Assembly: GCA_947382625.1 (NCBI GenBank) | Contig: CANDAG010000002.1 | Span: forward strand, 62,001-126,000 | Source: an uncultured Lachnospiraceae bacterium | GTDB lineage: Bacteria; Bacillota; Clostridia; Lachnospirales; Lachnospiraceae | DNA length: 64,000 bases | Direction: 5' to 3' | Part shown: positions 1 to 64,000 of the stretch, piece by piece | Layout: every line of letters begins with the position of its first letter | Numbering within the stretch: the first letter of the stretch is position 1 | Notes under the pieces: generated by a model | What the model was told of the DNA's origin: nothing | Databases searched by the model: none | Seen by the model: the letters and a program-made list of their open reading frames with translations, nothing else | Program-made: the position numbers and the translations under genes

Positions 1-413
1 ACGGCGCCGGAGCAGTGCCGATCCGGGGAAAGAAATGTTGGATCCACATTGCCCACGGGGTGCGTAATACGGCAGCAGGGCTTCGGTACGTTTTGTATGC
101 TTTCGGTACGGACTTAAATGATCCTTCTAAGACGATCGCGAGCCCGTCCGGCGTATTTCTGGTTCCCTTTGGGGAAGAACGGGTGGGAGATGTTTCCAAC
201 GTAGTGTTCACAAACGGCGCTATTGCCCGTGAGAACGGTGATATTTATATTTATTATGCTTCCTGTGATACGAGGATGCATGTAGCCACTACTACCATCG
301 ATAAGATGGAGGAATACCTGTTTAATACACCGGAGGATCCCCACAGGTCAGCCGATTGTGTGAAGCAGAGGTGCGAACTTATCAGGAAAAACCTTGAGAT
401 TATGGGTAAATAA
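1..413 (+). CDS. GH130 4-O-beta-D-mannosyl-D-glucose phosphorylase, C-terminal part
   Basis: The frame is open from the left edge of the window and stops with TAA at 411-413, so only the last ~137 residues are present. The visible part has the GH130 signature stretch [17 protein letters not shown], then [13 protein letters not shown] and [14 protein letters not shown], which match the C-terminal half of the five-bladed propeller of mannosyl-glucose and mannooligosaccharide phosphorylases. Such enzymes cleave beta-1,4-mannosides in the cytoplasm with phosphate, giving mannose 1-phosphate. The ending resembles the mannosyl-glucose phosphorylase branch more than the mannobiose branch, but substrate choice is inference. 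Together with the downstream transporter and GH5-like enzyme it suggests mannan or glucomannan use. Confidence 0.85.
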
Positions 414-442
414 CAGAGGGGTGAAAAGATTTTATATAAAAA

Positions 443-456
443 TGCACAAAAATGCA
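443..456. promoter_or_regulatory. Putative LacI-type operator, TGCA-N6-TGCA
   Basis: Two TGCA tetramers separated by six bases. The same arrangement recurs at 1904-1917 and 2066-2079, and with one mismatch at 2026-2039, so the sites flank the LacI-family gene and cover the transporter promoter. This copy lies about 35 bases upstream of a good promoter at 491-519. A role as the operator of the neighbouring LacI-family regulator is inferred from repetition and position. Confidence 0.45.
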
Positions 457-490
457 AAGTAAATATCGTGCATTTGACGGATGCGTTTTA

Positions 491-519
491 TTGCGATTTG
501 GGCAATGTTGTGCTATACT
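491..519 (+). promoter_or_regulatory. Sigma-A type promoter upstream of the LacI gene
   Basis: TTGCGA at 491-496 and TATACT at 514-519 with a 17-base spacer. A transcript would start near 526, run through a palindromic repeat (539-579) and meet a strong terminator at 577-612 before the LacI start codon at 687. It therefore either feeds the LacI gene by read-through or makes a short RNA of about 85 bases. Confidence 0.5.
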
Positions 520-538
520 CATGTTAATGTGGCAGCGC

Positions 539-579
539 AAACAATGGACAGCACGCTTTGCGGATTATCCCTATGTTAA
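539..579. repeat. Dispersed palindromic repeat, type A
   Basis: Contains the pattern ACAATGGACAGCACGC...TATGTTAA. Read on the minus strand it matches the copies at 47821-47858 and 47859-47896, which have the form AACATAAGGA-N5-CGC...GCGTG-N4-TCCGTTGTT. It is followed directly by a terminator hairpin. Confidence 0.55.
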
Positions 580-612
580 AAAAGGCAGGCAGCAGATAAG
601 CCTGCCTTTTTT
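577..612 (+). terminator. Rho-independent terminator
   Basis: AAAAAGGCAGGC and GCCTGCCTTTTTT form a 12-bp stem around a short loop, followed by a T run. It sits between the GH130 gene and the LacI gene and could end the upstream operon. Confidence 0.85.
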
Positions 613-686
613 GTACCACAGGAAATTTCTGCGGGGAAACGGGCTGCCCGGGCACTTTAGCATGAGAGGGGAAGGGGTGGAGCCGG

Positions 687-1769
687 ATGAAAAAAACGAC
701 GATCCAGGACATTGCCGAAACGCTTGGGTTTTCGAGAAATACGGTATCAATGGCACTAAAAGGAAATGACACAGTTGCACCAAAAACGCGGGAGATCATT
801 TTGAAATATGCGGACAGCATCGGTTACCCCAGAATATCCCCACAGATTAAGGAGGAGGAGCCGAAGGCGGATACGATCTACCATATCATGATCCTGCGCA
901 AGCCGGAGGCGGCTCTTTACTGGGACAAGATTGTTAACGGGATATCCGAGGAGGCAAGCCGCAATCGTTGCCAGACTCAGGTTGCAGTGGTAACAGATGA
1001 GGCTGAACGGGAGAATATCCTTCCTGTTGGCCTGAATGAGACGATCCAGGCAGTTTTCTGTGTAAAGATACTGAGTTTGGGATATTTAAAGAAGATTAAA
1101 GAAAAAGGCATTCAGGTATATATGTTGGATTGTCATCTGAGACAATACAGCAAAAGAGATATCTGGGGGAATGCATGGGATTATCATAAGACTGCAAAGG
1201 AAGAAATACTCGGGGATGTGGTGAAGCCGGAAGGGGTAAATACCACGATCGAGCTTGTACATCATCTGCTCGGTCAGGGGATAAGAAGGATCGGGTTTTT
1301 GAACGATTCCAGCAGCATTTACGAAACTATGCATGACAGATATACGGGGTATCTGGAGGGAATGAGACAGGCCGGAATTGAAACGGACCCCCGCATTGTG
1401 TTGCCGGATGTAAAGAGCAACAATTTTTATGATCTCCGGGCCTTTGAGAAAGTGGTAGAGAGCTATAAGGAGCTTCCGGAGGCGGTGGTATGTGCCAATG
1501 ATATGATCGCCAAGTTTCTGACCCAGGCTCTTCGCAGGAAGGGTGTTCGCGTGCCGGAGGATGTGGCGGTTACAGGATTCGATAACGATGAAGACGGTAT
1601 GCTTGATCCTTTTTTTACCACGGTACATATTGATGCCAAATGGCTGGGAAGGCGGATGGTACAGTGCTTTTTGCGAAGGATGCAGTTCCCTGATGCACCA
1701 TACGAAAAGATTGTTGTTCAGGGGGAGATCATCATACGAAAATCCTCCTGCAGGCGACAGACTGGCTGA
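687..1769 (+). CDS. LacI-family transcriptional regulator
   Basis: 360 residues. The N-terminus has the LacI helix-turn-helix (TTIQDIAETLGFSRNTVS, residues 4-21, with hinge-type residues up to about 55) followed by a periplasmic-binding-protein-like effector domain to the end, including VCANDMIAKF and AVTGFDNDED as in the family. The ATG at 687 follows the purine-rich stretch GAGGGGAAGGGGTGGAG. It is the only regulator beside the GH130 gene and the CUT1 importer, so it probably controls both in response to a manno-oligosaccharide; the effector is inference. TGCA-N6-TGCA sites on both sides are candidate operators. A terminator follows at 1829-1865, separating it from the transporter genes. 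Confidence 0.9.
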   Translation: MKKTTIQDIAETLGFSRNTVSMALKGNDTVAPKTREIILKYADSIGYPRISPQIKEEEPKADTIYHIMILRKPEAALYWDKIVNGISEEASRNRCQTQVAVVTDEAERENILPVGLNETIQAVFCVKILSLGYLKKIKEKGIQVYMLDCHLRQYSKRDIWGNAWDYHKTAKEEILGDVVKPEGVNTTIELVHHLLGQGIRRIGFLNDSSSIYETMHDRYTGYLEGMRQAGIETDPRIVLPDVKSNNFYDLRAFEKVVESYKELPEAVVCANDMIAKFLTQALRRKGVRVPEDVAVTGFDNDEDGMLDPFFTTVHIDAKWLGRRMVQCFLRRMQFPDAPYEKIVVQGEIIIRKSSCRRQTG

Positions 1770-1828
1770 GACGGACAGATCGGATCTGTTTGGTCACGTG
1801 TATATAAATAGAAATAAAATAGAAAATG

Positions 1829-1865
1829 AAAAGAACCTGAAAATGAAAATTCGGGTTCTTTTTTT
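1829..1865 (+). terminator. Rho-independent terminator after the LacI gene
   Basis: AAGAACCTGA pairs with TCGGGTTCTT across a short A-rich loop, followed by TTTTTT. Confidence 0.8.
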
Positions 1866-1903
1866 GACCCATAAAATGCATTGGTAATAATCAACAAAAA
1901 TAG

Positions 1904-1917
1904 TGCAAAATAGTGCA
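1904..1917. promoter_or_regulatory. Putative LacI-type operator, TGCA-N6-TGCA
   Basis: Two TGCA boxes ten bases apart in the 399-base gap between the LacI gene and the transporter. It lies about 60 bases upstream of the -35 box at 1976. Confidence 0.45.
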
Positions 1918-1975
1918 TTTATAAAAAGATTATTTATTTATTATGCCAAAAAGGCGGATGAATGCACAAAAAATA

Positions 1976-2006
1976 TTGACTCAATAGTGGAAAAGTGTTT
2001 TAATAT
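1976..2006 (+). promoter_or_regulatory. Promoter of the sugar ABC transporter operon
   Basis: TTGACT at 1976-1981 with AT-rich -10 candidates TTTAAT (1999-2004, 17-base spacer) or TAATAT (2001-2006, 19-base spacer). The next 75 bases contain two operator-like sites. An AAGGAGGGG stretch at about 2086 and the hairpin ATGTCTCCAGACAT (2123-2136) lie in the leader before the first gene at 2169. Confidence 0.6.
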
Positions 2007-2025
2007 AAATAATCATTTTAGAGAC

Positions 2026-2079
2026 AGCACAAAAATGCATTAAAGCAAAAACGGAAAAAGTTTAGTGCAAAAAAGTGCA
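2026..2079. promoter_or_regulatory. Two putative operators downstream of the transporter promoter
   Basis: AGCACAAAAATGCA at 2026-2039 (one mismatch from TGCA-N6-TGCA) and a perfect TGCA-N6-TGCA at 2066-2079. Their position just downstream of the promoter fits repression by a LacI-family protein. Confidence 0.45.
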
Positions 2080-2168
2080 AAAACTAAGGAGGGGAGAGAA
2101 AAAGAAAAGGTGTCTTTGGACAATGTCTCCAGACATGATAAATGTAAATCAGGAAAGTGAGGTATCCT

Positions 2169-3113
2169 ATGGCAGCAAGTAAAGAGAAAAAACCAAAAGG
2201 CTTTAACAGCCCTGCAGTGATCTGGAAGGATATGAAACGTGACAGATGGCTGTATTTTCTGTTGCTCCCTGGCATTGTTTTCTTCGTAATCTTCAAGTAT
2301 ATGCCGATTTTCGGCTTGAGGATCGCATTTATGGATTACAACCAGTATGCACCGGAAACCAGTACATGGGTAGGGATGAAACATTTTGTAAGATTGTTCA
2401 CGACCAACTCCTTCGTGCCGGTACTCATCAATACGATCAAGATCGCAGGCTTAAAGCTTCTGATCGGTTTCCCGTTCCCTGTCATTCTGGCGTTGATGCT
2501 GAATGAGGTAACGAACATGAAGTTTAAAAAAGCGGCGCAGACCTTCCTGTATCTGCCCCACTTCGTATCATGGGTTATCATGGCAGGTATCGTTATGAAC
2601 CTGTTGGATCCCACTACAGGAGCAATCACACAGGTTCTTTCCAAATTAACGGGGAGCTCTGTAAATGTCCTTACGGACACCAAGCTCTTTGTTCCAATGC
2701 TGATCATATCGGATGTTTATAAAGAAGTAGGATGGGGAACCATTATCTACTTTGCGGCGATCAGCGGCATCGATCCCCAGCTTTATGAGGCGGCGGCGAT
2801 TGACGGGGCCGGTAAGTGGAAGCAGTGTTTGAACATTACCCTTCCTTCCATTAAGCCTACCATCATCATTATGCTGATCATGAATACCGGTAACATTTTG
2901 AACGCCGGTTTCGATCAGATCTTCATGCTGTATACTCCTACCGTTTACAAGGTGGCAGATATCATTGATACATACGTTTTCCGAATGGGTATTGTAAAAG
3001 CCGACTACTCATTCAGTACGGCGGCAGGTATGTTCAAATCAATTGTTGCATTTATCCTCGTCTGCACAGTGAATGAGATTGCAAAGAGGACGGATAACGA
3101 CAGTATCTGGTAA
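2169..3113 (+). CDS. Sugar ABC transporter permease, CUT1 family, LplB/UgpA-like
   Basis: 314 residues with six predicted membrane spans and the permease EAA loop EAAAIDGAGKWKQ near residue 207, which contacts the ATPase. The start was set at ATG 2169 behind AGGAAAGTGAGG; an in-frame GTG at 2157 is possible but lies in that site. It is the first gene of a permease-permease-binding protein operon (15 bases before the next gene). No ATPase gene is present, as is usual for Firmicutes CUT1 importers that share an MsmX/MsiK-type ATPase encoded elsewhere. Location is the cytoplasmic membrane; the substrate is probably a manno-oligosaccharide given the neighbours. Confidence 0.9.
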   Translation: MAASKEKKPKGFNSPAVIWKDMKRDRWLYFLLLPGIVFFVIFKYMPIFGLRIAFMDYNQYAPETSTWVGMKHFVRLFTTNSFVPVLINTIKIAGLKLLIGFPFPVILALMLNEVTNMKFKKAAQTFLYLPHFVSWVIMAGIVMNLLDPTTGAITQVLSKLTGSSVNVLTDTKLFVPMLIISDVYKEVGWGTIIYFAAISGIDPQLYEAAAIDGAGKWKQCLNITLPSIKPTIIIMLIMNTGNILNAGFDQIFMLYTPTVYKVADIIDTYVFRMGIVKADYSFSTAAGMFKSIVAFILVCTVNEIAKRTDNDSIW

Positions 3114-3127
3114 GAGGAGGAAAAATT

Positions 3128-4036
3128 ATGGCAGCAAAAAATAAAACAGCCGGGACAGCGATCAAAAAATCCACTCCCGAAAAAGTTTTCACCATATTTA
3201 ACTATGCATTTTTTACTCTGATCAGTATCATCATGATCATTCCCTTCTGGCATGTACTGATGATGTCCTTGAGTGATGTGAACGAAACCATGAAGGGCGG
3301 AATCTTCCTTTATGTAAAGGGATTCAATGTTGATACTTACAGTCAGGTTTTCAAAAACCCCATGATCTGGACCGGTTTTGCAACGGCCATCGGGGTAACC
3401 CTGATCGGTACCCTCGGAGGTACGCTGCTGACAGCTATGATGGCTTATGCGCTTTCAAAGCCCCGCCTTCGTTTTGGAAAGGTTTTGATGGTTCTGGTAC
3501 TGTTCACCATGCTGTTCTATGGCGGTACTGTTCCCAGCTACTTGCTGATGAAGAACCTGAGGCTGATCGACAACCGTTGGGCTTTGATCCTGCCGGGACT
3601 TATCAGTGCCTATAATGTCATTGTTATGAGAAGCTTCTTCTCCTCTATCTCTGACAGCTTTGAAGAATCTGCCAAGCTTGACGGCGCAAACGATGTGACC
3701 ATTTTTTTCCGGATCATCATCCCGCTTTCAAAGGCATCCATCGCAACTATCGTGCTTTTCAATGCGGTTATGTACTGGAACGATTACTTCAGCACCGTTT
3801 TGTACATCAACTCCACCGATAAGTGGGCACTGCAGGCCGTTCTGAGGAACATGCTGACCAATACCCAGCAGGCCATGCAGCAGGCAGGCGTTAACGTACG
3901 TGCCTCTTCCAATGTGACGGCAGAGACCATCAAGGCCGGTTCCGTGGTAGTGGCAACCGTACCGATCCTTATCATTTATCCTTTCCTTCAGAAATACTTT
4001 GTGAAGGGCGTTATGATCGGCGGCGTAAAGGGCTGA
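3128..4036 (+). CDS. Carbohydrate ABC transporter permease, CUT1 family, YtcP-like
   Basis: 302 residues, six predicted membrane helices, with the second-permease EAA motif EESAKLDGANDVTIFF near residue 179 and the typical C-terminus YFVKGVMIGGVKG of the YtcP/LplC group. AGAGGAGG lies just ahead of the ATG. It forms the import channel as a heterodimer with the preceding permease. A highly similar organisation recurs at 16779-20240, with the same C-terminal VGSVKG ending, so the window holds two paralogous importers. Confidence 0.9.
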   Translation: MAAKNKTAGTAIKKSTPEKVFTIFNYAFFTLISIIMIIPFWHVLMMSLSDVNETMKGGIFLYVKGFNVDTYSQVFKNPMIWTGFATAIGVTLIGTLGGTLLTAMMAYALSKPRLRFGKVLMVLVLFTMLFYGGTVPSYLLMKNLRLIDNRWALILPGLISAYNVIVMRSFFSSISDSFEESAKLDGANDVTIFFRIIIPLSKASIATIVLFNAVMYWNDYFSTVLYINSTDKWALQAVLRNMLTNTQQAMQQAGVNVRASSNVTAETIKAGSVVVATVPILIIYPFLQKYFVKGVMIGGVKG

Positions 4037-4120
4037 TCCGGTACGAAGATTTTATTTAATAAGTGGTTGCCGGACCAAGGTGTCCGATAACATAATAACA
4101 TTTTAAAAGGAGGGTTTTAA

Positions 4121-5800
4121 ATGAAAAAGAAACTCGTGAAGAGACTTCTGGCAACAGCGCTTGTTACTGTTATGACTGCCAGTATGTTAGTTGGCTGTGG
4201 CAGCGGTTCCTCAGATGGCGGTTCTACATCCGGAAGTGAGACAAGTGACGCAGGTTCCTCAGATGCAGGAGCATCCGATTCGGGGAGCGAAGCAGCAGCG
4301 CCTGTCAGCGATGAAAAGATCGATGTATTAAATCAGTCAGAGAAAATGACACTGAAGGTTGCATGTATGACTGGTTTTACCCAGACAGACAGCCAGATCG
4401 AGCAGTGGTTGGAAGAAAAATACAACATTGATATCGAAATGATCGTACTTCCCGGCTGGGCAGACGGACAGCAGAAGATCAGCTTATTGATGGCAGATGA
4501 CAATGAGCGTCCTGACATCATCTGGTGGTGGAGCATGGATACCGAATATACTGCATGGAAGAATGCGGGCCTTTTGGTTGACGTGAGCGAGTATCAGAAG
4601 AAGTATACCAATATCGTAGATTACTACAACAAGATGGATCCTAATACCATGTTTTATACGGCTGCAGAAGACGGAATGTACCGTATCCCCGGCGATGTGG
4701 CAGAGCCTTCCTGCGAATGTCTGCTGATCAGACAGGACTGGCTGGATAATCTTGGGCTTGAAGTACCTACTACTTTAGACGAGCTGAAGGAAGTGCTTCG
4801 CGCATTTACCGAGGATGATCCGGACGGCAACGGCCAGAACGATACCTACGGTCTTGGCGGCGACGGATATGACTTCAGAAGCTTCTGGCCTTTCATTCAG
4901 GCTTATGGCAACACCCATTATGACAGATTCTGTGTTAATGAGGACGGAACTGTTGGATATGGACCTGCACAGGAGAATACAAAGAAGTGGCTGGCAGACG
5001 TAGCCGATCTTTATGCAAAGGGTTATATCACTCCTAACATCACAACCGATACTGACCGTGATGAGGAAATGGCTAAGGCTAACTTCGGTGTTACCTACAG
5101 CTGGATCGCATGGACCACAACCAAGGGTAACTCCTCTGCTATGAACGCATTCTATTCCGCAAACCCTGATGCAAAGTGGGTAGCTATCGATATGGTTAAG
5201 GGCGAGAACGGAAATCCTCAGGAAGACCCTGCAACAAGCTCTGCCTGGGCGTTCTTTGGAATCACAAAGAACTGTTCCGATCCTGAAAGAGCCTATGCAA
5301 TCTGGGATGATATGTGTTCCGAGGAGAACTACATCCATAGAAGATTTGGTGTAGAAGGTGAGCACTGGGAGCGTGATGAGGACGGCAGTGTAAACTTCAT
5401 TATCGGTAATGACAGTGACGAGAATAACAACCAGAATATCGGTCTTAAGCTGTTTGATAACCTGATGAACAGAAAAGACGAGTGTAACTTTGACAACACA
5501 CCTGAGATGCAGGCATTATTTGACAAGTCCGGAGCAGAGAGCCGTGATTATGCAGCTTCCCTGGTAGAGTGGAAGGATATCACCAAGTTTGATACATGGA
5601 TCGATCATTCTACGGATATCGAAGATGAGAAGAATCAGTATCTGTGGGGCGTTATCGCCGGCTCGGAAAGTCTTGACAATTGGGATGCTTACATTGAGCA
5701 GTTAGATGCATTAGGACTTCAGGAAGTTCTGGCACAGGGCAATGAGATCTATGCAGCACAGAAGGCTGAAATGGAAGAATACTTCGCAAATCAGGAATAA
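4121..5800 (+). CDS. Extracellular sugar-binding lipoprotein of the CUT1 importer
   Basis: 559 residues. The signal peptide ends in a lipobox with Cys26 (SMLVGC), followed by a Ser/Gly/Asp-rich linker to about residue 65 and a large solute-binding domain of the LipO/YtcQ type. AAGGAGGG precedes the ATG. The mature protein would be anchored to the outer face of the membrane and hand oligosaccharide to the two permeases encoded just upstream. At about 560 residues it is of the long class typical of oligosaccharide binders. A terminator follows at 5841-5869. Confidence 0.9.
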   Translation: MKKKLVKRLLATALVTVMTASMLVGCGSGSSDGGSTSGSETSDAGSSDAGASDSGSEAAAPVSDEKIDVLNQSEKMTLKVACMTGFTQTDSQIEQWLEEKYNIDIEMIVLPGWADGQQKISLLMADDNERPDIIWWWSMDTEYTAWKNAGLLVDVSEYQKKYTNIVDYYNKMDPNTMFYTAAEDGMYRIPGDVAEPSCECLLIRQDWLDNLGLEVPTTLDELKEVLRAFTEDDPDGNGQNDTYGLGGDGYDFRSFWPFIQAYGNTHYDRFCVNEDGTVGYGPAQENTKKWLADVADLYAKGYITPNITTDTDRDEEMAKANFGVTYSWIAWTTTKGNSSAMNAFYSANPDAKWVAIDMVKGENGNPQEDPATSSAWAFFGITKNCSDPERAYAIWDDMCSEENYIHRRFGVEGEHWERDEDGSVNFIIGNDSDENNNQNIGLKLFDNLMNRKDECNFDNTPEMQALFDKSGAESRDYAASLVEWKDITKFDTWIDHSTDIEDEKNQYLWGVIAGSESLDNWDAYIEQLDALGLQEVLAQGNEIYAAQKAEMEEYFANQE

Positions 5801-5840
5801 TTGTTGCTGAGATTACAAACGAGAAATAATGTGATTGGAA

Positions 5841-5869
5841 ACGGGGAAGGTAAAACTTCCCCGTTTTTT
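5841..5869 (+). terminator. Rho-independent terminator of the transporter operon
   Basis: ACGGGGAAG and CTTCCCCGT form a perfect stem with loop GTAAAA, followed by TTTTT. Confidence 0.9.
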
Positions 5870-5871
5870 GG

Positions 5872-5943
5872 TCAATAAGACATCGCGCGAAGCGGGATGG
5901 CGTTTGATCAATAAGGCGTAACGCAAAGCGGAGCGGCGTTTGA
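5872..5943. repeat. Tandem pair of palindromic repeats, type B
   Basis: Two copies (5872-5908 and 5908-5943) of the form TCAATAAG-N5-CGC-N3-GCG...GGCGTTTGA, sharing their junction TCA. The first half and second half of each can form a hairpin. The pair fills the space between the terminator and the Shine-Dalgarno sequence AAAGGAG of the next gene. Confidence 0.7.
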
Positions 5944-5956
5944 AAGGAGTGAGGAA

Positions 5957-8900
5957 ATGAAGCAGGTAATATTAGTTTATGATGAGAGGACAAACAACGG
6001 TCTGTTGGAGCGGGCAAGGAGCATTGCGGAGCAGTCCGGATATGAGGCATGTAAAGTGAATGCTGCCAGATTGAGATCAAAGAGTCTTCAAGATGTTTCT
6101 CTGGTTCTGCATTGTACGGAGGGGCGGTACGAAGAAGGAACGGAAAAAGAATTAAGTGAGTTTGTGAAGGCAGGCGGGATTTTGGTGGTGCTTGGAGGCA
6201 ATCCTTTTTCCCGGCCATCAGGAGAAGCGGCTCTGGCCGATATGCATAAGGGGATACGGGCGTTCGGGATCGGGGATACCTTTCAGGAAGTGCCTCATAC
6301 AGGAAAGTGCTTTTTTAAGGTGCTGAGGCAGAACTGGAACCCTTATGAGAAAGAGCAGGAGGAGGTCATAGAGGTTCATCCTGGAAAAGTATATGCCGGG
6401 CTTTACTCTCTTTCCCATAAGACGGAAGGGCGGGACATGGAGAGGCATGCAGATTTATTGCCTCTTGCAGGCTTCTTCGATGAAGACGGGCATATGATCG
6501 CAGCGCCTGTGGTCAGAGTTTCTTACAAAAAGGGGGGCGCATTGTACCTTTTTACATGGGAAGAGGCAGTTCTGCCTCCGGAAAGCCGGCCTTCGGAAGG
6601 TATACTTTCAGAAAATATACTTTCCCAGCCCTGGGCCGGGGAGCTGTTGTCGGAAATCTGTAGCTCGGCATTTGCGGGTAAGGTTTCCTTTGAAGCTGAG
6701 ATGACCTATGCCAGATATTTTCCCGGAGAGGAGGTCTGCCTTGAACTGCATGATATTGCGCTGGCCGGGAAGGGGAAGGCGAAATATCTGATAGAGGTAA
6801 AAAGAAGAGGTGACAGCGCTGCGGCTTATACCTGTAAAACGATGATCGGGGCTAAGCGGTACCGTCTGGCGCTGCCGGTCACAGAGGAAGGAGAATATGA
6901 GGTATGGGTGCGGGCTTATCTGGGAGGGATATGTCAGATGATAAAAAGGACGGGATTTTATCTGATCTCAGAGGAAAAAATCCTGGAGGACATGTCCCGG
7001 TTCCCTCGAATGAAAGTGGATCAGGAGCTTTCTGTGGATTTTTGCCTGCAGGAGGGAAAGCCGGTATGTATTCATGGCACCACCTATTTTGTGACGGATA
7101 CTTATCAAAAATGCTTTCTGCATTTTAATCCGGCACAGTGCCGGGAGGATCTGTCCCTTTTGCAGAAGGATGGGTTTAATGTGCTGCGCTCCGGTAACTG
7201 GATGCTGAACGTGGAGTTTTACGGAAAAGACGGAGGCATTTGTGAAAAATCCAGGCGCGCGCTTCAGGCATACTTTTATTGTGCCCTGCAGTATGGCTTT
7301 ACCGTGCAGTTCACTCTGGGGATCATAACCCTCAATGACTGGGATCAGAGCCTGTGTGCCATACATAATCCCCGTAATATGAAGAAGGTGATGTGCCTTG
7401 TTAGTTCTTTTGGAGAACTGTTCGGCAATTATACCAATGTCATGCTGGATATTATCAATGAACCTTCTTATTCTTATGCAGGGCAGTGGAAAAACATCCG
7501 GCCTTCCGGAGATCCCTATGAGAGAAAGGCCTGGATTAAATGGCTGAAGGAAAAATACGGAACGATCACGAAGGTTCGCCAGGCCTGGGGGGAAAATGCG
7601 GTAAGGGTTCCGGATTTTGCCTCTGTTGATGTGCCGAAAGAGCGGTGCTATGCAGGCACTCTTTACCGGACGGAGGAAGACAGGGAATACGCTATGGCCG
7701 CGGATTTCTGGCTGTTTGCCCAGCAGAGCTATGACCGGTGGCTCTCAAGGGTGCGCAGCTGTGTGCGGGAAAAGGCTCCTGATATGGTGGTCATGATGGG
7801 AAGAGATGAGAGCCTGAGAGTGCCGGAGGAGCAGGACATGATCCTTAGCGGAAATCTGGATATGGTCTGCTGGCATCAGTGGAACAGGGATGCGATCATC
7901 TATGTGGAATATTTACTGAATCGGGTAAAAGGACATATTACCTGCGCCCAGGAAATGGGGATCTATCGGGTAGAGCAGATGCGGGGCGGGAAAACCCTGA
8001 CAGATGAGAGAGTGGCCCACAAGCTGGAGAGAAAGCTCTTTTTGGGGTTTTCTAATTGGGTGATCTGGCAGTCCTTCCATAATCCGGACAAGGAAGAGCT
8101 CAGCGAGAATATGCTGGGTACCTACCGTTCCGACCGAAGTGAAACTCCGGCAATGCCGCTGATCCGGGAAATGATAGCCGCGGAAAATAAGGCAATTCCT
8201 TATATGACAAGGCGGCAGGAGGACGCATTCCCGATCCTTACCCTTTATTCTACCAGTTCTCATTATTCTATTTACGGGAATCAGGCAGTGGAGGCTCTGC
8301 GGAGCCATATCTTCCTGTTAAATAATTGCCTCCGCATGCAGAGCGACGTGATGCCGGAGCATCTCTTTGACAGAAAAAATGAAAAGGCCATCGGAAAGCC
8401 TGCGCTCATCATGCTTCCCGGTGTGATGCGGATAAGAGAGCATTGCTTTGAGGAGCTTATGGAATATGCAGGGGCAGGAGGCTGTGTGCTGATCAGCGGG
8501 AATGTGGATGAGGATGAGCATTTTGTGGGTGCAGAGCGTGTGGCCGGTATGGTAAGTATGAGTATGCGGATTACGGATCCGGGCATGGGCGTGGATGAAG
8601 ACCGTGAAAGCCTGACGGGAGAAACGCCTGCTGTCAGGAAGGTTATGAATTTTGAAAAGCTCAGGATCGGGGAAAAGCTTTTTACACTGGACTTTCGCAG
8701 GGGTTGTGAGTATGGAGATGCAGAAAACTTTTTAAAGGCAGCTGTGACCGGAGATACTTACCGGGGCGGCGTTTATGAAGTGAAGGTTTATCCTGTGGGA
8801 AAGGGGAAGGTGATTTATTGCCCTCTGCCGTTGGAGCTGGCCGAAAACAGGGATGCGATCCTTGCGCTTTATGAAATGGCGCTTGCGGAGGCAGGAATAA

Positions 8901-9166
8901 CTCCAAAGGTTTATGAGACAGAATCCTGTAAGGAGGCAGTGCTGATCCATGCAATTGTTTATGAGAACTGCACTTCCTATACATTGGTAAATGACGGGCC
9001 AAAGGAAACCCTTTGGATAAAAGACCTGCGGAGCAATACAGAACTTGAGATACAGCTTTCCGCAGGCCGGGGCTGCAAATTCTGGGTTGGAACGGATGGT
9101 GAACTGTTAGGAGCGTATGGAGCTTCGGGGCGGATATCAAAACCGAAAGGAGCGCCCATACAATGA
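5957..9166 (+). CDS. Large GH5-like glycosidase with GATase-like side domains
   Basis: 1069 residues, no signal peptide, so probably cytoplasmic. The middle part (about 375-720) has a GH-A clan barrel: GKPVCIHGTTYF at its start, IINEPSY with a candidate acid/base Glu502, and CAQEMGIYR with a candidate nucleophile Glu666. The N-terminus (LVLHCTEGRYEEG...GGILVVLGG) and a region near 830 (PALIMLPGVM...GGCVLISGN) look like GATase/ThuA-type folds, as in the trimerisation domain of GH42 enzymes. This resembles the beta-mannanase or beta-galactosidase-like group; next to GH130 and a CUT1 importer a role on manno-oligosaccharides is likely but not proven. The ATG follows AAAGGAG. It overlaps the next gene by 4 bases. 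Confidence 0.75.
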   Translation: MKQVILVYDERTNNGLLERARSIAEQSGYEACKVNAARLRSKSLQDVSLVLHCTEGRYEEGTEKELSEFVKAGGILVVLGGNPFSRPSGEAALADMHKGIRAFGIGDTFQEVPHTGKCFFKVLRQNWNPYEKEQEEVIEVHPGKVYAGLYSLSHKTEGRDMERHADLLPLAGFFDEDGHMIAAPVVRVSYKKGGALYLFTWEEAVLPPESRPSEGILSENILSQPWAGELLSEICSSAFAGKVSFEAEMTYARYFPGEEVCLELHDIALAGKGKAKYLIEVKRRGDSAAAYTCKTMIGAKRYRLALPVTEEGEYEVWVRAYLGGICQMIKRTGFYLISEEKILEDMSRFPRMKVDQELSVDFCLQEGKPVCIHGTTYFVTDTYQKCFLHFNPAQCREDLSLLQKDGFNVLRSGNWMLNVEFYGKDGGICEKSRRALQAYFYCALQYGFTVQFTLGIITLNDWDQSLCAIHNPRNMKKVMCLVSSFGELFGNYTNVMLDIINEPSYSYAGQWKNIRPSGDPYERKAWIKWLKEKYGTITKVRQAWGENAVRVPDFASVDVPKERCYAGTLYRTEEDREYAMAADFWLFAQQSYDRWLSRVRSCVREKAPDMVVMMGRDESLRVPEEQDMILSGNLDMVCWHQWNRDAIIYVEYLLNRVKGHITCAQEMGIYRVEQMRGGKTLTDERVAHKLERKLFLGFSNWVIWQSFHNPDKEELSENMLGTYRSDRSETPAMPLIREMIAAENKAIPYMTRRQEDAFPILTLYSTSSHYSIYGNQAVEALRSHIFLLNNCLRMQSDVMPEHLFDRKNEKAIGKPALIMLPGVMRIREHCFEELMEYAGAGGCVLISGNVDEDEHFVGAERVAGMVSMSMRITDPGMGVDEDRESLTGETPAVRKVMNFEKLRIGEKLFTLDFRRGCEYGDAENFLKAAVTGDTYRGGVYEVKVYPVGKGKVIYCPLPLELAENRDAILALYEMALAEAGITPKVYETESCKEAVLIHAIVYENCTSYTLVNDGPKETLWIKDLRSNTELEIQLSAGRGCKFWVGTDGELLGAYGASGRISKPKGAPIQ

Positions 9167-10104
9167 TTTTGAGCGTAAGCAGACGGACCGACATTCCTGC
9201 GTTTTATTCTGAATGGTTCTGTCAGCGTATCAGGGAGGGCTTCGCATGTGTAAGAAACCCTATGAATATACATCAGATAAGCAAAGTCCGGATCTCTCCC
9301 GAAGTGGTGGACTGTATTGTGTTCTGGACAAAAAATGCCGGCCCGATGATAAATAAGCTGGACGACCTGAAGGAATATGATTACTATTTTCAATTCACCG
9401 TAAATAACTATGATAAGGAGGTTGAGCCCTGTGTCCCGGAGCTCTCCGTACGTCTTGAAACCTTTATGCGGCTCTCCGAACAAATCGGCAGGGAACGGGT
9501 CATATGGAGATATGATCCGATCCTGTTTTCGGATAAATATACCCCGGAGTTTCATTTGAAAAGCTTTGAAAAAATAGCAGCTGTCCTGGGGCCCTATACG
9601 GAGAAGTGTGTGTTCAGCTTTGTGGACGTCTACCCCACTAAGAACAGCTGTAATCTGAAGAAACTGAACTTCCGCCAGCCTTCTTTTGAAGAGCTTGACC
9701 ACTTTGCGGGGGAGCTCTCCCGTATCGGGAAAAGCCATGGGCTGGTTCTGGCCACCTGTGCGGAGGCCATTGATCTTGCAAAGTATGGGATCGAGCATAA
9801 CAGCTGCATTGATAAGGATCTGATCCAGCGTATCACAGGCGCGATGCTGGATGTTGGGGGCGATGGGCAGCGTGAGTACTGCCGCTGCGTTAAATGCGAT
9901 GACATCGGCTCTTATGACACCTGTCCCCATGGCTGTATCTACTGCTATGCAAATTTTCGCCCGAGTACCACATCGGACAGGCTGGGAGCATATGATGTCC
10001 ATTCGCCCCTTCTCTGTGACCACATAAAAGAGGCAGATAAGGTCACCGAGAGACCGGTAAAATCCTATAAGCAGGGATATAAGCAGCTTACTTTATTCGA
10101 TTAG
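9163..10104 (+). CDS. DUF1848 family protein with C-terminal cysteine cluster
   Basis: 313 residues. It begins ILSVSRRTDIPAFYSEW and contains WRYDPILFS, both typical of DUF1848. The C-terminus has Cys residues in CRCVKC...DTCPHGCIYCYAN, suggesting a metal or Fe-S centre reminiscent of radical SAM or spore photoproduct lyase relatives. The biochemical function of the family is not established as far as I know. It overlaps the stop of the glycosidase (ATGA), so the two are translationally coupled, although a functional link to sugar use is not obvious. Confidence 0.85.
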   Translation: MILSVSRRTDIPAFYSEWFCQRIREGFACVRNPMNIHQISKVRISPEVVDCIVFWTKNAGPMINKLDDLKEYDYYFQFTVNNYDKEVEPCVPELSVRLETFMRLSEQIGRERVIWRYDPILFSDKYTPEFHLKSFEKIAAVLGPYTEKCVFSFVDVYPTKNSCNLKKLNFRQPSFEELDHFAGELSRIGKSHGLVLATCAEAIDLAKYGIEHNSCIDKDLIQRITGAMLDVGGDGQREYCRCVKCDDIGSYDTCPHGCIYCYANFRPSTTSDRLGAYDVHSPLLCDHIKEADKVTERPVKSYKQGYKQLTLFD

Positions 10105-10159
10105 GGAGGAAACAAGATCATATGGATACCCGGGAATTGTGGAAGAACATGATATAAAA

Positions 10160-10200
10160 TTGTAAAAGTTACAAGTTTTGCTTCGGCTTTCTGGTATAAT
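10160..10200 (+). promoter_or_regulatory. Promoter with TTGTAA-N3-TTACAA palindrome
   Basis: The palindrome TTGTAAAAGTTACAA (10160-10174) lies exactly 35 bases upstream of a perfect TATAAT (10195-10200) and covers the -35 region. The same pair of elements with the same spacing is found at 13494-13534, before the clpP-like unit. The palindrome is probably the site of a shared regulator; no candidate regulator gene lies between the units. Confidence 0.65.
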
Positions 10201-10277
10201 CATGCCAGGATCAAAGTTCGGGATCAGGGCCCTGGATACGGAATCCTTATTTTGAAGAAAGGAATGGTGAGAAAAGA

Positions 10278-11510
10278 GTGGAATCATTTTTGAAAAACCG
10301 GAAGGACAATGAAAAGGATCAAAACTGGGAGGACTATGAAAAGAACCTGCTGTGCCTCCAGGATGTGATGGACAGGCTTTTGAGCTGTATGAAGGGGCAT
10401 AATGTATCCTTCCGGGCGGAAATCACGGACAGGGACAGAAAATTCAGCCATAAGAAGCTTTGCAGCCTGGTGAAGAAACTCCTGTCCCTCTGGGCAAAGA
10501 AGCAGCAGGAGAGTACCTTTGAGAATCCGGATACCGGTGAGAACCTGGCAAATCCCTATATCGAAGCGAGACGTGAACTGTACGGAAGCTATCTTTACCT
10601 GGTCATGCGGTGTTGTCTGCTTGAGGGGAAGTATACCCTTGTGTGTGGCAGAGAGATGAAGGAGCGGACGGACTTTGCTTTTTTGCTGGAACAGGCGAAG
10701 CGGCTCTTTCGGAGCTGGTGCGTCATGGGAGAGCCTGACGGAAACAAGAAGAACGAGTTGTTCTTTGGCTATGACGATCATTTTGGTTTCCACCTGTACC
10801 GTGTCCTGTCATCGTGTCCCGCCGCCGGGTTTGACAACCTTCTGGTTCCTGAACTGGATTGGCCTGTGCATCATCCTGCCTTTCTGACGGATGAAGGCAG
10901 TGTGAAACGGATTTCCCTTAAAGATATCTATCGGTTCAGCGGCAAAATACCCTGGACAACGGAGGCGTCGCAGCCGGATGCAGACGGCCCTGGCAGGGAT
11001 GACGGCTGTGAGGGAGACAGCCATGAGGAAGATGGCTATGATACCGACAGCTATGACGGCGAAGGCAACTATGAGGGTGAGGAGAGCTATGACGTCGAGG
11101 AGGATTATGACGGCTACGAACCTGAAGAGGATGAGGGCTTTTATGATGTCTGGGAGGAATTGGATGTAGATGCCGAAGCGCAATATGAGGCAACGCGGCA
11201 GATCCTGGAGAAGCAGGAGGGGCTTGGGTACCTGTACGATGACTTCGAATGTCCGGAAGAGTATCTTAAGGCCTGCAGGCTTTTTAAGATGAAATTCCAG
11301 GAGGCAGAGCCGGAGGTGCTGCGAGGGTTCTATGAGGATTTGGAGGAGATCGTGAGCCTGTATCTGGTGGGACGGAATATTCCTCCGCTGACAGATGAGG
11401 ATACGGTCATGGAAATGTACAGCAGTATTTATGACGGACCTTATAGACAGGCAAGGCACTGCGCAAAAAGGGTACAATGTAGGCTTGCGCTTGGAAATGA
11501 ACCGAACTGA
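10278..11510 (+). CDS. Unrecognised protein with acidic Tyr/Asp/Gly-rich segment
   Basis: 410 residues; I do not recognise the family. Residues 1-230 are mixed and look globular, with several Trp, Cys and Tyr (LYLVMRCCLLEGKYTLVCGREM). Residues about 235-300 are a low-complexity acidic tract built from repeats such as DSYDG, GNYEG and EDYDG. A short mixed C-terminal domain follows. No signal peptide or membrane segment is seen. The chosen start is GTG 10278 with a weak upstream GGTGAGAAAAG site, so the exact start is uncertain. It is the first gene of a two-gene unit with the 614-type protein that follows, driven by a promoter that matches that of the clpP-like unit. Confidence 0.7.
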   Translation: MESFLKNRKDNEKDQNWEDYEKNLLCLQDVMDRLLSCMKGHNVSFRAEITDRDRKFSHKKLCSLVKKLLSLWAKKQQESTFENPDTGENLANPYIEARRELYGSYLYLVMRCCLLEGKYTLVCGREMKERTDFAFLLEQAKRLFRSWCVMGEPDGNKKNELFFGYDDHFGFHLYRVLSSCPAAGFDNLLVPELDWPVHHPAFLTDEGSVKRISLKDIYRFSGKIPWTTEASQPDADGPGRDDGCEGDSHEEDGYDTDSYDGEGNYEGEESYDVEEDYDGYEPEEDEGFYDVWEELDVDAEAQYEATRQILEKQEGLGYLYDDFECPEEYLKACRLFKMKFQEAEPEVLRGFYEDLEEIVSLYLVGRNIPPLTDEDTVMEMYSSIYDGPYRQARHCAKRVQCRLALGNEPN

Positions 11511-11536
11511 TACAGGGCGCTATGGGAGGAGGTACA

Positions 11537-13366
11537 ATGGGAATCCGTGAGACTTACTTCGGCGACTTGATCAGGGACTATGAGGATCGGAAGGAAAAAT
11601 CTTTCCTGTACAGAACCTTTTGGGCAGAGAACGTGAAGGATCTGCTGAAGAAATATTTGCCGCCGCTTCCGGGGAAGCGTGAGCTGAATCGACAGATGCG
11701 GGAACTGGACAGACAATTCCTGATGCCTCTGGCGAGCGAAAAGAACGGGCCGGAACAGATGGAGAAATATTTCAGACAGCTTTCGAAAGAGGCGAAGGAA
11801 CTGCTGGAAGTACATTTGCCCCAGCTTCCGGAGGAGGTTGTGAAGCTGCTGCGGAAGCATTCCGAACAACTTCCCAGGGAGGTGAAGGAGCTGTTGGCGG
11901 AAAGCTTCCCCTGGCTTCTGGAGGAGGATGTTTCGTGGCCGGAATATGAAGACAAAATCAAAGAGCTGCTGAAAAAGAATATACGGGAACGTCCGGTGTG
12001 GGGCGATAACGTGCTGCTGCAGAAGCCGCCGAGAAAAGTACCGCGCAAAAAGAAAGACAAGCCGCAGGAAGAAGATGATCCGAAGGGCGAACGCCGTGAT
12101 TTTGGTGCGGAACTGTGGCTCAACGATGCGGGCTATGAAATGGGACGAATCTCGGATACAGGATATTATCTGTGGCTGTCGGAGTATCTGGCAGCCCGTG
12201 GCAGCTATTATAAGGATAACAGCATACGTGATGCGCATGTATGGCTGTATAGGCTGCTGATCAGCGGCCTTGGGATGGAGCCTGAACAATTTCGGAAGAA
12301 TGGAAAAAATATCTGCGGCAAAGCAGAGGTCGAAACATATTTGAAGGAACTGGCAGAAAAAATACGGGAGCCGCAGGAAGCAGAAAAGACAAAGCTGACA
12401 GAGGCGATGCAAAAGCAACGGGAAATAGAAAAGAAGGAAATCGCCGGCCGGCTCCATGGATTATACAGGAAGCGCAATCTGAAAAGCAGGACGGACGGGC
12501 CTGAGAAAGAGGATTATCTGTTATGGCTCACCGAACGGCTGAAGCGGATGTCGGTTCACATCAGGCTCAAGAACTGGCTGCAGGATAATGGGTATCCCCT
12601 TGCGAAGGAGGGCAAGGTTAAGACGCTGTCGCAGAAATGCCGGCAGCAGAATTTTCCTTTGCGGCTGTTTGAGACATTCTGTGACAGTGCGGACGGTTAC
12701 GAGTTCTCGCGGAAAAAAATCGGACTTCAGGCCGGCGAGGACTGGAAAGTGAGCGACGGCTTCTGTGTATGGGAGCCGGATAACTTTGAGGTTCACCTTC
12801 AAACACTTCTGGACGTTTTGAAGCGGAACGACAGGAGAGAGTTTTATTTTCCTCTGGCGTTGGATCTGCGCAGCGGCTGTGTTTTTTTTCTTGCAGGGAA
12901 GGAGTATTATAAATATGTATACGATAAGTGCGGGGACAAGAAACTGAAAAAGAAATATGAAGCAGCAAACCCGCTTTTCTGTTATGACTATTTGCGCCTG
13001 GCCGGGAAGGAAAGCTTTGAGGATGATAGAGTGACATTTGAGCTATATCCTGCTTTCCATGAGAATGCAGGGAAAGAATACGATGAGATATTTAAAGCCT
13101 TCAAAGCATATTGTAAAGGGGAAGGCGTTGAACAATGGAAGACTTTGACCGTAGAAGATGGGGAGGCCGAATGCTATGTTGAAGACGTGGATGATATTCC
13201 CCGGGAGAAGATCAGGGCGCTCAACGACAGCGGACCCATCGGTATTCCTAAAGTATTTAGGTGGGCCTTTGACGGTTTGGAAATGCCGAAGCCGAGCCGA
13301 AAGGCGAAGAACGACCACAAACAGACAGAGAAAAAGATAAACAAAGAACGTTTTCATTTCCGTTAA
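11537..13366 (+). CDS. Unrecognised large protein with leucine-rich helical repeats
   Basis: 609 residues from ATG 11537, which follows AGGAGG with a 4-base gap; an in-frame ATG at 11522 is less likely because it precedes that site. Residues about 35-160 hold imperfect helical repeats around an LLxxxLPxLPxxV pattern (LLKKYLPPLP, LLEVHLPQLP, LLRKHSEQLP, LLAESFPWLL). A basic linker (PPRKVPRKKKDKPQ) separates these from a globular second half of unknown type. The last 25 residues are very Lys-rich. It has no transmembrane helix. It follows the 410-residue protein by 26 bases and ends before a strong hairpin at 13403-13455. No family or function can be assigned. Confidence 0.7.
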   Translation: MGIRETYFGDLIRDYEDRKEKSFLYRTFWAENVKDLLKKYLPPLPGKRELNRQMRELDRQFLMPLASEKNGPEQMEKYFRQLSKEAKELLEVHLPQLPEEVVKLLRKHSEQLPREVKELLAESFPWLLEEDVSWPEYEDKIKELLKKNIRERPVWGDNVLLQKPPRKVPRKKKDKPQEEDDPKGERRDFGAELWLNDAGYEMGRISDTGYYLWLSEYLAARGSYYKDNSIRDAHVWLYRLLISGLGMEPEQFRKNGKNICGKAEVETYLKELAEKIREPQEAEKTKLTEAMQKQREIEKKEIAGRLHGLYRKRNLKSRTDGPEKEDYLLWLTERLKRMSVHIRLKNWLQDNGYPLAKEGKVKTLSQKCRQQNFPLRLFETFCDSADGYEFSRKKIGLQAGEDWKVSDGFCVWEPDNFEVHLQTLLDVLKRNDRREFYFPLALDLRSGCVFFLAGKEYYKYVYDKCGDKKLKKKYEAANPLFCYDYLRLAGKESFEDDRVTFELYPAFHENAGKEYDEIFKAFKAYCKGEGVEQWKTLTVEDGEAECYVEDVDDIPREKIRALNDSGPIGIPKVFRWAFDGLEMPKPSRKAKNDHKQTEKKINKERFHFR

Positions 13367-13402
13367 GCCTGTGCAGATTAAATGCTGGCCGGCTGACGAA
13401 TT

Positions 13403-13455
13403 CAAACAGCCTCTCAACTTCCGATTTATGACGGAAGTTGAGAGGCTGTTGTTTG
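13403..13455. terminator. Long perfect hairpin, likely terminator
   Basis: AACAGCCTCTCAACTTCCG pairs without mismatch with the segment starting CGGAAGTTGAGAGG over 19 bp, loop ATTTATGA. The downstream T tract is short (TTGTTTG), so it may act as a terminator or as an mRNA 3'-end stabiliser. It separates the two units that share a promoter type. Confidence 0.6.
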
Positions 13456-13493
13456 ATGTCCATTTTGCAGGCTTTGACATTTGGATGATAAAT

Positions 13494-13534
13494 TTGTAAA
13501 TATTACAAATTTCATTTCCGGTGCCCGTTATAAT
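13494..13534 (+). promoter_or_regulatory. Promoter with TTGTAA-N3-TTACAA palindrome, clpP-like unit
   Basis: TTGTAAATATTACAA at 13494-13508 and TATAAT at 13529-13534, again 35 bases start to start as at 10160. A leader of about 180 bases follows before the clpP-like gene. Confidence 0.65.
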
Positions 13535-13679
13535 ATGTATTGTAAGGCAGGCACCTTGAAAACTGAAAGGCTGTCCAAAGGGATAAGTTCCCCGGTTAAG
13601 TATCGCATGGAGCGTACCAAAGGGAATGAAGCATTGCTGAGAGTGTGCAAAGGCTTTAGCAATCTCCTAGGAGGACAGC

Positions 13680-13733
13680 ATGATAAAGACCACAAAAAAG
13701 GAAGGGGGAACCCGATATGTACCTATCAAATGA
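13680..13733 (+). CDS. 17-codon leader ORF overlapping the clpP-like start
   Basis: ATG 13680 sits behind the strongest ribosome site of the leader (AGGAGG at 13670-13676) and opens a 17-codon frame rich in Lys and Thr that stops with TGA at 13731-13733. It overlaps the start of the clpP-like gene (ATG 13717) in another frame. It may couple or tune translation of that gene. The peptide itself has no recognisable features, so it may only be a ribosome loading device. Confidence 0.4.
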   Translation: MIKTTKKEGGTRYVPIK

Positions 13734-14313
13734 AGCAAGAATCATCAGGGAATCAACCTACGGCTATAACCTTATCCCTATTCAGGATGAGATGTTGTCC
13801 CACCGGGAGGTGGAGCTGGTCGGGGAGGTGAACTCGGATACGGTGAATGCTCTTATCCGTCAGCTGCGCTATCTGCAGCGGGAGGATCCAAAAGCCCCGA
13901 TCACTCTGTACATCAATAGCCCCGGAGGCAGTGTGGACAGCGGCATGGCGCTCTACGACGTAATGCAGGCGATAAGCTGTCCCATCCGGACAGTATGCGT
14001 GGGTCTTGCGGCCTCCATGGCGGCGCTGCTCTTTGTCTCCGGTGCAGAGCGGGATATGTTGCCCCACAGCCGTGTTATGATCCATGATCCGCTGATCGTT
14101 CAGACCGGCGGCAGTGCCCTGAAGCTGAAAGCAGTCAGCGATGACCTGATGGAAACCCGGCAGATCATCGCCAGGGTCATCGCGGAACACTCCGGCAAAA
14201 GCATGGAGGATGTCCTGGCCAGGACTGCCAGCGACAGCTATTTCCGGGCGGAGGAGGCGATCGAATTCGGCCTTGCTGACTGCATTATTACAAGCCTTGC
14301 AGAAGACAAATGA
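13717..14313 (+). CDS. ClpP-like serine peptidase
   Basis: 198 residues, the normal size of ClpP. The oxyanion segment INSPGGSVDSG is at 66-76. The catalytic triad appears intact: Ser100 in GLAASMAAL, His123 in RVMIHDP and Asp173 in TASDSYF, followed by the family ending EEAIEFGLAD. HDP replaces the usual HQP, and the sequence is clearly divergent from housekeeping ClpP. No Clp ATPase is nearby; the next gene is a VirD4/TraG-like P-loop ATPase. ClpP chambers depend on a partner ATPase for substrate delivery, so the neighbour is a candidate partner (inference). GAAGGGGG precedes the ATG. Confidence 0.88.
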   Translation: MYLSNEARIIRESTYGYNLIPIQDEMLSHREVELVGEVNSDTVNALIRQLRYLQREDPKAPITLYINSPGGSVDSGMALYDVMQAISCPIRTVCVGLAASMAALLFVSGAERDMLPHSRVMIHDPLIVQTGGSALKLKAVSDDLMETRQIIARVIAEHSGKSMEDVLARTASDSYFRAEEAIEFGLADCIITSLAEDK

Positions 14314-14403
14314 CTCTGCGGCATACAGATAAGATGTAACGCCTCGGACATTCGTCTCGCGGATGCATGAGAAAATCAACCCTGTTAAGAGGAGGAGAAC
14401 ACT

Positions 14404-15714
14404 ATGTATACTAACGTCAAATCAAAACGTATTCTTGCGAAGGATATCTTCGTCAGCAATGACACCTGGGTCACGGGAATCAACAACAATGACCTGCTTG
14501 TGGGACCAACAGGCGGCGGCAAGACCAGGGGGTATGTGATACCCAATATTCTCCATACCCAGGACAGCCTGATTGTCGCTGATACCAAGGGAAACCTTTG
14601 CAGATTGTACGGGGAGTACCTGGAGAAAAAGGGCTACACGGTCATGCATCTGAACTTCGCGGACGTGGTAAGTACCCCATGGGGCTACAATCCTCTGGCT
14701 TATATCCGGGAATGCCGGGACGCCGAAGCCAATAAGAACGGCGATTACTACAACGAACAGGATATAAAGAGGATAGCCCAGGCTATCTGTCCCTGCCAGG
14801 ATTTAAAAGAACCCTTCTGGGACCAGGCAGCCCGGATGTATCTGGAGGCGATCCTTCTCTTTGTCATGAATCTGCTTCCCCCAAAGCAGCATAACCTGTA
14901 CGAGGCGTTTACCTTCCTTTCGAAGATGGGGACAGAAGATCTGGATAATATAATAGAGGAAGAAATTATTACCCGCCCCGACAGCGCCTTCGCGCGTAAG
15001 ATGCGGATGATCAGACAGAATACAAAGGCTGACAAGATGGACGCCAGCATCAAGGGGATTCTGGCGCAGCACCTGGACGTGGTGGCGTATCCCGGTGTGA
15101 AGCGGATGTTTTCCATGAAAGAGCAGGTGGATCCGGGAGCCTTCCTCAGGGGGAAAACAGCCTTGTTTTTGTCTGTCAGCGACTCTGACCGCAGCCAGGA
15201 TGCTCTGATAAATCTTTTCTATACCCAGGCGCTGCAGTACCTCATGGCCGCTGCGGACAGACAGCCAGACAGCCGTCTCCCGATTCCCGTACGCTTCATC
15301 CTGGATGATTTCAGCACCAATACCGTGATTCCGGATTTTGACAAGATCATCTCCGTAATCCGATCCCGGGAGATTTACGTCAGTGTGATCATTCAGAGCA
15401 TCTCCCAGCTGGAAGGTCTTTATGAGCATGCGAAAGCCCAGACTATTATCAACAACTGTGATCACTGCCTGTACCTGGGCGGGACGGACGCTCAGACGGC
15501 GAGGTACTTTGCCGAGAAGTATAACTGCCAGGTGTCAACGGTCCTGAACCTGCCGTTAGACGCTCTGTTCATCTTCGAACGGGGCAGAGAGCCCAGAAAG
15601 GCCGAAAAGTATGAACTGAACAAGGACACTGCCTATTGCAGAATGACGAAGCTGGAGGGGCAGACAGCGGCAGGAACCGAAGCAGTGTCCGAAAGGAGGT
15701 TATATGAGAAATAG
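14404..15714 (+). CDS. Soluble VirD4/TraG-like P-loop ATPase
   Basis: 436 residues of the FtsK/HerA/VirD4 superfamily. Walker A is GPTGGGKT at 34-41, Walker B is RFILDDFST with Asp301-Asp302, and PFWDQAARMYLEA plus SIIQSISQLEGLY match coupling-protein motifs. The N-terminal membrane helices of true T4SS coupling proteins are absent: the P-loop starts after about 30 residues. No relaxase or mating-pair gene lies nearby. It follows the ClpP-like gene by 90 bases behind AAGAGGAGG and overlaps the next gene by 11 bases. It could be a remnant of a conjugative element, but the intact frame, regulation and neighbours suggest a dedicated cytoplasmic motor, perhaps feeding the ClpP-like chamber. Confidence 0.85.
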   Translation: MYTNVKSKRILAKDIFVSNDTWVTGINNNDLLVGPTGGGKTRGYVIPNILHTQDSLIVADTKGNLCRLYGEYLEKKGYTVMHLNFADVVSTPWGYNPLAYIRECRDAEANKNGDYYNEQDIKRIAQAICPCQDLKEPFWDQAARMYLEAILLFVMNLLPPKQHNLYEAFTFLSKMGTEDLDNIIEEEIITRPDSAFARKMRMIRQNTKADKMDASIKGILAQHLDVVAYPGVKRMFSMKEQVDPGAFLRGKTALFLSVSDSDRSQDALINLFYTQALQYLMAAADRQPDSRLPIPVRFILDDFSTNTVIPDFDKIISVIRSREIYVSVIIQSISQLEGLYEHAKAQTIINNCDHCLYLGGTDAQTARYFAEKYNCQVSTVLNLPLDALFIFERGREPRKAEKYELNKDTAYCRMTKLEGQTAAGTEAVSERRLYEK

Positions 15715-16621
15715 AGACAGAACGCTCCTGACAATGGAAGAGCGTTTGGAACTGGCGGCAAAATCTCAGGCAGTCTCGCCTGAGGCCGCCGCCAAAATGG
15801 TACAGCGGTTTTCTAAGATTCATACAGCCCGTTTTTTATGCGATGAGCCGACCATCAAAGTCATGTATGGACTGACCGGAGAGTTCTGGGACGTACTGGG
15901 GGAGAATTTGTTCTGTTATGAAGGTTTCTGCCATATCTTCCGGCTGGCGATCGAACGTGATGATGATATACTCCGGGAATTCGAGATGTCCGCCGGGGAA
16001 GAGGGTGGCCTTTATCAGCCTGTTTGGGGCGTCAGGATAAATAATGCTCTGGTCCTTCTGGGACTGCTCCTGCTGGATCACGCCAAGGGCGGCACAAAGT
16101 ACAGAGATATTTACCACTGCACGCGGATGAATCTGAAACAATATTTGGATGCCATGGTAGATCTGAGCTTTCGGGAGGACGGAACACTGGACGAAGAACG
16201 GGCGAAGCGCTTCCGGAGCTGGCGTGAGTTATTCCTGAAGGATAACGATGGTTCCCGGCCCTTGAAAGAGGTTCTGACAGACATTCTCAGACGCTATATC
16301 GCCGCCTGGCAGGAGCTTGATCATTTGGACCCCTGCGGCTATTTTTTTACCCGGTCCTGTGAATACCCGGAGGATGTGCCGGACCTTAGCGACAAGAATG
16401 TTGCCTGTAGAACTCTGAGCGGTCAGATTTTTCTTTCGGAACGAGACTATAGGGCCCAGGCCTTGAGAAAGCTGGCCCCAGAATCACCTTCCCGGAATCT
16501 GGGGGAGCCTCCGGAGAAGGGTATCTCCAGGGAGCGGCTCTCCCGGGCCATGCGGGAGATCAATACATCGGTAACGGATCTGTTTATGCTGCTTGTGGAG
16601 CCCTATCTGATGATGGAGTGA
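15704..16621 (+). CDS. Unrecognised protein coupled to the VirD4-like ATPase
   Basis: 305 residues. I do not recognise the family. It is rich in Arg, Glu and Leu, probably mostly helical, without a signal peptide or clear membrane helix; a hydrophobic helix NNALVLLGLLLLDHA lies near residues 110-124. The ATG is within the end of the ATPase gene, behind AAAGGAGG, so the two are co-translated and probably function together. No catalytic motif stands out. It may be an adaptor for the ATPase, which is only a guess from coupling. No clear terminator is seen after it. Confidence 0.7.
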   Translation: MRNRDRTLLTMEERLELAAKSQAVSPEAAAKMVQRFSKIHTARFLCDEPTIKVMYGLTGEFWDVLGENLFCYEGFCHIFRLAIERDDDILREFEMSAGEEGGLYQPVWGVRINNALVLLGLLLLDHAKGGTKYRDIYHCTRMNLKQYLDAMVDLSFREDGTLDEERAKRFRSWRELFLKDNDGSRPLKEVLTDILRRYIAAWQELDHLDPCGYFFTRSCEYPEDVPDLSDKNVACRTLSGQIFLSERDYRAQALRKLAPESPSRNLGEPPEKGISRERLSRAMREINTSVTDLFMLLVEPYLMME

Positions 16622-16689
16622 ACATGTTTGTGCATTTTACCTAAAAAGTATACAATTTCCCATGAAAGTATAGTATCTCCAATATCGCA

Positions 16690-16718
16690 TTGGAAAAACG
16701 GATGCTAAACTATAGATA
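16690..16718 (+). promoter_or_regulatory. Possible promoter of the second sugar importer
   Basis: TTGGAA (16690-16695) and TAGATA (16713-16718) with a 17-base spacer. The overlapping stretch TGCTAAACTATA also occurs upstream of the LytTR regulator at about 60586. This is a weak match. Confidence 0.35.
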
Positions 16719-16778
16719 AGAAAACGGCATATTTATAACATGATTTATAGAAAGTGCCCAATAGACAGGAGGGACAAG

Positions 16779-17705
16779 ATGGAAGGATGGAAAAGAAGGT
16801 TCAGGAGGGTGTGGAAGGATCGGACGCTGATACTGATGTCCGTGCCCGCGCTTACAATGCTCATTCTGTTTTCTTACATACCTATGAGCGGACTGGTGCT
16901 GGCGTTTAAGGATTTCGACTATTCTCTTGGACTGTACAAAAGCCCCTGGTGCGGGCTGCAGAATTTCAGACTGCTTTTCTTAAACGGCAGTACCTATTGG
17001 CGGATCACGCGCAATACCATCGGGTACTATCTGCTGTTTACTGTAACAGGCACGGTGTGCGAGGTGGGACTTGCCATCGCCGTGTACGAAATGGTCTTCA
17101 AAAAAATGGGAAAAGCATTGCAGAGTGTTCTGATCCTTCCCACCTTTATCTCCTGGGTGGCGGTATCTTATCTGGTATCAGCGTTTCTGCAGAGCAACAC
17201 AGGCCTGATCAACCAGTTCCTGGTGAACATAGGGAAAGAGCCGATCCAGTTTTATCTGCAGAGCAAATACTGGCCGCTCATCCTGCTGATCGTGAAGCTC
17301 TGGAAGGGGACAGGCTATGGATCGGTGCTGTATCTCGCTACTCTGACCGGTATTGATACGGACCTTTATGAGGCGGCCACACTGGATGGAGCAAACCGCA
17401 GGCAGCAGCGCAGATATATTACATTGCCCATGCTTTTGCCCATGATCACCATTATGACCCTGTTGGGGGTGGGAAATATCCTGCATTCCGATACGGGACT
17501 GTTTTACCAGGTAACCAAAAATACGGGAGCGCTGTACGAGACCACACAGGTTCTGGACAGCTATCTGCTCAACGCGATCATGTCATCCTCGGATTACAGC
17601 GCTATGGCAGCCATGACCTTTTACCAGTCGGTAGTCGGGTGTGTACTGGTTGTGGTGACAAATCTGATCGTGCGCAGGATATCACCGGAAAATTCACTGT
17701 TTTAA
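16779..17705 (+). CDS. Sugar ABC transporter permease, CUT1 family, LplB-like
   Basis: 308 residues with six predicted membrane helices and the EAA loop YEAATLDGANRRQQR near residue 197. The ATG at 16779 follows AGGAGGG; the upstream in-frame ATG at 16740 lacks a ribosome site and would add residues from the leader. First gene of a second permease-permease-lipoprotein operon, again without an ATPase gene. It pairs with the next permease to import an oligosaccharide through the cytoplasmic membrane. The YesM/YesN-type genes downstream are the usual regulators of this transporter class. Confidence 0.9.
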   Translation: MEGWKRRFRRVWKDRTLILMSVPALTMLILFSYIPMSGLVLAFKDFDYSLGLYKSPWCGLQNFRLLFLNGSTYWRITRNTIGYYLLFTVTGTVCEVGLAIAVYEMVFKKMGKALQSVLILPTFISWVAVSYLVSAFLQSNTGLINQFLVNIGKEPIQFYLQSKYWPLILLIVKLWKGTGYGSVLYLATLTGIDTDLYEAATLDGANRRQQRRYITLPMLLPMITIMTLLGVGNILHSDTGLFYQVTKNTGALYETTQVLDSYLLNAIMSSSDYSAMAAMTFYQSVVGCVLVVVTNLIVRRISPENSLF

Positions 17706-17714
17706 GGAGGGGAT

Positions 17715-18596
17715 ATGAAAAAAAAGTCTGTTGGACAGATTGTCCTTCTTGTTGTAATGATCGTCCTGGCACTGGTGTGCCTGGTGCCTATGCTGCTGGT
17801 ACTTGCGGCATCCTTCAGCAGTGATTACAGCCTTAAGAAAAAAGGCTTCAGCTTTATTCCGCTGGAATGGTCCACGGAAGGGTGGGAATATGTACTGAGT
17901 ATGGGATCCCAGCTTGTGCTTTCCTATCGAAACACCTTTTGTATCACGATAGTAGGGACACTGGTCAGCCTGTTGTTCATGAGTATGCTGGCATATGTGC
18001 TGAGCCATCGGAACTTTGTATTCCGGAAGCCTTTTTCCATGTTTTTGCTTGGCACCATGCTGTTTTCCGGCGGGCAGCTCTCTACCTATATGATCAATAC
18101 TACAGTATATCATCTGAAAGACAATATGCTGATCCTGTTTTTGCCCTCCATCTCGGCGATGCAGGTGATCATTCTGCGGACCTACATACAGGGGAATATC
18201 GCAGATGCGCTGATGGAATCCGCCAAGATAGACGGTGCGGGAGATTTTCGGATCTACGCCCAGGTGGTGATGCCGCTTTTGAAGCCGGCTCTGGCCTCGG
18301 TGAGCTTTATGGTAGCCATCAGCTACTGGAATAACTGGGAAACCGGCTATCTGTATATCAAGACCCAGGCAAAGCTTCCGCTGCAGACCCTTCTGATGCA
18401 GATTGAAAAAAGGATCGAGATGCTGAACAATCCCAATGTGAGCAATGTTGCCGCATCACAGCTTTGGGAGAGCGTGCCGGAGCTTTCCGCCCGGATGGCA
18501 ATGCTGGTCACAGTGATCGGGCCGATCATGATCGCCTATCCCTTCTTCCAGAAATATTTTGTACAGGGACTGACTGTCGGATCGGTAAAAGGATAA
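17715..18596 (+). CDS. Carbohydrate ABC transporter permease, CUT1 family, YtcP-like
   Basis: 293 residues, six predicted helices, EAA motif ESAKIDGAGDFRIYAQ near residue 168 and the C-terminal YFVQGLTVGSVKG of the YtcP/LplC group. AAGGAGGGG precedes the ATG, 9 bases after the previous gene. It is the second half of the import channel. Confidence 0.9.
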   Translation: MKKKSVGQIVLLVVMIVLALVCLVPMLLVLAASFSSDYSLKKKGFSFIPLEWSTEGWEYVLSMGSQLVLSYRNTFCITIVGTLVSLLFMSMLAYVLSHRNFVFRKPFSMFLLGTMLFSGGQLSTYMINTTVYHLKDNMLILFLPSISAMQVIILRTYIQGNIADALMESAKIDGAGDFRIYAQVVMPLLKPALASVSFMVAISYWNNWETGYLYIKTQAKLPLQTLLMQIEKRIEMLNNPNVSNVAASQLWESVPELSARMAMLVTVIGPIMIAYPFFQKYFVQGLTVGSVKG

Positions 18597-18683
18597 GAAG
18601 CCGGGATATTAATATGATTTAAGCCGCGGATAGAATTGCGGTTTAGATAAAAACTATTTATAATATTAAGAAAGGGGTAACAT

Positions 18684-20240
18684 ATGAGAAAACTATCTAA
18701 ATTTATGGCGCTGGTTCTGGTCTGCGGTCTGATGGCAGGATGCGGAAACACCAACCAGGAGGCGCCGGAGAAGACAGCCGAGCCGGAGGCCGCACAGGAG
18801 GCGGAAAAGGCGGACGACGCGTCGGAAGAGGCCGAGGAGGAGACCGAGGAAGAGGCACCCCAGGAAGTTGCAGGGGAGACTGTCAATATCAATTGGTATG
18901 TGAACACCAGCGCTGAGAATCCGGATAAACCGGCGGTAGAAGCCGCCATGAATGAATACATGGAGCCGCTGATCGGTGTGACGGTTTCTATCATCACAGC
19001 GAAGGAAGAGCCGGAGATCGCATTGGCACTGGCTTCCGGAGAGGATATCGATCTTTACTGGACAGCATCCTGGGCCAATGGTAACAACTATATCAGAGAA
19101 AACAGCTGTCTGGATCTGACAGATTATCTGCAGGATTATCCGGATCTGTATGGTTCCATACCGGAAAATATCTGGAAAGCAGCCCAGAAGGGCGGACGGA
19201 ATTACTTTGTCCCTGTTTATAAGGAAGCAGCTAACGGCTGTGGTCTGGTATATCCGGTGGCTACAGCAGAGGAGTATGGCTGGGATATGAGTCAGGTTAA
19301 GGAGTTTGCAGATCTGGAGCCTATGCTGAAGGAAGCTTATGAAAACGGAGCGACCAACGCATTACTGCCTCAGGGATCGCTTTGGGATATTTACGCCATG
19401 GATGAATTTGCCCTGACCGGTACGCCTAATGCAGGTACCATCTTGGGAATCCGCATCAGCGAAGGAACAACTGTTGAAAATCTGATCGAGTCCACTGAAT
19501 TTGAAGAATTTGTTTCTTTGATGTATGGTTGGAACCAGGCGGGATATATTAATCCTGAGAGAGTGGATAACGAGCATTTCAGCTTCGATGACATGGGTAA
19601 GATGATGACAGAAAAGGACGCCGTATTTGCAACCTGGACAAGCGTGCCGGATAATACTGCAAGTGCTTCCCTGCGTTACGGCGTGCCGGTGGAAACCGTT
19701 CTGGATACCAAAAATTATCTTTCTGCCAACGGTACCTTCGGCTCCGCCTATATGGTAAATGCCAGGACGGAAAAGATGGATGCATGCCTGAAGTTCTTAG
19801 GCCTTTTGAGTACAGACCAGACACTGGCCGACCTTTTCTGCTACGGCATAGAGGGTGAGCATTATACAAGGGATGCTGAAGGCTATGTCACCATAGATAA
19901 AGACTCCGATGCAGGCTGGAGAAACAGCGTATGGGCCAGCTGTAATGTAATGGCACCTTCCCTGCAGGCAGGCGAGTCCGCAGATAAGAAGGAACAGTAT
20001 GATATCTTCAACAAAAATGCGGAAACCAGTATCATTGCAGACTTCGATTTTGACAGAACCAATGTGGATGCAGAATGTGCGGCAGTGGATGCTGTCTGCC
20101 AGGAATACTTCTATCTGCTGACTGCCGGTTTCTATAATCCGGAGGAGTATCTGCCGAAGTTCCAGAAGGCGCTTAAGGATGCAGGCATCGACAGTATCAT
20201 CGCAGAGATGCAGGAACAGTATGATGCATATCGCTCCTGA
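18684..20240 (+). CDS. Extracellular sugar-binding lipoprotein, second importer
   Basis: 518 residues. The signal peptide ends at lipobox Cys20 (GLMAGC). It is followed by an acidic, Glu/Ala-rich linker to about residue 65 and by a solute-binding domain similar in layout to the lipoprotein at 4121-5800 (IALALASGEDIDLYWTAS). AAAGGGG precedes the ATG. It is anchored outside the membrane and presents sugar to the two permeases upstream. A strong terminator follows at 20262-20308. Substrate unknown. Confidence 0.9.
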   Translation: MRKLSKFMALVLVCGLMAGCGNTNQEAPEKTAEPEAAQEAEKADDASEEAEEETEEEAPQEVAGETVNINWYVNTSAENPDKPAVEAAMNEYMEPLIGVTVSIITAKEEPEIALALASGEDIDLYWTASWANGNNYIRENSCLDLTDYLQDYPDLYGSIPENIWKAAQKGGRNYFVPVYKEAANGCGLVYPVATAEEYGWDMSQVKEFADLEPMLKEAYENGATNALLPQGSLWDIYAMDEFALTGTPNAGTILGIRISEGTTVENLIESTEFEEFVSLMYGWNQAGYINPERVDNEHFSFDDMGKMMTEKDAVFATWTSVPDNTASASLRYGVPVETVLDTKNYLSANGTFGSAYMVNARTEKMDACLKFLGLLSTDQTLADLFCYGIEGEHYTRDAEGYVTIDKDSDAGWRNSVWASCNVMAPSLQAGESADKKEQYDIFNKNAETSIIADFDFDRTNVDAECAAVDAVCQEYFYLLTAGFYNPEEYLPKFQKALKDAGIDSIIAEMQEQYDAYRS

Positions 20241-20261
20241 GAATGAGTAGTACTAAGGAAG

Positions 20262-20308
20262 AAAAGGCGGCTCTTTTCCCACCGAAAGGATGGGAAAGGC
20301 CGCCTTTT
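20262..20308 (+). terminator. Rho-independent terminator of the second importer operon
   Basis: AAAAGGCGGC-CTTTTCCCA pairs with TGGGAAAG-CCGCCTTTT; the T stretch is part of the 3' arm. Confidence 0.85.
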
Positions 20309-20332
20309 GGCTAATGTATTTATGGATGAACA

Positions 20333-20427
20333 GGCAAAGTCGCGAAGGCGCACGAGAGGAACTTTCATGAGTGCACTTTCGAATGAAAGTTCCTCTCATA
20401 AGGTGTGCGCCGAAGTGACTTTGCCTT
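20333..20427. repeat. 95-base inverted repeat in the leader of the yesN-like gene
   Basis: The arms GGCAAAGTCGCGAAGGCGCAC and its near complement ending GACTTTGCC enclose a second perfect stem, AGAGGAACTTTCAT with ATGAAAGTTCCTCT, around a loop of about ten bases. The whole could fold into one long hairpin. It lies between the importer terminator and the response regulator start and is followed by type B repeats. Confidence 0.75.
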
Positions 20428-20430
20428 TAG

Positions 20431-20490
20431 TCAATAAGCTGACTCGCGGAGCGTGGCAGCGTTTGATGCCGTCGCGCAGCGACTTTAATA
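20431..20490. repeat. Type B palindromic repeat plus partial second copy
   Basis: A full copy, TCAATAAGCTGACTCGC...GCGTTTGAT (20431-20467), and a half copy (20463-20490) containing GCCGTCGCGCAGCGAC. The half copy abuts the AGGAGG of the response regulator. Confidence 0.65.
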
Positions 20491-20504
20491 GGAGGAAAAG
20501 TGGT

Positions 20505-21575
20505 GTGAAAGTGCTGATCGTGGATGATGACCATATGAGCTGCAGATGCCTGGAGCAATGCATCGACTGGGGAGCCATCGGATGCACGCAGGTGCTGTGC
20601 GCCTACAACGGTGCGGAAGCGCTAAAGCATATGGAAAAGGAGCGGCCGGAAATCGTGATCAGTGATGTGAAGATGCCGGTCATGGACGGAAAAGAGCTTT
20701 GCCGGCAGCTTTATGAAAAATATCCGGATGTAAACCTGTTTTTTGTCAGCGCATACGGTGATTTTGAGACGGCGCAGATGGCGATCCGGTATCATGTAAA
20801 GGGCTATGTGCTCAAACCGCTGGACGCCGACGCCCTCCGCACCTTGCAGGAAATGATCTATGAGGCCGCCGTCCGGCAGGAGAACACTTCCTTCTTTCAT
20901 AAGATCTGTGGGGATGAATACCGGGATGTATTGAAATGTGCCCTGGAGGAAAAGGACAGGGAGATGGTGGAGAACTTTTTTGAACGGGTGGAGCGTCTGC
21001 TGGGAGAGTCCGGCAGGGAGGATGTGAGTCTGTGGCAGCATCTGATCATGCCTCTGATCGATTATCGAAACGTATGCCTGAAGATGGACTACAGCGTCCT
21101 GTTTGAAGCCGAGCGGCGGATGCAGGCGGATATTATGGCATGCCCGGCGGAGGAAAGAGCCGGATGGCTTCGGCGGCAATACATGGAGGTAATGCAGAAG
21201 GAGAGATCGGACAACAGTCTTGTGGTATGGGAAATGCAGAAAGAAATACAAAAGAATTTTTCATCCCCGGATCTGGATATCGGCATGTTGGGACAGCAGT
21301 TCGGAATGTCATCCGTCTATCTGGGGCGGCTGTTCCTGGAACAGACGGGCAGGAAGGTTACAGACTATATACAGGAAAAACGCCTGCGTTTTGCCTGCGA
21401 TGAGCTGCAGCACAGTATCAGGCCCGTGAAGGAGATCGCTCAGCTGGCGGGCTATCGGGACGCCGGTTATTTTAACAAGGTGTTCAGGCGCAGCATGGGC
21501 ATGACGCCCGGAGAATACCGGGAGAAATACTGGCGCAAAGAGGGAGAAGATCCCACTGATTTGTACGCGCACTAA
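20505..21575 (+). CDS. YesN-type response regulator, AraC output domain
   Basis: 356 residues from GTG 20505, chosen because AGGAGG lies 8 bases upstream and the receiver fold begins at once (VKVLIVDDDHMSC). The long open frame upstream is only the inverted repeat and type B repeats read as codons. The receiver domain has Asp54 (VISDVKMPVMDG) as phosphorylation site. The last ~100 residues form an AraC-type DNA-binding domain (FGMSSVYLGRLFLEQTG and the second helix-turn-helix VKEIAQLAGYRDAGYF). It pairs with the histidine kinase encoded 22 bases downstream and probably activates the importer operon upstream and the glycosidase genes downstream. The gene ends inside a small GCGCACTAAAGTGCGC hairpin. 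Confidence 0.88.
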   Translation: MKVLIVDDDHMSCRCLEQCIDWGAIGCTQVLCAYNGAEALKHMEKERPEIVISDVKMPVMDGKELCRQLYEKYPDVNLFFVSAYGDFETAQMAIRYHVKGYVLKPLDADALRTLQEMIYEAAVRQENTSFFHKICGDEYRDVLKCALEEKDREMVENFFERVERLLGESGREDVSLWQHLIMPLIDYRNVCLKMDYSVLFEAERRMQADIMACPAEERAGWLRRQYMEVMQKERSDNSLVVWEMQKEIQKNFSSPDLDIGMLGQQFGMSSVYLGRLFLEQTGRKVTDYIQEKRLRFACDELQHSIRPVKEIAQLAGYRDAGYFNKVFRRSMGMTPGEYREKYWRKEGEDPTDLYAH

Positions 21576-21597
21576 AGTGCGCAGATGGGAGCCAAGC

Positions 21598-23472
21598 ATG
21601 AAAGAGGGAAGAAACGGCATGAGGAGAGCATATCGGGATATCAGTCTACAGAAAAAAATGCCAGTGCTGTTTTGCAGTCTGCTTCTTTTGATCATTCTGA
21701 CAGCAGGGATTTTTCTTGCATGGCATTACAACAATGTTTTCAGGCAGTATTTCCAGGAGAACTTTTCCATGGCCATCACCACCAATGCCAACGGTGTGAG
21801 GGAGGTCTTCCGCACGGTCGGCAATGGGATGGATGTGGTATGTGATAACAAAAGCGCCTATGTCACGGAGAATAAGAAGAATGTGTCGGCAATTGCAGAT
21901 ACGGTGCTCTTTACCGATCCGAAGGAGGAGGGCTTTGATCTGCATCAGATGGTGGAGGAGCGATGGGCTGACGAAGCCATGCTGAAGGTTCTGTTTCACC
22001 CTGCCTGTCTGTATGCGCTTCTGGTGCCCGAGGAGTATCCGATCGCTGTCTATTTAAGAGCTTGGGACGGTATTGAAAACGGGTTTTACAAAGACAGGGG
22101 AATGGAGGCCTTTCCCTGGTATGAAAAGGCCCTAGATAAAAAGGGGGAGAATTACTGGTTTCAGGAAGAAGAATTCCCGGAGAGGCTGTATACGGCAAGG
22201 CTTTTGCAATACCGGTATTTTACCTGGCAGGAGGGCTACGCCGTCAAAAATCTGGGTATGATGGTGGTGGGGATCGATTTTTCGGAGATAGAAAACAGGA
22301 TCGATATGACCGAGATGCCGGAAAGAGCACAAATCTGTATTCTGGATGAAAACGGCAGGGTCCTGTACACCAACGGAGAAAAGGAAGGATTTTTGTCGGA
22401 AGAAAGTCTGATCTCTGTCTGGGGAACGACTCATGATAAGATAGAATACTGCGAATATCAGGGGGAGCAGTATCTTGTACAAAAGGATACCGTGGCTCAG
22501 GGACTGGAGCTTCTGACAGTCATTCCGGCAGACGCCATCAACCGTATGTCCTTGCAGATGCTGGGGATCCTGCTGATCCTTCTGACAGTTGCCTTCGTAG
22601 TAGGAATGTTTCTGATCAGCCTGTTAAGCCACGCGATCACGGCGCCTATCGTGCGCCTGGCGGGACGGATGGAAACGGGGATTCTCGAACCGGTGGAGGA
22701 AGAGGAGTTTGGCAACGATGAGATCGGTATCCTGTATCAGGGATATAACCGGATGCAGGAAAAAATCCGGGAGATGCTGAAGGATGTGTGGGAGAGTGCT
22801 GAAAAACAGAAAAATGCGGAGCTGCAGCTCCTGCAGGCACAGATCAATCCTCATTTTGTGTACAACTCTCTGGGCACCATCAGCTGCCACGCGCTTTTAA
22901 ACGGGCAGGATGTGATCGCCAAGCAGCTGAATATGTTGGTTTCTATCATGCGCTACCAGACAAGGGAGCCGGACGGCCTTGTGCCCCTTGAAAAGGAGAT
23001 CGGGATCATCCGTCAGTATGCGGAGATCCAGAAGATGAGCAGCGGAGGGACCGTTCAGTTTGCCTATTCCATCGCCCCGGAATGTGCCATGATCCTGATC
23101 CCGAAGCTGATCATTCAGCCGCTGGTGGAAAACTGCATCATTCATGGTTTTGATTCTGTCAGGAAGGACGGACAGGTGGAAATCTGCGCCGAAATGACGG
23201 AGGAAGGGGTGATCAGGATCACAGTGACCGATAACGGACGAGGAGGAGACATGGATGCGATCAACCGGTATATTCATGGGGAAGAGTCGGATGAAATCCA
23301 TGACAGCCTGGGGGTGAAAAATGTCTATGACCGTATCCGGCGGGTGTATGGACCTGGCGGCGGGCTGGAGTACTGCACCGGCCCCCGGGGCGGAGCCATG
23401 GCCATTATCACGATCCAGATGAAAAAAGAGGTAACGTATGATAACAATAAAAAATCAGGAACTGGCCATTGA
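21598..23472 (+). CDS. YesM-type sensor histidine kinase
   Basis: 624 residues. A membrane helix at about 24-42, an extracellular sensor region, a second helix at about 319-345 followed by a HAMP region, then the His_kinase segment QINPHFVYNSLG with phosphorylated His419, and a HATPase domain with DNGRGG and the GLGVKNVYDRI-like motif SLGVKNVYDRI. ATG 21598 follows GGGAG; ATG 21619 is an alternative. It probably senses an extracellular sugar or the loaded binding protein and phosphorylates the YesN-type regulator. Its end overlaps the next gene by 35 bases. Confidence 0.88.
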   Translation: MKEGRNGMRRAYRDISLQKKMPVLFCSLLLLIILTAGIFLAWHYNNVFRQYFQENFSMAITTNANGVREVFRTVGNGMDVVCDNKSAYVTENKKNVSAIADTVLFTDPKEEGFDLHQMVEERWADEAMLKVLFHPACLYALLVPEEYPIAVYLRAWDGIENGFYKDRGMEAFPWYEKALDKKGENYWFQEEEFPERLYTARLLQYRYFTWQEGYAVKNLGMMVVGIDFSEIENRIDMTEMPERAQICILDENGRVLYTNGEKEGFLSEESLISVWGTTHDKIEYCEYQGEQYLVQKDTVAQGLELLTVIPADAINRMSLQMLGILLILLTVAFVVGMFLISLLSHAITAPIVRLAGRMETGILEPVEEEEFGNDEIGILYQGYNRMQEKIREMLKDVWESAEKQKNAELQLLQAQINPHFVYNSLGTISCHALLNGQDVIAKQLNMLVSIMRYQTREPDGLVPLEKEIGIIRQYAEIQKMSSGGTVQFAYSIAPECAMILIPKLIIQPLVENCIIHGFDSVRKDGQVEICAEMTEEGVIRITVTDNGRGGDMDAINRYIHGEESDEIHDSLGVKNVYDRIRRVYGPGGGLEYCTGPRGGAMAIITIQMKKEVTYDNNKKSGTGH

Positions 23473-25564
23473 CATTCGGAAAGAGGATGGTCTGATCTGC
23501 GGGCTGTATTCGAAATTCGGCTCATATAATCTTGCAGACTGCAATGGCATGGGGAGTGTCTGTTATACGCAAAGAGGGGATGATATACGAACGGAACGCA
23601 CATTTGTTCCCTATAAAGAACGGTTTGCCGCTTACGACAGCGTAATAGCAGAAGAAAACAAAGTGAGATGCAGAAATAAGAAATTGTCCATTGATACTGT
23701 CTATATGCTGAAGGATGACCGGCTCGTGATAGAATCTTATGCGGATAACCGGGAGATTTCTCAGTTTGGGATAGATCTGAATCTGAATTTTCTGAGTAAG
23801 AAAAACGGTACTTATATAGGACAGCTGCTTCCGAGCTCTCCTTATACATCCCGGAATGGGGATAAAATGTATTGTATCATGCCGGTGATCGGATGCGGAT
23901 TCTGCATTGTGATGGCAAAGACCGTCTGCAGGGCATGGAAGATCAACTATTCGGAATACTCCTACGGCCATTTTATTCAGCACTTTCAAATGCTGTCCGC
24001 GCTGGATGAGAGGTATGGGAGGGAAGGAAGCAACAACATAATCCTGGAGATTGCTTTTGCAGATACGATAGCAGAATGCTATCGTAAGATCCAGGAAAGC
24101 TATGGCTGCCCGATGCTGTATTCCGAAGTAACAGGTACCTTCGGCAGATTTATTGATGTGAAGCTTATTGGAGAGGCTGACTATGTGACGGTTTTGCATG
24201 GAAAAGAGGAAAGAAATCTTCCGGTGTCCGGCGACAGGGTGCGGGTAAATTCCGCAGGGTATGGGATCTGCCATGTTGTGCCCTACAGGAATGGCGAACC
24301 GGGGCTTGATACAGTGCTCTGGTTTGGTGAGGATATGGACCGGCTGTTTGAGAAAAGCTGTGAGACAGTAAGAGAGCCATATCATAATGACGAGAACCTG
24401 TGCGAAGGGATGACCTGGTGTTGGGCTCTGCTCTCTTATATGGCTGTCCATAACAGCAACAGATACCGTTCAAAAACGGATAAAGCCTTAAAGATCGTGA
24501 TGGGGGAAGGGGAGCGGCTTTTGCCGCGCAATACCATTGCGCCCTATCCGGTAGGAAAGCTTCCGGCCTATCACATTTATCAATCCGAAAGAATCCAAGA
24601 ACAGTTTTTCGGCATTTCCATACTGACAGAGCAGTATAAGGTGACCGGAGAGAGAAGATATCTTGATTTCGCTGTAAAGTCGGCGGAGGCCATGGTCGAA
24701 AGCTATCAGCAGCAAAATGGCGCATTTGTACAGCACAGCGACTATACAACGGTATGCGCCCCTGTCATTGCGATCATCGATCTTGCAGCGGAGCTTCGGG
24801 GCGTGGATCCGGAAAGAGCGGAATATTTTTCAGAAAGCGCGGCCAGGGCGGTACAATATCTGGTGGACCGGGGACTCCATTTCCCGACGGAGGGAATCGT
24901 AAGCGAGGAGAATGATGAGGAGATGGAAGAGGGGTCTATTTCCTGTACGGCGTTGTCCCTGCTTTATTATTGCAGGTACATAAAGTATGTGGAAGAATAC
25001 GTTGCTTTTGCGGAAAAGGTATTACGTCTGCATGACTGGTGGCGATGCTATACGCCGGATGTAAGGCTTTATATGTCCACCATGCGGTGGTGGGAGACCA
25101 TATGGGAAGGAGACGGAACAGGGCCTGGGATATGCGCCGGGCATGCATGGAGCATCTGGCGCGCGGAAGCGGACTTCCACATGGGCGTTTTAACCGGAAA
25201 AGCGGAATATTTTCTCAGCTCCTGGAACGGATATATGACCAATTTCTCCAAGATAACACCGGAAGGGGAATCATATTCCTGCTATCAGCCGGACTATTTT
25301 ACAGGGGGAGGAGACCCGGAGATCAGGCAGACGCTGTTACAGTTGTCCGAGGAGGATATGGAGAAACGGTATGAGCTCACACAGGATTATCCGAGGCATT
25401 ACGATCATTCGCTTTCCCGTTACGTGTGGGTCCGGGCATGCCGGACCTGGCGAAAGTCGGCAGTCGTGATCTCCGGGAAGGAAGAGACAGTCACTTTGCA
25501 TTGTGAATACCGTCATAATAAGCTGACCGTTCCCCAGGCTGTGGAGGAGATTTATTTTTGCTGA
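23438..25564 (+). CDS. Putative alpha/alpha-toroid glycosidase, family not recognised
   Basis: 708 residues without a signal peptide, so probably cytoplasmic. The N-terminal ~330 residues look like beta-sandwich sequence. The second part (about 330-640) is Trp/Tyr-rich and helical with CEGMTWCWALLSYM, RWWETIWEGDGTGPGIC and CAGHAWSIWRAEADF, as in six-hairpin glycosidases or polysaccharide lyases. I cannot name the CAZy family or point to catalytic residues. AGAGG precedes the ATG inside the end of the kinase gene, so expression is coupled to the two-component system. It probably acts on the oligosaccharide brought in by the importer upstream. Confidence 0.6.
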   Translation: MITIKNQELAIDIRKEDGLICGLYSKFGSYNLADCNGMGSVCYTQRGDDIRTERTFVPYKERFAAYDSVIAEENKVRCRNKKLSIDTVYMLKDDRLVIESYADNREISQFGIDLNLNFLSKKNGTYIGQLLPSSPYTSRNGDKMYCIMPVIGCGFCIVMAKTVCRAWKINYSEYSYGHFIQHFQMLSALDERYGREGSNNIILEIAFADTIAECYRKIQESYGCPMLYSEVTGTFGRFIDVKLIGEADYVTVLHGKEERNLPVSGDRVRVNSAGYGICHVVPYRNGEPGLDTVLWFGEDMDRLFEKSCETVREPYHNDENLCEGMTWCWALLSYMAVHNSNRYRSKTDKALKIVMGEGERLLPRNTIAPYPVGKLPAYHIYQSERIQEQFFGISILTEQYKVTGERRYLDFAVKSAEAMVESYQQQNGAFVQHSDYTTVCAPVIAIIDLAAELRGVDPERAEYFSESAARAVQYLVDRGLHFPTEGIVSEENDEEMEEGSISCTALSLLYYCRYIKYVEEYVAFAEKVLRLHDWWRCYTPDVRLYMSTMRWWETIWEGDGTGPGICAGHAWSIWRAEADFHMGVLTGKAEYFLSSWNGYMTNFSKITPEGESYSCYQPDYFTGGGDPEIRQTLLQLSEEDMEKRYELTQDYPRHYDHSLSRYVWVRACRTWRKSAVVISGKEETVTLHCEYRHNKLTVPQAVEEIYFC

Positions 25565-25601
25565 ATGGTTACGAACAGATTCTGCACGCACCCGGAATCG
25601 G

Positions 25602-25630
25602 TTGACAAGGATATGGACCAAAAGTAGAAT
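25602..25630 (+). promoter_or_regulatory. Strong promoter of the GH3 gene
   Basis: TTGACA at 25602-25607 and TAGAAT at 25625-25630 with a 17-base spacer, about 45 bases upstream of the GH3 start codon. Confidence 0.75.
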
Positions 25631-25675
25631 GATTTTAACTTTATCTACAGACTATTAAAAAGGAGAAGGCATCAC

Positions 25676-27955
25676 ATGGAACAGCAAAAATTATTGGAGC
25701 TATTACAGGACATGTCCCTGTCAGAGAAAGCAGAGCAGCTTTTACAGATCGGCGGCTTTTATCTGGAGAAGGAAGGGGTGGTCACCGGACCGGAAAATCT
25801 GGCGGGGTACACCCAGGAGGAGATCGAGCAGGCGGGAACTGTGCTTGGCAGCATTGGTGCGGAGAAGCTGAAAGCCATTCAGAAGAATTATATGGAAAAG
25901 CAGCCTCATCACATTCCGTTGATCTTCATGACGGATATCATCAATGGCTACCGTACCGTATTTCCTATCCCCCTGGCACAGGGCTGCAGTTTTGACCCGG
26001 AGCTTGCAAGGAAGGGAGCGGAGATCGCGGCAAGAGAATCGGCAGCAGCCGGACTGCATCTGACATTTTCACCCATGGTGGATCTGGTCCGGGATGCCCG
26101 ATGGGGACGGGTGATGGAGTCTACGGGAGAAGATACCTGGCTGAACCGTCAGTTTGCCCGTGCGGTGGTGGAAGGCTATCAGGGGGAGAAGACTAAAGAT
26201 GGCGGAGCAGATCTGAAAAAGAAAGGAAAGATTGCTGCCTGCGTCAAGCATTATGCGGCTTACGGGGCACCTATAGCGGGACGGGATTATAATACGGTAG
26301 AGCTCTCTGAGCGAACCCTCCGGGATGATTATCTGCCATCCTACCGGGAAGCGGTGGAAGCAGGCGTCGCTATGGTGATGACCTCCTTTAATACACTTGA
26401 CCGGATCCCCTCCTCCGGAAACAAAAAGCTTATGCGGGAAATACTGCGGGAGGAAATGGGCTTTCGGGGAGTGGTGATTTCCGACTGGGCCGCCATCGAG
26501 GAAATGTTAAACCACGGCATTGCGGCGGACAGGAAAGAGGCTGCAAGGCTTGCCATTGAGGCGGGAGTGGACATTGATATGTGTACTACCTGCTATTGCC
26601 GGAATCTGGAGCAGCTGGTGCAGGAGGGTGTGATCAGCGAGGCTCTGGTAGATGAAGCCGTGCTTCGTATCCTGGAGCTGAAAAACAGGCTGGGACTTTT
26701 TGAAAATCCTTACAAGGATGCGGATGAGCAGGAAGAAAAAGAACTGATCCTGTGCAAAGAGCATCGTGAGGAGGCCCGGAAGGCGGCAGCGGACACCTTT
26801 GTGCTTTTGAAAAATGAGGGTATCCTTCCTCTGGAAAAATCTTGCGGGGAAAACCTTTCAAGGGAAAATTCTTCAAGAGAAAATTTTTCACAAGAAAAGG
26901 GAAAAACCGTAGCCTACATAGGTCCCCATGTAGAAAATAGACAGATTACAGGTGCCTGGTCCATGTTTGCCAGGGAAGAGGACACAGTAAGCATTGCAGA
27001 TGCCTTAAAGGAAAGAGGCATTCATGCACCTGTTGCCAGGGGAAGCGCCATCCTGGATAACAACCGGACACTGGAAGCGCTTGGAGAAGCGTTGGATTAC
27101 CAAAAGGACGCACAGCAGGCGAAGGCACTTTTGGAAGAAGCGGTTTCGGTGGCAAAGGAAGCAGATACGGTAGTTCTTGCCATAGGTGAGCATAGAGTTC
27201 AGTCAGGAGAGGCGGCCAGCCGGGCGCAGATCGAGGTGCCGGAGTGCCAGATGGAGCTCTTTCGGGCAGTGCAGGCGGTAAATCCTAATGTGGCGGTGGT
27301 GCTTTTTACCGGAAGGCCTCTGGATATCCGGGAGATTTCCCAAAAAGCAAAGGCAGTACTGGTGGTATGGCAGCCGGGCACAGAAGGGGGAAATGCTATC
27401 CTAAATGTGCTTTATGGGGACGTAAATCCTTCCGCAAAGCTGGCCATGAGCTTTCCATGGTGTACGGGACAGGTACCGGTATTCTATAACGAAATGCATA
27501 CCGGGAGGCCTTATAAGGAAGGAATGACGGATAAGTATCTGTCCAGATATCTGGATATTCCCAACAAGCCCCTTTATCCCTTTGGCTATGGGCTTTCCTA
27601 TACAAGCTTTGAGATTTCGCCTGTAAAGCTGAGCAGTGATACCATTCAGAAGGGCGAAAGCCTGACGGCAAGTGTGACAGTGAAAAATACCGGAAATATG
27701 TCCGGGAGGGAAGTGGTGCAGCTTTATGTGCAGGATCACGCGGCTTCCGTGGCAAGACCGGTACGGGAGCTGAAGGGGGCGCAGAAGATTGGCTTAGAGC
27801 CGGGAGAGGAAAAGGAGGTTGTCTTCACCATTACGGAGGAGATGCTTGCTTTTACCAATATTGATATGGAGTTTACCAGCGAGGCCGGCAAGTACAGCGT
27901 TTATATAGGCAGCAGCAGTGAGGCGGATAATGAAGGGGTGTTTGAGCTGGTGTAG
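25676..27955 (+). CDS. GH3 beta-glycosidase
   Basis: 759 residues with the usual GH3 layout: TIM-like barrel with substrate motif FSPMVDLVRDARWGRV, catalytic nucleophile Asp270 in VVISDWAA, the second sandwich domain with LLKNEGILPL, and a C-terminal fibronectin-like domain (SVTVKNTGNMSGREVVQLYV). There is no signal peptide, so it acts inside the cell on imported oligosaccharides. AAAAGGAG precedes the ATG, and a consensus promoter lies upstream. The loop after the barrel contains a short pentapeptide repeat (about 388-408) coded by a 15-base tandem repeat. Beta-glucosidase or beta-xylosidase specificity cannot be decided. Confidence 0.9.
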   Translation: MEQQKLLELLQDMSLSEKAEQLLQIGGFYLEKEGVVTGPENLAGYTQEEIEQAGTVLGSIGAEKLKAIQKNYMEKQPHHIPLIFMTDIINGYRTVFPIPLAQGCSFDPELARKGAEIAARESAAAGLHLTFSPMVDLVRDARWGRVMESTGEDTWLNRQFARAVVEGYQGEKTKDGGADLKKKGKIAACVKHYAAYGAPIAGRDYNTVELSERTLRDDYLPSYREAVEAGVAMVMTSFNTLDRIPSSGNKKLMREILREEMGFRGVVISDWAAIEEMLNHGIAADRKEAARLAIEAGVDIDMCTTCYCRNLEQLVQEGVISEALVDEAVLRILELKNRLGLFENPYKDADEQEEKELILCKEHREEARKAAADTFVLLKNEGILPLEKSCGENLSRENSSRENFSQEKGKTVAYIGPHVENRQITGAWSMFAREEDTVSIADALKERGIHAPVARGSAILDNNRTLEALGEALDYQKDAQQAKALLEEAVSVAKEADTVVLAIGEHRVQSGEAASRAQIEVPECQMELFRAVQAVNPNVAVVLFTGRPLDIREISQKAKAVLVVWQPGTEGGNAILNVLYGDVNPSAKLAMSFPWCTGQVPVFYNEMHTGRPYKEGMTDKYLSRYLDIPNKPLYPFGYGLSYTSFEISPVKLSSDTIQKGESLTASVTVKNTGNMSGREVVQLYVQDHAASVARPVRELKGAQKIGLEPGEEKEVVFTITEEMLAFTNIDMEFTSEAGKYSVYIGSSSEADNEGVFELV
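26834..26901 (+). repeat. 15-base tandem repeat inside the GH3 gene
   Basis: Four and a half units beginning GAAAA at 26834, 26849, 26864, 26879 and 26894. The middle units read GAAAA-N2-TTCAAG-like and code ENLSR, ENSSR and ENFSQ. The length is a multiple of three, so changes in copy number would keep the frame. Confidence 0.75.
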
Positions 27956-27998
27956 TTTTGCAAAGGTTAATATACTAAAATAGTAGTTTGGTTTTGTA

Positions 27999-28030
27999 AA
28001 GGGTCAGACAGGATTTGGTGTCTGGCCCTT
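27999..28030. terminator. Hairpin between convergent genes
   Basis: AAGGGTCAGACA and TGTCTGGCCCTT form a 12-bp stem with one G-U pair. It lies between the GH3 gene and the convergent Uma2 gene and may serve both; the flanking T tracts are weak. Confidence 0.6.
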
Positions 28031-28068
28031 ATATGTTTCATTAGCGTTATATTTATCCATGTAGATCG

Positions 28069-28635
28069 TTAAGTATTCAGCAAATCTGCAATATCAGAAA
28101 AGTCAATGAACAAATCCTCATAGATATGCACCTTGATCACGGAGTCAAAAGTGTATTGAACATTAAGCATATTTCCTTCAAAATAATTAACGGTCACGAT
28201 CTTACGGCGGGGATCCACGATCCAATATTCTCGGACTCCGGCATTTTTGTAGTAATAGAGCTTGCGGATATAATCGTCTGCGGGATTATTGGGTGAAATA
28301 ATTTCAATAATAAAATCCGGAGCACCATTACAGCGTTTTTCATCCAGCTTGTCTTTGTCACATACGATCATAATATCGGGCTGGACAATAGTAAGAGGCT
28401 TGTCAAAAAGCTTCACATCGAAGGGGGCAGGAAATACCTGACATTTTCCTTCCTTTTTGCGGAGATAATTGCGAATGGAAACAAGCAGTTCCGTGAGGAT
28501 TGTTTGATGAGATTGTGAGGGACTGGCCATGTAATAGAGCTGTCCATCAAAAACCTCTGCCCTGATGTCTTTCGGGAGGGCTTCATATTGGCTTAGAGTA
28601 ACATTCTCCTGTTGTAGCTGTAATGCGGACATCAT
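28069..28635 (-). CDS. Uma2 family (DUF820) putative restriction endonuclease
   Basis: 188 residues. The PD-(D/E)XK core is visible as VQPDIMIVCD and PDFIIEIISPNN, with the N-terminal AEVFDGQLYYMASPS and the C-terminal KLYYYKNAGVREYWIVDP of the Uma2 family. Members are widespread and often in many copies; their targets are mostly unknown. The start codon overlaps the end of the NudC gene, so the two form one unit on the minus strand. No methyltransferase is adjacent. Confidence 0.9.
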   Translation of the reverse strand: MMSALQLQQENVTLSQYEALPKDIRAEVFDGQLYYMASPSQSHQTILTELLVSIRNYLRKKEGKCQVFPAPFDVKLFDKPLTIVQPDIMIVCDKDKLDEKRCNGAPDFIIEIISPNNPADDYIRKLYYYKNAGVREYWIVDPRRKIVTVNYFEGNMLNVQYTFDSVIKVHIYEDLFIDFSDIADLLNT

Positions 28636-29531
28636 AACGACACTTCCTTTCCATGTTTAAATCTCATGATCATTTCCCTGGTGAGACTGACAGAATCATC
28701 CGTCAGAGAAATTTCATCTCTTCCAAACCACCCGGCTTCTGCTAATTCACTGGTGTCCAAAGTAATCTGGTCGGAGCCGTCCAAATCACAGAAAAATCCC
28801 ATTAAAAGACTGCCGGAGAAGGCCCAGGGCTGACTCTTGTAATAGCGGATATTTTTGACCTTAAGACCCACTTCCTCCATCACTTCCCTCTTCACAGTCT
28901 GCTCAACATTTTCCCCGATCTCAACGAAACCGGCGATCAGTGCGTAGTTGGCATAAGCCCGTCCTGCGTATTTGCTCATCAGGATCCTGTCACCGTTTAA
29001 AATTCCTACGATAACGGCAGGGGAAATCCTGGGATAAACCATATTATGGCACTTGGGACAAAAAAGCATTCGTTCCTTGCGGTCGGCGCTCATAGGATGT
29101 CCGCAGCGCCCGCAGAAACGATTGGTCTGATACCACCCGAAAAGGTGATGGGCGGTGATACCGGCAAAGGAGGTATGTCTGGAACCGGCTGTCCGGAAAA
29201 TGCGTACATCCTCATAGGCGTAGCCGGGGAGGACAACCGGTGGCGCCTCCTGAAGGATTAAGGCGGTATCATCAGGATAGGCCAGAAAGTATTTGCGTTC
29301 GTCTATGGAAAACAGATAGTGAAAAATAGTCTTACCTGCTTTGGAGCTATTTGGCAGGGATGGCTGCCTTGTATGAACTTCAAGTTCCTGTAAAGTAGGG
29401 TAGCGGAGCTTGTTTTCCTGAAATCTTACCAGTACCTTATTTTTATGAAAAATCAGGATACAATCATCCTTGCCGGGGGTAAGGTCATGATATTCGTTGT
29501 GATAGATTTTGGGGTAGATGTCTTGTATCAT
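28632..29531 (-). CDS. nudC: NADH pyrophosphatase / RNA decapping hydrolase NudC
   Basis: 299 residues. A zinc ribbon CGRCGHPM...FCPKC lies in the middle, followed by the Nudix box GFVEIGENVEQTVKREVMEEVG. Enzymes of this type hydrolyse NADH to NMNH and AMP and remove NAD caps from RNA; they act in the cytoplasm with a divalent metal. The start was set at ATG 29531 because AAAGGAGT lies just upstream; the frame continues 41 codons further upstream without a comparable site. It is followed by Uma2 with a 4-base overlap and preceded by the AAA/nuclease gene with a 31-base gap. Confidence 0.9.
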   Translation of the reverse strand: MIQDIYPKIYHNEYHDLTPGKDDCILIFHKNKVLVRFQENKLRYPTLQELEVHTRQPSLPNSSKAGKTIFHYLFSIDERKYFLAYPDDTALILQEAPPVVLPGYAYEDVRIFRTAGSRHTSFAGITAHHLFGWYQTNRFCGRCGHPMSADRKERMLFCPKCHNMVYPRISPAVIVGILNGDRILMSKYAGRAYANYALIAGFVEIGENVEQTVKREVMEEVGLKVKNIRYYKSQPWAFSGSLLMGFFCDLDGSDQITLDTSELAEAGWFGRDEISLTDDSVSLTREMIMRFKHGKEVSL

Positions 29532-29562
29532 CTTTAGGACTCCTTTTAAAATTTCAGAAATA

Positions 29563-31326
29563 TTAAATGTCTGGATTGTTGCCGATAAGTACTTTTTTTC
29601 CACAGAAAGCAAAACCATATTTGCGGATATGGCTTTCCGGGATTCCCTTTGCAATGAGACCTGCCTGATAATTTTTTTCTGCTATCTGCCGGAGGGCTTC
29701 CTGTACTGTGTCCGCCAATTCCCTTTCGTCCTCATCCTGTACCTTAAATTCCAGAATGATCGCATTATCGTTTGGATTTTTGGGCTCCAGCACATAGGAA
29801 GCGCGCTGATGCGCGCGTAGGTCGTAAGGAATCCTCCCGGCTTCGCCGGGTCCCTCCTTGCGACATGTATCGTACCGGCCAAAACCGCTTTCTCTGTTTG
29901 AAGTAATGATATATCTGTCAGCAAGTTCCACCATCATTCCAAGAACAAAGCCGTGGTAAAAACGTTCAGGCTCTTCTGAAGACGGATTCCTGCCTGTATC
30001 AAAATAACTGAATGTCTGCAGGGCAATTTTATTCATGTAAGAATTCATACCCTTGACATCATCGTCGATCAAGGCCTTCAGAAATGCATGATTGACTATC
30101 TTGCATTTTTCAAACCAGGTACCAATCATGCGCTCAAACATCACACAGACCTCCCGGTTGGTCAGCTTTAATTCGAATTCTGCTTTGCCGCGCAGGATAT
30201 TAAATTCATAATGTACGGTTCGCAGATATCCACTTGCAAGCAGCAGGCTCCAGACGGCGTCATCTCCGGAATCCAGCTGGTCAAATACAATCTGCTCATC
30301 AAGCGAAGTGTAAAAACTCTCTCCCTGTAGCAAGCGTTCCATGATCATTTTGATTTCCGGACTTCCCTCGCGGATCAGCTTTCCGACCAGGCTGTTGCTG
30401 CTGGTATTTGACCAGTAAGTATCGACTTTTTTCTTATCAAGAAAATGTATGATGGACCATGGATTATAGATATCTTTCTTTTCACCAAATGTGAATCCGT
30501 CATACCAGTCTTTTACCAGCTGTTTCCGGTTTGACAATTCGTATTCATCTAATGCTGCAAAGACTTCTTCTTCTGTAAAACCAAAGCAATCTGCATATTT
30601 TTTTGAGGTAGTAGTTCCTACTTCAAGATTATTCAGATCAGAAAAGATGGACTCTTTGCTTACCCTGGTGATTCCTGTCAAAACAGCGCGTTCCAGACAG
30701 GGATTTGTTTTAAAGGAGGAGTTAAACAGACTTCTGATGAAGGATACCATTTCTTCCCAATATCCATTCATATACGCTTCCTGCATTGGGGTATCATATT
30801 CGTCCAGAAGAATAATTACCTTCTTATTATAATAATGATACAAATATTCTGAGAGCATTTTCAGCGATAGAGATGCCATATAGTTTTCCATCTCCGGTGA
30901 TATTTTCAGAAAATCCTCTTTTTCGTTATCATTCAGAGAATCACTTTTAAGCAGAAAGTCAAATCTATTATATACCAGCTGGATAAGCTTACATATTTTT
31001 TTGCGTGCTTCCTGAAAGGTAGTTTCTTTAATATCCGCAAAGCTTAAAAAGATAACCGGATAGGTTCCCTGTAGCTCTCTGTATTTCGAATCCCATATAC
31101 AAAGACCCTGGAATAAATCCTCCCGATTTGCATAGTTGACCGAAAAAAATTTTTCCAGCATACTCATATTCAGGGTTTTGCCAAAACGCCTTGGACGTGT
31201 GATTAAGGTTACACTGTCGCCGCTTCCCCACCATTCCTGTATAAATTTTGTTTTATCTATATAGAAATATCCGTTTTGACGGACTGTCTCAAAATCCTGA
31301 TTCCCAATGCCTATTGGTCTTGCCAT
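29563..31326 (-). CDS. AAA-ATPase fused to PD-(D/E)XK nuclease-like domain, with in-frame insert
   Basis: 587 residues of the AAA-ATPase-like plus PDDEXK_9 architecture common in Clostridia and Bacteroidetes. Walker A is RPRRFGKT at 44-51, Walker B is IILLDEYD near 170. The C-terminal nuclease-like domain has GFGRYD with Asp486 and ILEFKV as the D...ExK pair. Between RYD and YVLEPK, where homologues run on directly, there are 24 extra residues (487-510) coded by a 72-nt palindromic DNA segment. The insert keeps the frame but splits the active-site region. The biological role of these proteins is unknown; mobile-element or defence roles have been suggested. A minus-strand promoter lies at 31386-31414. 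Confidence 0.85.
   Translation of the reverse strand: MARPIGIGNQDFETVRQNGYFYIDKTKFIQEWWGSGDSVTLITRPRRFGKTLNMSMLEKFFSVNYANREDLFQGLCIWDSKYRELQGTYPVIFLSFADIKETTFQEARKKICKLIQLVYNRFDFLLKSDSLNDNEKEDFLKISPEMENYMASLSLKMLSEYLYHYYNKKVIILLDEYDTPMQEAYMNGYWEEMVSFIRSLFNSSFKTNPCLERAVLTGITRVSKESIFSDLNNLEVGTTTSKKYADCFGFTEEEVFAALDEYELSNRKQLVKDWYDGFTFGEKKDIYNPWSIIHFLDKKKVDTYWSNTSSNSLVGKLIREGSPEIKMIMERLLQGESFYTSLDEQIVFDQLDSGDDAVWSLLLASGYLRTVHYEFNILRGKAEFELKLTNREVCVMFERMIGTWFEKCKIVNHAFLKALIDDDVKGMNSYMNKIALQTFSYFDTGRNPSSEEPERFYHGFVLGMMVELADRYIITSNRESGFGRYDTCRKEGPGEAGRIPYDLRAHQRASYVLEPKNPNDNAIILEFKVQDEDERELADTVQEALRQIAEKNYQAGLIAKGIPESHIRKYGFAFCGKKVLIGNNPDI
29797..29868. repeat. 72-nt palindromic insert within the AAA/nuclease gene
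   Basis: Contains three inverted repeats: GCGCGCTGATGCGCGC (29801-29816), GTCGTAAGGA with TCCTTGCGAC (29821-29830 and 29855-29864), and CCCGGCTTCGCCGGG (29836-29850) nested inside. The length is 24 codons. The boundaries were placed by comparing RYD and YVLEPK with the normal family sequence, so they may shift by a codon. Confidence 0.7.
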
Positions 31327-31385
31327 GATTTATACTCCTTTCCGGAAATGCCCGGCAAATTCTGTGTTGCTTAGGGATTATTTAT

Positions 31386-31414
31386 AGTATATCTGCTTTT
31401 CCAGCCAAAAGCAA
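31386..31414 (-). promoter_or_regulatory. Promoter of the minus-strand AAA/nuclease-nudC-uma2 unit
   Basis: On the minus strand TTGCTT (31414-31409), a 17-base spacer and TATACT (31391-31386), about 60 bases upstream of the start codon. Confidence 0.6.
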
Positions 31415-31470
31415 TGACCGGCAAAACTTCCGGCAATGAAAAGCCAACAAAAAATATTAAATTCTTTACG

Positions 31471-31498
31471 TTGATAATCCGCAGGTAAGTGCTATAAT
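31471..31498 (+). promoter_or_regulatory. Promoter of the prmA-rsmE unit
   Basis: TTGATA at 31471-31476, 16-base spacer and a perfect TATAAT at 31493-31498, about 90 bases upstream of prmA. Confidence 0.65.
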
Positions 31499-31590
31499 TG
31501 GTAAATAGAATTACGCTATAAAAGGTAACTATTCAGCCAGGACTTTGTAGATTTGAGTGAAATACATCAGAAAGAGAAAGTGAGTTTCTT

Positions 31591-32640
31591 ATGAAATGGA
31601 CAAAATTTAAAGTAAAGACCATTACCGATGCGGAGGATATCATCATCAGCACCCTGTATGATATCGGGCTGGAAGGGGCACAAATAGAAGATAAGGTTCC
31701 TCTGACCGCATGGGAAAAGGAGCAGATGTTTGTGGACATCCTTCCGGAAGGGCCGGAGGATGACGGGATCGCTTATTTGAGCTTTTTTGTGGAGGAAGCG
31801 GAGGAACAAACGTCGCCATGCCCGGAAAATCAGTCTATTGAGGACGCTTTGGCATCGGGCAATACCAGATCCAGTCTGCTCTTAAACGGAGAGGCGGTCA
31901 CAGCAGAAGAAATCCTTGAGAAGGTTAAGGCGGAGCTTGAAGACCTTCAGAGCTTTATGGACATTGGAGAAGGAACGGTAACCATAGAGGAAACCGAGGA
32001 TCTGGACTGGATCAATAACTGGAAGCAGTATTTTCACCAGTTTACGGTAGAGGATGTACTGGTGATCCCTTCCTGGGAAGAAGTGGAACCGGAGGATCAG
32101 GATAAAATGGTGCTTCATATTGATCCGGGTACGGCCTTTGGCACGGGGATGCATGACACCACCCAGCTATGTATCAAGGCATTGCGTAAGTTTGTTACAT
32201 CGGAAACAGTGCTTCTGGATGTAGGAACCGGAAGCGGTATTCTGGCAATATTGGCCCTCATGTTTGGGGCAAAGAAGGCTATAGGCACGGATCTTGATCC
32301 CTGCGCCATAGAAGCAGTGCGGCAGAATAAAGAAGCCAATGGAATTCCGGAGGAGGACTTCCGGCTTCTGATCGGAAATATCATTACAGAGAAAGAGGTG
32401 CAGGATGAAGTGGGATATGAATGCTATGATATCGTAGCAGCCAATATCCTGGCGGAGGTGCTGGCAGGCCTTACGCCGGTGATCGTGCACCAGCTGAAGA
32501 AGGGCGGCATCTATATTACCTCCGGCATTATTGACGATAAGGAGGAAACGGTAGTGGAAGCCGTTAAGGCAGCAGGGCTTGAGGTGCTTGAGGTGAACCG
32601 GCAGGGAGAATGGGTCAGTGTAGTTGCCAGGAGGAATTAA
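31591..32640 (+). CDS. prmA: Ribosomal protein L11 methyltransferase PrmA
   Basis: 349 residues, slightly longer than the usual ~310. The N-terminal substrate-recognition domain begins MKWTKFKVKT with an acidic insertion near 60-100. The SAM-binding motif LLDVGTGSGILAILAL is at about 208-223 and the family motif DIVAANILAEVL near 290. It methylates Lys residues and the N-terminus of ribosomal protein L11. The stop directly abuts the start of rsmE (TAAATG), a gene order common in Firmicutes. Confidence 0.92.
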   Translation: MKWTKFKVKTITDAEDIIISTLYDIGLEGAQIEDKVPLTAWEKEQMFVDILPEGPEDDGIAYLSFFVEEAEEQTSPCPENQSIEDALASGNTRSSLLLNGEAVTAEEILEKVKAELEDLQSFMDIGEGTVTIEETEDLDWINNWKQYFHQFTVEDVLVIPSWEEVEPEDQDKMVLHIDPGTAFGTGMHDTTQLCIKALRKFVTSETVLLDVGTGSGILAILALMFGAKKAIGTDLDPCAIEAVRQNKEANGIPEEDFRLLIGNIITEKEVQDEVGYECYDIVAANILAEVLAGLTPVIVHQLKKGGIYITSGIIDDKEETVVEAVKAAGLEVLEVNRQGEWVSVVARRN

Positions 32641-33393
32641 ATGTATCAGTTTTTTGTACAGCCGTCCCAGATACAGGGGGACAGAGTGATCATTACGGGG
32701 AAGGATGTCAATCACATCAAAAATGTGCTCCGCATGAAGCCGGGAGAAGAGATTGCTGTCAAAAATGGCTGTGATGATAAGGAATATCGTTGCGGGATAG
32801 AGGTTCTTGGCGAAGATGAAATTATCTGCGAACTGCGGTTTATCAAGGAGGAGGGATTAGAGCTTCCCTCTAAGATTTATCTTTTTCAGGGACTTCCCAA
32901 GGCAGACAAAATGGAGCTGATCCTCCAGAAGGCGGTAGAGCTTGGGGTATACGAGGTGATACCAGTCGCCTCCAAACGGGCAGTGGTGAAGCTGGATGAG
33001 AAGAAGGCAAGGAGCAAGCTTCAGCGGTGGCAGCAGATCGCGGAGGCGGCAGCCAAGCAGAGTAAAAGGGGGATCATCCCGAAGGTGCGGGAGGTAATGA
33101 GCTTTCAGGAAGCGGCAGATTACAGCCGGTGCGCTGAGGTCCGTCTGATTCCCTACGAACTTGCAGAAGAAAATGGTCAGGGCATGAAGAAGACCAGAGA
33201 GATTATAAACGGCTTAAAGCCCGGAGAGGATGTGGCCGTCTTCATCGGGCCGGAGGGCGGATTTGCTCCTGAGGAAATAGAGGTGGCGTGTGGGAAGGGA
33301 CTGATCCCTGTTACTCTGGGAAAGCGCATTTTACGGACAGAGACGGCAGGAATGGCAGTTCTGGCGATCCTTATGTACCATTTGGAGCAATGA
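32641..33393 (+). CDS. rsmE: 16S rRNA m3U1498 methyltransferase RsmE
   Basis: 250 residues. An N-terminal PUA-like domain (ITGKDVNHIKNVLRM) is followed by a SPOUT knot domain with FIGPEGGFAPEEIE and LGKRILRTETAG, the SAM-binding signature of RsmE. It methylates N3 of U1498 in 16S rRNA. It begins immediately after the prmA stop, behind AGGAGG within the end of prmA, so the two are translationally coupled. Confidence 0.93.
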   Translation: MYQFFVQPSQIQGDRVIITGKDVNHIKNVLRMKPGEEIAVKNGCDDKEYRCGIEVLGEDEIICELRFIKEEGLELPSKIYLFQGLPKADKMELILQKAVELGVYEVIPVASKRAVVKLDEKKARSKLQRWQQIAEAAAKQSKRGIIPKVREVMSFQEAADYSRCAEVRLIPYELAEENGQGMKKTREIINGLKPGEDVAVFIGPEGGFAPEEIEVACGKGLIPVTLGKRILRTETAGMAVLAILMYHLEQ

Positions 33394-33414
33394 TCATATA
33401 GTAATTAGTAAGAA

Positions 33415-33454
33415 AACAACGGACAGCACGCTCCGCAAGCTGTCCTTATGTTAA
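33415..33454. repeat. Dispersed palindromic repeat, type A
   Basis: AACAACGGACAGCACGCTCC...GCTGTCCTTATGTTAAA; the minus strand reads like the copy at 47821. A separate hairpin CGCCGCACC/GGTGCGCCGG follows at about 33460-33486, before the cysteine desulfurase. Confidence 0.65.
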
Positions 33455-33507
33455 AGAGACCGCCGCACCCTTTTGGTGCGCCGGCTTTTGGAAAGGCCAG
33501 TGAAATT

Positions 33508-34662
33508 ATGGAAGTATATTTAGATAATTCGGCAACCACCAGAAGCTTTAAAGAGGTGGCGGACCTGATGACACATATTATGTGTGAAGATTATGGGAAT
33601 CCTTCCAGTCTTCACAGGAAGGGCGTTCAGGGAGAAAAGCACCTTCGCTATGCAAAGGATGTGATCGCCAGAAACTTAAAGGTGGAAGAAAAAGAGATCA
33701 TTTTTACCTCAGGAGGAACGGAGGCGGATAATCTGGCCATCAGAGGCTGCGCTCTGGCAAACTGCAGAAGCGGGAGACATCTGATCACTACCCAGGTTGA
33801 GCATCCGGCTGTGCTCCAGACCATGAGGCATTTAGAAGAAGAGGGGTTCAGGGTCACATATCTTCCGGTGGATACAAAGGGCTGCATTCGGATCGAGGAT
33901 CTGGAGCGGGCCATTACAGGAGAAACCATACTGGTTTCCATCATGCACACTAACAATGAAGTAGGGACTCTGCAGCCTGTGGCAGAGGCCGGAGAGCTGA
34001 TCAAGGCAATGAATCCCAGGATATTGTTTCACGTAGACGCGGTGCAGGGATACGGAAAGTTCAGGATTTATCCCAGAAAAATGAAGATCGACCTGCTCTC
34101 GGCCAGCGGACACAAGATCCACGGGCCGAAGGGAAGCGGTTTTCTGTATGTAAATGATAAGGTTAAGATCAGGCCCATTGTTTTTGGAGGAGGACAGCAG
34201 GGAAATCTGCGTTCCGGTACTGAAAATGTACCTGCCATTGCCGGGCTTGCCAAAGCAGTTGAAATGGTATACGGAAATCTGGATCAGGAGACGGCAAAGC
34301 TTTATCAGCTTAAGAAAGCCTTTGTGGAGGGGCTTTTGAGGATGGAGGGCGTGGTATTGAACGGCCATCCGGACGAGACGGGAGCGCCTCATATCGTCAG
34401 TGCATCTATCAGGGGTGTCCGCAGCGAGGTGTTGCTTCATGCATTGGAGGATAAGGGAATCTATGTTTCTGCCGGAAGCGCCTGCGCGGCACGCAAACCT
34501 CAGCCCTCTGCAACGCTTCGGGCTATGGGGATTTCGAAGGAGCTGCTTGGTTCCACTATACGCTTCAGCTTTTCGGTTTTTACCACCATGGAGGAAATCC
34601 GCTATACTTTGCAGACAATGTATGATATAATTCCCATGCTTAGAAAGTACACCAGACGTTAA
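33508..34662 (+). CDS. Cysteine desulfurase, IscS/NifS-like
   Basis: 384 residues from ATG 33508 (MEVYLDNSATT), where the conserved family start lies; an upstream in-frame ATG at 33448 would add codons from a hairpin region. PLP-binding Lys203 is in SGHKIHGPKGSG, and the active-site Cys326 is in SAGSACAARKPQPS on a longer loop as in IscS-type enzymes. It releases sulfur from cysteine to give persulfide and alanine. The partner is probably ThiI, encoded downstream, for 4-thiouridine or thiazole synthesis, as in other Firmicutes where a NifS-like gene precedes thiI. Confidence 0.9.
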   Translation: MEVYLDNSATTRSFKEVADLMTHIMCEDYGNPSSLHRKGVQGEKHLRYAKDVIARNLKVEEKEIIFTSGGTEADNLAIRGCALANCRSGRHLITTQVEHPAVLQTMRHLEEEGFRVTYLPVDTKGCIRIEDLERAITGETILVSIMHTNNEVGTLQPVAEAGELIKAMNPRILFHVDAVQGYGKFRIYPRKMKIDLLSASGHKIHGPKGSGFLYVNDKVKIRPIVFGGGQQGNLRSGTENVPAIAGLAKAVEMVYGNLDQETAKLYQLKKAFVEGLLRMEGVVLNGHPDETGAPHIVSASIRGVRSEVLLHALEDKGIYVSAGSACAARKPQPSATLRAMGISKELLGSTIRFSFSVFTTMEEIRYTLQTMYDIIPMLRKYTRR

Positions 34663-34823
34663 CCTTTGGAAGATATATATTATGAGCCGGTTAATGATCG
34701 CAGGGCGGCCTGCCTGGGGCAGGCCCTCTTGCGTAGCAGAGCGTGGCAGCTTTGCCCCATAAGCAATAGCGTAGAGCGTGGCAATGTAAGACCGGCATAA
34801 GGGCAGTGGAGAAAAGAGGAACT

Positions 34824-36041
34824 ATGTTTACAGCATTTTTGATCAAATACGCAGAGATCGGCGTAAAAGGAAAAAACAGATATCTGTTTGAGGAGGCTTT
34901 GGCGAAGCAGGTGAAATATGCGCTGAAGCGGTGCGAGGGAGAGTTTAAGGTAACACGCAGGGACGGAAGGATCTATGTGGACGCCCTTTCGGAATTCGAT
35001 TATGACGAAACCGTGGACAACCTGAAGACGGTGTTCGGCATATCCAGCATCTGCCCGGTAGTGCGCGTGGAGGATGAGGGTTTTCCTAAGCTGGCGCAAA
35101 GCCTTACGGCATATGTGGACAAGGTATATAAGGACAAAAATCTTACCTTTAAGGTACAGACCAGAAGGGCAAGAAAAAACTATCCCATGAATTCCATGGA
35201 GCTGAACATGGAATTAGGAAGTGCGGTCTTGGACGCCTTTCCTGAAATGAAGGTGGATGTACATAAGCCCCAGGTGATGCTGCATGTGGAGATCAGAGAA
35301 AAGATTTATATTTATTCTGTGGAGATTCCCGGACCGGGAGGAATGCCTGTGGGCAGCAATGGAAAAGCAATGCTGCTTTTATCCGGCGGGATTGATTCTC
35401 CGGTGGCAGGCTATATGATCGCCAAACGGGGGGTGAAGATCGATGCGGTCTATTTTCATGCGCCGCCCTATACCAGTGACAGGGCAAAGGAAAAGGTGGT
35501 GGACCTGGCGAAGCTGGTGTCCCGTTACGCGGGGCCTGTGTATCTTCATGTGATCAATTTTACGGATATACAGCTTTACATCTATGAGAAATGTCCTCAT
35601 GAGGAGCTGACCATCATCATGCGCAGATATATGATGCGGATCGCGGAGGCAATAGCGGAGCAGAATGATTGTCTCGGGCTGATCACGGGAGAAAGTATCG
35701 GACAGGTGGCTTCTCAGACGGTGCAGTCTCTGGCGGTGACCAATGAAGTATGCAGCCTTCCGGTATTTCGGCCGCTGATCGGATTTGACAAGATGGAGAT
35801 CGTGGAGCTTTCCGAAAAGATCGGAACCTATGAGACCTCCATTCTGCCCTACGAGGACTGCTGTACCATCTTTGTGGCGGAGCACCCGGTGACAAAGCCC
35901 AATTTGAAGGTGATCAAACGGCACGAACAGAATCTGGACGAGAAGATTGAGGAACTGATGGCGAAGGCCTTAGAGACCGATGAGGTCATTATTGCAAGGT
36001 GGGGATCAAACGCAGACTCACAAAGCGAGTCGGCTTATTGA
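34824..36041 (+). CDS. thiI: tRNA 4-thiouridine synthase ThiI
   Basis: 405 residues: N-terminal ferredoxin-like and THUMP domains, then a PP-loop pyrophosphatase domain with LLLSGGIDSPVAG near 187 that adenylates U8 of tRNA. It lacks the C-terminal rhodanese domain of the E. coli enzyme, as is usual in Firmicutes, so sulfur should come from the cysteine desulfurase encoded upstream. ATG 34824 was chosen over GTG 34806 because the family begins MFTAFLIKYAEIG; the preceding AAAAGAGGA is close to it. The last 12 codons (GSNADSQSESAY) lie in a type B repeat, which also supplies the stop codon. Confidence 0.92.
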   Translation: MFTAFLIKYAEIGVKGKNRYLFEEALAKQVKYALKRCEGEFKVTRRDGRIYVDALSEFDYDETVDNLKTVFGISSICPVVRVEDEGFPKLAQSLTAYVDKVYKDKNLTFKVQTRRARKNYPMNSMELNMELGSAVLDAFPEMKVDVHKPQVMLHVEIREKIYIYSVEIPGPGGMPVGSNGKAMLLLSGGIDSPVAGYMIAKRGVKIDAVYFHAPPYTSDRAKEKVVDLAKLVSRYAGPVYLHVINFTDIQLYIYEKCPHEELTIIMRRYMMRIAEAIAEQNDCLGLITGESIGQVASQTVQSLAVTNEVCSLPVFRPLIGFDKMEIVELSEKIGTYETSILPYEDCCTIFVAEHPVTKPNLKVIKRHEQNLDEKIEELMAKALETDEVIIARWGSNADSQSESAY

Positions 36042-36077
36042 TCAGACGCTCTCTCGCTTAGCGGGACAGCTTATTGA
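36005..36077. repeat. Tandem pair of type B palindromic repeats on the minus strand
   Basis: Copies at 36005-36041 and 36039-36077, each reading TCAATAAG...GTTTGAT or GTCTGAT on the minus strand and overlapping by TGA. The first copy provides the end of thiI. Confidence 0.75.
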
Positions 36078-36116
36078 AAAAGAGAGTTGGCTTAAAGCCA
36101 ACTCTCAATATTTGCG
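36077..36116. terminator. Bidirectional terminator between thiI and the HPr-like gene
   Basis: GAGAGTTGGCTT and AAGCCAACTCTC form a perfect stem flanked by AAAAA on the left, giving a T run for the minus strand, and by ATATTTGCGTTTT on the right. Confidence 0.7.
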
Positions 36117-36133
36117 TTTTGCAGCGTTATTCA

Positions 36134-36364
36134 TTAAATCACATAAGGTGTTAACGCTTCCAGAACTTCTTCAATATTATCTTCCGCATGGATATTCAGG
36201 TCGATAGGCTTGGAAAGATCCAAACTAAAGATACCCATGATAGATTTAGCATCGATCACATATCTGCCGGATACTAAGTCGAAGTCGTAATCAAACTTTG
36301 TAATATCGTTAACAAATGATTTGACCTTATCAATTGAATTTAATGAAATCTGAACAGTTTTCAT
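36134..36364 (-). CDS. HPr-like protein lacking the phosphorylatable histidine
   Basis: 76 residues from ATG 36364, behind a near-perfect ribosome site (AAGGAGGTGATTCC). The middle KSIMGIFSLDLS matches the HPr Ser46 region, and the length and beta-alpha pattern fit HPr. The segment that normally holds GIHARPA is missing three residues and reads SIDKVKS, so there is no His15 to receive phosphate from enzyme I. It cannot work as an ordinary PTS carrier; a Crh-like regulatory role through the retained Ser is possible but unproven. It stands alone, converging on thiI and divergent from mtaB. Confidence 0.75.
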   Translation of the reverse strand: MKTVQISLNSIDKVKSFVNDITKFDYDFDLVSGRYVIDAKSIMGIFSLDLSKPIDLNIHAEDNIEEVLEALTPYVI

Positions 36365-36475
36365 TGGAATCACCTCCTTCAATCTGCATGTCTCCTATCC
36401 TTATAGTAAAGGGTCGGGAATGAAAAGTCAATGCTAAAAGGGGACAAAAATAATGAACACAAGGTGGTAGGGAAT

Positions 36476-37849
36476 ATGAAAAGTATCGCATTCCATAATC
36501 TTGGATGTAAGGTAAACGGATACGAAATGGAATATATGCAGCAGGCTTTCAGGGAAAAAGGCTACCATATTGTCCCATTTGATGAAAAAGCAGATATCTA
36601 TGTTATAAATACCTGCACGGTGACCAATATTGCCGACAGAAAGAGCCGCCAGATGCTTCACAGGGCGAAGGCCAGGAACCCGGAGGCGGTGGTGGCGGCG
36701 GTGGGGTGCTATGTCCAGGCCGGAAAGGAAGAGGCGCTTAAGGATATGAGCATTGACCTTGCCATCGGAAATAACAGAAAAAAGGACCTGCTCCCCATAC
36801 TGGAGGAATACCTTTCAAGACGGGAGGAAAAGGGAGACGTACAAAAGGGGGAGGAGGACAAGACCCTGCAGGGGACGACGATCATAGATATCAACCGGAC
36901 CGCCGAGTATGAGGATATGGAGATCAGCGCCGCGGCAGAGCACACAAGAGCTTTTGTCAAGGTGCAGGACGGCTGCAATCAGTTCTGCTCCTACTGTATC
37001 ATTCCCTATGTAAGGGGGCGGATCAGGAGCCGGGAGCTGGAGGATGCCGTAGAAGAGGTCAAAAGGCTTAAGGAGGCAGGCTACAGGGAAATCGTCCTGA
37101 CCGGGATCCATTTAAGCTCCTATGGCATGAGCGGTGGAAACGATTTTTCCAGGAGCAGGCTTCCTGAGCTGATCCGTGCCGTGGGGGAGAGGACCGGGAT
37201 CGAGCGCATCCGTCTGGGCTCCCTGGAACCCCGTATCATTACGGGGGAGTTTGTCAGAGAATTAAAGGAAGTCCCGGCATTATGCCCTCATTTTCACCTT
37301 TCCCTCCAGAGCGGGTGTAATTCGGTGCTGAAAAGAATGAATAGAAAATACTCTGCGGAGGAATACTATGAAAAAGTATGTATGCTCAGGGAGGGCTTTG
37401 ACCATCCGGCCATTACCACAGATGTGATCGTGGGATTTCCGGGAGAATCTGAGGAGGAATTTCAGGAGACAAGGGATTTCCTCGGAAGGACAGGCTTTTA
37501 TGAAATGCATGTCTTTAAGTATTCCAGAAGAAAAGGTACTGTAGCCGCCGCTATGGAGGGACAGATCCCGGAGGCGGTCAAGGGAAGGCGCAGTGGAGAG
37601 CTTTTGGCATTGGATAAGGAAATGTCCCGTAAGTACCGGGAAATGCATCTACATAAGCAGGCAGAGATACTGCTTGAGGAAGAAAAGGAGATCGGCGGAG
37701 AACGCTGCCAGATAGGGTTTACAAAGGAATATATCCGTGCGGCGGTGCCTTTAAAGGACCTTCCGGAAGGGGAAAAGCTCTCCGGCAGGATCGTTAAGGG
37801 GGAGCTGACGGGCTTTTTAGAACCGGATATTTTGCGGATTTGTTTGTAA
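36476..37849 (+). CDS. mtaB: tRNA t6A37 methylthiotransferase MtaB
   Basis: 457 residues from ATG 36476 (MKSIAFHNLGCKVNGYE), behind AAGGTGGTAGGG. N-terminal UPF0004 domain with the cysteines of LGCKVN, NTCTVTN and VGCYVQ holding an auxiliary Fe-S cluster, radical SAM cluster Cys167, Cys171 and Cys174 in CNQFCSYC, and a C-terminal TRAM domain. The motif pattern fits MtaB (formerly YqeV) rather than MiaB. It adds a methylthio group to t6A37 of tRNAs reading ANN codons. It is divergent from the HPr-like gene. Confidence 0.9.
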   Translation: MKSIAFHNLGCKVNGYEMEYMQQAFREKGYHIVPFDEKADIYVINTCTVTNIADRKSRQMLHRAKARNPEAVVAAVGCYVQAGKEEALKDMSIDLAIGNNRKKDLLPILEEYLSRREEKGDVQKGEEDKTLQGTTIIDINRTAEYEDMEISAAAEHTRAFVKVQDGCNQFCSYCIIPYVRGRIRSRELEDAVEEVKRLKEAGYREIVLTGIHLSSYGMSGGNDFSRSRLPELIRAVGERTGIERIRLGSLEPRIITGEFVRELKEVPALCPHFHLSLQSGCNSVLKRMNRKYSAEEYYEKVCMLREGFDHPAITTDVIVGFPGESEEEFQETRDFLGRTGFYEMHVFKYSRRKGTVAAAMEGQIPEAVKGRRSGELLALDKEMSRKYREMHLHKQAEILLEEEKEIGGERCQIGFTKEYIRAAVPLKDLPEGEKLSGRIVKGELTGFLEPDILRICL

Positions 37850-37914
37850 TTATTGAATTTTCCGGCAAAATAGAGTAAGATAAAACTAATGAATGTTGTG
37901 AAGAGGTGCCATTT

Positions 37915-38175
37915 ATGCAGGATTTGGGAAATACACAGTTTTTCAGGGTAGAGACAGACAATACAAGCGTAAAAGAGATACTCGCAGAAGTGTATGCAGC
38001 GTTGACAGAGAAGGGCTATAATCCTGTTAACCAGATCGTGGGCTATATTATGTCCGGTGACCCTACCTACATCACCAGCTACAAAAACGCCAGAAGCCTG
38101 ATCATGAGAGTAGAGAGGGACGAGCTGGTGGAGGAACTTTTGACAGAGTATATCAGGAACAATCGGTGGAAATAA
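37915..38175 (+). CDS. ireB: IreB family regulatory phosphoprotein (UPF0297)
   Basis: 86 residues, the full family length. [28 protein letters not shown] and [12 protein letters not shown] are the conserved blocks. In Enterococcus, IreB is phosphorylated by the PASTA kinase IreK and affects cephalosporin resistance. ATG 37915 follows GAAGAGGTG. It is followed by ruvX and a DUF1292 gene, the standard order in Firmicutes. Confidence 0.92.
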
Positions 38176-38206
38176 ACGATAAGAGCTTCCAAAAAGGCAG
38201 GAAGAT

Positions 38207-38641
38207 ATGCGGATTATGGGTTTGGACTTTGGCTCGAAGACGGTAGGGGTGGCGATCAGCGACCCGCTTCTTTTGACAGCCCAGGGGATAGAAATCATCA
38301 GAAGAAAAGAAGAAAACAAGCAGCGCCAGACATTAGCCAGGATAGAGGCGTTGATCGAAGAGTATCAGGTAGAGGAAATTGTGATCGGATTACCCAAAAA
38401 TATGAACGATACTCTGGGAGAACGCGTGGAAAAGACCCTGGAATTTAAGGAGAAGCTGGAGCGGCGGACAGGCCTGCCGGTACATACCTGGGATGAAAGG
38501 CTGACCACGGTGGCGGCCGATAAGGCCATGATGGAAGCAGGGATACGCAGAGAAAACCGAAAGGAATATGTGGATAAGATTGCGGCGGTGCTGATCTTGC
38601 AGGGATTTCTGGATCTTAGAGGAAGACAGGGCGGCGCATAA
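38207..38641 (+). CDS. ruvX: Holliday junction resolvase-like RuvX (YqgF)
   Basis: 144 residues with an RNase H-like fold: [17 protein letters not shown] at the N-terminus (first catalytic Asp), [26 protein letters not shown], and a final acidic segment [16 protein letters not shown]. The family is implicated in 16S pre-rRNA 5' end processing and was first proposed as a Holliday junction resolvase. AGGAAG precedes the ATG. Part of the ireB-ruvX-DUF1292 cluster. Confidence 0.93.
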
Positions 38642-38666
38642 GTGTTTTGAAAGGGTATGACAGTAA

Positions 38667-38921
38667 GTGGAAAAAATTAAGTTTACGCTGGATACACAAG
38701 AGAGCGTGGAGTTTTATGTTTTGGAACAGACGAAGCTGGGGGGAAGTCAGTATATACTGGTGACAGATACCCAGGATGGGGACGGGGAAGCTCTGATCCT
38801 GAAGGAAACTTCAGAACCGGGCTTAAAGGAAAGCGTCTACGAGATCGTAGAGGATGATACGGAGCTGGCAGCGATAGCCGGCGTGTTTGAGAATCTTCTG
38901 GAGGACATTGAACTTACGTAA
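38667..38921 (+). CDS. DUF1292 family protein
   Basis: 84 residues, acidic, starting at GTG 38667. Contains FYVLEQTKLGGSQYILVTD and the acidic tail typical of DUF1292 (YrzB family). Function unknown; it regularly follows ireB and ruvX in Firmicutes, as here. Confidence 0.88.
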   Translation: MEKIKFTLDTQESVEFYVLEQTKLGGSQYILVTDTQDGDGEALILKETSEPGLKESVYEIVEDDTELAAIAGVFENLLEDIELT

Positions 38922-38981
38922 AACTGGTGGATCAGGCAAAAATGGCATCTTTTGGCGAAACGGAATGTGGAGGTAATTTGC

Positions 38982-40655
38982 TTGAAAAAAATTGAACAGA
39001 AAAGAAGCTCGGCTTTAAAGGTGATCCCTTTAGGAGGCCTTGAGCAGATTGGTATGAACATTACTGCCTTTGAATATGAAGACAGTATTATTGTTGTGGA
39101 CTGCGGTCTGTCCTTTCCGGAGGACGATATGCTGGGGATCGACCTGGTGATCCCTGACGTGACATATCTCAAAAATAACATCGAAAAAGTAAAAGGATTT
39201 ATCATCACCCATGGACATGAGGATCACATCGGGGCACTGCCCTATGTGCTCCGGGATATCAACGCTCCTATTTATGCAACCAAGCTGACCATGGGGATCA
39301 TTGAGAACAAATTTAAGGAGCACAACCTGACCAACAATACCAAGCGGAAGGTAGTCAAATTCGGACAGTCCATTAATTTGGGACAATTCCGCATTGAATT
39401 TATCAAAACAAACCACAGTATCGTGGATGCGGCAGCGCTGGCGATCTATTCCCCGGCGGGGATTGTGGTGCATACAGGGGACTTTAAGGTGGATTATACA
39501 CCGGTGTTTGGAGATGCCATTGACCTGCAGCGTCTTGCGGAGATCGGCAAGAAGGGTGTGCTGGCGCTGATGTGCGACTCCACCAACGCTGAGAGGCCGG
39601 GATTTACCCCTTCAGAGAAGACGGTCGGAAGAACCTTTGATATGCTTTTTGAGGAGCACAAAAATACCAGGATCATTATTGCAACCTTTGCGTCTAACGT
39701 GGACAGGGTGCAGCAGATCATCAATTCAGCCTACAAGTCCGGACGGAAGGTAGTGGTGGAGGGACGCAGCATGGTGAATATCATCGAGACTGCCACCAAT
39801 TTGGGCTACCTGAATGTGCCGGATAATACGCTGATCGATGTGGAGCAGCTGAAAAATTATCCCGATGAAAAAACCGTAGTGATCACCACGGGAAGCCAGG
39901 GGGAGAGCATGGCGGCTTTAAGCCGTATGGCGGAGGATAACCATAAAAGGATATCCATCGGCCCCAGGGATACGGTGATCTTTTCTTCCCATCCCATTCC
40001 GGGTAACGAAAAGGCGGTCACCAACGTGATCAACGAGCTGTTGCTCAAGGGAGCGGATGTGATCTTCCAGGATGTGCACGTATCAGGACATGCCTGCCAG
40101 GAGGAGATCAAGCTGATCTATACTCTGGTACGTCCTAAATATGCCATTCCTGTCCATGGGGAGTTCAAGCATTTGAAGGCCCAGGCCAAGATCGCCAGGG
40201 AGCTTGGATTTGCCAAAGAAAATATTTTTATCCTCCAGTCAGGAGATGTATTGGAGCTTACCGACGAAAAGGCTGAAGTTACCGGCAAGGTTCCGGTAGG
40301 AGATATTCTGGTGGACGGCCTTGGCGTGGGAGATGTGGGAAATATAGTACTGCGCGACCGGCAGCATCTTGCGGAGGACGGAATTCTGATCGTGGTGCTC
40401 GGCCTGGACGGGGCTACCGACGAGCTGATCAGCGGGCCGGATATTGTATCGAGAGGCTTTGTGTATGTGAGGGAGTCGGACGAGCTTATGGAAGAGGCCC
40501 GGCAGGTCATCAATGAAGCGGTGGAAGGATGCCTAAGCCGCGGGATCGCCGATTGGGGAAAGCTGAAAAGCGCCATTAAGGACGCATTGGGAGAATTCGT
40601 CTGGAAAAAGACCAAGAGACGTCCTATGATCCTGCCGATCATAATGGAAATATAG
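38982..40655 (+). CDS. rnj: Ribonuclease J
   Basis: 557 residues. A metallo-beta-lactamase domain with HGHEDH (77-82) as the zinc site, a beta-CASP domain with SMVNIIETA, and a C-terminal domain near IVLRDRQHLAEDGILIVV. RNase J has 5' exonuclease and endonuclease activity and acts in mRNA decay and rRNA maturation. The start is the rare TTG at 38982, chosen because GGAGG lies eight bases upstream and the protein then begins LKKIEQKRSSALKVIPLGG; an upstream in-frame ATG would place the ribosome site inside the gene. J1 versus J2 cannot be decided. Confidence 0.92.
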   Translation: MKKIEQKRSSALKVIPLGGLEQIGMNITAFEYEDSIIVVDCGLSFPEDDMLGIDLVIPDVTYLKNNIEKVKGFIITHGHEDHIGALPYVLRDINAPIYATKLTMGIIENKFKEHNLTNNTKRKVVKFGQSINLGQFRIEFIKTNHSIVDAAALAIYSPAGIVVHTGDFKVDYTPVFGDAIDLQRLAEIGKKGVLALMCDSTNAERPGFTPSEKTVGRTFDMLFEEHKNTRIIIATFASNVDRVQQIINSAYKSGRKVVVEGRSMVNIIETATNLGYLNVPDNTLIDVEQLKNYPDEKTVVITTGSQGESMAALSRMAEDNHKRISIGPRDTVIFSSHPIPGNEKAVTNVINELLLKGADVIFQDVHVSGHACQEEIKLIYTLVRPKYAIPVHGEFKHLKAQAKIARELGFAKENIFILQSGDVLELTDEKAEVTGKVPVGDILVDGLGVGDVGNIVLRDRQHLAEDGILIVVLGLDGATDELISGPDIVSRGFVYVRESDELMEEARQVINEAVEGCLSRGIADWGKLKSAIKDALGEFVWKKTKRRPMILPIIMEI

Positions 40656-40710
40656 CGGCAGACCGGGGCAGACCGGACTGCTGCGGATATAAGGAGTAAC
40701 GGAAAGCAGC

Positions 40711-41103
40711 ATGAATGCAAAGTATTTAATAGTCGCAATGATAGAAACCATAATTAAAATAGCGATCCTTGCCGCTGCAGTGGTGTTTGTCTTTCGGGGG
40801 GCCACTCAGGCCTATGATTTTGGCTATCGGGTGTTTGCAGATCAGCCTGTATCTGTTTCGGGAGGCAGGACCATTACGGTAGGGGTTTCCGAGAGCGCTT
40901 CCCTGAAGGAGATTGCGGAAATGCTGGAGGAAAAGGGCCTGATCGAGGATTCCAGGCTGTTTGTGGTCCAGGAGCTTTTGTCGGCCTATCATGGTAAGAT
41001 CCTCCCCGGTATTTACGATCTGAGTACGGATATGACCGCCGAGCAGATGCTGGAGATCATGTCCACCCAGGCAGGAGAGGAAAACACAGAGCAGGAGCAA
41101 TAA
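40711..41103 (+). CDS. Short membrane protein resembling the N-terminal part of MltG (YceG)
   Basis: 130 residues: an N-terminal membrane helix (about 8-30), then a LysM-like YceG N-terminal region (SASLKEIAEMLEEKGLIEDSRLF and KILPGIYDLSTDM). The catalytic lytic transglycosylase domain with its essential Glu is absent, because the frame ends in TQAGEENTEQEQ. It could be a stand-alone regulatory version, known from other Lachnospiraceae annotations as a small MltG-like protein, or a truncated relic; the intact frame and ribosome site argue for a real gene. It is followed at once by trmR. Confidence 0.6.
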   Translation: MNAKYLIVAMIETIIKIAILAAAVVFVFRGATQAYDFGYRVFADQPVSVSGGRTITVGVSESASLKEIAEMLEEKGLIEDSRLFVVQELLSAYHGKILPGIYDLSTDMTAEQMLEIMSTQAGEENTEQEQ

Positions 41104-41106
41104 CCA

Positions 41107-41748
41107 GTGATCACGGAAGAAAGAATCAGTGCGTTTATTAATTCCTTTGACAAAGGAAATACCCCTTTTTTGGATGAGCTTGAGAAATCTGCCCTCGCGG
41201 CGGGCATACCTATTATCAGACCGGAGATGCAGAGTCTCTTGAAGCTGCTTCTGGCCATGAAACAGCCGGAGCAGATTTTGGAGGTGGGAACAGCCATTGG
41301 CTTTTCGGCGCTTCTCATGAGTGAGTACGGACCGAAGGACTGCAGGATCACCACCATAGAAAAATACGAAAAGAGAATCCCGGAAGCCCTTCTGAATTTC
41401 AGAAAGGCGGGGAAGGAGGAGGCCATCACACTGCTTGCAGGTGATGCCTCCGCTGTTTTAAAGGGCTTAAAGGGATCCTATGATCTTATTTTTATGGATG
41501 CGGCAAAGGGACAGTATATCCATTTCCTGCCGGATATTTTGCGGCTGCTGCCACAGGGCGGGCTGCTGGTCTCCGACAATGTGTTAAAGGGCGGGGAGAT
41601 CATGGAATCCCGTTTTGCCGTGACCAGAAGGGATCGTACCATCCACACCAGAATGCGGGAATATCTTTATGAGCTGAAGCATAATGAGCTTCTGGAGACG
41701 GCAATCCTGCCAGTGGGGGACGGCGTGACAGTGAGTGTCAAAAAGTAA
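41107..41748 (+). CDS. trmR: tRNA 5-hydroxyuridine methyltransferase TrmR (YrrM-like O-methyltransferase)
   Basis: 213 residues, class I SAM O-methyltransferase: ILEVGTAIGFSALLMSEYG (SAM motif I), DLIFMDAAKGQYIHFLPDILRLL and GGLLVSDNVLKGG. In Bacillus, TrmR methylates 5-hydroxyuridine at wobble position 34 to 5-methoxyuridine, and the hydroxylation needs U32-family TrhP proteins. The gene begins with GTG 41107, 4 bases after the MltG-like gene, and a U32 gene follows, which supports this assignment over a catechol-type enzyme. Confidence 0.85.
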   Translation: MITEERISAFINSFDKGNTPFLDELEKSALAAGIPIIRPEMQSLLKLLLAMKQPEQILEVGTAIGFSALLMSEYGPKDCRITTIEKYEKRIPEALLNFRKAGKEEAITLLAGDASAVLKGLKGSYDLIFMDAAKGQYIHFLPDILRLLPQGGLLVSDNVLKGGEIMESRFAVTRRDRTIHTRMREYLYELKHNELLETAILPVGDGVTVSVKK

Positions 41749-41865
41749 GTGTTACAGAAGAAAGTGAATAACCCTGCGGGCAGGCCTTGGGCTTGCTGCT
41801 TGTAGAAATGAAATAGCGATGGTTCGGATGGCGATTGTCCGAACTGTTATGGAAACGGAGAAAGT

Positions 41866-43107
41866 ATGCGAAAACCGGAATTACTGATACCTGCCAGTTC
41901 GCTGGAGGTTTTAAAAACAGCGGTGCTGTTCGGCGCGGATGCTGTGTATATAGGTGGAGAGGCCTTTGGCCTGCGGGCCAAGGCCAAGAATTTTTCTCCG
42001 GAGGAAATGCGCCGGGGGATTGCCTTTGCCCATGAGCATGGGGTCAGAGTGCATGTGACAGCCAATATCCTGGCTCACAACAAGGACCTGGCAGGGGCGG
42101 AGGAATATTTCAGGGAGCTTAAGGAATTAAAGCCGGATGCGCTGATCATTGCGGATCCCGGTATGTTTATGCTTGCCAGAAGGATCTGCCCGGAGATCGA
42201 TATCCATATTTCCACCCAGGCCAATAATACCAATTACATGACCTGGCAGTTCTGGCATGATTTAGGAGCAAAACGGGTAGTCTGCGCCAGGGAGCTGTCT
42301 TTGGAGGAGATCGGACAGATCAGAGAAAAAATCCCGGCGGATATGGAGATTGAAAGCTTTATCCATGGCTCTATGTGTATCTCCTATTCGGGGCGATGTC
42401 TGCTGAGCAGCTATTTTACGGGAAGGGATGCCAACCAGGGCGCATGCACCCATCCCTGCCGGTGGAAATATGCGGTGATGGAGGAGAGCAGGCCGGGAGA
42501 ATATCTGCCGGTTTATGAGAACGAACGGGGAACCTTTATTTTTAACTCCAAGGATCTGTGCATGATCGAATATCTGCCGGAAATGATAAAGGCGGGGATC
42601 GACAGCTTTAAAATAGAAGGGCGGATGAAGACGGCGCTTTATGTGGCGGCGGTGGCAAGAACCTACCGCAAGGCGATTGATGATTATTTTGAGTCGGAGG
42701 AGAAGTACCAAAGCAATATGGATTGGTATAAGGCGGAGATCTCCAAAAGCGTCCACAGGCAGTTTAATACGGGCTTTTATTTCGGAAGGCCGGATGAGAA
42801 CGCCCAGATCTATGACAGCAGCACTTATGTGAATGAGTATGTTTATCTGGGAATGGCGGAGGAGGTTTCAAAGGATGGCCGGATCCGCATTGAGCAGAAG
42901 AACAAGTTTTGCGTGGGTGATGAAATAGAGATCATGAAGCCGGACGGAAGGAATCTGCCTGTGCAGGTGCTTTCCCTGACTACGGAGGATGGTGAGAAGG
43001 TGGAAAGTGCGCCTCATGCAAGGCAGATCCTGTGGGTAGAGCTGAGCGGGCAGGCGGATCAGTACGATCTGCTCAGAGTGAAAAAGAGTGAGAACACAGG
43101 CAGATAG
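41866..43107 (+). CDS. U32 family protein, tRNA uridine 34 hydroxylation (TrhP-like)
   Basis: 413 residues: ELLIPASSLEVLKTAVLFGADAVYIGG at the start (split TIM-like barrel), HGSMCISYSGRCLLSSYFTGRDANQG, CTHPCRWKY, and SFKIEGRMKT, all U32 signatures including the cysteines of the Fe-S site. A C-terminal beta-barrel-like region follows. Once annotated as collagenase or peptidase, this group is now linked with prephenate-dependent hydroxylation of tRNA U34. Gene order trmR-U32 supports that role. No second U32 gene is in the window. Confidence 0.85.
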   Translation: MRKPELLIPASSLEVLKTAVLFGADAVYIGGEAFGLRAKAKNFSPEEMRRGIAFAHEHGVRVHVTANILAHNKDLAGAEEYFRELKELKPDALIIADPGMFMLARRICPEIDIHISTQANNTNYMTWQFWHDLGAKRVVCARELSLEEIGQIREKIPADMEIESFIHGSMCISYSGRCLLSSYFTGRDANQGACTHPCRWKYAVMEESRPGEYLPVYENERGTFIFNSKDLCMIEYLPEMIKAGIDSFKIEGRMKTALYVAAVARTYRKAIDDYFESEEKYQSNMDWYKAEISKSVHRQFNTGFYFGRPDENAQIYDSSTYVNEYVYLGMAEEVSKDGRIRIEQKNKFCVGDEIEIMKPDGRNLPVQVLSLTTEDGEKVESAPHARQILWVELSGQADQYDLLRVKKSENTGR

Positions 43108-43177
43108 GGATTGCGAATACCTGCCTGCAGCGTCAAAAAAGGCAGAAAAAATATTGTTCAACATGCTCAGTTGATTT

Positions 43178-43256
43178 TTGACATGGATTTTCTTTTTGGA
43201 TAATTCTCATAAAATTGTAAAAAAGTGTTGCATTTAAGAGAAATATAGAGTATCTT
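43178..43256 (+). promoter_or_regulatory. Two consecutive promoters upstream of glnN
   Basis: TTGACA (43178-43183) with TAATTC (43201-43206), and TTGCAT (43228-43233) with TATCTT (43251-43256), each with a 17-base spacer. They lie in the 365-base gap before the glutamine synthetase gene, more than 200 bases upstream of it. Confidence 0.6.
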
Positions 43257-43347
43257 ATTACACGTAAATTAAAACTTTAAGGGAACAATCAGTGAGAGGA
43301 TCCTTGAAGAATTTTGATAATATAAATAAAGCTTATTTTGAACAAAG

Positions 43348-43378
43348 ATGTTCCAAAGTTTTTTGGGACATTTTTTTG
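43348..43378 (+). terminator. Leader terminator / possible attenuator of glnN
   Basis: ATGTTCC pairs with GGGACAT, followed by TTTTTTT. It lies downstream of both promoters and about 95 bases before the glnN start, so transcripts must read through it. An upstream segment, AAGGGAACAATCAGTGAGAGGATCCTT (near 43278-43304), could form a competing hairpin. Confidence 0.6.
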
Positions 43379-43380
43379 TT

Positions 43381-43416
43381 AAATAAGCCGGTTCACAATG
43401 CGGGATAGGGTTTGAT
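43381..43416. repeat. Degenerate type B repeat
   Basis: AAATAAGCCGGTTCACAATG...GGGTTTGAT; stem bases partly lost. It directly follows the leader terminator. Confidence 0.45.
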
Positions 43417-43472
43417 GCGCAAAAGGTGTGCTGAGGAATTTATGAAAAAGTGAAAGGAAAAGGTGGAGGAAA

Positions 43473-45584
43473 ATGAGTGAAATGATCAATGTGGAAGAGC
43501 TTTTTGCCAGTAAGGTTTTTACACGGGCAACCATGAGGGAACGTCTTCCGAAGAATGTGTATAAGGAAGTCATCCGGGTGATGGATAAGGGCGGCGAGCT
43601 TTCACCGGCAGCTGCAGATGTGGTGGCCAAGGCAATGAAGGACTGGGCGGTGGAAAACGGTGCAACCCACTATACCCACTGGTTCCAGCCTCTGACCGGG
43701 ATTACGGCGGAGAAGCATGATTCCTTTGTGACCCTACCGGACGAAAGCGGAAAAATGATCATGGATTTTTCGGGTAAGGAACTGATCAAAGGGGAGCCGG
43801 ACGCCTCTTCGTTTCCTTCAGGGGGGCTGAGAGCTACCTTTGAAGCAAGGGGATATACCGCATGGGATATCACCTCTCCTGCCTTTTTGAAGGAGGATGC
43901 CACAGGCGTGATCCTTTGCATCCCTACGGCGTTCTGTTCTTATAAGGGGGAAGCGCTGGATAAGAAGACGCCGCTGCTCCGTTCCATGGAGGTGGTCAGC
44001 GAGCAGGCCCTTCGTATCGTAAAGCTTTTTGGCAATACCCAGGCCAGCAAGGTAGTGGCCAGCGTAGGTCCCGAGCAGGAATATTTTCTTGTTGACAGAG
44101 AAAAGTACTTAAAGAGACCGGATTTGATCTTTACCGGACGTACCCTGTTCGGAGCGCCGGCGCCTAAAGGACAGGAGATGGAGGATCATTACTTCGGAAC
44201 TATCCGTGAGCGGGTAGGCGCATACATGAAGGATCTGAATATTGAGCTGTGGAAGCTGGGAGTGACAGCCAAAACCCAGCACAATGAGGTGGCTCCTGCC
44301 CAGCATGAGCTTGCCACCATTTACGAGATGGCAAATACTGCGGTGGATCACAATCAGCTTGTGATGGAGACCATGAAAAAGGTGGCAGGCCGCCACGGAC
44401 TTACCTGCCTGCTTCATGAGAAGCCCTTTGCCGGTGTGAATGGTTCCGGTAAGCACAACAACTGGTCACTGACTACAGATAATGGGGTGAACCTGCTGGA
44501 TCCCGGCGATACTCCCAACGAAAATATTCAGTTTTTGCTGGTGCTTGCTTGCATTATCAAGGCGGTGGATAAGCATGCGGATCTTCTTCGCCAGAGCGCA
44601 TCCGATGTGGGGAATGACCACAGACTTGGAGCTAACGAGGCGCCTCCTGCTATTATTTCTGTTTTCCTTGGAGAGCAGCTTGAGGATGTGGTGCGTCAGC
44701 TGGTAGAGACAGGAGAGGCAGCTCACCTTTTAGAGGGCGGAAAGCTGGAGACCGGCGTTTCCACACTGCCTGATTTTGTCAAGGATGCAACGGACAGGAA
44801 CAGAACCTCGCCCTTTGCCTTCACGGGGAATAAATTTGAGTTCCGTATGGTAGGGTCTTCGGATTCTATTGCAAGCCCCAATACCATTTTGAATGCCATT
44901 GCGGCAGAGGCATTCTGTGAGGCAGCCGATATTCTGGAAAAGGCAGAGGATTTTGACATTGCAGTGCATGACCTGATCAAAGAATATCTGACGGAGCATC
45001 AGAGAATCATCTTCAACGGCAATGGCTATTCCGAGGAATGGGTGGCAGAGGCAGAGAGAAGAGGGCTTCCCAATATCAAATCTATGGTCGAAGCGGTAGG
45101 GGCTCTGACCACAGAGAAGTCCGTTCAGCTGTTTGAGAAGTTCGGGATCTTCACCGAGGCAGAATTAGAGTCCCGGGCAGAGGTTCTCTATGAAACCTAT
45201 GCAAAGACCATCAACATTGAAGCGCTGACCATGATCGATATGGCCTCCAAGCAGATCATTCCTGCGGTGATGAAGTATACCAAGTCTCTGGCAGATACGG
45301 TGATCGCAGTAAAGGAAGCCGGCGCGGATGCTTCTGCTCAGACAGAAGTTCTGCAGGACGTTTCTTCGAAGCTGTCAGCAATGAAGACTGCGCTTACCAG
45401 ATTAGAAGAGGTGGAAAGCAAAGCAGGTGCCATAGGCAATGCTAAGGAGCAGGCCTTCTACTATAAAGATGAAGTCAAGGCGGCAATGGACGCCTTAAGG
45501 GCGCCTGCCGACGAGGTGGAAATGCTGGTGGATAAGAAGGTATGGCCGTTGCCTACCTATGGAGATCTGATCTTTGAGGTATAG
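43473..45584 (+). CDS. glnN: Glutamine synthetase type III, GlnN
   Basis: 703 residues, the size of GSIII rather than GSI (~440). Conserved blocks include [63 protein letters not shown] and [15 protein letters not shown]. It joins ammonia to glutamate with ATP in the cytoplasm as a dodecamer. The ATG follows AAAGGTGGAGG. The gene has its own promoters and a leader terminator, pointing to nitrogen-responsive regulation. Confidence 0.95.
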
Positions 45585-45619
45585 AAGTAGCTAACCCTGA
45601 AAAGGTAAAAGGCGCAACA

Positions 45620-45660
45620 CAAAAAACGGATGTCTCGGAAAGCGAGACACCCTTATGTAA
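45620..45660. repeat. Divergent type A palindromic repeat
   Basis: AAAAACGGATGTCTCG-GAAA-GCGAGACACCCTTATGT; stem bases differ from other copies but the pairing TGTCTCG/CGAGACA and the outer ACGGA...CCTTATG are kept, which is compensatory change. Confidence 0.55.
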
Positions 45661-45665
45661 AAAAA

Positions 45666-45690
45666 TCCCCCGGTTTCTCAGCCGGGGGTT
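45666..45690. terminator. Terminator between glnN and the convergent DUF1905-type gene
   Basis: TCCCCCGG and CCGGGGG form a GC-rich stem with loop TTTCTCAG. An A run upstream gives ATTTTTTTAC on the minus strand, so it ends the minus-strand gene best and perhaps glnN too. Confidence 0.75.
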
Positions 45691-45710
45691 AAATTTATGC
45701 ACGTCCGATA

Positions 45711-46382
45711 TCAATCAACCTTAACTTCCAGATAACCAAGGAGCTTGCTCATGTCATACTCGGTAATGATACCCAGGTTGGAGTCATAGAACTTGCCGTC
45801 GTAGTGTACCAGATAGTGGCAGAAGAGCCCCATTCTTTCCATCATGATACAGCATTTAGGCAGGGTGGCTTCCTGACCTTCTGTATAAACAATAATATCA
45901 CTGTGGTCAATACCGTAGTAGTTCAGGGCGGAGATCACACGTCCCATGGTTCCCTGCCATTCCCGGCAGTCCATAACGCTGATGACCTCGGCGATGGTAA
46001 CGCCTGCTAACATGGCCACACAGGTCTGGCCGCAGAGGCCGTCCTCCGGCTGGATGATAATATCGATACCGTCAATCTTGCGGATCGGATTCTCAAAGCT
46101 GTAAGGACTGTTCTGATTCATCTGGATCAGGCTCTTGGTAATGTGGAGCAGAATTTTGTGCTCTTTGGTGATGTCCATATGAGAAACGTCCTCTTCCTGC
46201 AGATGGATCTTGTAGATGCCCTTGGTTTCAGGAAGAAGGGTGCATTCAACGATCTTGTTGTCAAGAACGAGAGCCCCCTCGATCTCGCCTCTCTGTCTGC
46301 AGACCTCCCATACATTGAAGGGAATGCGGATGGTGTAGATGTCCCCTTCCTTTTCAATCCTTCCATTAAAAAAATACCTCAT
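45711..46382 (-). CDS. DUF1905-like domain fused to a papain-like cysteine peptidase domain
   Basis: 223 residues from ATG 46382, placed behind GGAGG; the frame runs 24 codons further upstream without such a site. Residues 1-85 (FNGRIEKEGDIYTIRIPFNVWEVC) look like DUF1905. The second half has DGLCGQTCVAMLAGVTIAEVI with a candidate active-site Cys, and CHYLVHYDGKFYDSNLG with a candidate His, as in C39-like peptidase folds. Substrate unknown. It stands alone on the minus strand, converging on glnN and divergent from the nucleoside hydrolase gene. The 278-base gap between them contains the palindrome CGAAAATATATTTTCG at 46547-46562. Confidence 0.7.
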   Translation of the reverse strand: MRYFFNGRIEKEGDIYTIRIPFNVWEVCRQRGEIEGALVLDNKIVECTLLPETKGIYKIHLQEEDVSHMDITKEHKILLHITKSLIQMNQNSPYSFENPIRKIDGIDIIIQPEDGLCGQTCVAMLAGVTIAEVISVMDCREWQGTMGRVISALNYYGIDHSDIIVYTEGQEATLPKCCIMMERMGLFCHYLVHYDGKFYDSNLGIITEYDMSKLLGYLEVKVD

Positions 46383-46660
46383 AAAAAAAACCTCCATTTC
46401 TGTCTGTTCCGCAAGCTCCGGCGCGGACGTAAAATTTTGTGTGAAAACCTTCACGAAATAACAAATTGAAATACAATACGTATGTAACTATTATTATACA
46501 TGATGTGATTCCATTTATAAATAAAAAATAACAGATTTTTTGATGACGAAAATATATTTTCGCCGGGGATCCGTGAAATTTTCTTGCAAACTGCTTGCAA
46601 TAACAGAAAGTGTGTGTTAATTTGAGAATCAAAGATTACAGGAAAGCGGAGGGTGCGACC

Positions 46661-47590
46661 ATGGGACAAGCTGAAATTTCATTGCTTCAAAGACTTTCAA
46701 AACCGGAGGGAAGGATTGACGTTGTATTGGATACAGATACCTACAATGAGGTGGACGATCAGTTTGCACTGGCATATTTGCTTTGTTACGGACAGAAGCT
46801 GAATCTGAAAGCCATCTGCGCAGCACCTTTTCACAATGCCAAATCCGAAGGGCCGGAGGACGGCATGGAAAAAAGCTTCCGGGAGATCCACCGCATTCTG
46901 GAGCTGATGGGAAAGCAGGAATATGCCGGAAGGGTGTACAAGGGCTCCCGCAGCTGGATGAAGGATGAAGAGACCCCGGTGCATTCGGAAGCGGCAGAGA
47001 AGCTTGCGGAGCTTGCCATGGAGTATACGCCGGATGCGCCTTTATATGTAGTGGCTATAGGAGCTATTACCAATGTGGCTTCCGCCCTGCTTTTGAAACC
47101 GGAGATCACGGACAGGATTGTCCTTGTCTGGCTGGGAGGAAATGCCCATGATTGGCCGGATAACCGGGAATTTAACTGTCAGCAGGATGTGGCGGCAGCC
47201 AGAGTGGTTTTTGGAAGCGGCACAGCGCTGGTGCAGCTGCCCTGTATGGGAGTGGTATCCTCCTTTTCCACCAGTGCGGGAGAGCTCGAGATGTTCCTGC
47301 GCGGAAAAAACAGACTTTGCGACTATCTGGTGGATATTGTGGAGAGAGACGGTGCGGCGGACAGCCCATATAAGACATGGACAAGGGTGATCTGGGATGT
47401 GACCGCTGTGGCCTGGCTTCTGGAAGACGATTTTATGAAAGACAGGCTGGTGCCTGCGCCAATTCCCCAGTATGATCATCACTACAGCTTTGACTGTGAG
47501 CGACATCTGATTAGGTGCGTGTATCATGTGAACCGGGACGCTCTTTTCCAGGATCTGTTTGAAAAACTGTCCTGTGCCATGGAGAACTGA
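46661..47590 (+). CDS. Inosine-uridine type nucleoside hydrolase
   Basis: 309 residues from ATG 46661, behind GGAGGG. The N-terminal calcium-binding signature LDTDTYNEVDDQFAL (Asp24 to Asp33) marks the family, and YVVAIGAITNVASALLL and a late VIWDVTAVAWLL fit the fold. It splits N-glycosidic bonds of ribonucleosides to free base and ribose; the base specificity is not clear. A monocistronic gene followed by the tRNA-Gln promoter. Confidence 0.88.
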   Translation: MGQAEISLLQRLSKPEGRIDVVLDTDTYNEVDDQFALAYLLCYGQKLNLKAICAAPFHNAKSEGPEDGMEKSFREIHRILELMGKQEYAGRVYKGSRSWMKDEETPVHSEAAEKLAELAMEYTPDAPLYVVAIGAITNVASALLLKPEITDRIVLVWLGGNAHDWPDNREFNCQQDVAAARVVFGSGTALVQLPCMGVVSSFSTSAGELEMFLRGKNRLCDYLVDIVERDGAADSPYKTWTRVIWDVTAVAWLLEDDFMKDRLVPAPIPQYDHHYSFDCERHLIRCVYHVNRDALFQDLFEKLSCAMEN

Positions 47591-47663
47591 CAGGTCTGGT
47601 CCTTAAATGAAGGATTGTACTTAAAAAGAAACAATTTTTGCGGCCAAAAATTTAAAATAGTGC

Positions 47664-47692
47664 TTGCAAAATGTGATATGGTCATGTATAAT
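47664..47692 (+). promoter_or_regulatory. Promoter of the tRNA-Gln gene
   Basis: TTGCAA (47664-47669), 17-base spacer and TATAAT (47687-47692); the tRNA begins 19 bases further on. Confidence 0.75.
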
Positions 47693-47710
47693 AGCATTCG
47701 TACTTGACAT

Positions 47711-47782
47711 TGGGCTATCGCCAAACGGTAAGGCAACGGACTCTGACTCCGTCATTTCAAGGTTCGAATCCTTGTAGCCCAG
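47711..47782 (+). tRNA. tRNA-Gln(CUG)
   Basis: 72 bases fold as a tRNA: acceptor TGGGCTA/TAGCCCA with discriminator G, anticodon stem ACGGA/TCCGT with loop CTCTGAC giving anticodon CTG, and a T arm containing GGTTCGAATCC. CCA is not encoded. The starting U-A pair is typical of tRNA-Gln. The terminator at 47791-47820 follows. Its 3' half is repeated at 55554 and, degraded, at 56140, marking it as an integration site. Confidence 0.93.
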
Positions 47783-47821
47783 CGAATGTGACCCGGCAGA
47801 TTTGATCTGCCGGGTTTTTTA
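47733..47821 (+). repeat. Left attachment-type repeat: tRNA-Gln 3' half plus terminator
   Basis: From GCAACGGACT in the tRNA to the end of the terminator. Apart from the anticodon loop and one base (CCGGCAGA versus CCGGTAGA), it is identical to 55554-55643. Identity across tRNA and terminator at both ends of an AT-rich segment is the hallmark of an integrase target. Confidence 0.85.
47791..47820 (+). terminator. Terminator of tRNA-Gln
   Basis: ACCCGGCAGAT and ATCTGCCGGGT around TTG, followed by TTTTT. It is duplicated with the island ends at 55612-55642 and 56169-56198. Confidence 0.9.
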
Positions 47822-47896
47822 ACATAAGGACAGTTCGCGAAGCGTGCTGTCCGTTGTTAACATAAGGATAACTCGCAGAGCGTGTTATCCGTTGTT
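47821..47896. repeat. Tandem pair of type A palindromic repeats
   Basis: 47821-47858 and 47859-47896, both AACATAAGGA...TCCGTTGTT. The inner stems differ (CAGTTCGC/GCGTGCTG versus TAACTCGC/GCGTGTTA), yet pairing is retained. They are the best-preserved copies in the window. Confidence 0.8.
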
Positions 47897-48024
47897 TATG
47901 CCCGGAAATACTATGTTTATGCGTATTCTGGAAATATGGCTTCTTTGGTCTTGGATTTTCCCTGATCGAAAAGGAAAAGGTGATTTTCTGAAAAATTCTG
48001 GTTTTTAGTATATTTTTCTAATGA

Positions 48025-48046
48025 ATAGGTCAATTCATAGGTCAAT
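48025..48046 (+). repeat. Direct repeat pair ATAGGTCAAT near the left island end
   Basis: Two perfect copies (48025-48034 and 48037-48046) twelve bases apart. The same pair with one mismatch lies near the right end at 55479-55500 in the same orientation, and single copies flank the Xre regulator. Could be arm-type recombinase sites or operators. Confidence 0.6.
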
Positions 48047-48317
48047 TTAAAAATGGTTTTAAGTAGGCATAAATTAAAGGTTTTCATTAGGAATAAATAT
48101 CTTGATCATTAAAAATGTGCTATGTTCTAATATGAGGAACTTCTCTGTGATGTAAAATTGTTTTTCAATATTTATAAATTGAGGCTGATAAGATTTAATT
48201 GTAGCAGTCAGAAAAGCGGAAAAGTGGGAATGGCATATTAAGGCAGAAGTTAAGTTTTCTGGTTTGCTGTTATGAGGGAAGCAGGGATATAATGCAACCT
48301 ATTAAGGTTGATGAAAG

Positions 48318-48346
48318 GAGTATCCAGAGAGAGGATGCTCTTTTTT
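48318..48346 (+). terminator. Rho-independent terminator
   Basis: GAGTATCC and GGATGCTC around AGAGAGA, followed by TTTTTT. No gene is recognised directly upstream; the ~420 bases from 47897 to 48317 appear non-coding. Confidence 0.65.
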
Positions 48347-48496
48347 GTTACACAAACAATGGAGAAAAGGAAAGAAAGGGATTAAGCGACATATTTTAAA
48401 AATTAGTTGGATGGATTAAGTATCAAGATTGTTGATATTAAGCTTATAAGCTGCTCGCAATAAGGGAGGGCATTTACATTGAAGGAGAAAAGACGT

Positions 48497-48604
48497 ATGC
48501 AGTTAGAAAGTTTAGATAAACTCAGAAGGGCGGAAGATCTCATAAATGGGCTACTGGACACAATGATATATATTGAAGATGCCAAACAGGATAAATTAAG
48601 GTAG
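48497..48604 (+). CDS. Small 35-residue protein, unrecognised
   Basis: ATG 48497 follows GAAGGAG, and the frame gives a Leu-rich, probably helical peptide (MQLESLDKLRRAEDLINGLL, ending AKQDKLR). It may be an intact small protein or the start of a gene cut by a later event, because its TAG is immediately followed by GTGTAAAATAG, which resembles an insertion sequence end. No function can be given. Confidence 0.4.
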   Translation: MQLESLDKLRRAEDLINGLLDTMIYIEDAKQDKLR

Positions 48605-48631
48605 TGTAAAATAGTTTGAGTCTTTGGAAAA

Positions 48632-48688
48632 AATTGCTTCTTTTGGATAAGAATTATGATGTGACAATTCTTACCCAAAGGAGCAATT
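48632..48688. repeat. Long inverted repeat, possible insertion-sequence relic
   Basis: AATTGCTTCTTTTGGATAAG and its near-complement in 48666-48688 form a ~23-bp stem (mismatches are G-U pairs in one strand) with a 10-base loop. The preceding GTAGTGTAAAATAG resembles an IS256-type terminus, but no transposase is found. Confidence 0.45.
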
Positions 48689-48693
48689 GCTAG

Positions 48694-48831
48694 CTAACAG
48701 ATAGAGACCAGAGAAACTATCAAAAAAATGAAAAAGAAGTGATTTGCGAATACCAGTCCTTCGCGGAAAGAATGGAATATTGCACTGTAGAGTCCCTGGC
48801 ATGGAGGTTGCACCGGGAAGGACAGTGGTGA
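48694..48831 (+). pseudogene. Possible decayed reading frame
   Basis: A 45-codon open stretch without a clear start (contains RDQRNYQKNEKEV and ERMEYCTVESLAW) ends with TGA at 48829. It looks like protein-coding sequence in composition but has no ribosome site and no continuation. The 370 bases that follow, to 49196, show only short broken frames. Most likely remnants of phage or element genes. Confidence 0.3.
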
Positions 48832-49196
48832 GTGTGAGTATATAATCAGGAATTTATAACTAGAGAAAGACCGGGAATGCCATCGGAAGCGGTATAGGGA
48901 GCAGGTGTGGCCAATTGATGAAGATACATTTTTTGTCGGAGTAAGCGCCTGCAGAGGTATATTGAACAGTTGAAAACAAAAAGGCTAAAACAGTTTTCAT
49001 ATGGTGCATCTGGAGAGATTTCATGCAGAATGCATTGTGTGGGAACTGGAGAACTACAAGTTCTCTGGCTGATTTGGTAAAGATTCCATTCATTTTCAGG
49101 AGAAGGTAAAATATTACCTTCGGCACTGAGAAATGAATGGAATGAGTGCTAATTGATGTAGGTTAATGCAAAAATCAAACTAGCTTGGTGAATATT

Positions 49197-49328
49197 TTAG
49201 CCTTTGACCCAATTATGTAAACCAGCAGAATGTTTCGGGCATTTGCTAGTACTACCGGGAATAGGCTTTGTACTACGCGCAGTGCTTCTTCCACATCTTG
49301 TGCATACCCATCTAATAACCTGTGCCAT
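49197..49328 (-). CDS. 43-residue zinc-ribbon-like small protein
   Basis: ATG 49328 on the minus strand follows AAAGGGGGG. The product has CTRCGR (Cys9, Cys12), RSTKPIPGSTSKC (Cys30) and a late His and Trp (HNW). A second small gene at 49764-49904 has the same pattern: C-x2-CG, R-S-T, P-x-PG, C, and H-x-W. The shared motif, ribosome site and position on both sides of the Xre gene make this a credible gene although it is very short. Cys/His spacing suggests metal binding. Function unknown. Confidence 0.6.
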   Translation of the reverse strand: MAQVIRWVCTRCGRSTARSTKPIPGSTSKCPKHSAGLHNWVKG

Positions 49329-49432
49329 GAGAGCCCCCCTTTCTTATGTATATATAAAGAATAGGTCAATTCAACCCTAAAGTCAAGGGAAACATCTAGA
49401 GAATGGCAAAGCAACAACACTAGTTTGTCGTT

Positions 49433-49657
49433 CTATTTTATACTGCTACGTGGGTAGGGAGTTTCGATATCTGTCAATCCAGCCAGATAATCCATACTCG
49501 TATTTAAAGCGATGGCAATTCTTTTGCATTGCTCAAAGGTGTAATACCTTTTACCGTTTTCAATTTTTGAGTAATCACTTTGGTCAATTCCTGTTAAGAG
49601 TTGCATTTTTACTTGAGTATACCCTTTACTCTTTCGTAGTTCTTTTAGTCTCGACAT
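49433..49657 (-). CDS. Xre-family helix-turn-helix regulator
   Basis: 74 residues, essentially one HTH_3 domain: MSRLKELRKSKGYTQVKMQ, then LTGIDQSDYSKIENGKRYY (recognition helix) and IAIALNTSMDYLAGLTD. GGAGG precedes the ATG. It is transcribed away from the AAA+ operon and is the only regulator in the island. Boxes TTGACCTAT in its own promoter region (49698-49732) are candidate binding sites. It probably keeps the island genes silent. Confidence 0.88.
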   Translation of the reverse strand: MSRLKELRKSKGYTQVKMQLLTGIDQSDYSKIENGKRYYTFEQCKRIAIALNTSMDYLAGLTDIETPYPRSSIK

Positions 49658-49697
49658 ATATTTCCTCCATATAATAATATTTTCTTAAATATGGCAT

Positions 49698-49732
49698 ATT
49701 GACCTATTGACAGTAGGGGGTTATTGACCTAA
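49698..49732. promoter_or_regulatory. Candidate Xre operator region, TTGACCTAT boxes
   Basis: ATTGACCTAT (49698-49707), ATTGAC (49706-49711) and ATTGACCTAA (49723-49732) lie between the divergent Xre gene and the small zinc-ribbon gene. They are inverted copies of the ATAGGTCAAT box found at 48025, 48037, 49361, 55479 and 55491. Confidence 0.5.
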
Positions 49733-49763
49733 AATTATGAAAAAGAAAAGGGAGATTTATCCT

Positions 49764-49904
49764 ATGCAAATAGAATATATGTGTAGATTTTGCGGAAAGA
49801 AAGAAATCAGAAGTACCAACTCAGGAAGGCCGCTTCCCGGGACTTGTTCGAGGAGAGGAAAAAATATGCCGCATAGTTGGGGGGTGAATAGACGGTTAAA
49901 ATAG
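49764..49904 (+). CDS. 46-residue zinc-ribbon-like small protein
   Basis: ATG 49764 follows AAAGGGAG. The product carries CRFCGKKE (Cys7, Cys10), RSTNSGRPLPGTC (Cys28) and MPHSWGV, the same motif order as the minus-strand protein at 49197-49328. It starts 40 bases before the AAA+ gene and likely shares its transcript. It may be a metal-binding small partner of the operon; this is inference from position only. Confidence 0.6.
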   Translation: MQIEYMCRFCGKKEIRSTNSGRPLPGTCSRRGKNMPHSWGVNRRLK

Positions 49905-49944
49905 GATGGTTAAGCTGTAGAATTAAAGAAATCGGAGTAGAGAG

Positions 49945-50937
49945 ATGCCATTAGGTAAACGTATAAATTTGTCGGTAAAAGAAGCCGCATCACAAAGAGA
50001 TAAAGATATACTTACTCATACTTCACCTGATTCAGTTAAAGTAGGAAATAATGATGGGAATACTGTATTTACCTTATTTCAAAGTGCGGAGCCTCAATGT
50101 AGTTTTAATGATATTATATTAAATAGCGATACATATGATGCTATACAGGATGTACTTACATTATATGAGAAACGAGAATTGATCTTCGATAAATGGGGAT
50201 TAAAAAACACTCATAAAAACCAAAACCGTGCAGGAATCAATCTTTATGGGCCTTCAGGAACAGGAAAAAGCGTAACAGCTCATGCTATTGCTGCTCAAGT
50301 CGGAAGAAAGATCCTAACAGTTGATTATTCCCAAATAGAATCGAAGTATGTAGGTGAAACATCAAAAAATCTTGCAACTTTGTTTGAGTATGCCAAAGAA
50401 TCAAAGTCAATTATATTTTTTGACGAAGCGGATGCATTGCTTAGTAGGCGGGTAAATAATATGTCAAATTCTACAGATGTAAGCGTAAACCAAACACGTT
50501 CGGTTTTGCTTATGTTGATAAATGAATTTGATGATTTAATATTGTTTGCCTCTAACTTTATTACAAATTATGACCCGGCATTTATGCGAAGAATACTGGC
50601 TCATATTAAATTTGAATTGCCAGATGAAATAAGCCGTTTTAAGTTATGGCGGATGTATATTCCAGAAACGATGCCAACGAATGTGGATATCAGGGCATTA
50701 GCTGCAAAATATAATGGGGTATCGGGAGCAGACATTTCAAATGCCGTACTGAATGCTTCATTAAGAGCGGCAAGATTGGAACAAGCAACTGTAAGACATA
50801 CTTATTTTGAAGAGGCAATAGAAATGATCATTCATAGCAAAGATGATAATGATGAATTGGGGACATTTGCCTCAAGACGTACTGTAAGTGAAGATTATGT
50901 GAAGACTCAATTTAAAGGAGAATTAACAAAAAGATGA
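49945..50937 (+). CDS. AAA+ ATPase, first gene of island operon
   Basis: 330 residues. A single AAA+ module: Walker A GPSGTGKS at 102-109, pore-like segment SKYVGETSKN, Walker B FFDEAD with Asp160-Glu161, sensor 1 in LFASNF, an arginine-finger segment DPAFMRRI, and a lid helix with GVSGADISNAV. This is the classic AAA clade (spastin/Vps4/FtsH-like), made as a soluble protein with a ~90-residue N-terminal region of its own. GGAGTAGAG precedes the ATG. It overlaps the next gene by 4 bases. It probably remodels or extracts a protein substrate, perhaps together with the membrane proteins encoded downstream. Confidence 0.88.
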   Translation: MPLGKRINLSVKEAASQRDKDILTHTSPDSVKVGNNDGNTVFTLFQSAEPQCSFNDIILNSDTYDAIQDVLTLYEKRELIFDKWGLKNTHKNQNRAGINLYGPSGTGKSVTAHAIAAQVGRKILTVDYSQIESKYVGETSKNLATLFEYAKESKSIIFFDEADALLSRRVNNMSNSTDVSVNQTRSVLLMLINEFDDLILFASNFITNYDPAFMRRILAHIKFELPDEISRFKLWRMYIPETMPTNVDIRALAAKYNGVSGADISNAVLNASLRAARLEQATVRHTYFEEAIEMIIHSKDDNDELGTFASRRTVSEDYVKTQFKGELTKR

Positions 50938-51287
50938 TTGCAATTACTATTATATTAGCATTAACAACAACTGTGATCGCAGGGCTGTTTAAGTTCTGGC
51001 AAACTATTATAGGATGGATTAAAAAGGTCGTAAATAAGATAAAGGAAGTATTAGGACTGACGCCGGATGGAACCAGAACTTTTATTACCAGAACTGCTGA
51101 TGGGCTCAAAAACAAATCAAAATATTATTATAAAAGCAAGGTAACCAGTGAGTGGGAAGAGATTGTATATACGAAAGCTGTTGATGAAAGTGAAGTGCCA
51201 CCGGAGATATTAGCAAAGGTATATAAGCAAACAGTCGATGTGGAAGTGTCAACTACTGAGGAATTGAAACTGGCTATCAATGCATAG
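50934..51287 (+). CDS. Small membrane-anchored protein of the AAA+ operon
   Basis: 117 residues. An N-terminal hydrophobic helix (about 2-20) followed by an amphipathic basic stretch (IGWIKKVVNKIKEVLG), then a soluble domain with TRTFITRTADGLKNKSKYYY and SEWEEIVYTKAVDESEVPPEI. I do not recognise the family. It starts inside the ATPase gene (ATGA overlap), so the two are co-translated. Likely bound to the cytoplasmic membrane with the rest inside the cell. Confidence 0.7.
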   Translation: MIAITIILALTTTVIAGLFKFWQTIIGWIKKVVNKIKEVLGLTPDGTRTFITRTADGLKNKSKYYYKSKVTSEWEEIVYTKAVDESEVPPEILAKVYKQTVDVEVSTTEELKLAINA

Positions 51288-51298
51288 GAGGAGATGGC

Positions 51299-51721
51299 AT
51301 GTCGTTAGTAACAGGAGCATTAACTCATGTCGCAATGGAGGCACTGACTATCGTAATAGGACCCTTAGTGGAAGATGCTAGGGATGCATTATCAGATGCC
51401 GCGCAAGATGCAATCAGAAGTAAAGTTGCGGGAAAAATGTCTATTGAAGAATGGGCGAATATTGTTTCACAAGGTGCTGATATGGTAAAAGAAAGAGTTA
51501 TAAATGAAAGTAACCTTCAATTCGTTGGGGGAAAATTGAAATTGGCAGTAGTTGAAAAAAATTTGAAAAAAGTTACTGTTTCTTTTCAGCTCTATTTTAT
51601 AGATGAATTGGAGAAGTGGCAAATAGCTACGGCGGAAACGGATATACCAATTTCCAAATTTACAGATGATGCATTAAATGAATTGAGGACTAGTGGCGAA
51701 ATACTGTTTGAAGTGGAGTGA
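51299..51721 (+). CDS. Unrecognised 140-residue protein of the AAA+ operon
   Basis: Begins MSLVTGALTHVAMEALTIVIGP, followed by an Ala/Asp-rich helix region (EDARDALSDAAQDAIRSK) and a beta-type C-terminal half (VTVSFQLYFIDELEKW). No signal peptide cleavage site; the first 20 residues are hydrophobic enough to associate with membrane. AGGAGGAGAT precedes the ATG. Its stop overlaps the start of the next gene (GTGATG). No family or motif was recognised. Confidence 0.7.
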   Translation: MSLVTGALTHVAMEALTIVIGPLVEDARDALSDAAQDAIRSKVAGKMSIEEWANIVSQGADMVKERVINESNLQFVGGKLKLAVVEKNLKKVTVSFQLYFIDELEKWQIATAETDIPISKFTDDALNELRTSGEILFEVE

Positions 51722-52683
51722 TGGGTTTGCATTATATATTTATAATTATATTTATGGCTGTAAAGCTTTTACTATTTGATCCAAAAGTAAATTCTATCAT
51801 ATGGCTGATTCTTTTTGTTGTGAGGTTGGCGGTAGGAGATGTTTTTGCTATTATTGGGATTATTGATTGTATCAAGGATATTTATATTGGGAAAGATTAT
51901 TACGAAAACTCAAAAATAAAAGTTGATAAGCTTTATGTAGTAAAGAGTCTTACATCTCTATTTACATGGGGTTATGCACGAATAATCTTTCTTCTTATAG
52001 TCGGGCCGATACTGAAGCATTCCGCATCGACTGAGATTAAAAAGAAAATGCAGCTCGACTATCCGTTGCCTGATGCCTCATGTTTCAGCAATTTACAGGC
52101 AAAAAATTATTATTATAAGAAGCAAATTGACAAGCTGGAAAATAAAGGGGTGATCATATCTAACAAAAAAACTGTTGATAGTGAGGCTGAAATGCGCCGG
52201 AAGAAATTGGAAAATCTTTATCCTGAGAAGATAGTCAACAAAATTATTGAGATAATTGCAGGAGATAAGGAATTAAAGGATAAACGTAAAAATGCGGAAA
52301 GAAAGCTTGATAAGTTGTCATTAAGAAATTGCTATGCATATATAAAAAAGGATGTATTTGAACAATATCCAATAGCAATTACGGAAGCGATGGCTGACAA
52401 AGGACGATATTCTGTATCTGCAATTAAAAAATTTAAAGAACTGAAAACATTTCACCTTATGTATCCTGTTACTAGTGCAGATGAACATGGGGATGCAGAA
52501 TGGAGTGAGTATTTTATCATACAGGCTTTACAGCCGCTTGTGGACGAAGGCATTTTTGATGATGATGACTTCAATGATCGGGATGCAATGGACAATCATG
52601 CTTATCGCTATGCAATGAGCCCAGTGGCGATGCCGAGTATAGATGTCAGCAGTGACCCACGTTTTGCATTAGATGATGATTAA
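51718..52683 (+). CDS. Unrecognised membrane protein closing the AAA+ operon
   Basis: 321 residues (the first codon is GTG 51718 or ATG 51721). Three hydrophobic segments near 4-18, 26-52 and 75-100 are followed by a charged helical, probably coiled region (about 120-205: LQAKNYYYKKQIDKLENKG, KNAERKLDKLSLRN) and an acidic tail ending in ALDDD. It is the last gene of four overlapping or closely spaced genes. No enzyme motif was found. As a membrane anchor with a long cytoplasmic part it could be the effector or the scaffold for the AAA+ protein. Confidence 0.7.
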   Translation: MMGLHYIFIIIFMAVKLLLFDPKVNSIIWLILFVVRLAVGDVFAIIGIIDCIKDIYIGKDYYENSKIKVDKLYVVKSLTSLFTWGYARIIFLLIVGPILKHSASTEIKKKMQLDYPLPDASCFSNLQAKNYYYKKQIDKLENKGVIISNKKTVDSEAEMRRKKLENLYPEKIVNKIIEIIAGDKELKDKRKNAERKLDKLSLRNCYAYIKKDVFEQYPIAITEAMADKGRYSVSAIKKFKELKTFHLMYPVTSADEHGDAEWSEYFIIQALQPLVDEGIFDDDDFNDRDAMDNHAYRYAMSPVAMPSIDVSSDPRFALDDD

Positions 52684-52756
52684 GTATAAATTAAAGGGTA
52701 TGAGTAATATTTTATCAGTTCTAAATTTAAAGGGTTCTATGGTAGTTCACTTTTTA

Positions 52757-52793
52757 TCAAATAACTGGCTCGCGAAGTGTGATAATGTTTGAT
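52757..52793. repeat. Type B palindromic repeat inside the island
   Basis: TCAAATAACTGGCTCGCGAAG...GTTTGATT, degenerate in the outer stem. Its presence within the island shows that the repeat family spread after, or together with, the island. The rest of the 327-base gap 52684-53010 has no gene. Confidence 0.5.
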
Positions 52794-52908
52794 TTTAAAA
52801 GCGGTTTAGGAAAAAGGTGAGAAATGAGGCCATGGATATCCTGCTAGGTTAACAGTGTGATTGTAAAGTCAAATAAATGAAATCATATATCATAAAAGTG
52901 AAGTAAGG

Positions 52909-52942
52909 GAGAGCCTTTAAAAGGGCTCTCTTTTCTTTTTTA
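52909..52942 (+). terminator. Rho-independent terminator
   Basis: GAGAGCC and GGCTCTC stem with an AT loop, then TTTTCTTTTTT. It may end the AAA+ operon, 225 bases after its last gene. Confidence 0.75.
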
Positions 52943-53010
52943 GCAGAACAGCCTTCAAGTAGGCAAGTTTTAATGTTTGGAAAGCAAATGAAAATGATAA
53001 GAATTACATA

Positions 53011-53484
53011 ATGGTTGAAGGGACGACCAAAAACGAAAAGGCACGGACAATCAAACTTACAGAAAAAGCGCTGGAGATATTACGGCAGATAAAAACAATT
53101 TACGGAACAAATGATGGTGTAGAGGAGAAGATAGTAAAAACACGCACAGGAAAGCCGAATACAGCAACTAATTTGGAACATAGAATGGCGACAATCTTTA
53201 AGAATGCAGGATTGGCTGAACTGAATGGCGGGTTACATATATTTCGCAGAACCTTTGCCACCAGAATGTATGAGAATAAAGCCAGAGTAAAGGAGATAGC
53301 GGCATACATAGGGGATTTGGAGTCTACTACGGAGCAGTACTATATTGCCGTGCGTAAAAAAATTATAGAAGACGGTGAGGAAAAACAGGTAGTTATGGTT
53401 CCGGCACCGGCGCACCAGAGAAATGAAAGTAAGTGGATGGATGATGAGCCGTATAGAATGCACAGGGGGAGAACATATGTGTGA
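53011..53484 (+). pseudogene. Tyrosine integrase, C-terminal fragment
   Basis: 157 residues in the open frame. Catalytic elements HIFRRTFATRMYE (H-x2-R) and STTEQYYI (nucleophile Tyr region) are present, followed by an unusual tail ending RMHRGRTYV. The N-terminal arm- and core-binding domains and the first catalytic Arg are missing, and the frame begins right after a non-coding stretch. A full integrase has about 380-400 residues, so this is a truncated remnant, presumably of the integrase that used tRNA-Gln. It could still be translated from ATG 53011. Confidence 0.75.
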
Positions 53485-53539
53485 ATTGTTATGTGCCATC
53501 AGTTTAGTAAGAGAGATAGATAATGTTGTCGGTACTTGA

Positions 53540-53568
53540 TTGTATTTAACAGAGAAGCTGTGTATAAT
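53540..53568 (+). promoter_or_regulatory. Promoter with extended -10, AAGCTGTGTATAAT type
   Basis: TTGTAT (53540-53545), 17-base spacer and TATAAT (53563-53568), preceded by AGAAGCTGTG. Nearly the same promoter is seen at 59103-59131 and, more loosely, at 55665-55693. Confidence 0.65.
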
Positions 53569-53589
53569 AATGATAAAAGGAGCAGAAGC

Positions 53590-54501
53590 ATGAAAATAGT
53601 CAATACACCGTATGATGATGTGTTCCGGACGTTATTGAATGACTGTAGTAGTCTGATTATACCTGTTATAAATGAAGTGTTTGGTGAGAACTATACAGGG
53701 GACGAGCAGATTGTATTTTCACCGAATGAGCATTTCCTAAACAGGCAGGGTGGGGATGAAGAAGAACGAATTACGGATACAAATTTTAAGATATTGGGAA
53801 CAGAAACAAAAAAATATCACTGGGAATGCCAGAGCAGTACCGACAGCAGTATGCTGGTCAGGTTTTTTGAGTACGATACTCAGATTGCGCTTGATGAAGG
53901 CGAGCTAAAAGGGAATGTCCTTACAGTGATCCTTCCGCATTCGGCGGCTTTGTTTTTGCGTTGTGATATGTCTACACCGGACAATATGGAAATAGAAATT
54001 GTGACACCGGGGGGAAGTGTTGGCTATAATATCCCGGTAATGAAGTCGCAGACTTATACAATAGATGAGATTTTTGAAAAAGAGCTTTTATTCTTGGTTC
54101 CCTTTTATATCTTTTCACATGAGAGCCGCTTTGAAGAATATAATAAAGATGAAGATAAGTTAAACAACTTGAAAAAGGAATATGCGGATATTGTATATCG
54201 GCTTGAAAGACTGATGGAAACAGGAAAGATTAGTGAGTACACAAAGTGTACAATTGTTGATATGTCGAATAAGGTGTTGGAACACATTGCAGGGAAATAT
54301 GAGAACGTTAGGGAAGGAGTGAAATCAGTCATGGGCGGAAAGGTTCTTGATTATGAGGCAAAGAAGATAAAGAATGAAGGGAAACTGGAAATGCTTTTTG
54401 ACCTTGTGCGTAATAACATTATATCATTGAAAGAGGCTGCAACTCAGGCAAAATTAACGGAAGAAGCATTTCAGGAAAAAATGCAGAGTTATAATGGATA
54501 A
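53590..54501 (+). CDS. PD-(D/E)XK nuclease family protein, Rpn/transposase-like
   Basis: 303 residues from ATG 53590 behind AAAGGAG. N-terminal VNTPYDDVFRTLL, then ITDTNFKI and YHWECQSS, which is the D...ExQ form of the PD-(D/E)XK core found in Rpn-like (YhgA-type) proteins. A C-terminal helical region ends in SLKEAATQAKLTEEAFQEK, the usual tail of these proteins in Clostridia. Rpn proteins promote recombination or DNA damage; they are common in multiple copies. It has its own strong promoter. Confidence 0.8.
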   Translation: MKIVNTPYDDVFRTLLNDCSSLIIPVINEVFGENYTGDEQIVFSPNEHFLNRQGGDEEERITDTNFKILGTETKKYHWECQSSTDSSMLVRFFEYDTQIALDEGELKGNVLTVILPHSAALFLRCDMSTPDNMEIEIVTPGGSVGYNIPVMKSQTYTIDEIFEKELLFLVPFYIFSHESRFEEYNKDEDKLNNLKKEYADIVYRLERLMETGKISEYTKCTIVDMSNKVLEHIAGKYENVREGVKSVMGGKVLDYEAKKIKNEGKLEMLFDLVRNNIISLKEAATQAKLTEEAFQEKMQSYNG

Positions 54502-54545
54502 GTGTTGGCGCTGTTAATGTGATTATATGGATGGAGGAATGAGGG

Positions 54546-54737
54546 ATGAGTGTGGCTGAATTAGCAGTGAAACTGGAAGCTTTATCACAGGAAGATTACA
54601 ATATGGTTGTAATGTTGGTTGAACGGTTATCTGATAAGCCTTCAAATATTTTAAAAAAGGCCAGAGAGAAATATGTGAAGCAAAATCCTATGTCAATGGA
54701 AGAAATTGACGAGAAAATAAAAAAATTACAGGTATAA
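54546..54737 (+). CDS. Small antitoxin-like protein
   Basis: 63 residues, with GGAGGAATGAGGG before the ATG. The first part is helical (LAVKLEALSQEDYNMVVMLVERL) and the end MSMEEIDEKIKKLQV resembles the tails of small RelB/Phd-type or uncharacterised antitoxin-like proteins in Lachnospiraceae. It lacks a recognisable toxin partner directly downstream, where an MNT gene begins 15 bases later. Assignment is tentative. Confidence 0.5.
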   Translation: MSVAELAVKLEALSQEDYNMVVMLVERLSDKPSNILKKAREKYVKQNPMSMEEIDEKIKKLQV

Positions 54738-54752
54738 AAAAGGGTGCTCGGT

Positions 54753-55085
54753 ATGGAAGAAAAAAAGAGAGTTCTTTATCTGTTTATTGGTGAAGTACAG
54801 AAAAGACTTGGAAGTTTAATAAGCAAAATCATATTGTATGGATCATATGCCAGGTTGGATTACAGGGAAGATTCAGATATCGATATTATGATATTGACAT
54901 CCTTGCCGGATAGTGAAATAAAGGAAATTGAAAATGAGGTATATGACATAGCCTATGATTATGGCTTGGAGTATAATGTTTCAATAAGTATTAATATAAA
55001 GAATGAGGATCATTTTAACTACTGGTTAGGGGCATTGCCATATTATGACAATATTAAAAGGGAGGGCATTATCCTTGCAGGATGA
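54753..55085 (+). CDS. MNT-type nucleotidyltransferase, antitoxin of an MNT/HEPN pair
   Basis: 110 residues from ATG 54753. The minimal nucleotidyltransferase motif GS-x10-DxD is exact (GSYARLDYREDSDID). In MntA/HepT systems the MNT protein adenylylates the HEPN ribonuclease and so neutralises it. The gene overlaps the HEPN gene at 55075, consistent with such a pair. GTG 54744 is an alternative start. Confidence 0.85.
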   Translation: MEEKKRVLYLFIGEVQKRLGSLISKIILYGSYARLDYREDSDIDIMILTSLPDSEIKEIENEVYDIAYDYGLEYNVSISINIKNEDHFNYWLGALPYYDNIKREGIILAG

Positions 55086-55479
55086 AAGAAAAATAGATTT
55101 ATGCAGGTATCGGCTGGGAAATTCGGCGGATAGCCTTAAGGTTGCTCAGGACTGTCTGGAAAAAGAGTATTATAAAGATGCTATTAACCGCTCCTATTAT
55201 GCTGTATTTTATGCCATTAAATCTGTTCTGGCATTAGAAGGGAAAGACTTTAAAAGGCATAAGGATGTGATTGCCTATTTCAACCAAACTTATGTTGCAT
55301 CAGGCGTCATCTCCAAGGAAGTTGGAAGAAAGATAGGGAGGTTGCAGCAGAAGAGGGAAAAAAGCGACTATGATGACTTCTATCTTGCCTCAAAAGAAGA
55401 AACATTGGAACAGATAGTAAATGCAAGTGAGATTATTGAGGTCATTAAGGAATACTTAAAGAGAGACAGATTATTGTGA
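55075..55479 (+). CDS. HEPN domain protein, putative toxin of the MNT/HEPN pair
   Basis: 134 residues from TTG 55075 (LQDERKIDLCRYRL), chosen because AAGGGAGGG lies upstream at the right distance and the family begins there. The HEPN motif appears as INRSYYAVFYAIKSVLAL followed by FKRHKDVIAYF, placing Arg and His as in the PF05168 branch rather than the HepT (DUF86) branch. HEPN proteins of this kind are RNases or their relatives. It overlaps the MNT gene by 11 bases. The ATAGGTCAAT repeat pair follows directly. Confidence 0.85.
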   Translation: MQDERKIDLCRYRLGNSADSLKVAQDCLEKEYYKDAINRSYYAVFYAIKSVLALEGKDFKRHKDVIAYFNQTYVASGVISKEVGRKIGRLQQKREKSDYDDFYLASKEETLEQIVNASEIIEVIKEYLKRDRLL

Positions 55480-55500
55480 TAGGTCAATCCATAGATCAAT
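55479..55500 (+). repeat. Direct repeat pair ATAGGTCAAT near the right island end
   Basis: ATAGGTCAAT (55479-55488) and ATAGATCAAT (55491-55500), again twelve bases apart and in the same orientation as the pair at 48025-48046. It begins where the HEPN gene stops and lies about 55 bases before the right tRNA repeat. Confidence 0.6.
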
Positions 55501-55553
55501 TATGTAGAAATATACTGAAGAAACCGCATAAAATCAAGGAAAAACAAGACCAA

Positions 55554-55643
55554 GCAACGGACTTAAGACTCCGTCATTTCAAGGTTCGAATCCTTGTAGC
55601 CCAGCGAATGTGACCCGGTAGATTTGATCTGCCGGGTTTTTTA
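55554..55643 (+). repeat. Right attachment-type repeat: tRNA-Gln 3' half plus terminator
   Basis: GCAACGGACT, an altered 8-base anticodon loop (CTTAAGAC), then 47745-47821 repeated with a single substitution. It lacks the 5' half of a tRNA, so it is not a functional tRNA gene. Confidence 0.85.
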
Positions 55644-55664
55644 CGTCCGGAAATCAGCGCTTTA

Positions 55665-55693
55665 TTGTAATTGGCGGAAAAGATGTGTATAAT
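55665..55693 (+). promoter_or_regulatory. Promoter with extended -10
   Basis: TTGTAA (55665-55670), 17-base spacer and TATAAT (55688-55693), preceded by AAAGATGTG. Drives the second MNT gene. Confidence 0.6.
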
Positions 55694-55764
55694 AGTTTAA
55701 AAGAAAGAAGCAAAGTCAGATATAAGGGAAAGAGCTCAAATCGAAGGTTGTGGAGTGGAAAAGA

Positions 55765-56118
55765 ATGGGAAATTTAGCTTTAAATCCTGAAACGATCGGA
55801 CATGTTAAAGTGGAAGTGACCGAAATGGCAAAAAAGCTTATAGGTGCTGATTTGGTAGAAGTGATTCTGTATGGATCTTGTGCGAGAGGGGATTATACGG
55901 AGGATTCAGATATAGATATTGCTCTTCTTATGAAATGTGGCCGCATAGAGGCAAAGAAGTATGATGACGTGTTGGCAGGAATATCAACTGAACTGGCAAT
56001 GAAGTATTTTGCTATCGTTAATTTTGTCAGTTTACCATACAGCGAATTTGTTGAAAAAAAACCGTGGTATGAATATTTTAGAAATATAGACAGGGAAGGG
56101 GAGGTGTTGTATGGATAG
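55765..56118 (+). CDS. Second MNT-type nucleotidyltransferase, partner truncated
   Basis: 117 residues from ATG 55765. The motif GSCARGDYTEDSDID is again a perfect GS-x10-DxD. It is only distantly similar to the MNT protein at 54753. The normal HEPN partner begins at 56111 with an ATG inside the end of this gene but is cut off after about ten codons by the third tRNA-derived repeat, leaving an orphan antitoxin-like gene. In-frame GTG 55750 is an alternative start. Confidence 0.8.
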   Translation: MGNLALNPETIGHVKVEVTEMAKKLIGADLVEVILYGSCARGDYTEDSDIDIALLMKCGRIEAKKYDDVLAGISTELAMKYFAIVNFVSLPYSEFVEKKPWYEYFRNIDREGEVLYG

Positions 56119-56200
56119 AGTATATTATTTAGAGCTTGCTTCGAATCCTTGCAACCCAGCGAAAAACGACCCGGTAGAGATAATCTGCCGGGTTTTTTGA
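56111..56200 (+). pseudogene. HEPN gene truncated by an attachment-type repeat
   Basis: ATG 56111 opens MDRVYYLELA, a plausible HEPN start overlapping the MNT gene in the usual way. After this the frame runs straight into the tRNA-Gln-derived sequence (SNPCNPAKNDPVE) and its terminator, ending at TGA 56198-56200. The toxin body is missing. Confidence 0.6.
56140..56199 (+). repeat. Third, degenerate tRNA-Gln-derived attachment repeat
   Basis: TTCGAATCCTTGCAACCCAGCG and ACCCGGTAGAGATAATCTGCCGGGTTTTTT correspond to the T arm, acceptor end and terminator of tRNA-Gln with several changes. It marks the end of a second inserted segment. Confidence 0.75.
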
Positions 56201-56201
56201 T

Positions 56202-56239
56202 TTAACAAGCTGTCTCGCAAAGCGTGACGGCGTTTGATG
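56202..56239. repeat. Type B palindromic repeat
   Basis: TTAACAAGCTGTCTCGCAAAGCGTGACGGCGTTTGATG, directly after the last tRNA-derived terminator. Confidence 0.65.
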
Positions 56240-56331
56240 TTATAGAAGAGAAAATAGTACCAGTTTTGCAATGTACAGACAGATTTTTGAATAGAAAAGC
56301 CGCGATAAGACCGGATATAATGGATATGGAC

Positions 56332-57114
56332 TCAGGAGAAATACTTTTCTTTTCTGTATTGAGACGGACTTTTCTTATAAAATTTGCGGAATGCTTTATA
56401 GAACTGAGAGGAGTCTGTGTAGCCGCATTCCGATCCGATTTCCAGAACAGACATTTCCGAGCAGGCAAGGAGCCGGGCTGCTTTTTGCATACGGATGCCT
56501 GTGAGATAAGCATGAGCGGTGACGCCGATCTCAGCTTTCATTCGTTTGTTGATATATTCTGCAGAGTAATTGAACTGTTCGGACAACATCTGTGAAGTAA
56601 CGGACAGTGCAAGGTTTTCACTGAGAAAACGCATTACGGAAGAGGTCAGAGAGGTATAGGTTTCTTCCTGGGTATATAGCAGGTTAAGAAGCTTGAAAAA
56701 ATCGCTCTGGATCTCTAAAGGGTTCTGAGGTCTCTGCCAGAAAAGCGTATGCATTTTTTTCAGATGCGGCAGAACAAGAGCGGAATGGAACTGGCCGCGG
56801 ACAGGCAATTTGATACGGTTGAGCAGGTCATCCGTATAGTCTGCCTCAAAATGAAGATAATAGTACTCTGCATTCGGGCTGGAAAAGGGTGAACTCTGCC
56901 AGGTGTTTTTCTTCTGGATATACCATTCGCCGCTCTGCAGGGTAGTGAGAATGGAGTCTTCTGTAAATTTCAGCTGGTTGTTCAGCATGAATATGAGTAC
57001 AAAGCATTCACAGTAGCGGGAACAATGGTATTCATGGGCGCCAAAGCGCTTTAAATCAAAGCCGGTCATATAGGGCATTGGAGCCGTATTCAGGAAAATG
57101 TATTTTGTGTCCAT
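56332..57114 (-). CDS. AraC-family transcriptional regulator
   Basis: 260 residues from ATG 57114. The N-terminal part (about 1-150) is a cupin-like sensor domain, the C-terminal ~100 residues form the paired helix-turn-helix of AraC (LSEQFNYSAEYINKRMK and VLEIGSECGYTDSSQFYKAFRKFY). It is divergent from the GH127-type gene with a 91-base gap and probably controls it. Its effector would be an arabinose-containing sugar if the neighbour's assignment holds; this is inference. Confidence 0.88.
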   Translation of the reverse strand: MDTKYIFLNTAPMPYMTGFDLKRFGAHEYHCSRYCECFVLIFMLNNQLKFTEDSILTTLQSGEWYIQKKNTWQSSPFSSPNAEYYYLHFEADYTDDLLNRIKLPVRGQFHSALVLPHLKKMHTLFWQRPQNPLEIQSDFFKLLNLLYTQEETYTSLTSSVMRFLSENLALSVTSQMLSEQFNYSAEYINKRMKAEIGVTAHAYLTGIRMQKAARLLACSEMSVLEIGSECGYTDSSQFYKAFRKFYKKSPSQYRKEKYFS

Positions 57115-57205
57115 AGGGGGTTCCTTTTCAGATATTGTGTCGGAAGCAATTATAAATATTATCATAGCATGAGTTCGAGAGAAACGGAACAAAAAGGAGG
57201 AAGAG

Positions 57206-59062
57206 ATGTATCAAACAAAATGGAGACCGCTTACAACAAGACAGCTGCGTCCGGAGGGATGGCTCAGACGGCAGCTGGAGATACAGGCAAAAGGGCTTTC
57301 CGGGCATTTGGATCTGATCTGGCCGGATATTCGGGAGAGCAGATGGATCGGTGGTGACAGGGAAGGATGGGAGAGGGTGCCGTACTGGCTGGATGGGTTC
57401 ATACCTCTGGCCTGGCTTTTGGAGGATGAGGCTCTGCAGGAGAGGGCGAAACGCTACATAGATGCAATCCTGGCGGCACAGAAGCCTGACGGCTGGATCT
57501 GCCCCTGTGAAGAGGAGGAACGGGCAGGCTATGATGTGTGGGCAGCGTTCCTGATCTGCAAGGTATTGGTGCTATATTATGACTGTACACTGGACGAGAG
57601 GATCGAAGAGGCAGTCTACAGGGCGATGAAGCAGTTGTTGAGACATATTTCTGACCATACTCTTTTTAACTGGGCAGCCACACGGTGGTATGAGTGCCTG
57701 ATCCCGTTATTCTGGCTTTATGAACGAAGACCGGAAGCATGGATGATGGATTTGGCTCATCTGCTGGAGATAGAGGGCGTGGACTTTGAAAAAGCTTATG
57801 AAGCATTTGACTTTGCGCATCCTCCCGTGAAAAAATACTGGACTCAGATCAATCATGTGGTGAACGCGGCAATGGCATTAAAATGCCGTGCGTTGATGTC
57901 CTATATTACAGGGGAGGATCCAAATGAATTTGCAAAAAAGATGTATGGGAAGATCATGAAGTATAACAGCATGGTGACCGGGCATTTTACCGGAGACGAA
58001 TGCTTTTCCGGAGACTCTCCCATACAGGGGAGTGAATGCTGCAGCGTGGCGGAGGCCATGTACTCCTTTGAGGTCTTGCTGGCCATGGGGGGAGAGGTGC
58101 TGTGGGGAGACCTGCTGGAGAAGGAGGCCTTTAATATGATGCCTGCCACCACCACAGAGGATATGTGGACTCATCAGTATGTGCAGATGACCAACCAGAT
58201 CTGTGCCAAAAGGATTCCCGAGGAGTCTGTTCCCTTCAATTCCAATTCCGGGGAATCCCATATGTTCGGGCTGGAACCGAATTTCGGGTGCTGTACGGCT
58301 AATTTTAATCAGGCCTGGCCCAAGTTTGCCCTGGCAACGATCATGGAGGGAGAGGAGGGGATCGCAGTGAATACTCTGGCACCTTCCTCGGCCCGTGTGG
58401 AGAGGGATGGGGCAAAGATCCGTATCTGTATCCGCTCTGAATATCCTTTCCGGGATGATGCCGTGATAGAGGTGGAAACGGACAGGCCGGTTACGTTTAC
58501 CCTGGCTGTCCGTATCCCCGGCTTTGCCCAAAGCGCCCGTGTAGAGGGGCGTGATACAGCCTGTGGTATCTGGCATGAAGTGAACCGGGAATGGACAGGG
58601 ATTAGCAGGATTTCAGTAGAATTAGGCTTTGACATAAAATTGGTGGACAGACCATATGGTGCGAAGGCTTTGATCCGGGGGCCTCTGGTATTTGCTGTTC
58701 CGGTGAAAGCGGCGGTAAGGGAGCTGGAATATTCTAAGGATGGGGTAGAGCGGAAAGCACCCTGGTGCGATCTGGAGATGACGCCCGTCTCGCCCTGGAA
58801 TTACGGATTTTGTACCGGGGAAACAGAGAAGTATGAAGTGGTACATAGCGGGATAGGAGAGTATCCTTTTGCAGTATCAGACCCTCCTGTGAAAATAAAG
58901 GCAAAGATGGTGAGGATACCATGGAAAGAAAAGGATGGCGTGTGTGAAATAGAACCGGATGAAAGGAAGGCGCTGGGAGAACCGGAGACAGTTTTCCTCC
59001 AGCCCTACGGCTGTACAAATCTGCGGATGACAGAAATGCCGCTGGTGAAAATACCGGTATAG
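57206..59062 (+). CDS. GH127-type (DUF1680) beta-L-arabinofuranosidase-like enzyme
   Basis: 618 residues, no signal peptide. The alpha/alpha barrel holds QKPDGWICPC, GSECCSVAEAMYS and NFGCCTANFNQAWPKF, whose cysteines and Glu correspond to the zinc site and active site of GH127 enzymes; beta-sheet domains follow from about residue 400. AAAAGGAGG precedes the ATG. Enzymes of this family remove beta-L-arabinofuranose from glycans, but DUF1680 relatives have other specificities. A terminator follows at 59066-59102. Confidence 0.82.
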   Translation: MYQTKWRPLTTRQLRPEGWLRRQLEIQAKGLSGHLDLIWPDIRESRWIGGDREGWERVPYWLDGFIPLAWLLEDEALQERAKRYIDAILAAQKPDGWICPCEEEERAGYDVWAAFLICKVLVLYYDCTLDERIEEAVYRAMKQLLRHISDHTLFNWAATRWYECLIPLFWLYERRPEAWMMDLAHLLEIEGVDFEKAYEAFDFAHPPVKKYWTQINHVVNAAMALKCRALMSYITGEDPNEFAKKMYGKIMKYNSMVTGHFTGDECFSGDSPIQGSECCSVAEAMYSFEVLLAMGGEVLWGDLLEKEAFNMMPATTTEDMWTHQYVQMTNQICAKRIPEESVPFNSNSGESHMFGLEPNFGCCTANFNQAWPKFALATIMEGEEGIAVNTLAPSSARVERDGAKIRICIRSEYPFRDDAVIEVETDRPVTFTLAVRIPGFAQSARVEGRDTACGIWHEVNREWTGISRISVELGFDIKLVDRPYGAKALIRGPLVFAVPVKAAVRELEYSKDGVERKAPWCDLEMTPVSPWNYGFCTGETEKYEVVHSGIGEYPFAVSDPPVKIKAKMVRIPWKEKDGVCEIEPDERKALGEPETVFLQPYGCTNLRMTEMPLVKIPV

Positions 59063-59065
59063 GAC

Positions 59066-59102
59066 AAAGGGGATCAGAGTACGACGCTCTGATCCCTTTT
59101 GG
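59066..59102 (+). terminator. Rho-independent terminator of the GH127-type gene
   Basis: AAAGGGGATCAGAG and CTCTGATCCCTTTT form a long stem around TACGACG. Confidence 0.85.
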
Positions 59103-59131
59103 TTGTGTTTGACAAAAAAGCTGTGTATAAT
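59103..59131 (+). promoter_or_regulatory. Promoter of the rlmA-SGNH unit, AAGCTGTGTATAAT type
   Basis: TTGTGT (59103-59108), 17-base spacer and TATAAT (59126-59131) with extended -10 TGTG. It starts directly after the preceding terminator. Nearly identical to the promoter at 53540-53568 inside the island. Confidence 0.65.
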
Positions 59132-59164
59132 GATTCCAACAAACAAGACAAGGAAAGTGACAAT

Positions 59165-59977
59165 ATGATACAGACAGACAACCTGAAATGCCCCATCTGC
59201 TCTTCTTCCTTTACCCTTGGAAACAACAGCAAAAGCATGATCTGCAGCAGGGGCCACAATTTTGACATGGCAAAGCAGGGCTATGTGAATTTTTGCGGCG
59301 GCTCCATGGGGAAGCTGTATGAGGACAAAGAGCTTTTCAGGGCAAGAAGGAATATTTATGAGGCGGGATTTTTCAGAGGAGTGGAAGAAGCGGTGAGCGG
59401 GAGCCTGAAGGAGCTTCTGAACAAAGAGGGCAGCGTGATCGCGGAGGCCGGATGTGGGGAAGGCTCATTGCTTTCCTTTTTGCAGAGGGAAAATCCCGGA
59501 CACAGCTATATTGGTCTGGATATCTCCAAGAGTGCAGTAAAAATGGCGGCGCAGCAGAACGGGCAGATCAGCTGGCTGGTGGCGGATGTGTGTAAGATAC
59601 CCCTGAAGGATGGAAGTATTGACTGCCTGATCGATATGCTGACGCCGGCCAATTACGGGGAATTTCAGAGGATACTGAAGCCGGGAGGCTATATCATCAA
59701 GATCATTCCCAATGACGGTTACCTCACAGAGCTGAGGCAGAGGCTGGGGAAGAAGGCCTATGAAGATAAAGAGGTGGACAAGTTCTTTTCCAGACACTTT
59801 GCATTAATTTGTCAAAAGCAGATAAAATACACTTTTGTCTGTGAGCCTTCTGTTCAGGAGGATATTTATGTTATGACACCTATGTCAGGAAAGGCAGATG
59901 GCAATGGAAGCAGAGATAAGGTGGATTCCGTCACTATGGATCTGTCAATCCTGATCGGGAGAAAGGAGAAGAAATGA
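59165..59977 (+). CDS. rlmA: 23S rRNA guanine-N1 methyltransferase, RlmA family
   Basis: 270 residues from ATG 59165, behind AAGGAAAG. An N-terminal zinc ribbon (CPIC...MICSRGHNFD) is followed by a class I SAM fold with VIAEAGCGEGSLLSF and LDISKSAVKMAA. Such enzymes methylate N1 of G745 or G748 in helix 35 of 23S rRNA; the second type (TlrB-like) influences tylosin sensitivity. Which base is modified cannot be told. It overlaps the next gene by 4 bases. Confidence 0.85.
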   Translation: MIQTDNLKCPICSSSFTLGNNSKSMICSRGHNFDMAKQGYVNFCGGSMGKLYEDKELFRARRNIYEAGFFRGVEEAVSGSLKELLNKEGSVIAEAGCGEGSLLSFLQRENPGHSYIGLDISKSAVKMAAQQNGQISWLVADVCKIPLKDGSIDCLIDMLTPANYGEFQRILKPGGYIIKIIPNDGYLTELRQRLGKKAYEDKEVDKFFSRHFALICQKQIKYTFVCEPSVQEDIYVMTPMSGKADGNGSRDKVDSVTMDLSILIGRKEKK

Positions 59978-60516
59978 GAGTATTGTTTATTGGAAACAGC
60001 CACACCTACTATAATGATATGCCTCATATGTTTGCGGAGGTCTGTCGTCAGAATCAGCAGGAGGTGGAGGTCACTATGCTGTCCCATGGCGGCAGGGGAT
60101 GGGATTTTCATGTGGAGGAGCCTGAGGTAAGGTTCAACATTTTGTATGGAGGATATGATGCGGTAGTCCTTCAGCATACGGCGCATCCCATGGGAGACCT
60201 GGAAGTAATGGATGCGTGCGGTCAAAAGCTGATCGGGTGGGTAAAGGAGGCGGGGGCAAGGCCGATCCTTTATATGACGTGGACCACAAAGGCAGATGGA
60301 GAAGAGGCGCAGGGGGCTATGAGCAGCGCATACCGGAGGCTGCAGCAGGAGACCGGCTGCGAGCTGGCACCTGTGGGGGAAATCTGGTGGCGCTATCACA
60401 GGGAGCATCCGGAGGAAGAGCTGTATGCGGAGGACGGGCAGCATGCTTCGAGGATCGGATCCCAAGTGGCGGCAAAGGCCATAGCAGAGGTTTATCTCGG
60501 CAAAAAGATATGTTAA
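59974..60516 (+). CDS. SGNH/GDSL-like hydrolase
   Basis: 180 residues. Block I is LFIGNSHTYYNDMP with the nucleophile Ser, and the late DGQHAS holds the Asp/His pair; the Gly and Asn positions of the fold are plausible in LSHGGRGW and LQHTAHP. It has no signal peptide, so it is cytoplasmic. The substrate could be an acetylated sugar or other ester. It starts within the stop of rlmA (ATGA). Confidence 0.8.
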   Translation: MRVLFIGNSHTYYNDMPHMFAEVCRQNQQEVEVTMLSHGGRGWDFHVEEPEVRFNILYGGYDAVVLQHTAHPMGDLEVMDACGQKLIGWVKEAGARPILYMTWTTKADGEEAQGAMSSAYRRLQQETGCELAPVGEIWWRYHREHPEEELYAEDGQHASRIGSQVAAKAIAEVYLGKKIC

Positions 60517-60661
60517 GGGGAGAGAAAAGAATTTAATTTTTGTCAATGGATTCTGATTTTTGCCTATATAAATGCCATGAGTTTGTTGCTAAACTATAAA
60601 TCAGGAATTAAAATAATATCCATTTCTGGTTTGGATGGAGGCAGCTGGTAAGAGGTGGATC

Positions 60662-61402
60662 ATGTATAGGATCGGAATTTGTGACGATGAGATAGCATTC
60701 GGACATCTGGTGGAGGGGTATCTGCAGGAGTACGCACGGCGGGCGGGAATCCGACTGGATATTACTGTTTTTTCAAGCGGAGAGGAATATTTAAAACTTC
60801 TCAGAGAAGGGATGATTCTGGATCTTCTGTTTTTGGACATAGAATTTGGCGGGAGTATGGACGGGGTGAAGGTTGGGGAAATGCTCCGCTCCGACCTGGC
60901 AAACGAGAGCACGCAGATCGTATATGTGTCGGCAATGGAGAGCTATGCTCTGCAGCTTTTCCGGAACCGTCCCATGGACTTTTTGGTCAAGCCCGTAAAA
61001 AAGCAGGATATAGAGAAGGTCATGAAGGAATATATACGTGTCTTTGGAAAAAAGAGGGATGCTGTTTTTGGATATAAAATCGGGCGCAGACGGTTTCGGG
61101 TAGCAGAGGATGAAATCCTGTATTTTCAATGTGCGGGAAGGAAAGTGGGTATCGTCACTGGCAAAGGAGAAAAGGCAGAATTCTATGGGAGCATGGAAGA
61201 GGTGGCCTGCCGGCTGGATGAAAACCGATTCTGGCGGATCCATAAATCGTATATCGTAAATGTCAGCCATGTGTCAGAGTTCCGGGCGAAGGAGGTCTGC
61301 CTGAACAATGGAGAGACACTCCCTGTGAGCCGCTCGTTCAGAGAAAGTGTGCAGGAAAAGCTTTTGCGTGAAAGGACGGGGGAAGAAGGTAAATGGGAGT
61401 AG
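60662..61402 (+). CDS. LytTR-family response regulator
   Basis: 246 residues from ATG 60662, behind AAGAGGTGG. Receiver domain with ICDDE and phosphorylation site Asp59 (LLFLDIEFGG). The C-terminal LytTR DNA-binding domain runs from about 140 to 240 (ILYFQCAGRKVGIVTG, FWRIHKSYIVNVSHV, LPVSRSF). AgrA-like arrangement with the GHKL kinase that follows and overlaps it by 10 bases. No peptide pheromone gene is visible near it. Confidence 0.9.
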   Translation: MYRIGICDDEIAFGHLVEGYLQEYARRAGIRLDITVFSSGEEYLKLLREGMILDLLFLDIEFGGSMDGVKVGEMLRSDLANESTQIVYVSAMESYALQLFRNRPMDFLVKPVKKQDIEKVMKEYIRVFGKKRDAVFGYKIGRRRFRVAEDEILYFQCAGRKVGIVTGKGEKAEFYGSMEEVACRLDENRFWRIHKSYIVNVSHVSEFRAKEVCLNNGETLPVSRSFRESVQEKLLRERTGEEGKWE

Positions 61403-62652
61403 CGGATATCCTGTTCAATATGATCTGCAATATATTGAGTGTTTATGGAACAATCCGGGGGATGGAGTTATTCCTCACATCAAGACACAGGAAATGGCAG
61501 GTTTCAGTTCCCTTATACATTGGGGCGTGGCTGGTCAATTCTCTGTGCTTTGTATCTACGAACATTCGCCTTACGAATTTATCTTTTTTTCTCTGTTTTA
61601 TGACCATTGCCGCTTTTCTGTATGAAGGAGGCTGGAAACGAAAAGTCCTGGCAGTGTTGGCGATGATGGGGACGGGGATCATTCTGGAGGATATTGTATG
61701 GGTGATCATCAGCATGATGGGAGACCCTGTGGAGAATGTTGCCCTTGGATGTCTGTGCGCAGGGGTACTGATGCTGTTTCTTGTAGTGCTGATCGAAAAG
61801 CTGCTTTCCCTTGACCGGTATGCGGTGCTTCCGTTTAGCGGCTATGTCAGCATCAGTATCCTGTCAATTGGAAGTGTGATATTGGCTGAGATCATAACTG
61901 AGGAAGTGGGTTCTTATGAATTGGCGATGACAGCCCTGAGCATCATCTGTATTGTGGATATAAGTACCTATCATATATACCATAAAATAGCTGAAAATCA
62001 TAAAAAAGATATGCAGAGAGCAATTCTGCTTCAGGAAAACCAGATGTATGCGAAGCAGTTAGAGCTTCTACAGCAGTCCGGGCAGTATGTCAGGGCGCTT
62101 CGCCATGATATGAAAAACCATATGCTGCTGCTTGGTACTTATCTGGGAAAGGCGGAGTATGAGAAAGCCAGGGAATATGCAGAGAGTCTGGCAGAAAGCC
62201 ATGGCATGGCGCAGGAGTATGTAGGAACCGGAAATCTGGGAGTGGACAGTCTGCTGAATTACAAGCTGGATCTGATCTGCAGGCAGTCGGGATGTATACC
62301 GCACCTGTCTGTGGAGATACCCAGGGAGTCGGTTATACCGGAGGTGGATCTGAACGTTATCCTGGGAAATCTGCTGGACAATGCGGCAGAGGGGATTGCA
62401 GGGGCGGATGAGAAGTATCTGGAGCTGCAAATGAGATATGACAGGAATGTATTGTACATCAGTGTTTATAACAGCTTTGACGGGAAGGTGGAGCTGGATA
62501 AGAGAGGAAGACTCCTGACGAGAAAAGCCGGAAAGGAAGGACATGGGATCGGGCTGGAGAGCGTGGGACTGGTGGTGAAGAAGTATGACGGAATACTGAA
62601 GACCTCCCACGAAAACTGTATATTTAAAGTGGATCTGATGCTTTATGCGTAG
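61393..62652 (+). CDS. GHKL-type sensor histidine kinase, AgrC-like
   Basis: 419 residues. About six membrane helices in the first 195 residues, then a coiled segment and the His region ALRHDMKNHMLLLG with His238, and an HATPase_c_5 domain with NLLDNAAEGI and GHGIGLESV. The pair with the LytTR regulator suggests sensing of a peptide or membrane signal. It starts inside the regulator gene, so expression is coupled. Confidence 0.9.
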   Translation: MGVADILFNMICNILSVYGTIRGMELFLTSRHRKWQVSVPLYIGAWLVNSLCFVSTNIRLTNLSFFLCFMTIAAFLYEGGWKRKVLAVLAMMGTGIILEDIVWVIISMMGDPVENVALGCLCAGVLMLFLVVLIEKLLSLDRYAVLPFSGYVSISILSIGSVILAEIITEEVGSYELAMTALSIICIVDISTYHIYHKIAENHKKDMQRAILLQENQMYAKQLELLQQSGQYVRALRHDMKNHMLLLGTYLGKAEYEKAREYAESLAESHGMAQEYVGTGNLGVDSLLNYKLDLICRQSGCIPHLSVEIPRESVIPEVDLNVILGNLLDNAAEGIAGADEKYLELQMRYDRNVLYISVYNSFDGKVELDKRGRLLTRKAGKEGHGIGLESVGLVVKKYDGILKTSHENCIFKVDLMLYA

Positions 62653-62696
62653 GCTGCTGCCAGAGGAGAAAAGGAACTGCTCTGGCGGCAGTTTTT
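62653..62696 (+). terminator. Rho-independent terminator
   Basis: CTGCTGCCAGAG and CTCTGGCGGCAG with a purine-rich loop, then TTTTT. Confidence 0.85.
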
Positions 62697-62733
62697 GAAT
62701 AAGCTGGTTCACGGGGCGAGGCCGCATTTGATT
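62697..62733. repeat. Type B palindromic repeat
   Basis: GAATAAGCTGGTTCACGGGGCGAGGCCGCATTTGAT, degenerate, directly after the terminator. Confidence 0.5.
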
Positions 62734-62926
62734 ATCTCGCAAGGCGTACAGTAATTGAGGCGTGCAAGTTTTTACAACCAAAGTGCGAGTTTTTACCACA
62801 TGTGAAAAAGAAGGGAATTAATATGGTAAAATAAAATATACTGATTAAAATACTCTGCGGATTTCTGCGGGATTATCAGGGAATGGTTCGTGTGGCGGGG
62901 TAGAGTTCAAGCGAGGGGATTGCATT

Positions 62927-63553
62927 ATGAAGAAAAACATAATATTTTTGGCCATAACAATTGCATTCATACTTTCATTATACGGTTGCGGAAGGTCGAA
63001 TGGCTCCGATATCAAAACAGTAAGGGTATCTCAATTTACTGATCTGATCTTTGAGGATACCAGTTTCCTTCCCAATAATGAATTTACCTGGAATATGGGT
63101 AAGGATGACTTCCTGTCCATGGTGTACGGGGCAGATACCATGGATCCTGACAGTGAGAGCTTTGAGGAGTATCGGTATTTTTATTCGGAAGAAACCAATA
63201 TAACTACCTTTACGCCCCCAATGGTCTATGCGGTTAATGATATCCCGGGTGAGGCTGAAGCGGCGTTTGCCTTTAATGAAGGCGGATTATTCAAGGCAGG
63301 ATATGTCTGGACTTATAAAGCGGATGAAGCGGAGAAGGCTGAAAAAGCGGTAACGATTCTTGCACAGGATTTTAATACCAATGAGAATATTGTGGAAGGT
63401 CAGCCGGAAATACCGGATTTTTCAGATGAGGATAGTAACCCGTTTCCGTATCGATATCAGTGGCCGCTTGTAGGAGGATCACAGGGATATATTGAGCTGT
63501 CTGTTTTGAAGATGCAGGAAAATATTATAGTTCAGCTTACGGTAGGGATTTAG
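62927..63553 (+). CDS. Lipoprotein of unknown function
   Basis: 208 residues with a signal peptide and lipobox ending at Cys21 (LSLYGC). The mature part is acidic and has EEYRYFYSEE, EAAFAFNEGGLFKAGYVW and a Tyr-rich end. I do not recognise the family. GCGAGGGG lies ahead of the ATG. Placed alone between the two-component genes and the T-box leader; it may be a target of the LytTR system, which is a guess from position. Confidence 0.7.
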   Translation: MKKNIIFLAITIAFILSLYGCGRSNGSDIKTVRVSQFTDLIFEDTSFLPNNEFTWNMGKDDFLSMVYGADTMDPDSESFEEYRYFYSEETNITTFTPPMVYAVNDIPGEAEAAFAFNEGGLFKAGYVWTYKADEAEKAEKAVTILAQDFNTNENIVEGQPEIPDFSDEDSNPFPYRYQWPLVGGSQGYIELSVLKMQENIIVQLTVGI

Positions 63554-63579
63554 AGCCAAGAGTGAATTTTAAAAACCAC

Positions 63580-63608
63580 TTGCTTTTTCTTCAGAAATAT
63601 TGTATGTT
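63580..63608 (+). promoter_or_regulatory. Promoter of the T-box/metG unit
   Basis: TTGCTT (63580-63585), 17-base spacer and TATGTT (63603-63608). Confidence 0.55.
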
Positions 63609-63644
63609 AAATCAAACACTGCCGTGCCCAGTAAGACAGCGTGC

Positions 63645-63936
63645 AGATCATATAGAAAAGGCGTTGAAGAGAAGAGTAGGTCATTTGCGCTTTTACAGAG
63701 ACCTCAGGCTGGTGAAAATGAGGAAAGCTACAGAATGACTGAACATGGCCTCGGAGCTGCGTACCGAAACAGAAAGTTTAGGCTGCGACGGGTTCACCCG
63801 TTATAGTGACAGGCTATCGGCAGATCATTTCCTGCCCGCAGCTGATGAGGCTTGTACCGTGAGGTATGGGTGAATTTAGGGTGGTATCACGAAGCAACAG
63901 GCTCTCGTCCCTGAAAAGAAATTTTCAGAGAGGAGG
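63645..63936 (+). ncRNA. T-box leader controlling the methionyl-tRNA synthetase gene
   Basis: Contains the T-box AGGGTGGTATCACG (63878-63891) followed by a terminator (TCCCTGAAAA with TTTTCAGAGAGGA and TTTTTT, 63908-63936). Upstream lies stem I with AGAGTAGGT and the end GAACATGGCCTCGGAGCTG typical of T-box leaders. A methionine codon ATG at 63735-63737, next to A in a loop-like position, is the candidate specifier, in agreement with the metG gene downstream. Uncharged tRNA-Met would favour the antiterminator. Confidence 0.85.
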
Positions 63937-63945
63937 GCTTTTTTG

Positions 63946-64000
63946 ATGCATGGAAACAAGAAGGAAAAAAATATTTTAGTTGCAGGAGCATGGCCTTATG
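63946..64000 (+). CDS. metG: Methionyl-tRNA synthetase, N-terminal start (truncated by window end)
   Basis: Starts at ATG 63946 just after the T-box terminator and runs off the window. The first 18 residues include NILVAGAWPY, matching the beginning of class I MetRS (HIGH motif not yet reached). The start codon has little recognisable ribosome site apart from GGAGGG in the terminator arm. The leader's Met specifier supports the call. Confidence 0.75.
   Translation, partial: MHGNKKEKNILVAGAWPY

Follow-up and report, generated by a model that had tools for sequence, protein, structure and literature searches.

ClpP peptidases usually have AAA+ Clp ATPases as partners, and the partners of VirD4 motors are membrane channels. 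The 20S proteasome with its ATPase ring likewise, in general outline, seats a ring motor on a proteolytic chamber, with peptidase and motor families unrelated to the ClpP-VirD4 pair described here. To our knowledge, a ClpP powered by a motor from any family other than AAA+ Clp has not been described. The window, the whole 64,000-nucleotide stretch of DNA analysed from an uncultured Lachnospiraceae bacterium, encodes a candidate for such a combination and contains the following features.

10278..11510, + strand: acidic 410-aa protein (pI 4.55), no recognised family, partner of the 614-aa gene
11522..13366, + strand: basic 614-aa protein (pI 8.48), no recognised family
13405..13450, + strand: 19-pair hairpin, possible terminator with a weak T tail (terminator scan)
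13717..14313, + strand: ClpP-type serine peptidase, 198 aa (Pfam CLP_protease, E 1.2e-51), triad Ser100-His123-Asp173
14404..15714, + strand: soluble ATPase of predicted VirD4/TrwB fold, 436 aa (Pfam T4SS-DNA_transf, E 7.3e-45)
15704..16621, + strand: accessory protein (ORF3) of a family named here PLEERL, 305 aa, predicted all-helical (iterative HMM)
29563-31326: predicted AAA-ATPase with a PD-(D/E)XK nuclease domain (Pfam)

The pairing of ClpP with a short VirD4-like ATPase is general and found in many gut bacteria. A ClpP lies within 2.5 kb on the same strand at 108 of 117 short VirD4-like ATPase loci (five duplicates removed) compared with 0 of 64 TraG-like control loci, many of the loci coming from metagenome bins and many being related to one another, with ORFs called by a simple script that gives approximate starts and gaps. 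The pairing also holds from the ClpP side, where a profile survey of 397 genomes revealed that all 36 ClpPs scoring at least 234 bits adjoin a short VirD4-like ATPase; 35 of these 36 ClpPs had served to train the profile, and at most eight candidates were scored per genome (at most four in the other per-genome scorings), such that all per-genome counts are lower bounds. Similarly, 35 of 37 divergent ClpPs from 30 genomes coincide with ATPase loci, the remaining two being G217:C17 and G113:C48, the latter at a contig edge. The source genome holds a second copy of the pair elsewhere, with ATPases 47% identical, and the pairing is therefore more than chance. The surroundings vary among loci while the ClpP-ATPase pair is constant. 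No ClpP was found within 2.5 kb at 9 of the 117 loci. In two of these (L156 and L201) the ATPase is incomplete and located at the end of a contig or on a short one, and in two others (L191 and L200) the genome holds a second ATPase that has a ClpP. The genomes of three Bifidobacterium loci, L207 and L102 are devoid of any ClpP above 226 bits and thus the ATPase can occur without the specialised ClpP. In L200 the ATPase is fused to a DHH phosphoesterase, hinting at another output.

The catalytic residues Ser100, His123 and Asp173 of the window ClpP do not vary among the 40 paired ClpPs that were aligned first. In 111 paired ClpPs, near-copies included, the Ser and His are each conserved in 111 and the Asp in 109, the exceptions being the ClpPs of L139 and L176. 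The paired ClpPs group apart from housekeeping ClpP in the tree with a support of 100/100. Pairwise distances of the paired ClpPs correlate with those of the ATPases with an r of 0.80, as compared with 0.09 for housekeeping ClpP. Judged from these sequences, ClpP and ATPase diverged together beyond the species relationship, although a correlation of distances would also follow from joint inheritance of the operon; the co-divergence points to an ATP-driven protein-destroying machine of a kind not yet described. The paired ClpPs resemble those of ClpXP, ClpAP and ClpCP in fold, in triad and in being encoded beside a ring-forming type of ATPase. In contrast, the canonical pattern at positions 48, 82 and 112 together (E. 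coli numbering), which we take to be the H-site cleft that docks the IGF loops of Clp ATPases, was observed by sequence comparison in 0 of 111 paired and 29 of 30 housekeeping ClpPs. Thus, the cleft that docks Clp ATPases seems to have been rebuilt in the paired ClpPs; no IGF-type loop was seen by eye in the ATPase. The oligomerisation-sensor network also differs from that of the 30 housekeeping ClpPs, with the HQP Gln, the QXT Gln and the sensor Arg mostly replaced. The window ClpP falls below the NCBI curated cut-offs of all ClpP models listed (for example 174.5 against 228 bits). Identity as a phage head-maturation protease was rejected, since the ClpP scored 95.5 and 96.8 bits with the two respective models, whose cut-offs are 120 and 475, and the Clp model scores higher, though also under its cut-off. 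In a scan of viral sequences 77 stretches fitted a search pattern, one of which encodes a relative of the ATPase.

The ATPase motifs GPTGGGKT (Walker A) and LDDF (Walker B, Asp301-Asp302) were read directly in the sequence, and the protein lacks a membrane helix, its best 19-residue hydropathy being 1.25. The AlphaFold2 model (pLDDT 91.4) predicts a complete motor fold of the VirD4/TrwB type, which is closer to VirD4 than to HerA by Foldseek and VIA-align. The ATPase encoded with the window ClpP is therefore assigned, by predicted fold, to the VirD4/HerA/FtsK lineage and not to the AAA+ Clp motors of ClpXP, ClpAP and ClpCP. The locus also differs from the type IV coupling proteins VirD4/TrwB/TraG, DotL and Cag-beta, as its motor has no membrane helices and a ClpP is its partner. 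In addition, the short family displays LDDF in Walker B where TraG has LDEF, and mostly DTK for DPK. The original prediction, made from the letters alone, had read an intact ClpP triad, a VirD4-type P-loop ATPase with two Asp in Walker B and no membrane helices, and a coupled protein of no recognised family; each of these readings is upheld. Its interpretation is supported in part: the description of the ClpP as dedicated is well supported by the separate clade, the co-divergence and the lost docking cleft, and the co-occurrence of the two families, which it had proposed as a check, is confirmed by the counts above.

On balance, and by a small margin over even chances, we favour the view that the locus encodes an ATP-dependent protease whose motor is of the coupling-protein type, not an AAA+ Clp ATPase, and acts on a specialised ClpP. 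A soluble VirD4/TrwB-type hexamer would act on the ClpP barrel. During conjugation and secretion a motor of this type passes its substrate to a channel in the membrane; the motor described here carries no membrane helices, and ClpP would stand in for the channel, with chosen polypeptides drawn via the motor into the proteolytic chamber. Helical accessory protein(s) may recruit or present the substrate, much as auxiliary proteins do in type IV coupling complexes. It is plausible that the motor feeds ClpP; the hexameric state, physical docking, the direction of threading, a polypeptide substrate and the accessory role are inferred, as is the biological role of the pair. The chances seem evenly balanced that this is an undescribed class of ATP-dependent protease, consisting of an anchor-less coupling motor with a ClpP outlet and its own substrate-recruiting proteins. 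If so, a type of machine that elsewhere exports relaxases or effectors would here destroy chosen proteins, and the conserved, co-diverging pair would mean that ClpP and VirD4 systems can exchange ring motors and outlets. Such a pair would also make it possible to test, in a natural setting, whether coupling proteins unfold polypeptides and thread them. Proteins accepted by the NCBI conjugal CD1115 model would need new annotations, such acceptance being shown for the window protein only.

The ATPase could instead translocate or sense DNA or nucleoprotein, like HerA in antiphage systems, and switch on ClpP as an effector, with proteolysis as the response. We regard this as possible, though unlikely. 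HerA-NurA, HerA-Sir2 and HerA-DUF4297, according to their PDB titles, similarly have an FtsK-HerA superfamily motor working with an effector enzyme; in contrast, the effector here is a peptidase and the motor is nearer to VirD4. No enrichment of defence genes could be established: random regions taken as a control from these genomes likewise yielded Cas12f, Csx1, ShosA and other hits, in a comparison whose tool reports families and not proteins. PADLOC returned for the window proteins only a weak, generic mad8 (MADS) match to the ATPase alone (E 2.9e-6), and a random-region protein also matched mad8. The rebuilt apical cleft of ClpP fits direct docking.

Less probable still is a role of the ATPase as a regulator or assembly factor that holds ClpP or opens it but threads no substrate, leaving small peptides or loosely folded proteins to enter unaided. 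The Asp that replaces the catalytic Glu of Walker B in 115 of 116 short ATPases could slow hydrolysis and produce a switch-like ATPase, and the replaced oligomerisation sensor of ClpP means that activation may depend on a partner. Against this, the ATPase family conserves the Walker A Lys and numerous further core positions fully or almost fully, and the motor has a complete predicted fold.

It is very improbable that the two genes are a fragment of a conjugative element, decayed or hitchhiking, with a truly conjugal VirD4, although the ATPase passes the NCBIfam CD1115 cut-off (264.9 against 250 bits) and the 125 neighbour proteins include at least one match to plasmid RepL and at least four to DnaB among the 25 of 78 families listed. 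This origin is largely contradicted by the tree, in which the short LDDF and the long proteins fall on either side of a single branch, by residue 302 (D in 115/116 short ATPases, E in 24/24 long proteins) and by membrane-helix-like hydropathy over the threshold (3/116 short, 20/24 long). The ClpP-free TraG-like controls and the changing neighbourhoods around a constant pair also argue against it. Shortness alone was rejected as a mark of the family: of 17 TraG-like loci whose frames span 318-534 aa, none has a ClpP, 14 carry LDEF or MDEF, and in 3 the pattern found no motif. The phage and plasmid collections contain no close homologue of the ATPase, all matches being less than 60% identical; among the matches listed, 15 of 28 phage and 15 of 24 plasmid records, identity does not exceed 32.6%, and 13 of the 15 plasmid matches listed are annotated as conjugal VirD4. 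Neither refuting condition of the original prediction, homologues mostly in conjugative elements or rare co-occurrence of the two families, was borne out by the collections and loci covered. The source genome (88% complete) has no match to PF03432, the sole relaxase family searched, and its three Clp-type ATPases (PF10431) are all on other contigs. Nearby ORFs match DUF1848, sugar ABC transport, LacI, two-component regulators and glycoside hydrolases in Pfam. Among 32 further window ORFs no relaxase or T4SS family appears in the 25 of 48 families listed, and one ORF matches plain AAA (PF00004). The absence of Clp ATPase, relaxase and conjugation genes nearby, as originally proposed, agrees with these searches.

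The third gene of the locus overlaps the ATPase gene by 11 nt. ORF3 has no Pfam or NCBIfam match, and its AlphaFold2 model (pLDDT 75.7) gave no fold match. A plain protein search of 98 genomes returned ORF3 alone. ORF3 was nevertheless rejected as an orphan because a profile grown from small ORFs located upstream of ClpP elsewhere recovers it. The PLEERL family is present at 81 of 117 ATPase loci, counted in the same ORF set on which its profile was trained, and ORF3 thus appears to be a recurring component from a new accessory family. Other loci display one or two small paralogues instead of ORF3. The first reading had recognised neither the recurrence of ORF3 nor the two upstream subtype genes. 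Homologues of the 410-aa and 614-aa proteins adjoin the pair in close relatives only, and both genes belong to the window's subtype as specific companions. The 19-pair hairpin is positioned between these two genes and the ClpP-ATPase-ORF3 genes. Four terminator-like sites were observed against a mean of 3.2 in shuffles, and only the stem length of the one at 13405..13450 is notable.

Three genes form the system in the window (G000:C2:62001-126000), and two further genes travel with the pair in the window's subtype:

13717-14313, ClpP, 198 aa (Pfam E 1.2e-51)
14404-15714, VirD4/TraG-like ATPase, 436 aa (T4SS-DNA_transf E 7.3e-45)
15704-16621, ORF3 protein, 305 aa, without Pfam or NCBIfam match
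10278-11510 and 11522-13366, subtype companion genes

The original prediction of a ClpP, a VirD4-like ATPase and a coupled unknown protein is borne out in the sequence. The reported lack of a relaxase or Clp ATPase nearby also holds for the families searched: relaxase family PF03432 has zero matches in the source draft genome (4.18 Mb, 88% complete), and its three Clp-type ATPases all lie on other contigs, one of them a 423-aa open frame on contig C11 with a housekeeping-type ClpP some 1 kb away. The same genome carries a second ClpP-ATPase copy, whose ATPase is 47% identical. The three genes are neighboured by DUF1848, sugar ABC transport, regulator and glycoside hydrolase genes. Elsewhere in the window, 29563-31326, roughly 13 kb off the system, encodes a predicted AAA-ATPase that carries a PD-(D/E)XK nuclease domain, and 53011-53484, about 37 kb off, is a short ORF resembling by eye a tyrosine recombinase fragment.

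The system is real and general, and its function is predicted. In 98 genomes (the window's own and relatives) searched with the ATPase, eight places displayed a frame below 500 aa with a match past residue 400, the remainder being mostly TraGs of about 600 aa; ClpP lay next door at all eight of these short ATPases, the window among them. A profile built from the eight, with up to four candidates scored per genome, detected at least 37 places in 33 of 397 genomes of the same family (E 1.7e-91 or better, frames 387-536 aa), below which ranked TraG-like proteins, longer in most cases; two more short-ATPase genomes (G123 and G153) were recognised afterwards. A same-strand ClpP was adjacent or almost so at 41 of the 42 loci read, L102 being the exception; ClpP is truncated by the contig end at L096 and lies about 540 nt from the ATPase at L090. 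Five more short ATPases (E 3.7e-125 or better), all with ClpP, came from four genomes in a phylum sample of 398. The named-genome scan gave 259 relatives, the best 80 of which were retained and yielded 79 loci from Lachnospiraceae, Oscillospiraceae, other Clostridia, Slackia and three Bifidobacterium species, and a viral scan provided one locus. Pooled, 113/122 loci have a same-strand ClpP within 2.5 kb; removal of five named loci on contigs already in the set, recognised by their equal lengths, leaves 108/117, confirming the co-occurrence that the original prediction had proposed to check. ClpP comes first at 101 of these 108 loci and the ATPase at 7, with a median ClpP-to-ATPase gap of 3 nt and overlapping genes in 44/101. 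The pair is constant and its neighbourhood variable, no other gene family occurring at more than 7/42 loci.

No ClpP was found at E 1e-5 beside control TraG-like genes, either at 47 loci with other TraG proteins (mostly 1.5 kb on each side) or at 17 loci whose TraG-like frame is only 318-534 aa (up to about 3 kb on each side), and therefore ClpP is not simply common near VirD4-like genes. Seen from the ClpP side, the top eight matches of a paired-ClpP profile in the 98 genomes (236-282 bits) correspond one for one to the eight ATPase loci, and no other match exceeds 229 bits. In the 397 genomes all 36 matches of at least 234 bits adjoin a short ATPase, 35 of these ClpPs having been already read and included in the profile's training set; the one new match, in G153, neighbours an ATPase carrying FDDF. 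In 30 genomes searched with housekeeping ClpP, 35 of 37 further ClpPs (at most 52% identical) coincide with ATPase loci and 2 do not.

Nine of the 117 loci are without a same-strand ClpP within 2.5 kb (L102, L156, L183, L186, L191, L200, L201, L204 and L207), L156 and L201 being partial. A ClpP-profile search of the genomes behind the remaining seven loci revealed, in the L200 and L191 genomes, a specialised ClpP adjoining a second short ATPase; at L191:155-9278 (G866:C11) two short ATPases lie about 7 kb apart on one contig, with ClpP beside one only. In this search no ClpP exceeded 226 bits in the L102 and L207 genomes or in any of the three from Bifidobacterium. The ATPase can therefore occur in the absence of a specialised ClpP, which counts against an obligate pair. 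The Bifidobacterium loci L183, L186 and L204 (B. saguini, colobi and catulorum) place the same ATPase family in Actinomycetota. At L200:7998-10952, with no ClpP adjoining, a short VirD4-like ATPase is fused C-terminally to a DHH-DHHA1 phosphoesterase (984 aa; DHH E 3.8e-13, DHHA1 1.9e-7). In view of this fusion and the ClpP-less ATPases, the motor may serve other outputs as well.

The paired ClpP is distinct from the housekeeping ClpP. All 30 genomes examined also hold a ClpP 67-100% identical to the housekeeping reference L038:2406-2990, which adjoins a clpX-like ORF recognised by eye, and a tree of 131 sequences places 101 paired and 30 housekeeping ClpPs on opposite sides of a single branch (support 100/100, length 1.03). 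Across 27 genomes, one pair each, paired ClpP and ATPase distances correlate with r 0.80 (partial correlation 0.80), a value reached by 0/5000 permutations (highest 0.33), whereas housekeeping ClpP gives r 0.09, with 412/5000 permutations as high. The correlated distances speak against frequent partner exchange, and would also be expected from joint operon inheritance.

The catalytic residues are largely retained in paired ClpPs (Ser 111/111, His 111/111, Asp 109/111); Asp is replaced by Ala and Asn at L139 and L176, respectively, which keep Ser and His. In contrast, residues 48, 82 and 112 (E. coli numbering), which we take to line the IGF-loop cleft, are canonical together in 29/30 housekeeping and 0/111 paired sequences. 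Residue 82 is aromatic in 30/30 versus 0/111, residue 48 is Leu in 29/30 housekeeping and Arg in 68/111 paired, and residue 112 is hydrophobic in 29/30 and Asp/Glu in 74/111. The sensor Arg preceding the catalytic Asp (30/30 versus 9/111), the HQP Gln (30/30 versus 4/111, with Asp/Glu in 107) and the QXT Gln (30/30 versus 0/111) are similarly affected. According to a review, ATPases dock at the H sites of ClpP, and sensor, HQP and QXT make up a network stabilising the active tetradecamer (PMC9035409). Given these roles, the altered residues make it unlikely that ClpX, ClpA or ClpC serves paired ClpP in its usual manner.

ORF3 is part of the system. Starting from small ORFs that precede ClpP at other loci, an iterated profile converged on 126 ORFs (the 'PLEERL' family) and recovered ORF3. 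At 86/122 loci (81/117 after removal of duplicates) at least one such protein is encoded on the same strand no more than 3 kb away, with only one match away from such loci among 7075 ORFs, a count that is non-independent as the profile was grown on the same ORF set. The family takes three forms: small proteins of about 100-140 aa, singly or in twos, encoded ahead of ClpP; larger single proteins; or, as in the window, a protein of about 300-420 aa encoded behind the ATPase. A helical PLEERL-type protein occurs at two of the three Bifidobacterium loci though these are ClpP-less. ORF3 is predicted to be all-helical (pLDDT 75.7), and its predicted structure matches nothing known. Because small auxiliary proteins recruit substrate in coupling complexes (PMC12857230), the PLEERL protein may by analogy act as recruiter. 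PLEERL-less loci carry an upstream XRE-type regulator in several cases and, at two (L038:8829-9404 and L080:4353-4940), small, weakly YbjN/CesT-like neighbours, a type tied by Pfam to peptide-binding chaperones. The subtype companions belong to no recognised family; homologues of both occur at 16/26 close loci (12/16 where at least 5 kb flank each side), either before or behind the pair or on its opposite strand, whereas the remaining loci of the 122 have none.

The simplest reading of the locus is a motor-peptidase machine, in which ClpP would occupy the place where a membrane channel would be for a VirD4-like motor. An AAA+ partner and docking cleft are among the defining features of Clp proteases, a membrane anchor and relaxase/T4SS among those of coupling proteins; the system does not show these and is therefore filed under neither. 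It is undescribed in the literature searched, the ClpP-VirD4-like ATPase pairing being absent from the papers listed. Some loci lie close to genes for type III CRISPR, BrxA, Drt2 or methyltransferases, which hinted at a defence role, but set against the control scan they support no firm statement. The surroundings of three ClpP-ATPase loci (L094, L095 and L097) share a RAMP-type CRISPR-like protein family, and at L097 a large WYL protein adjoins ClpP.
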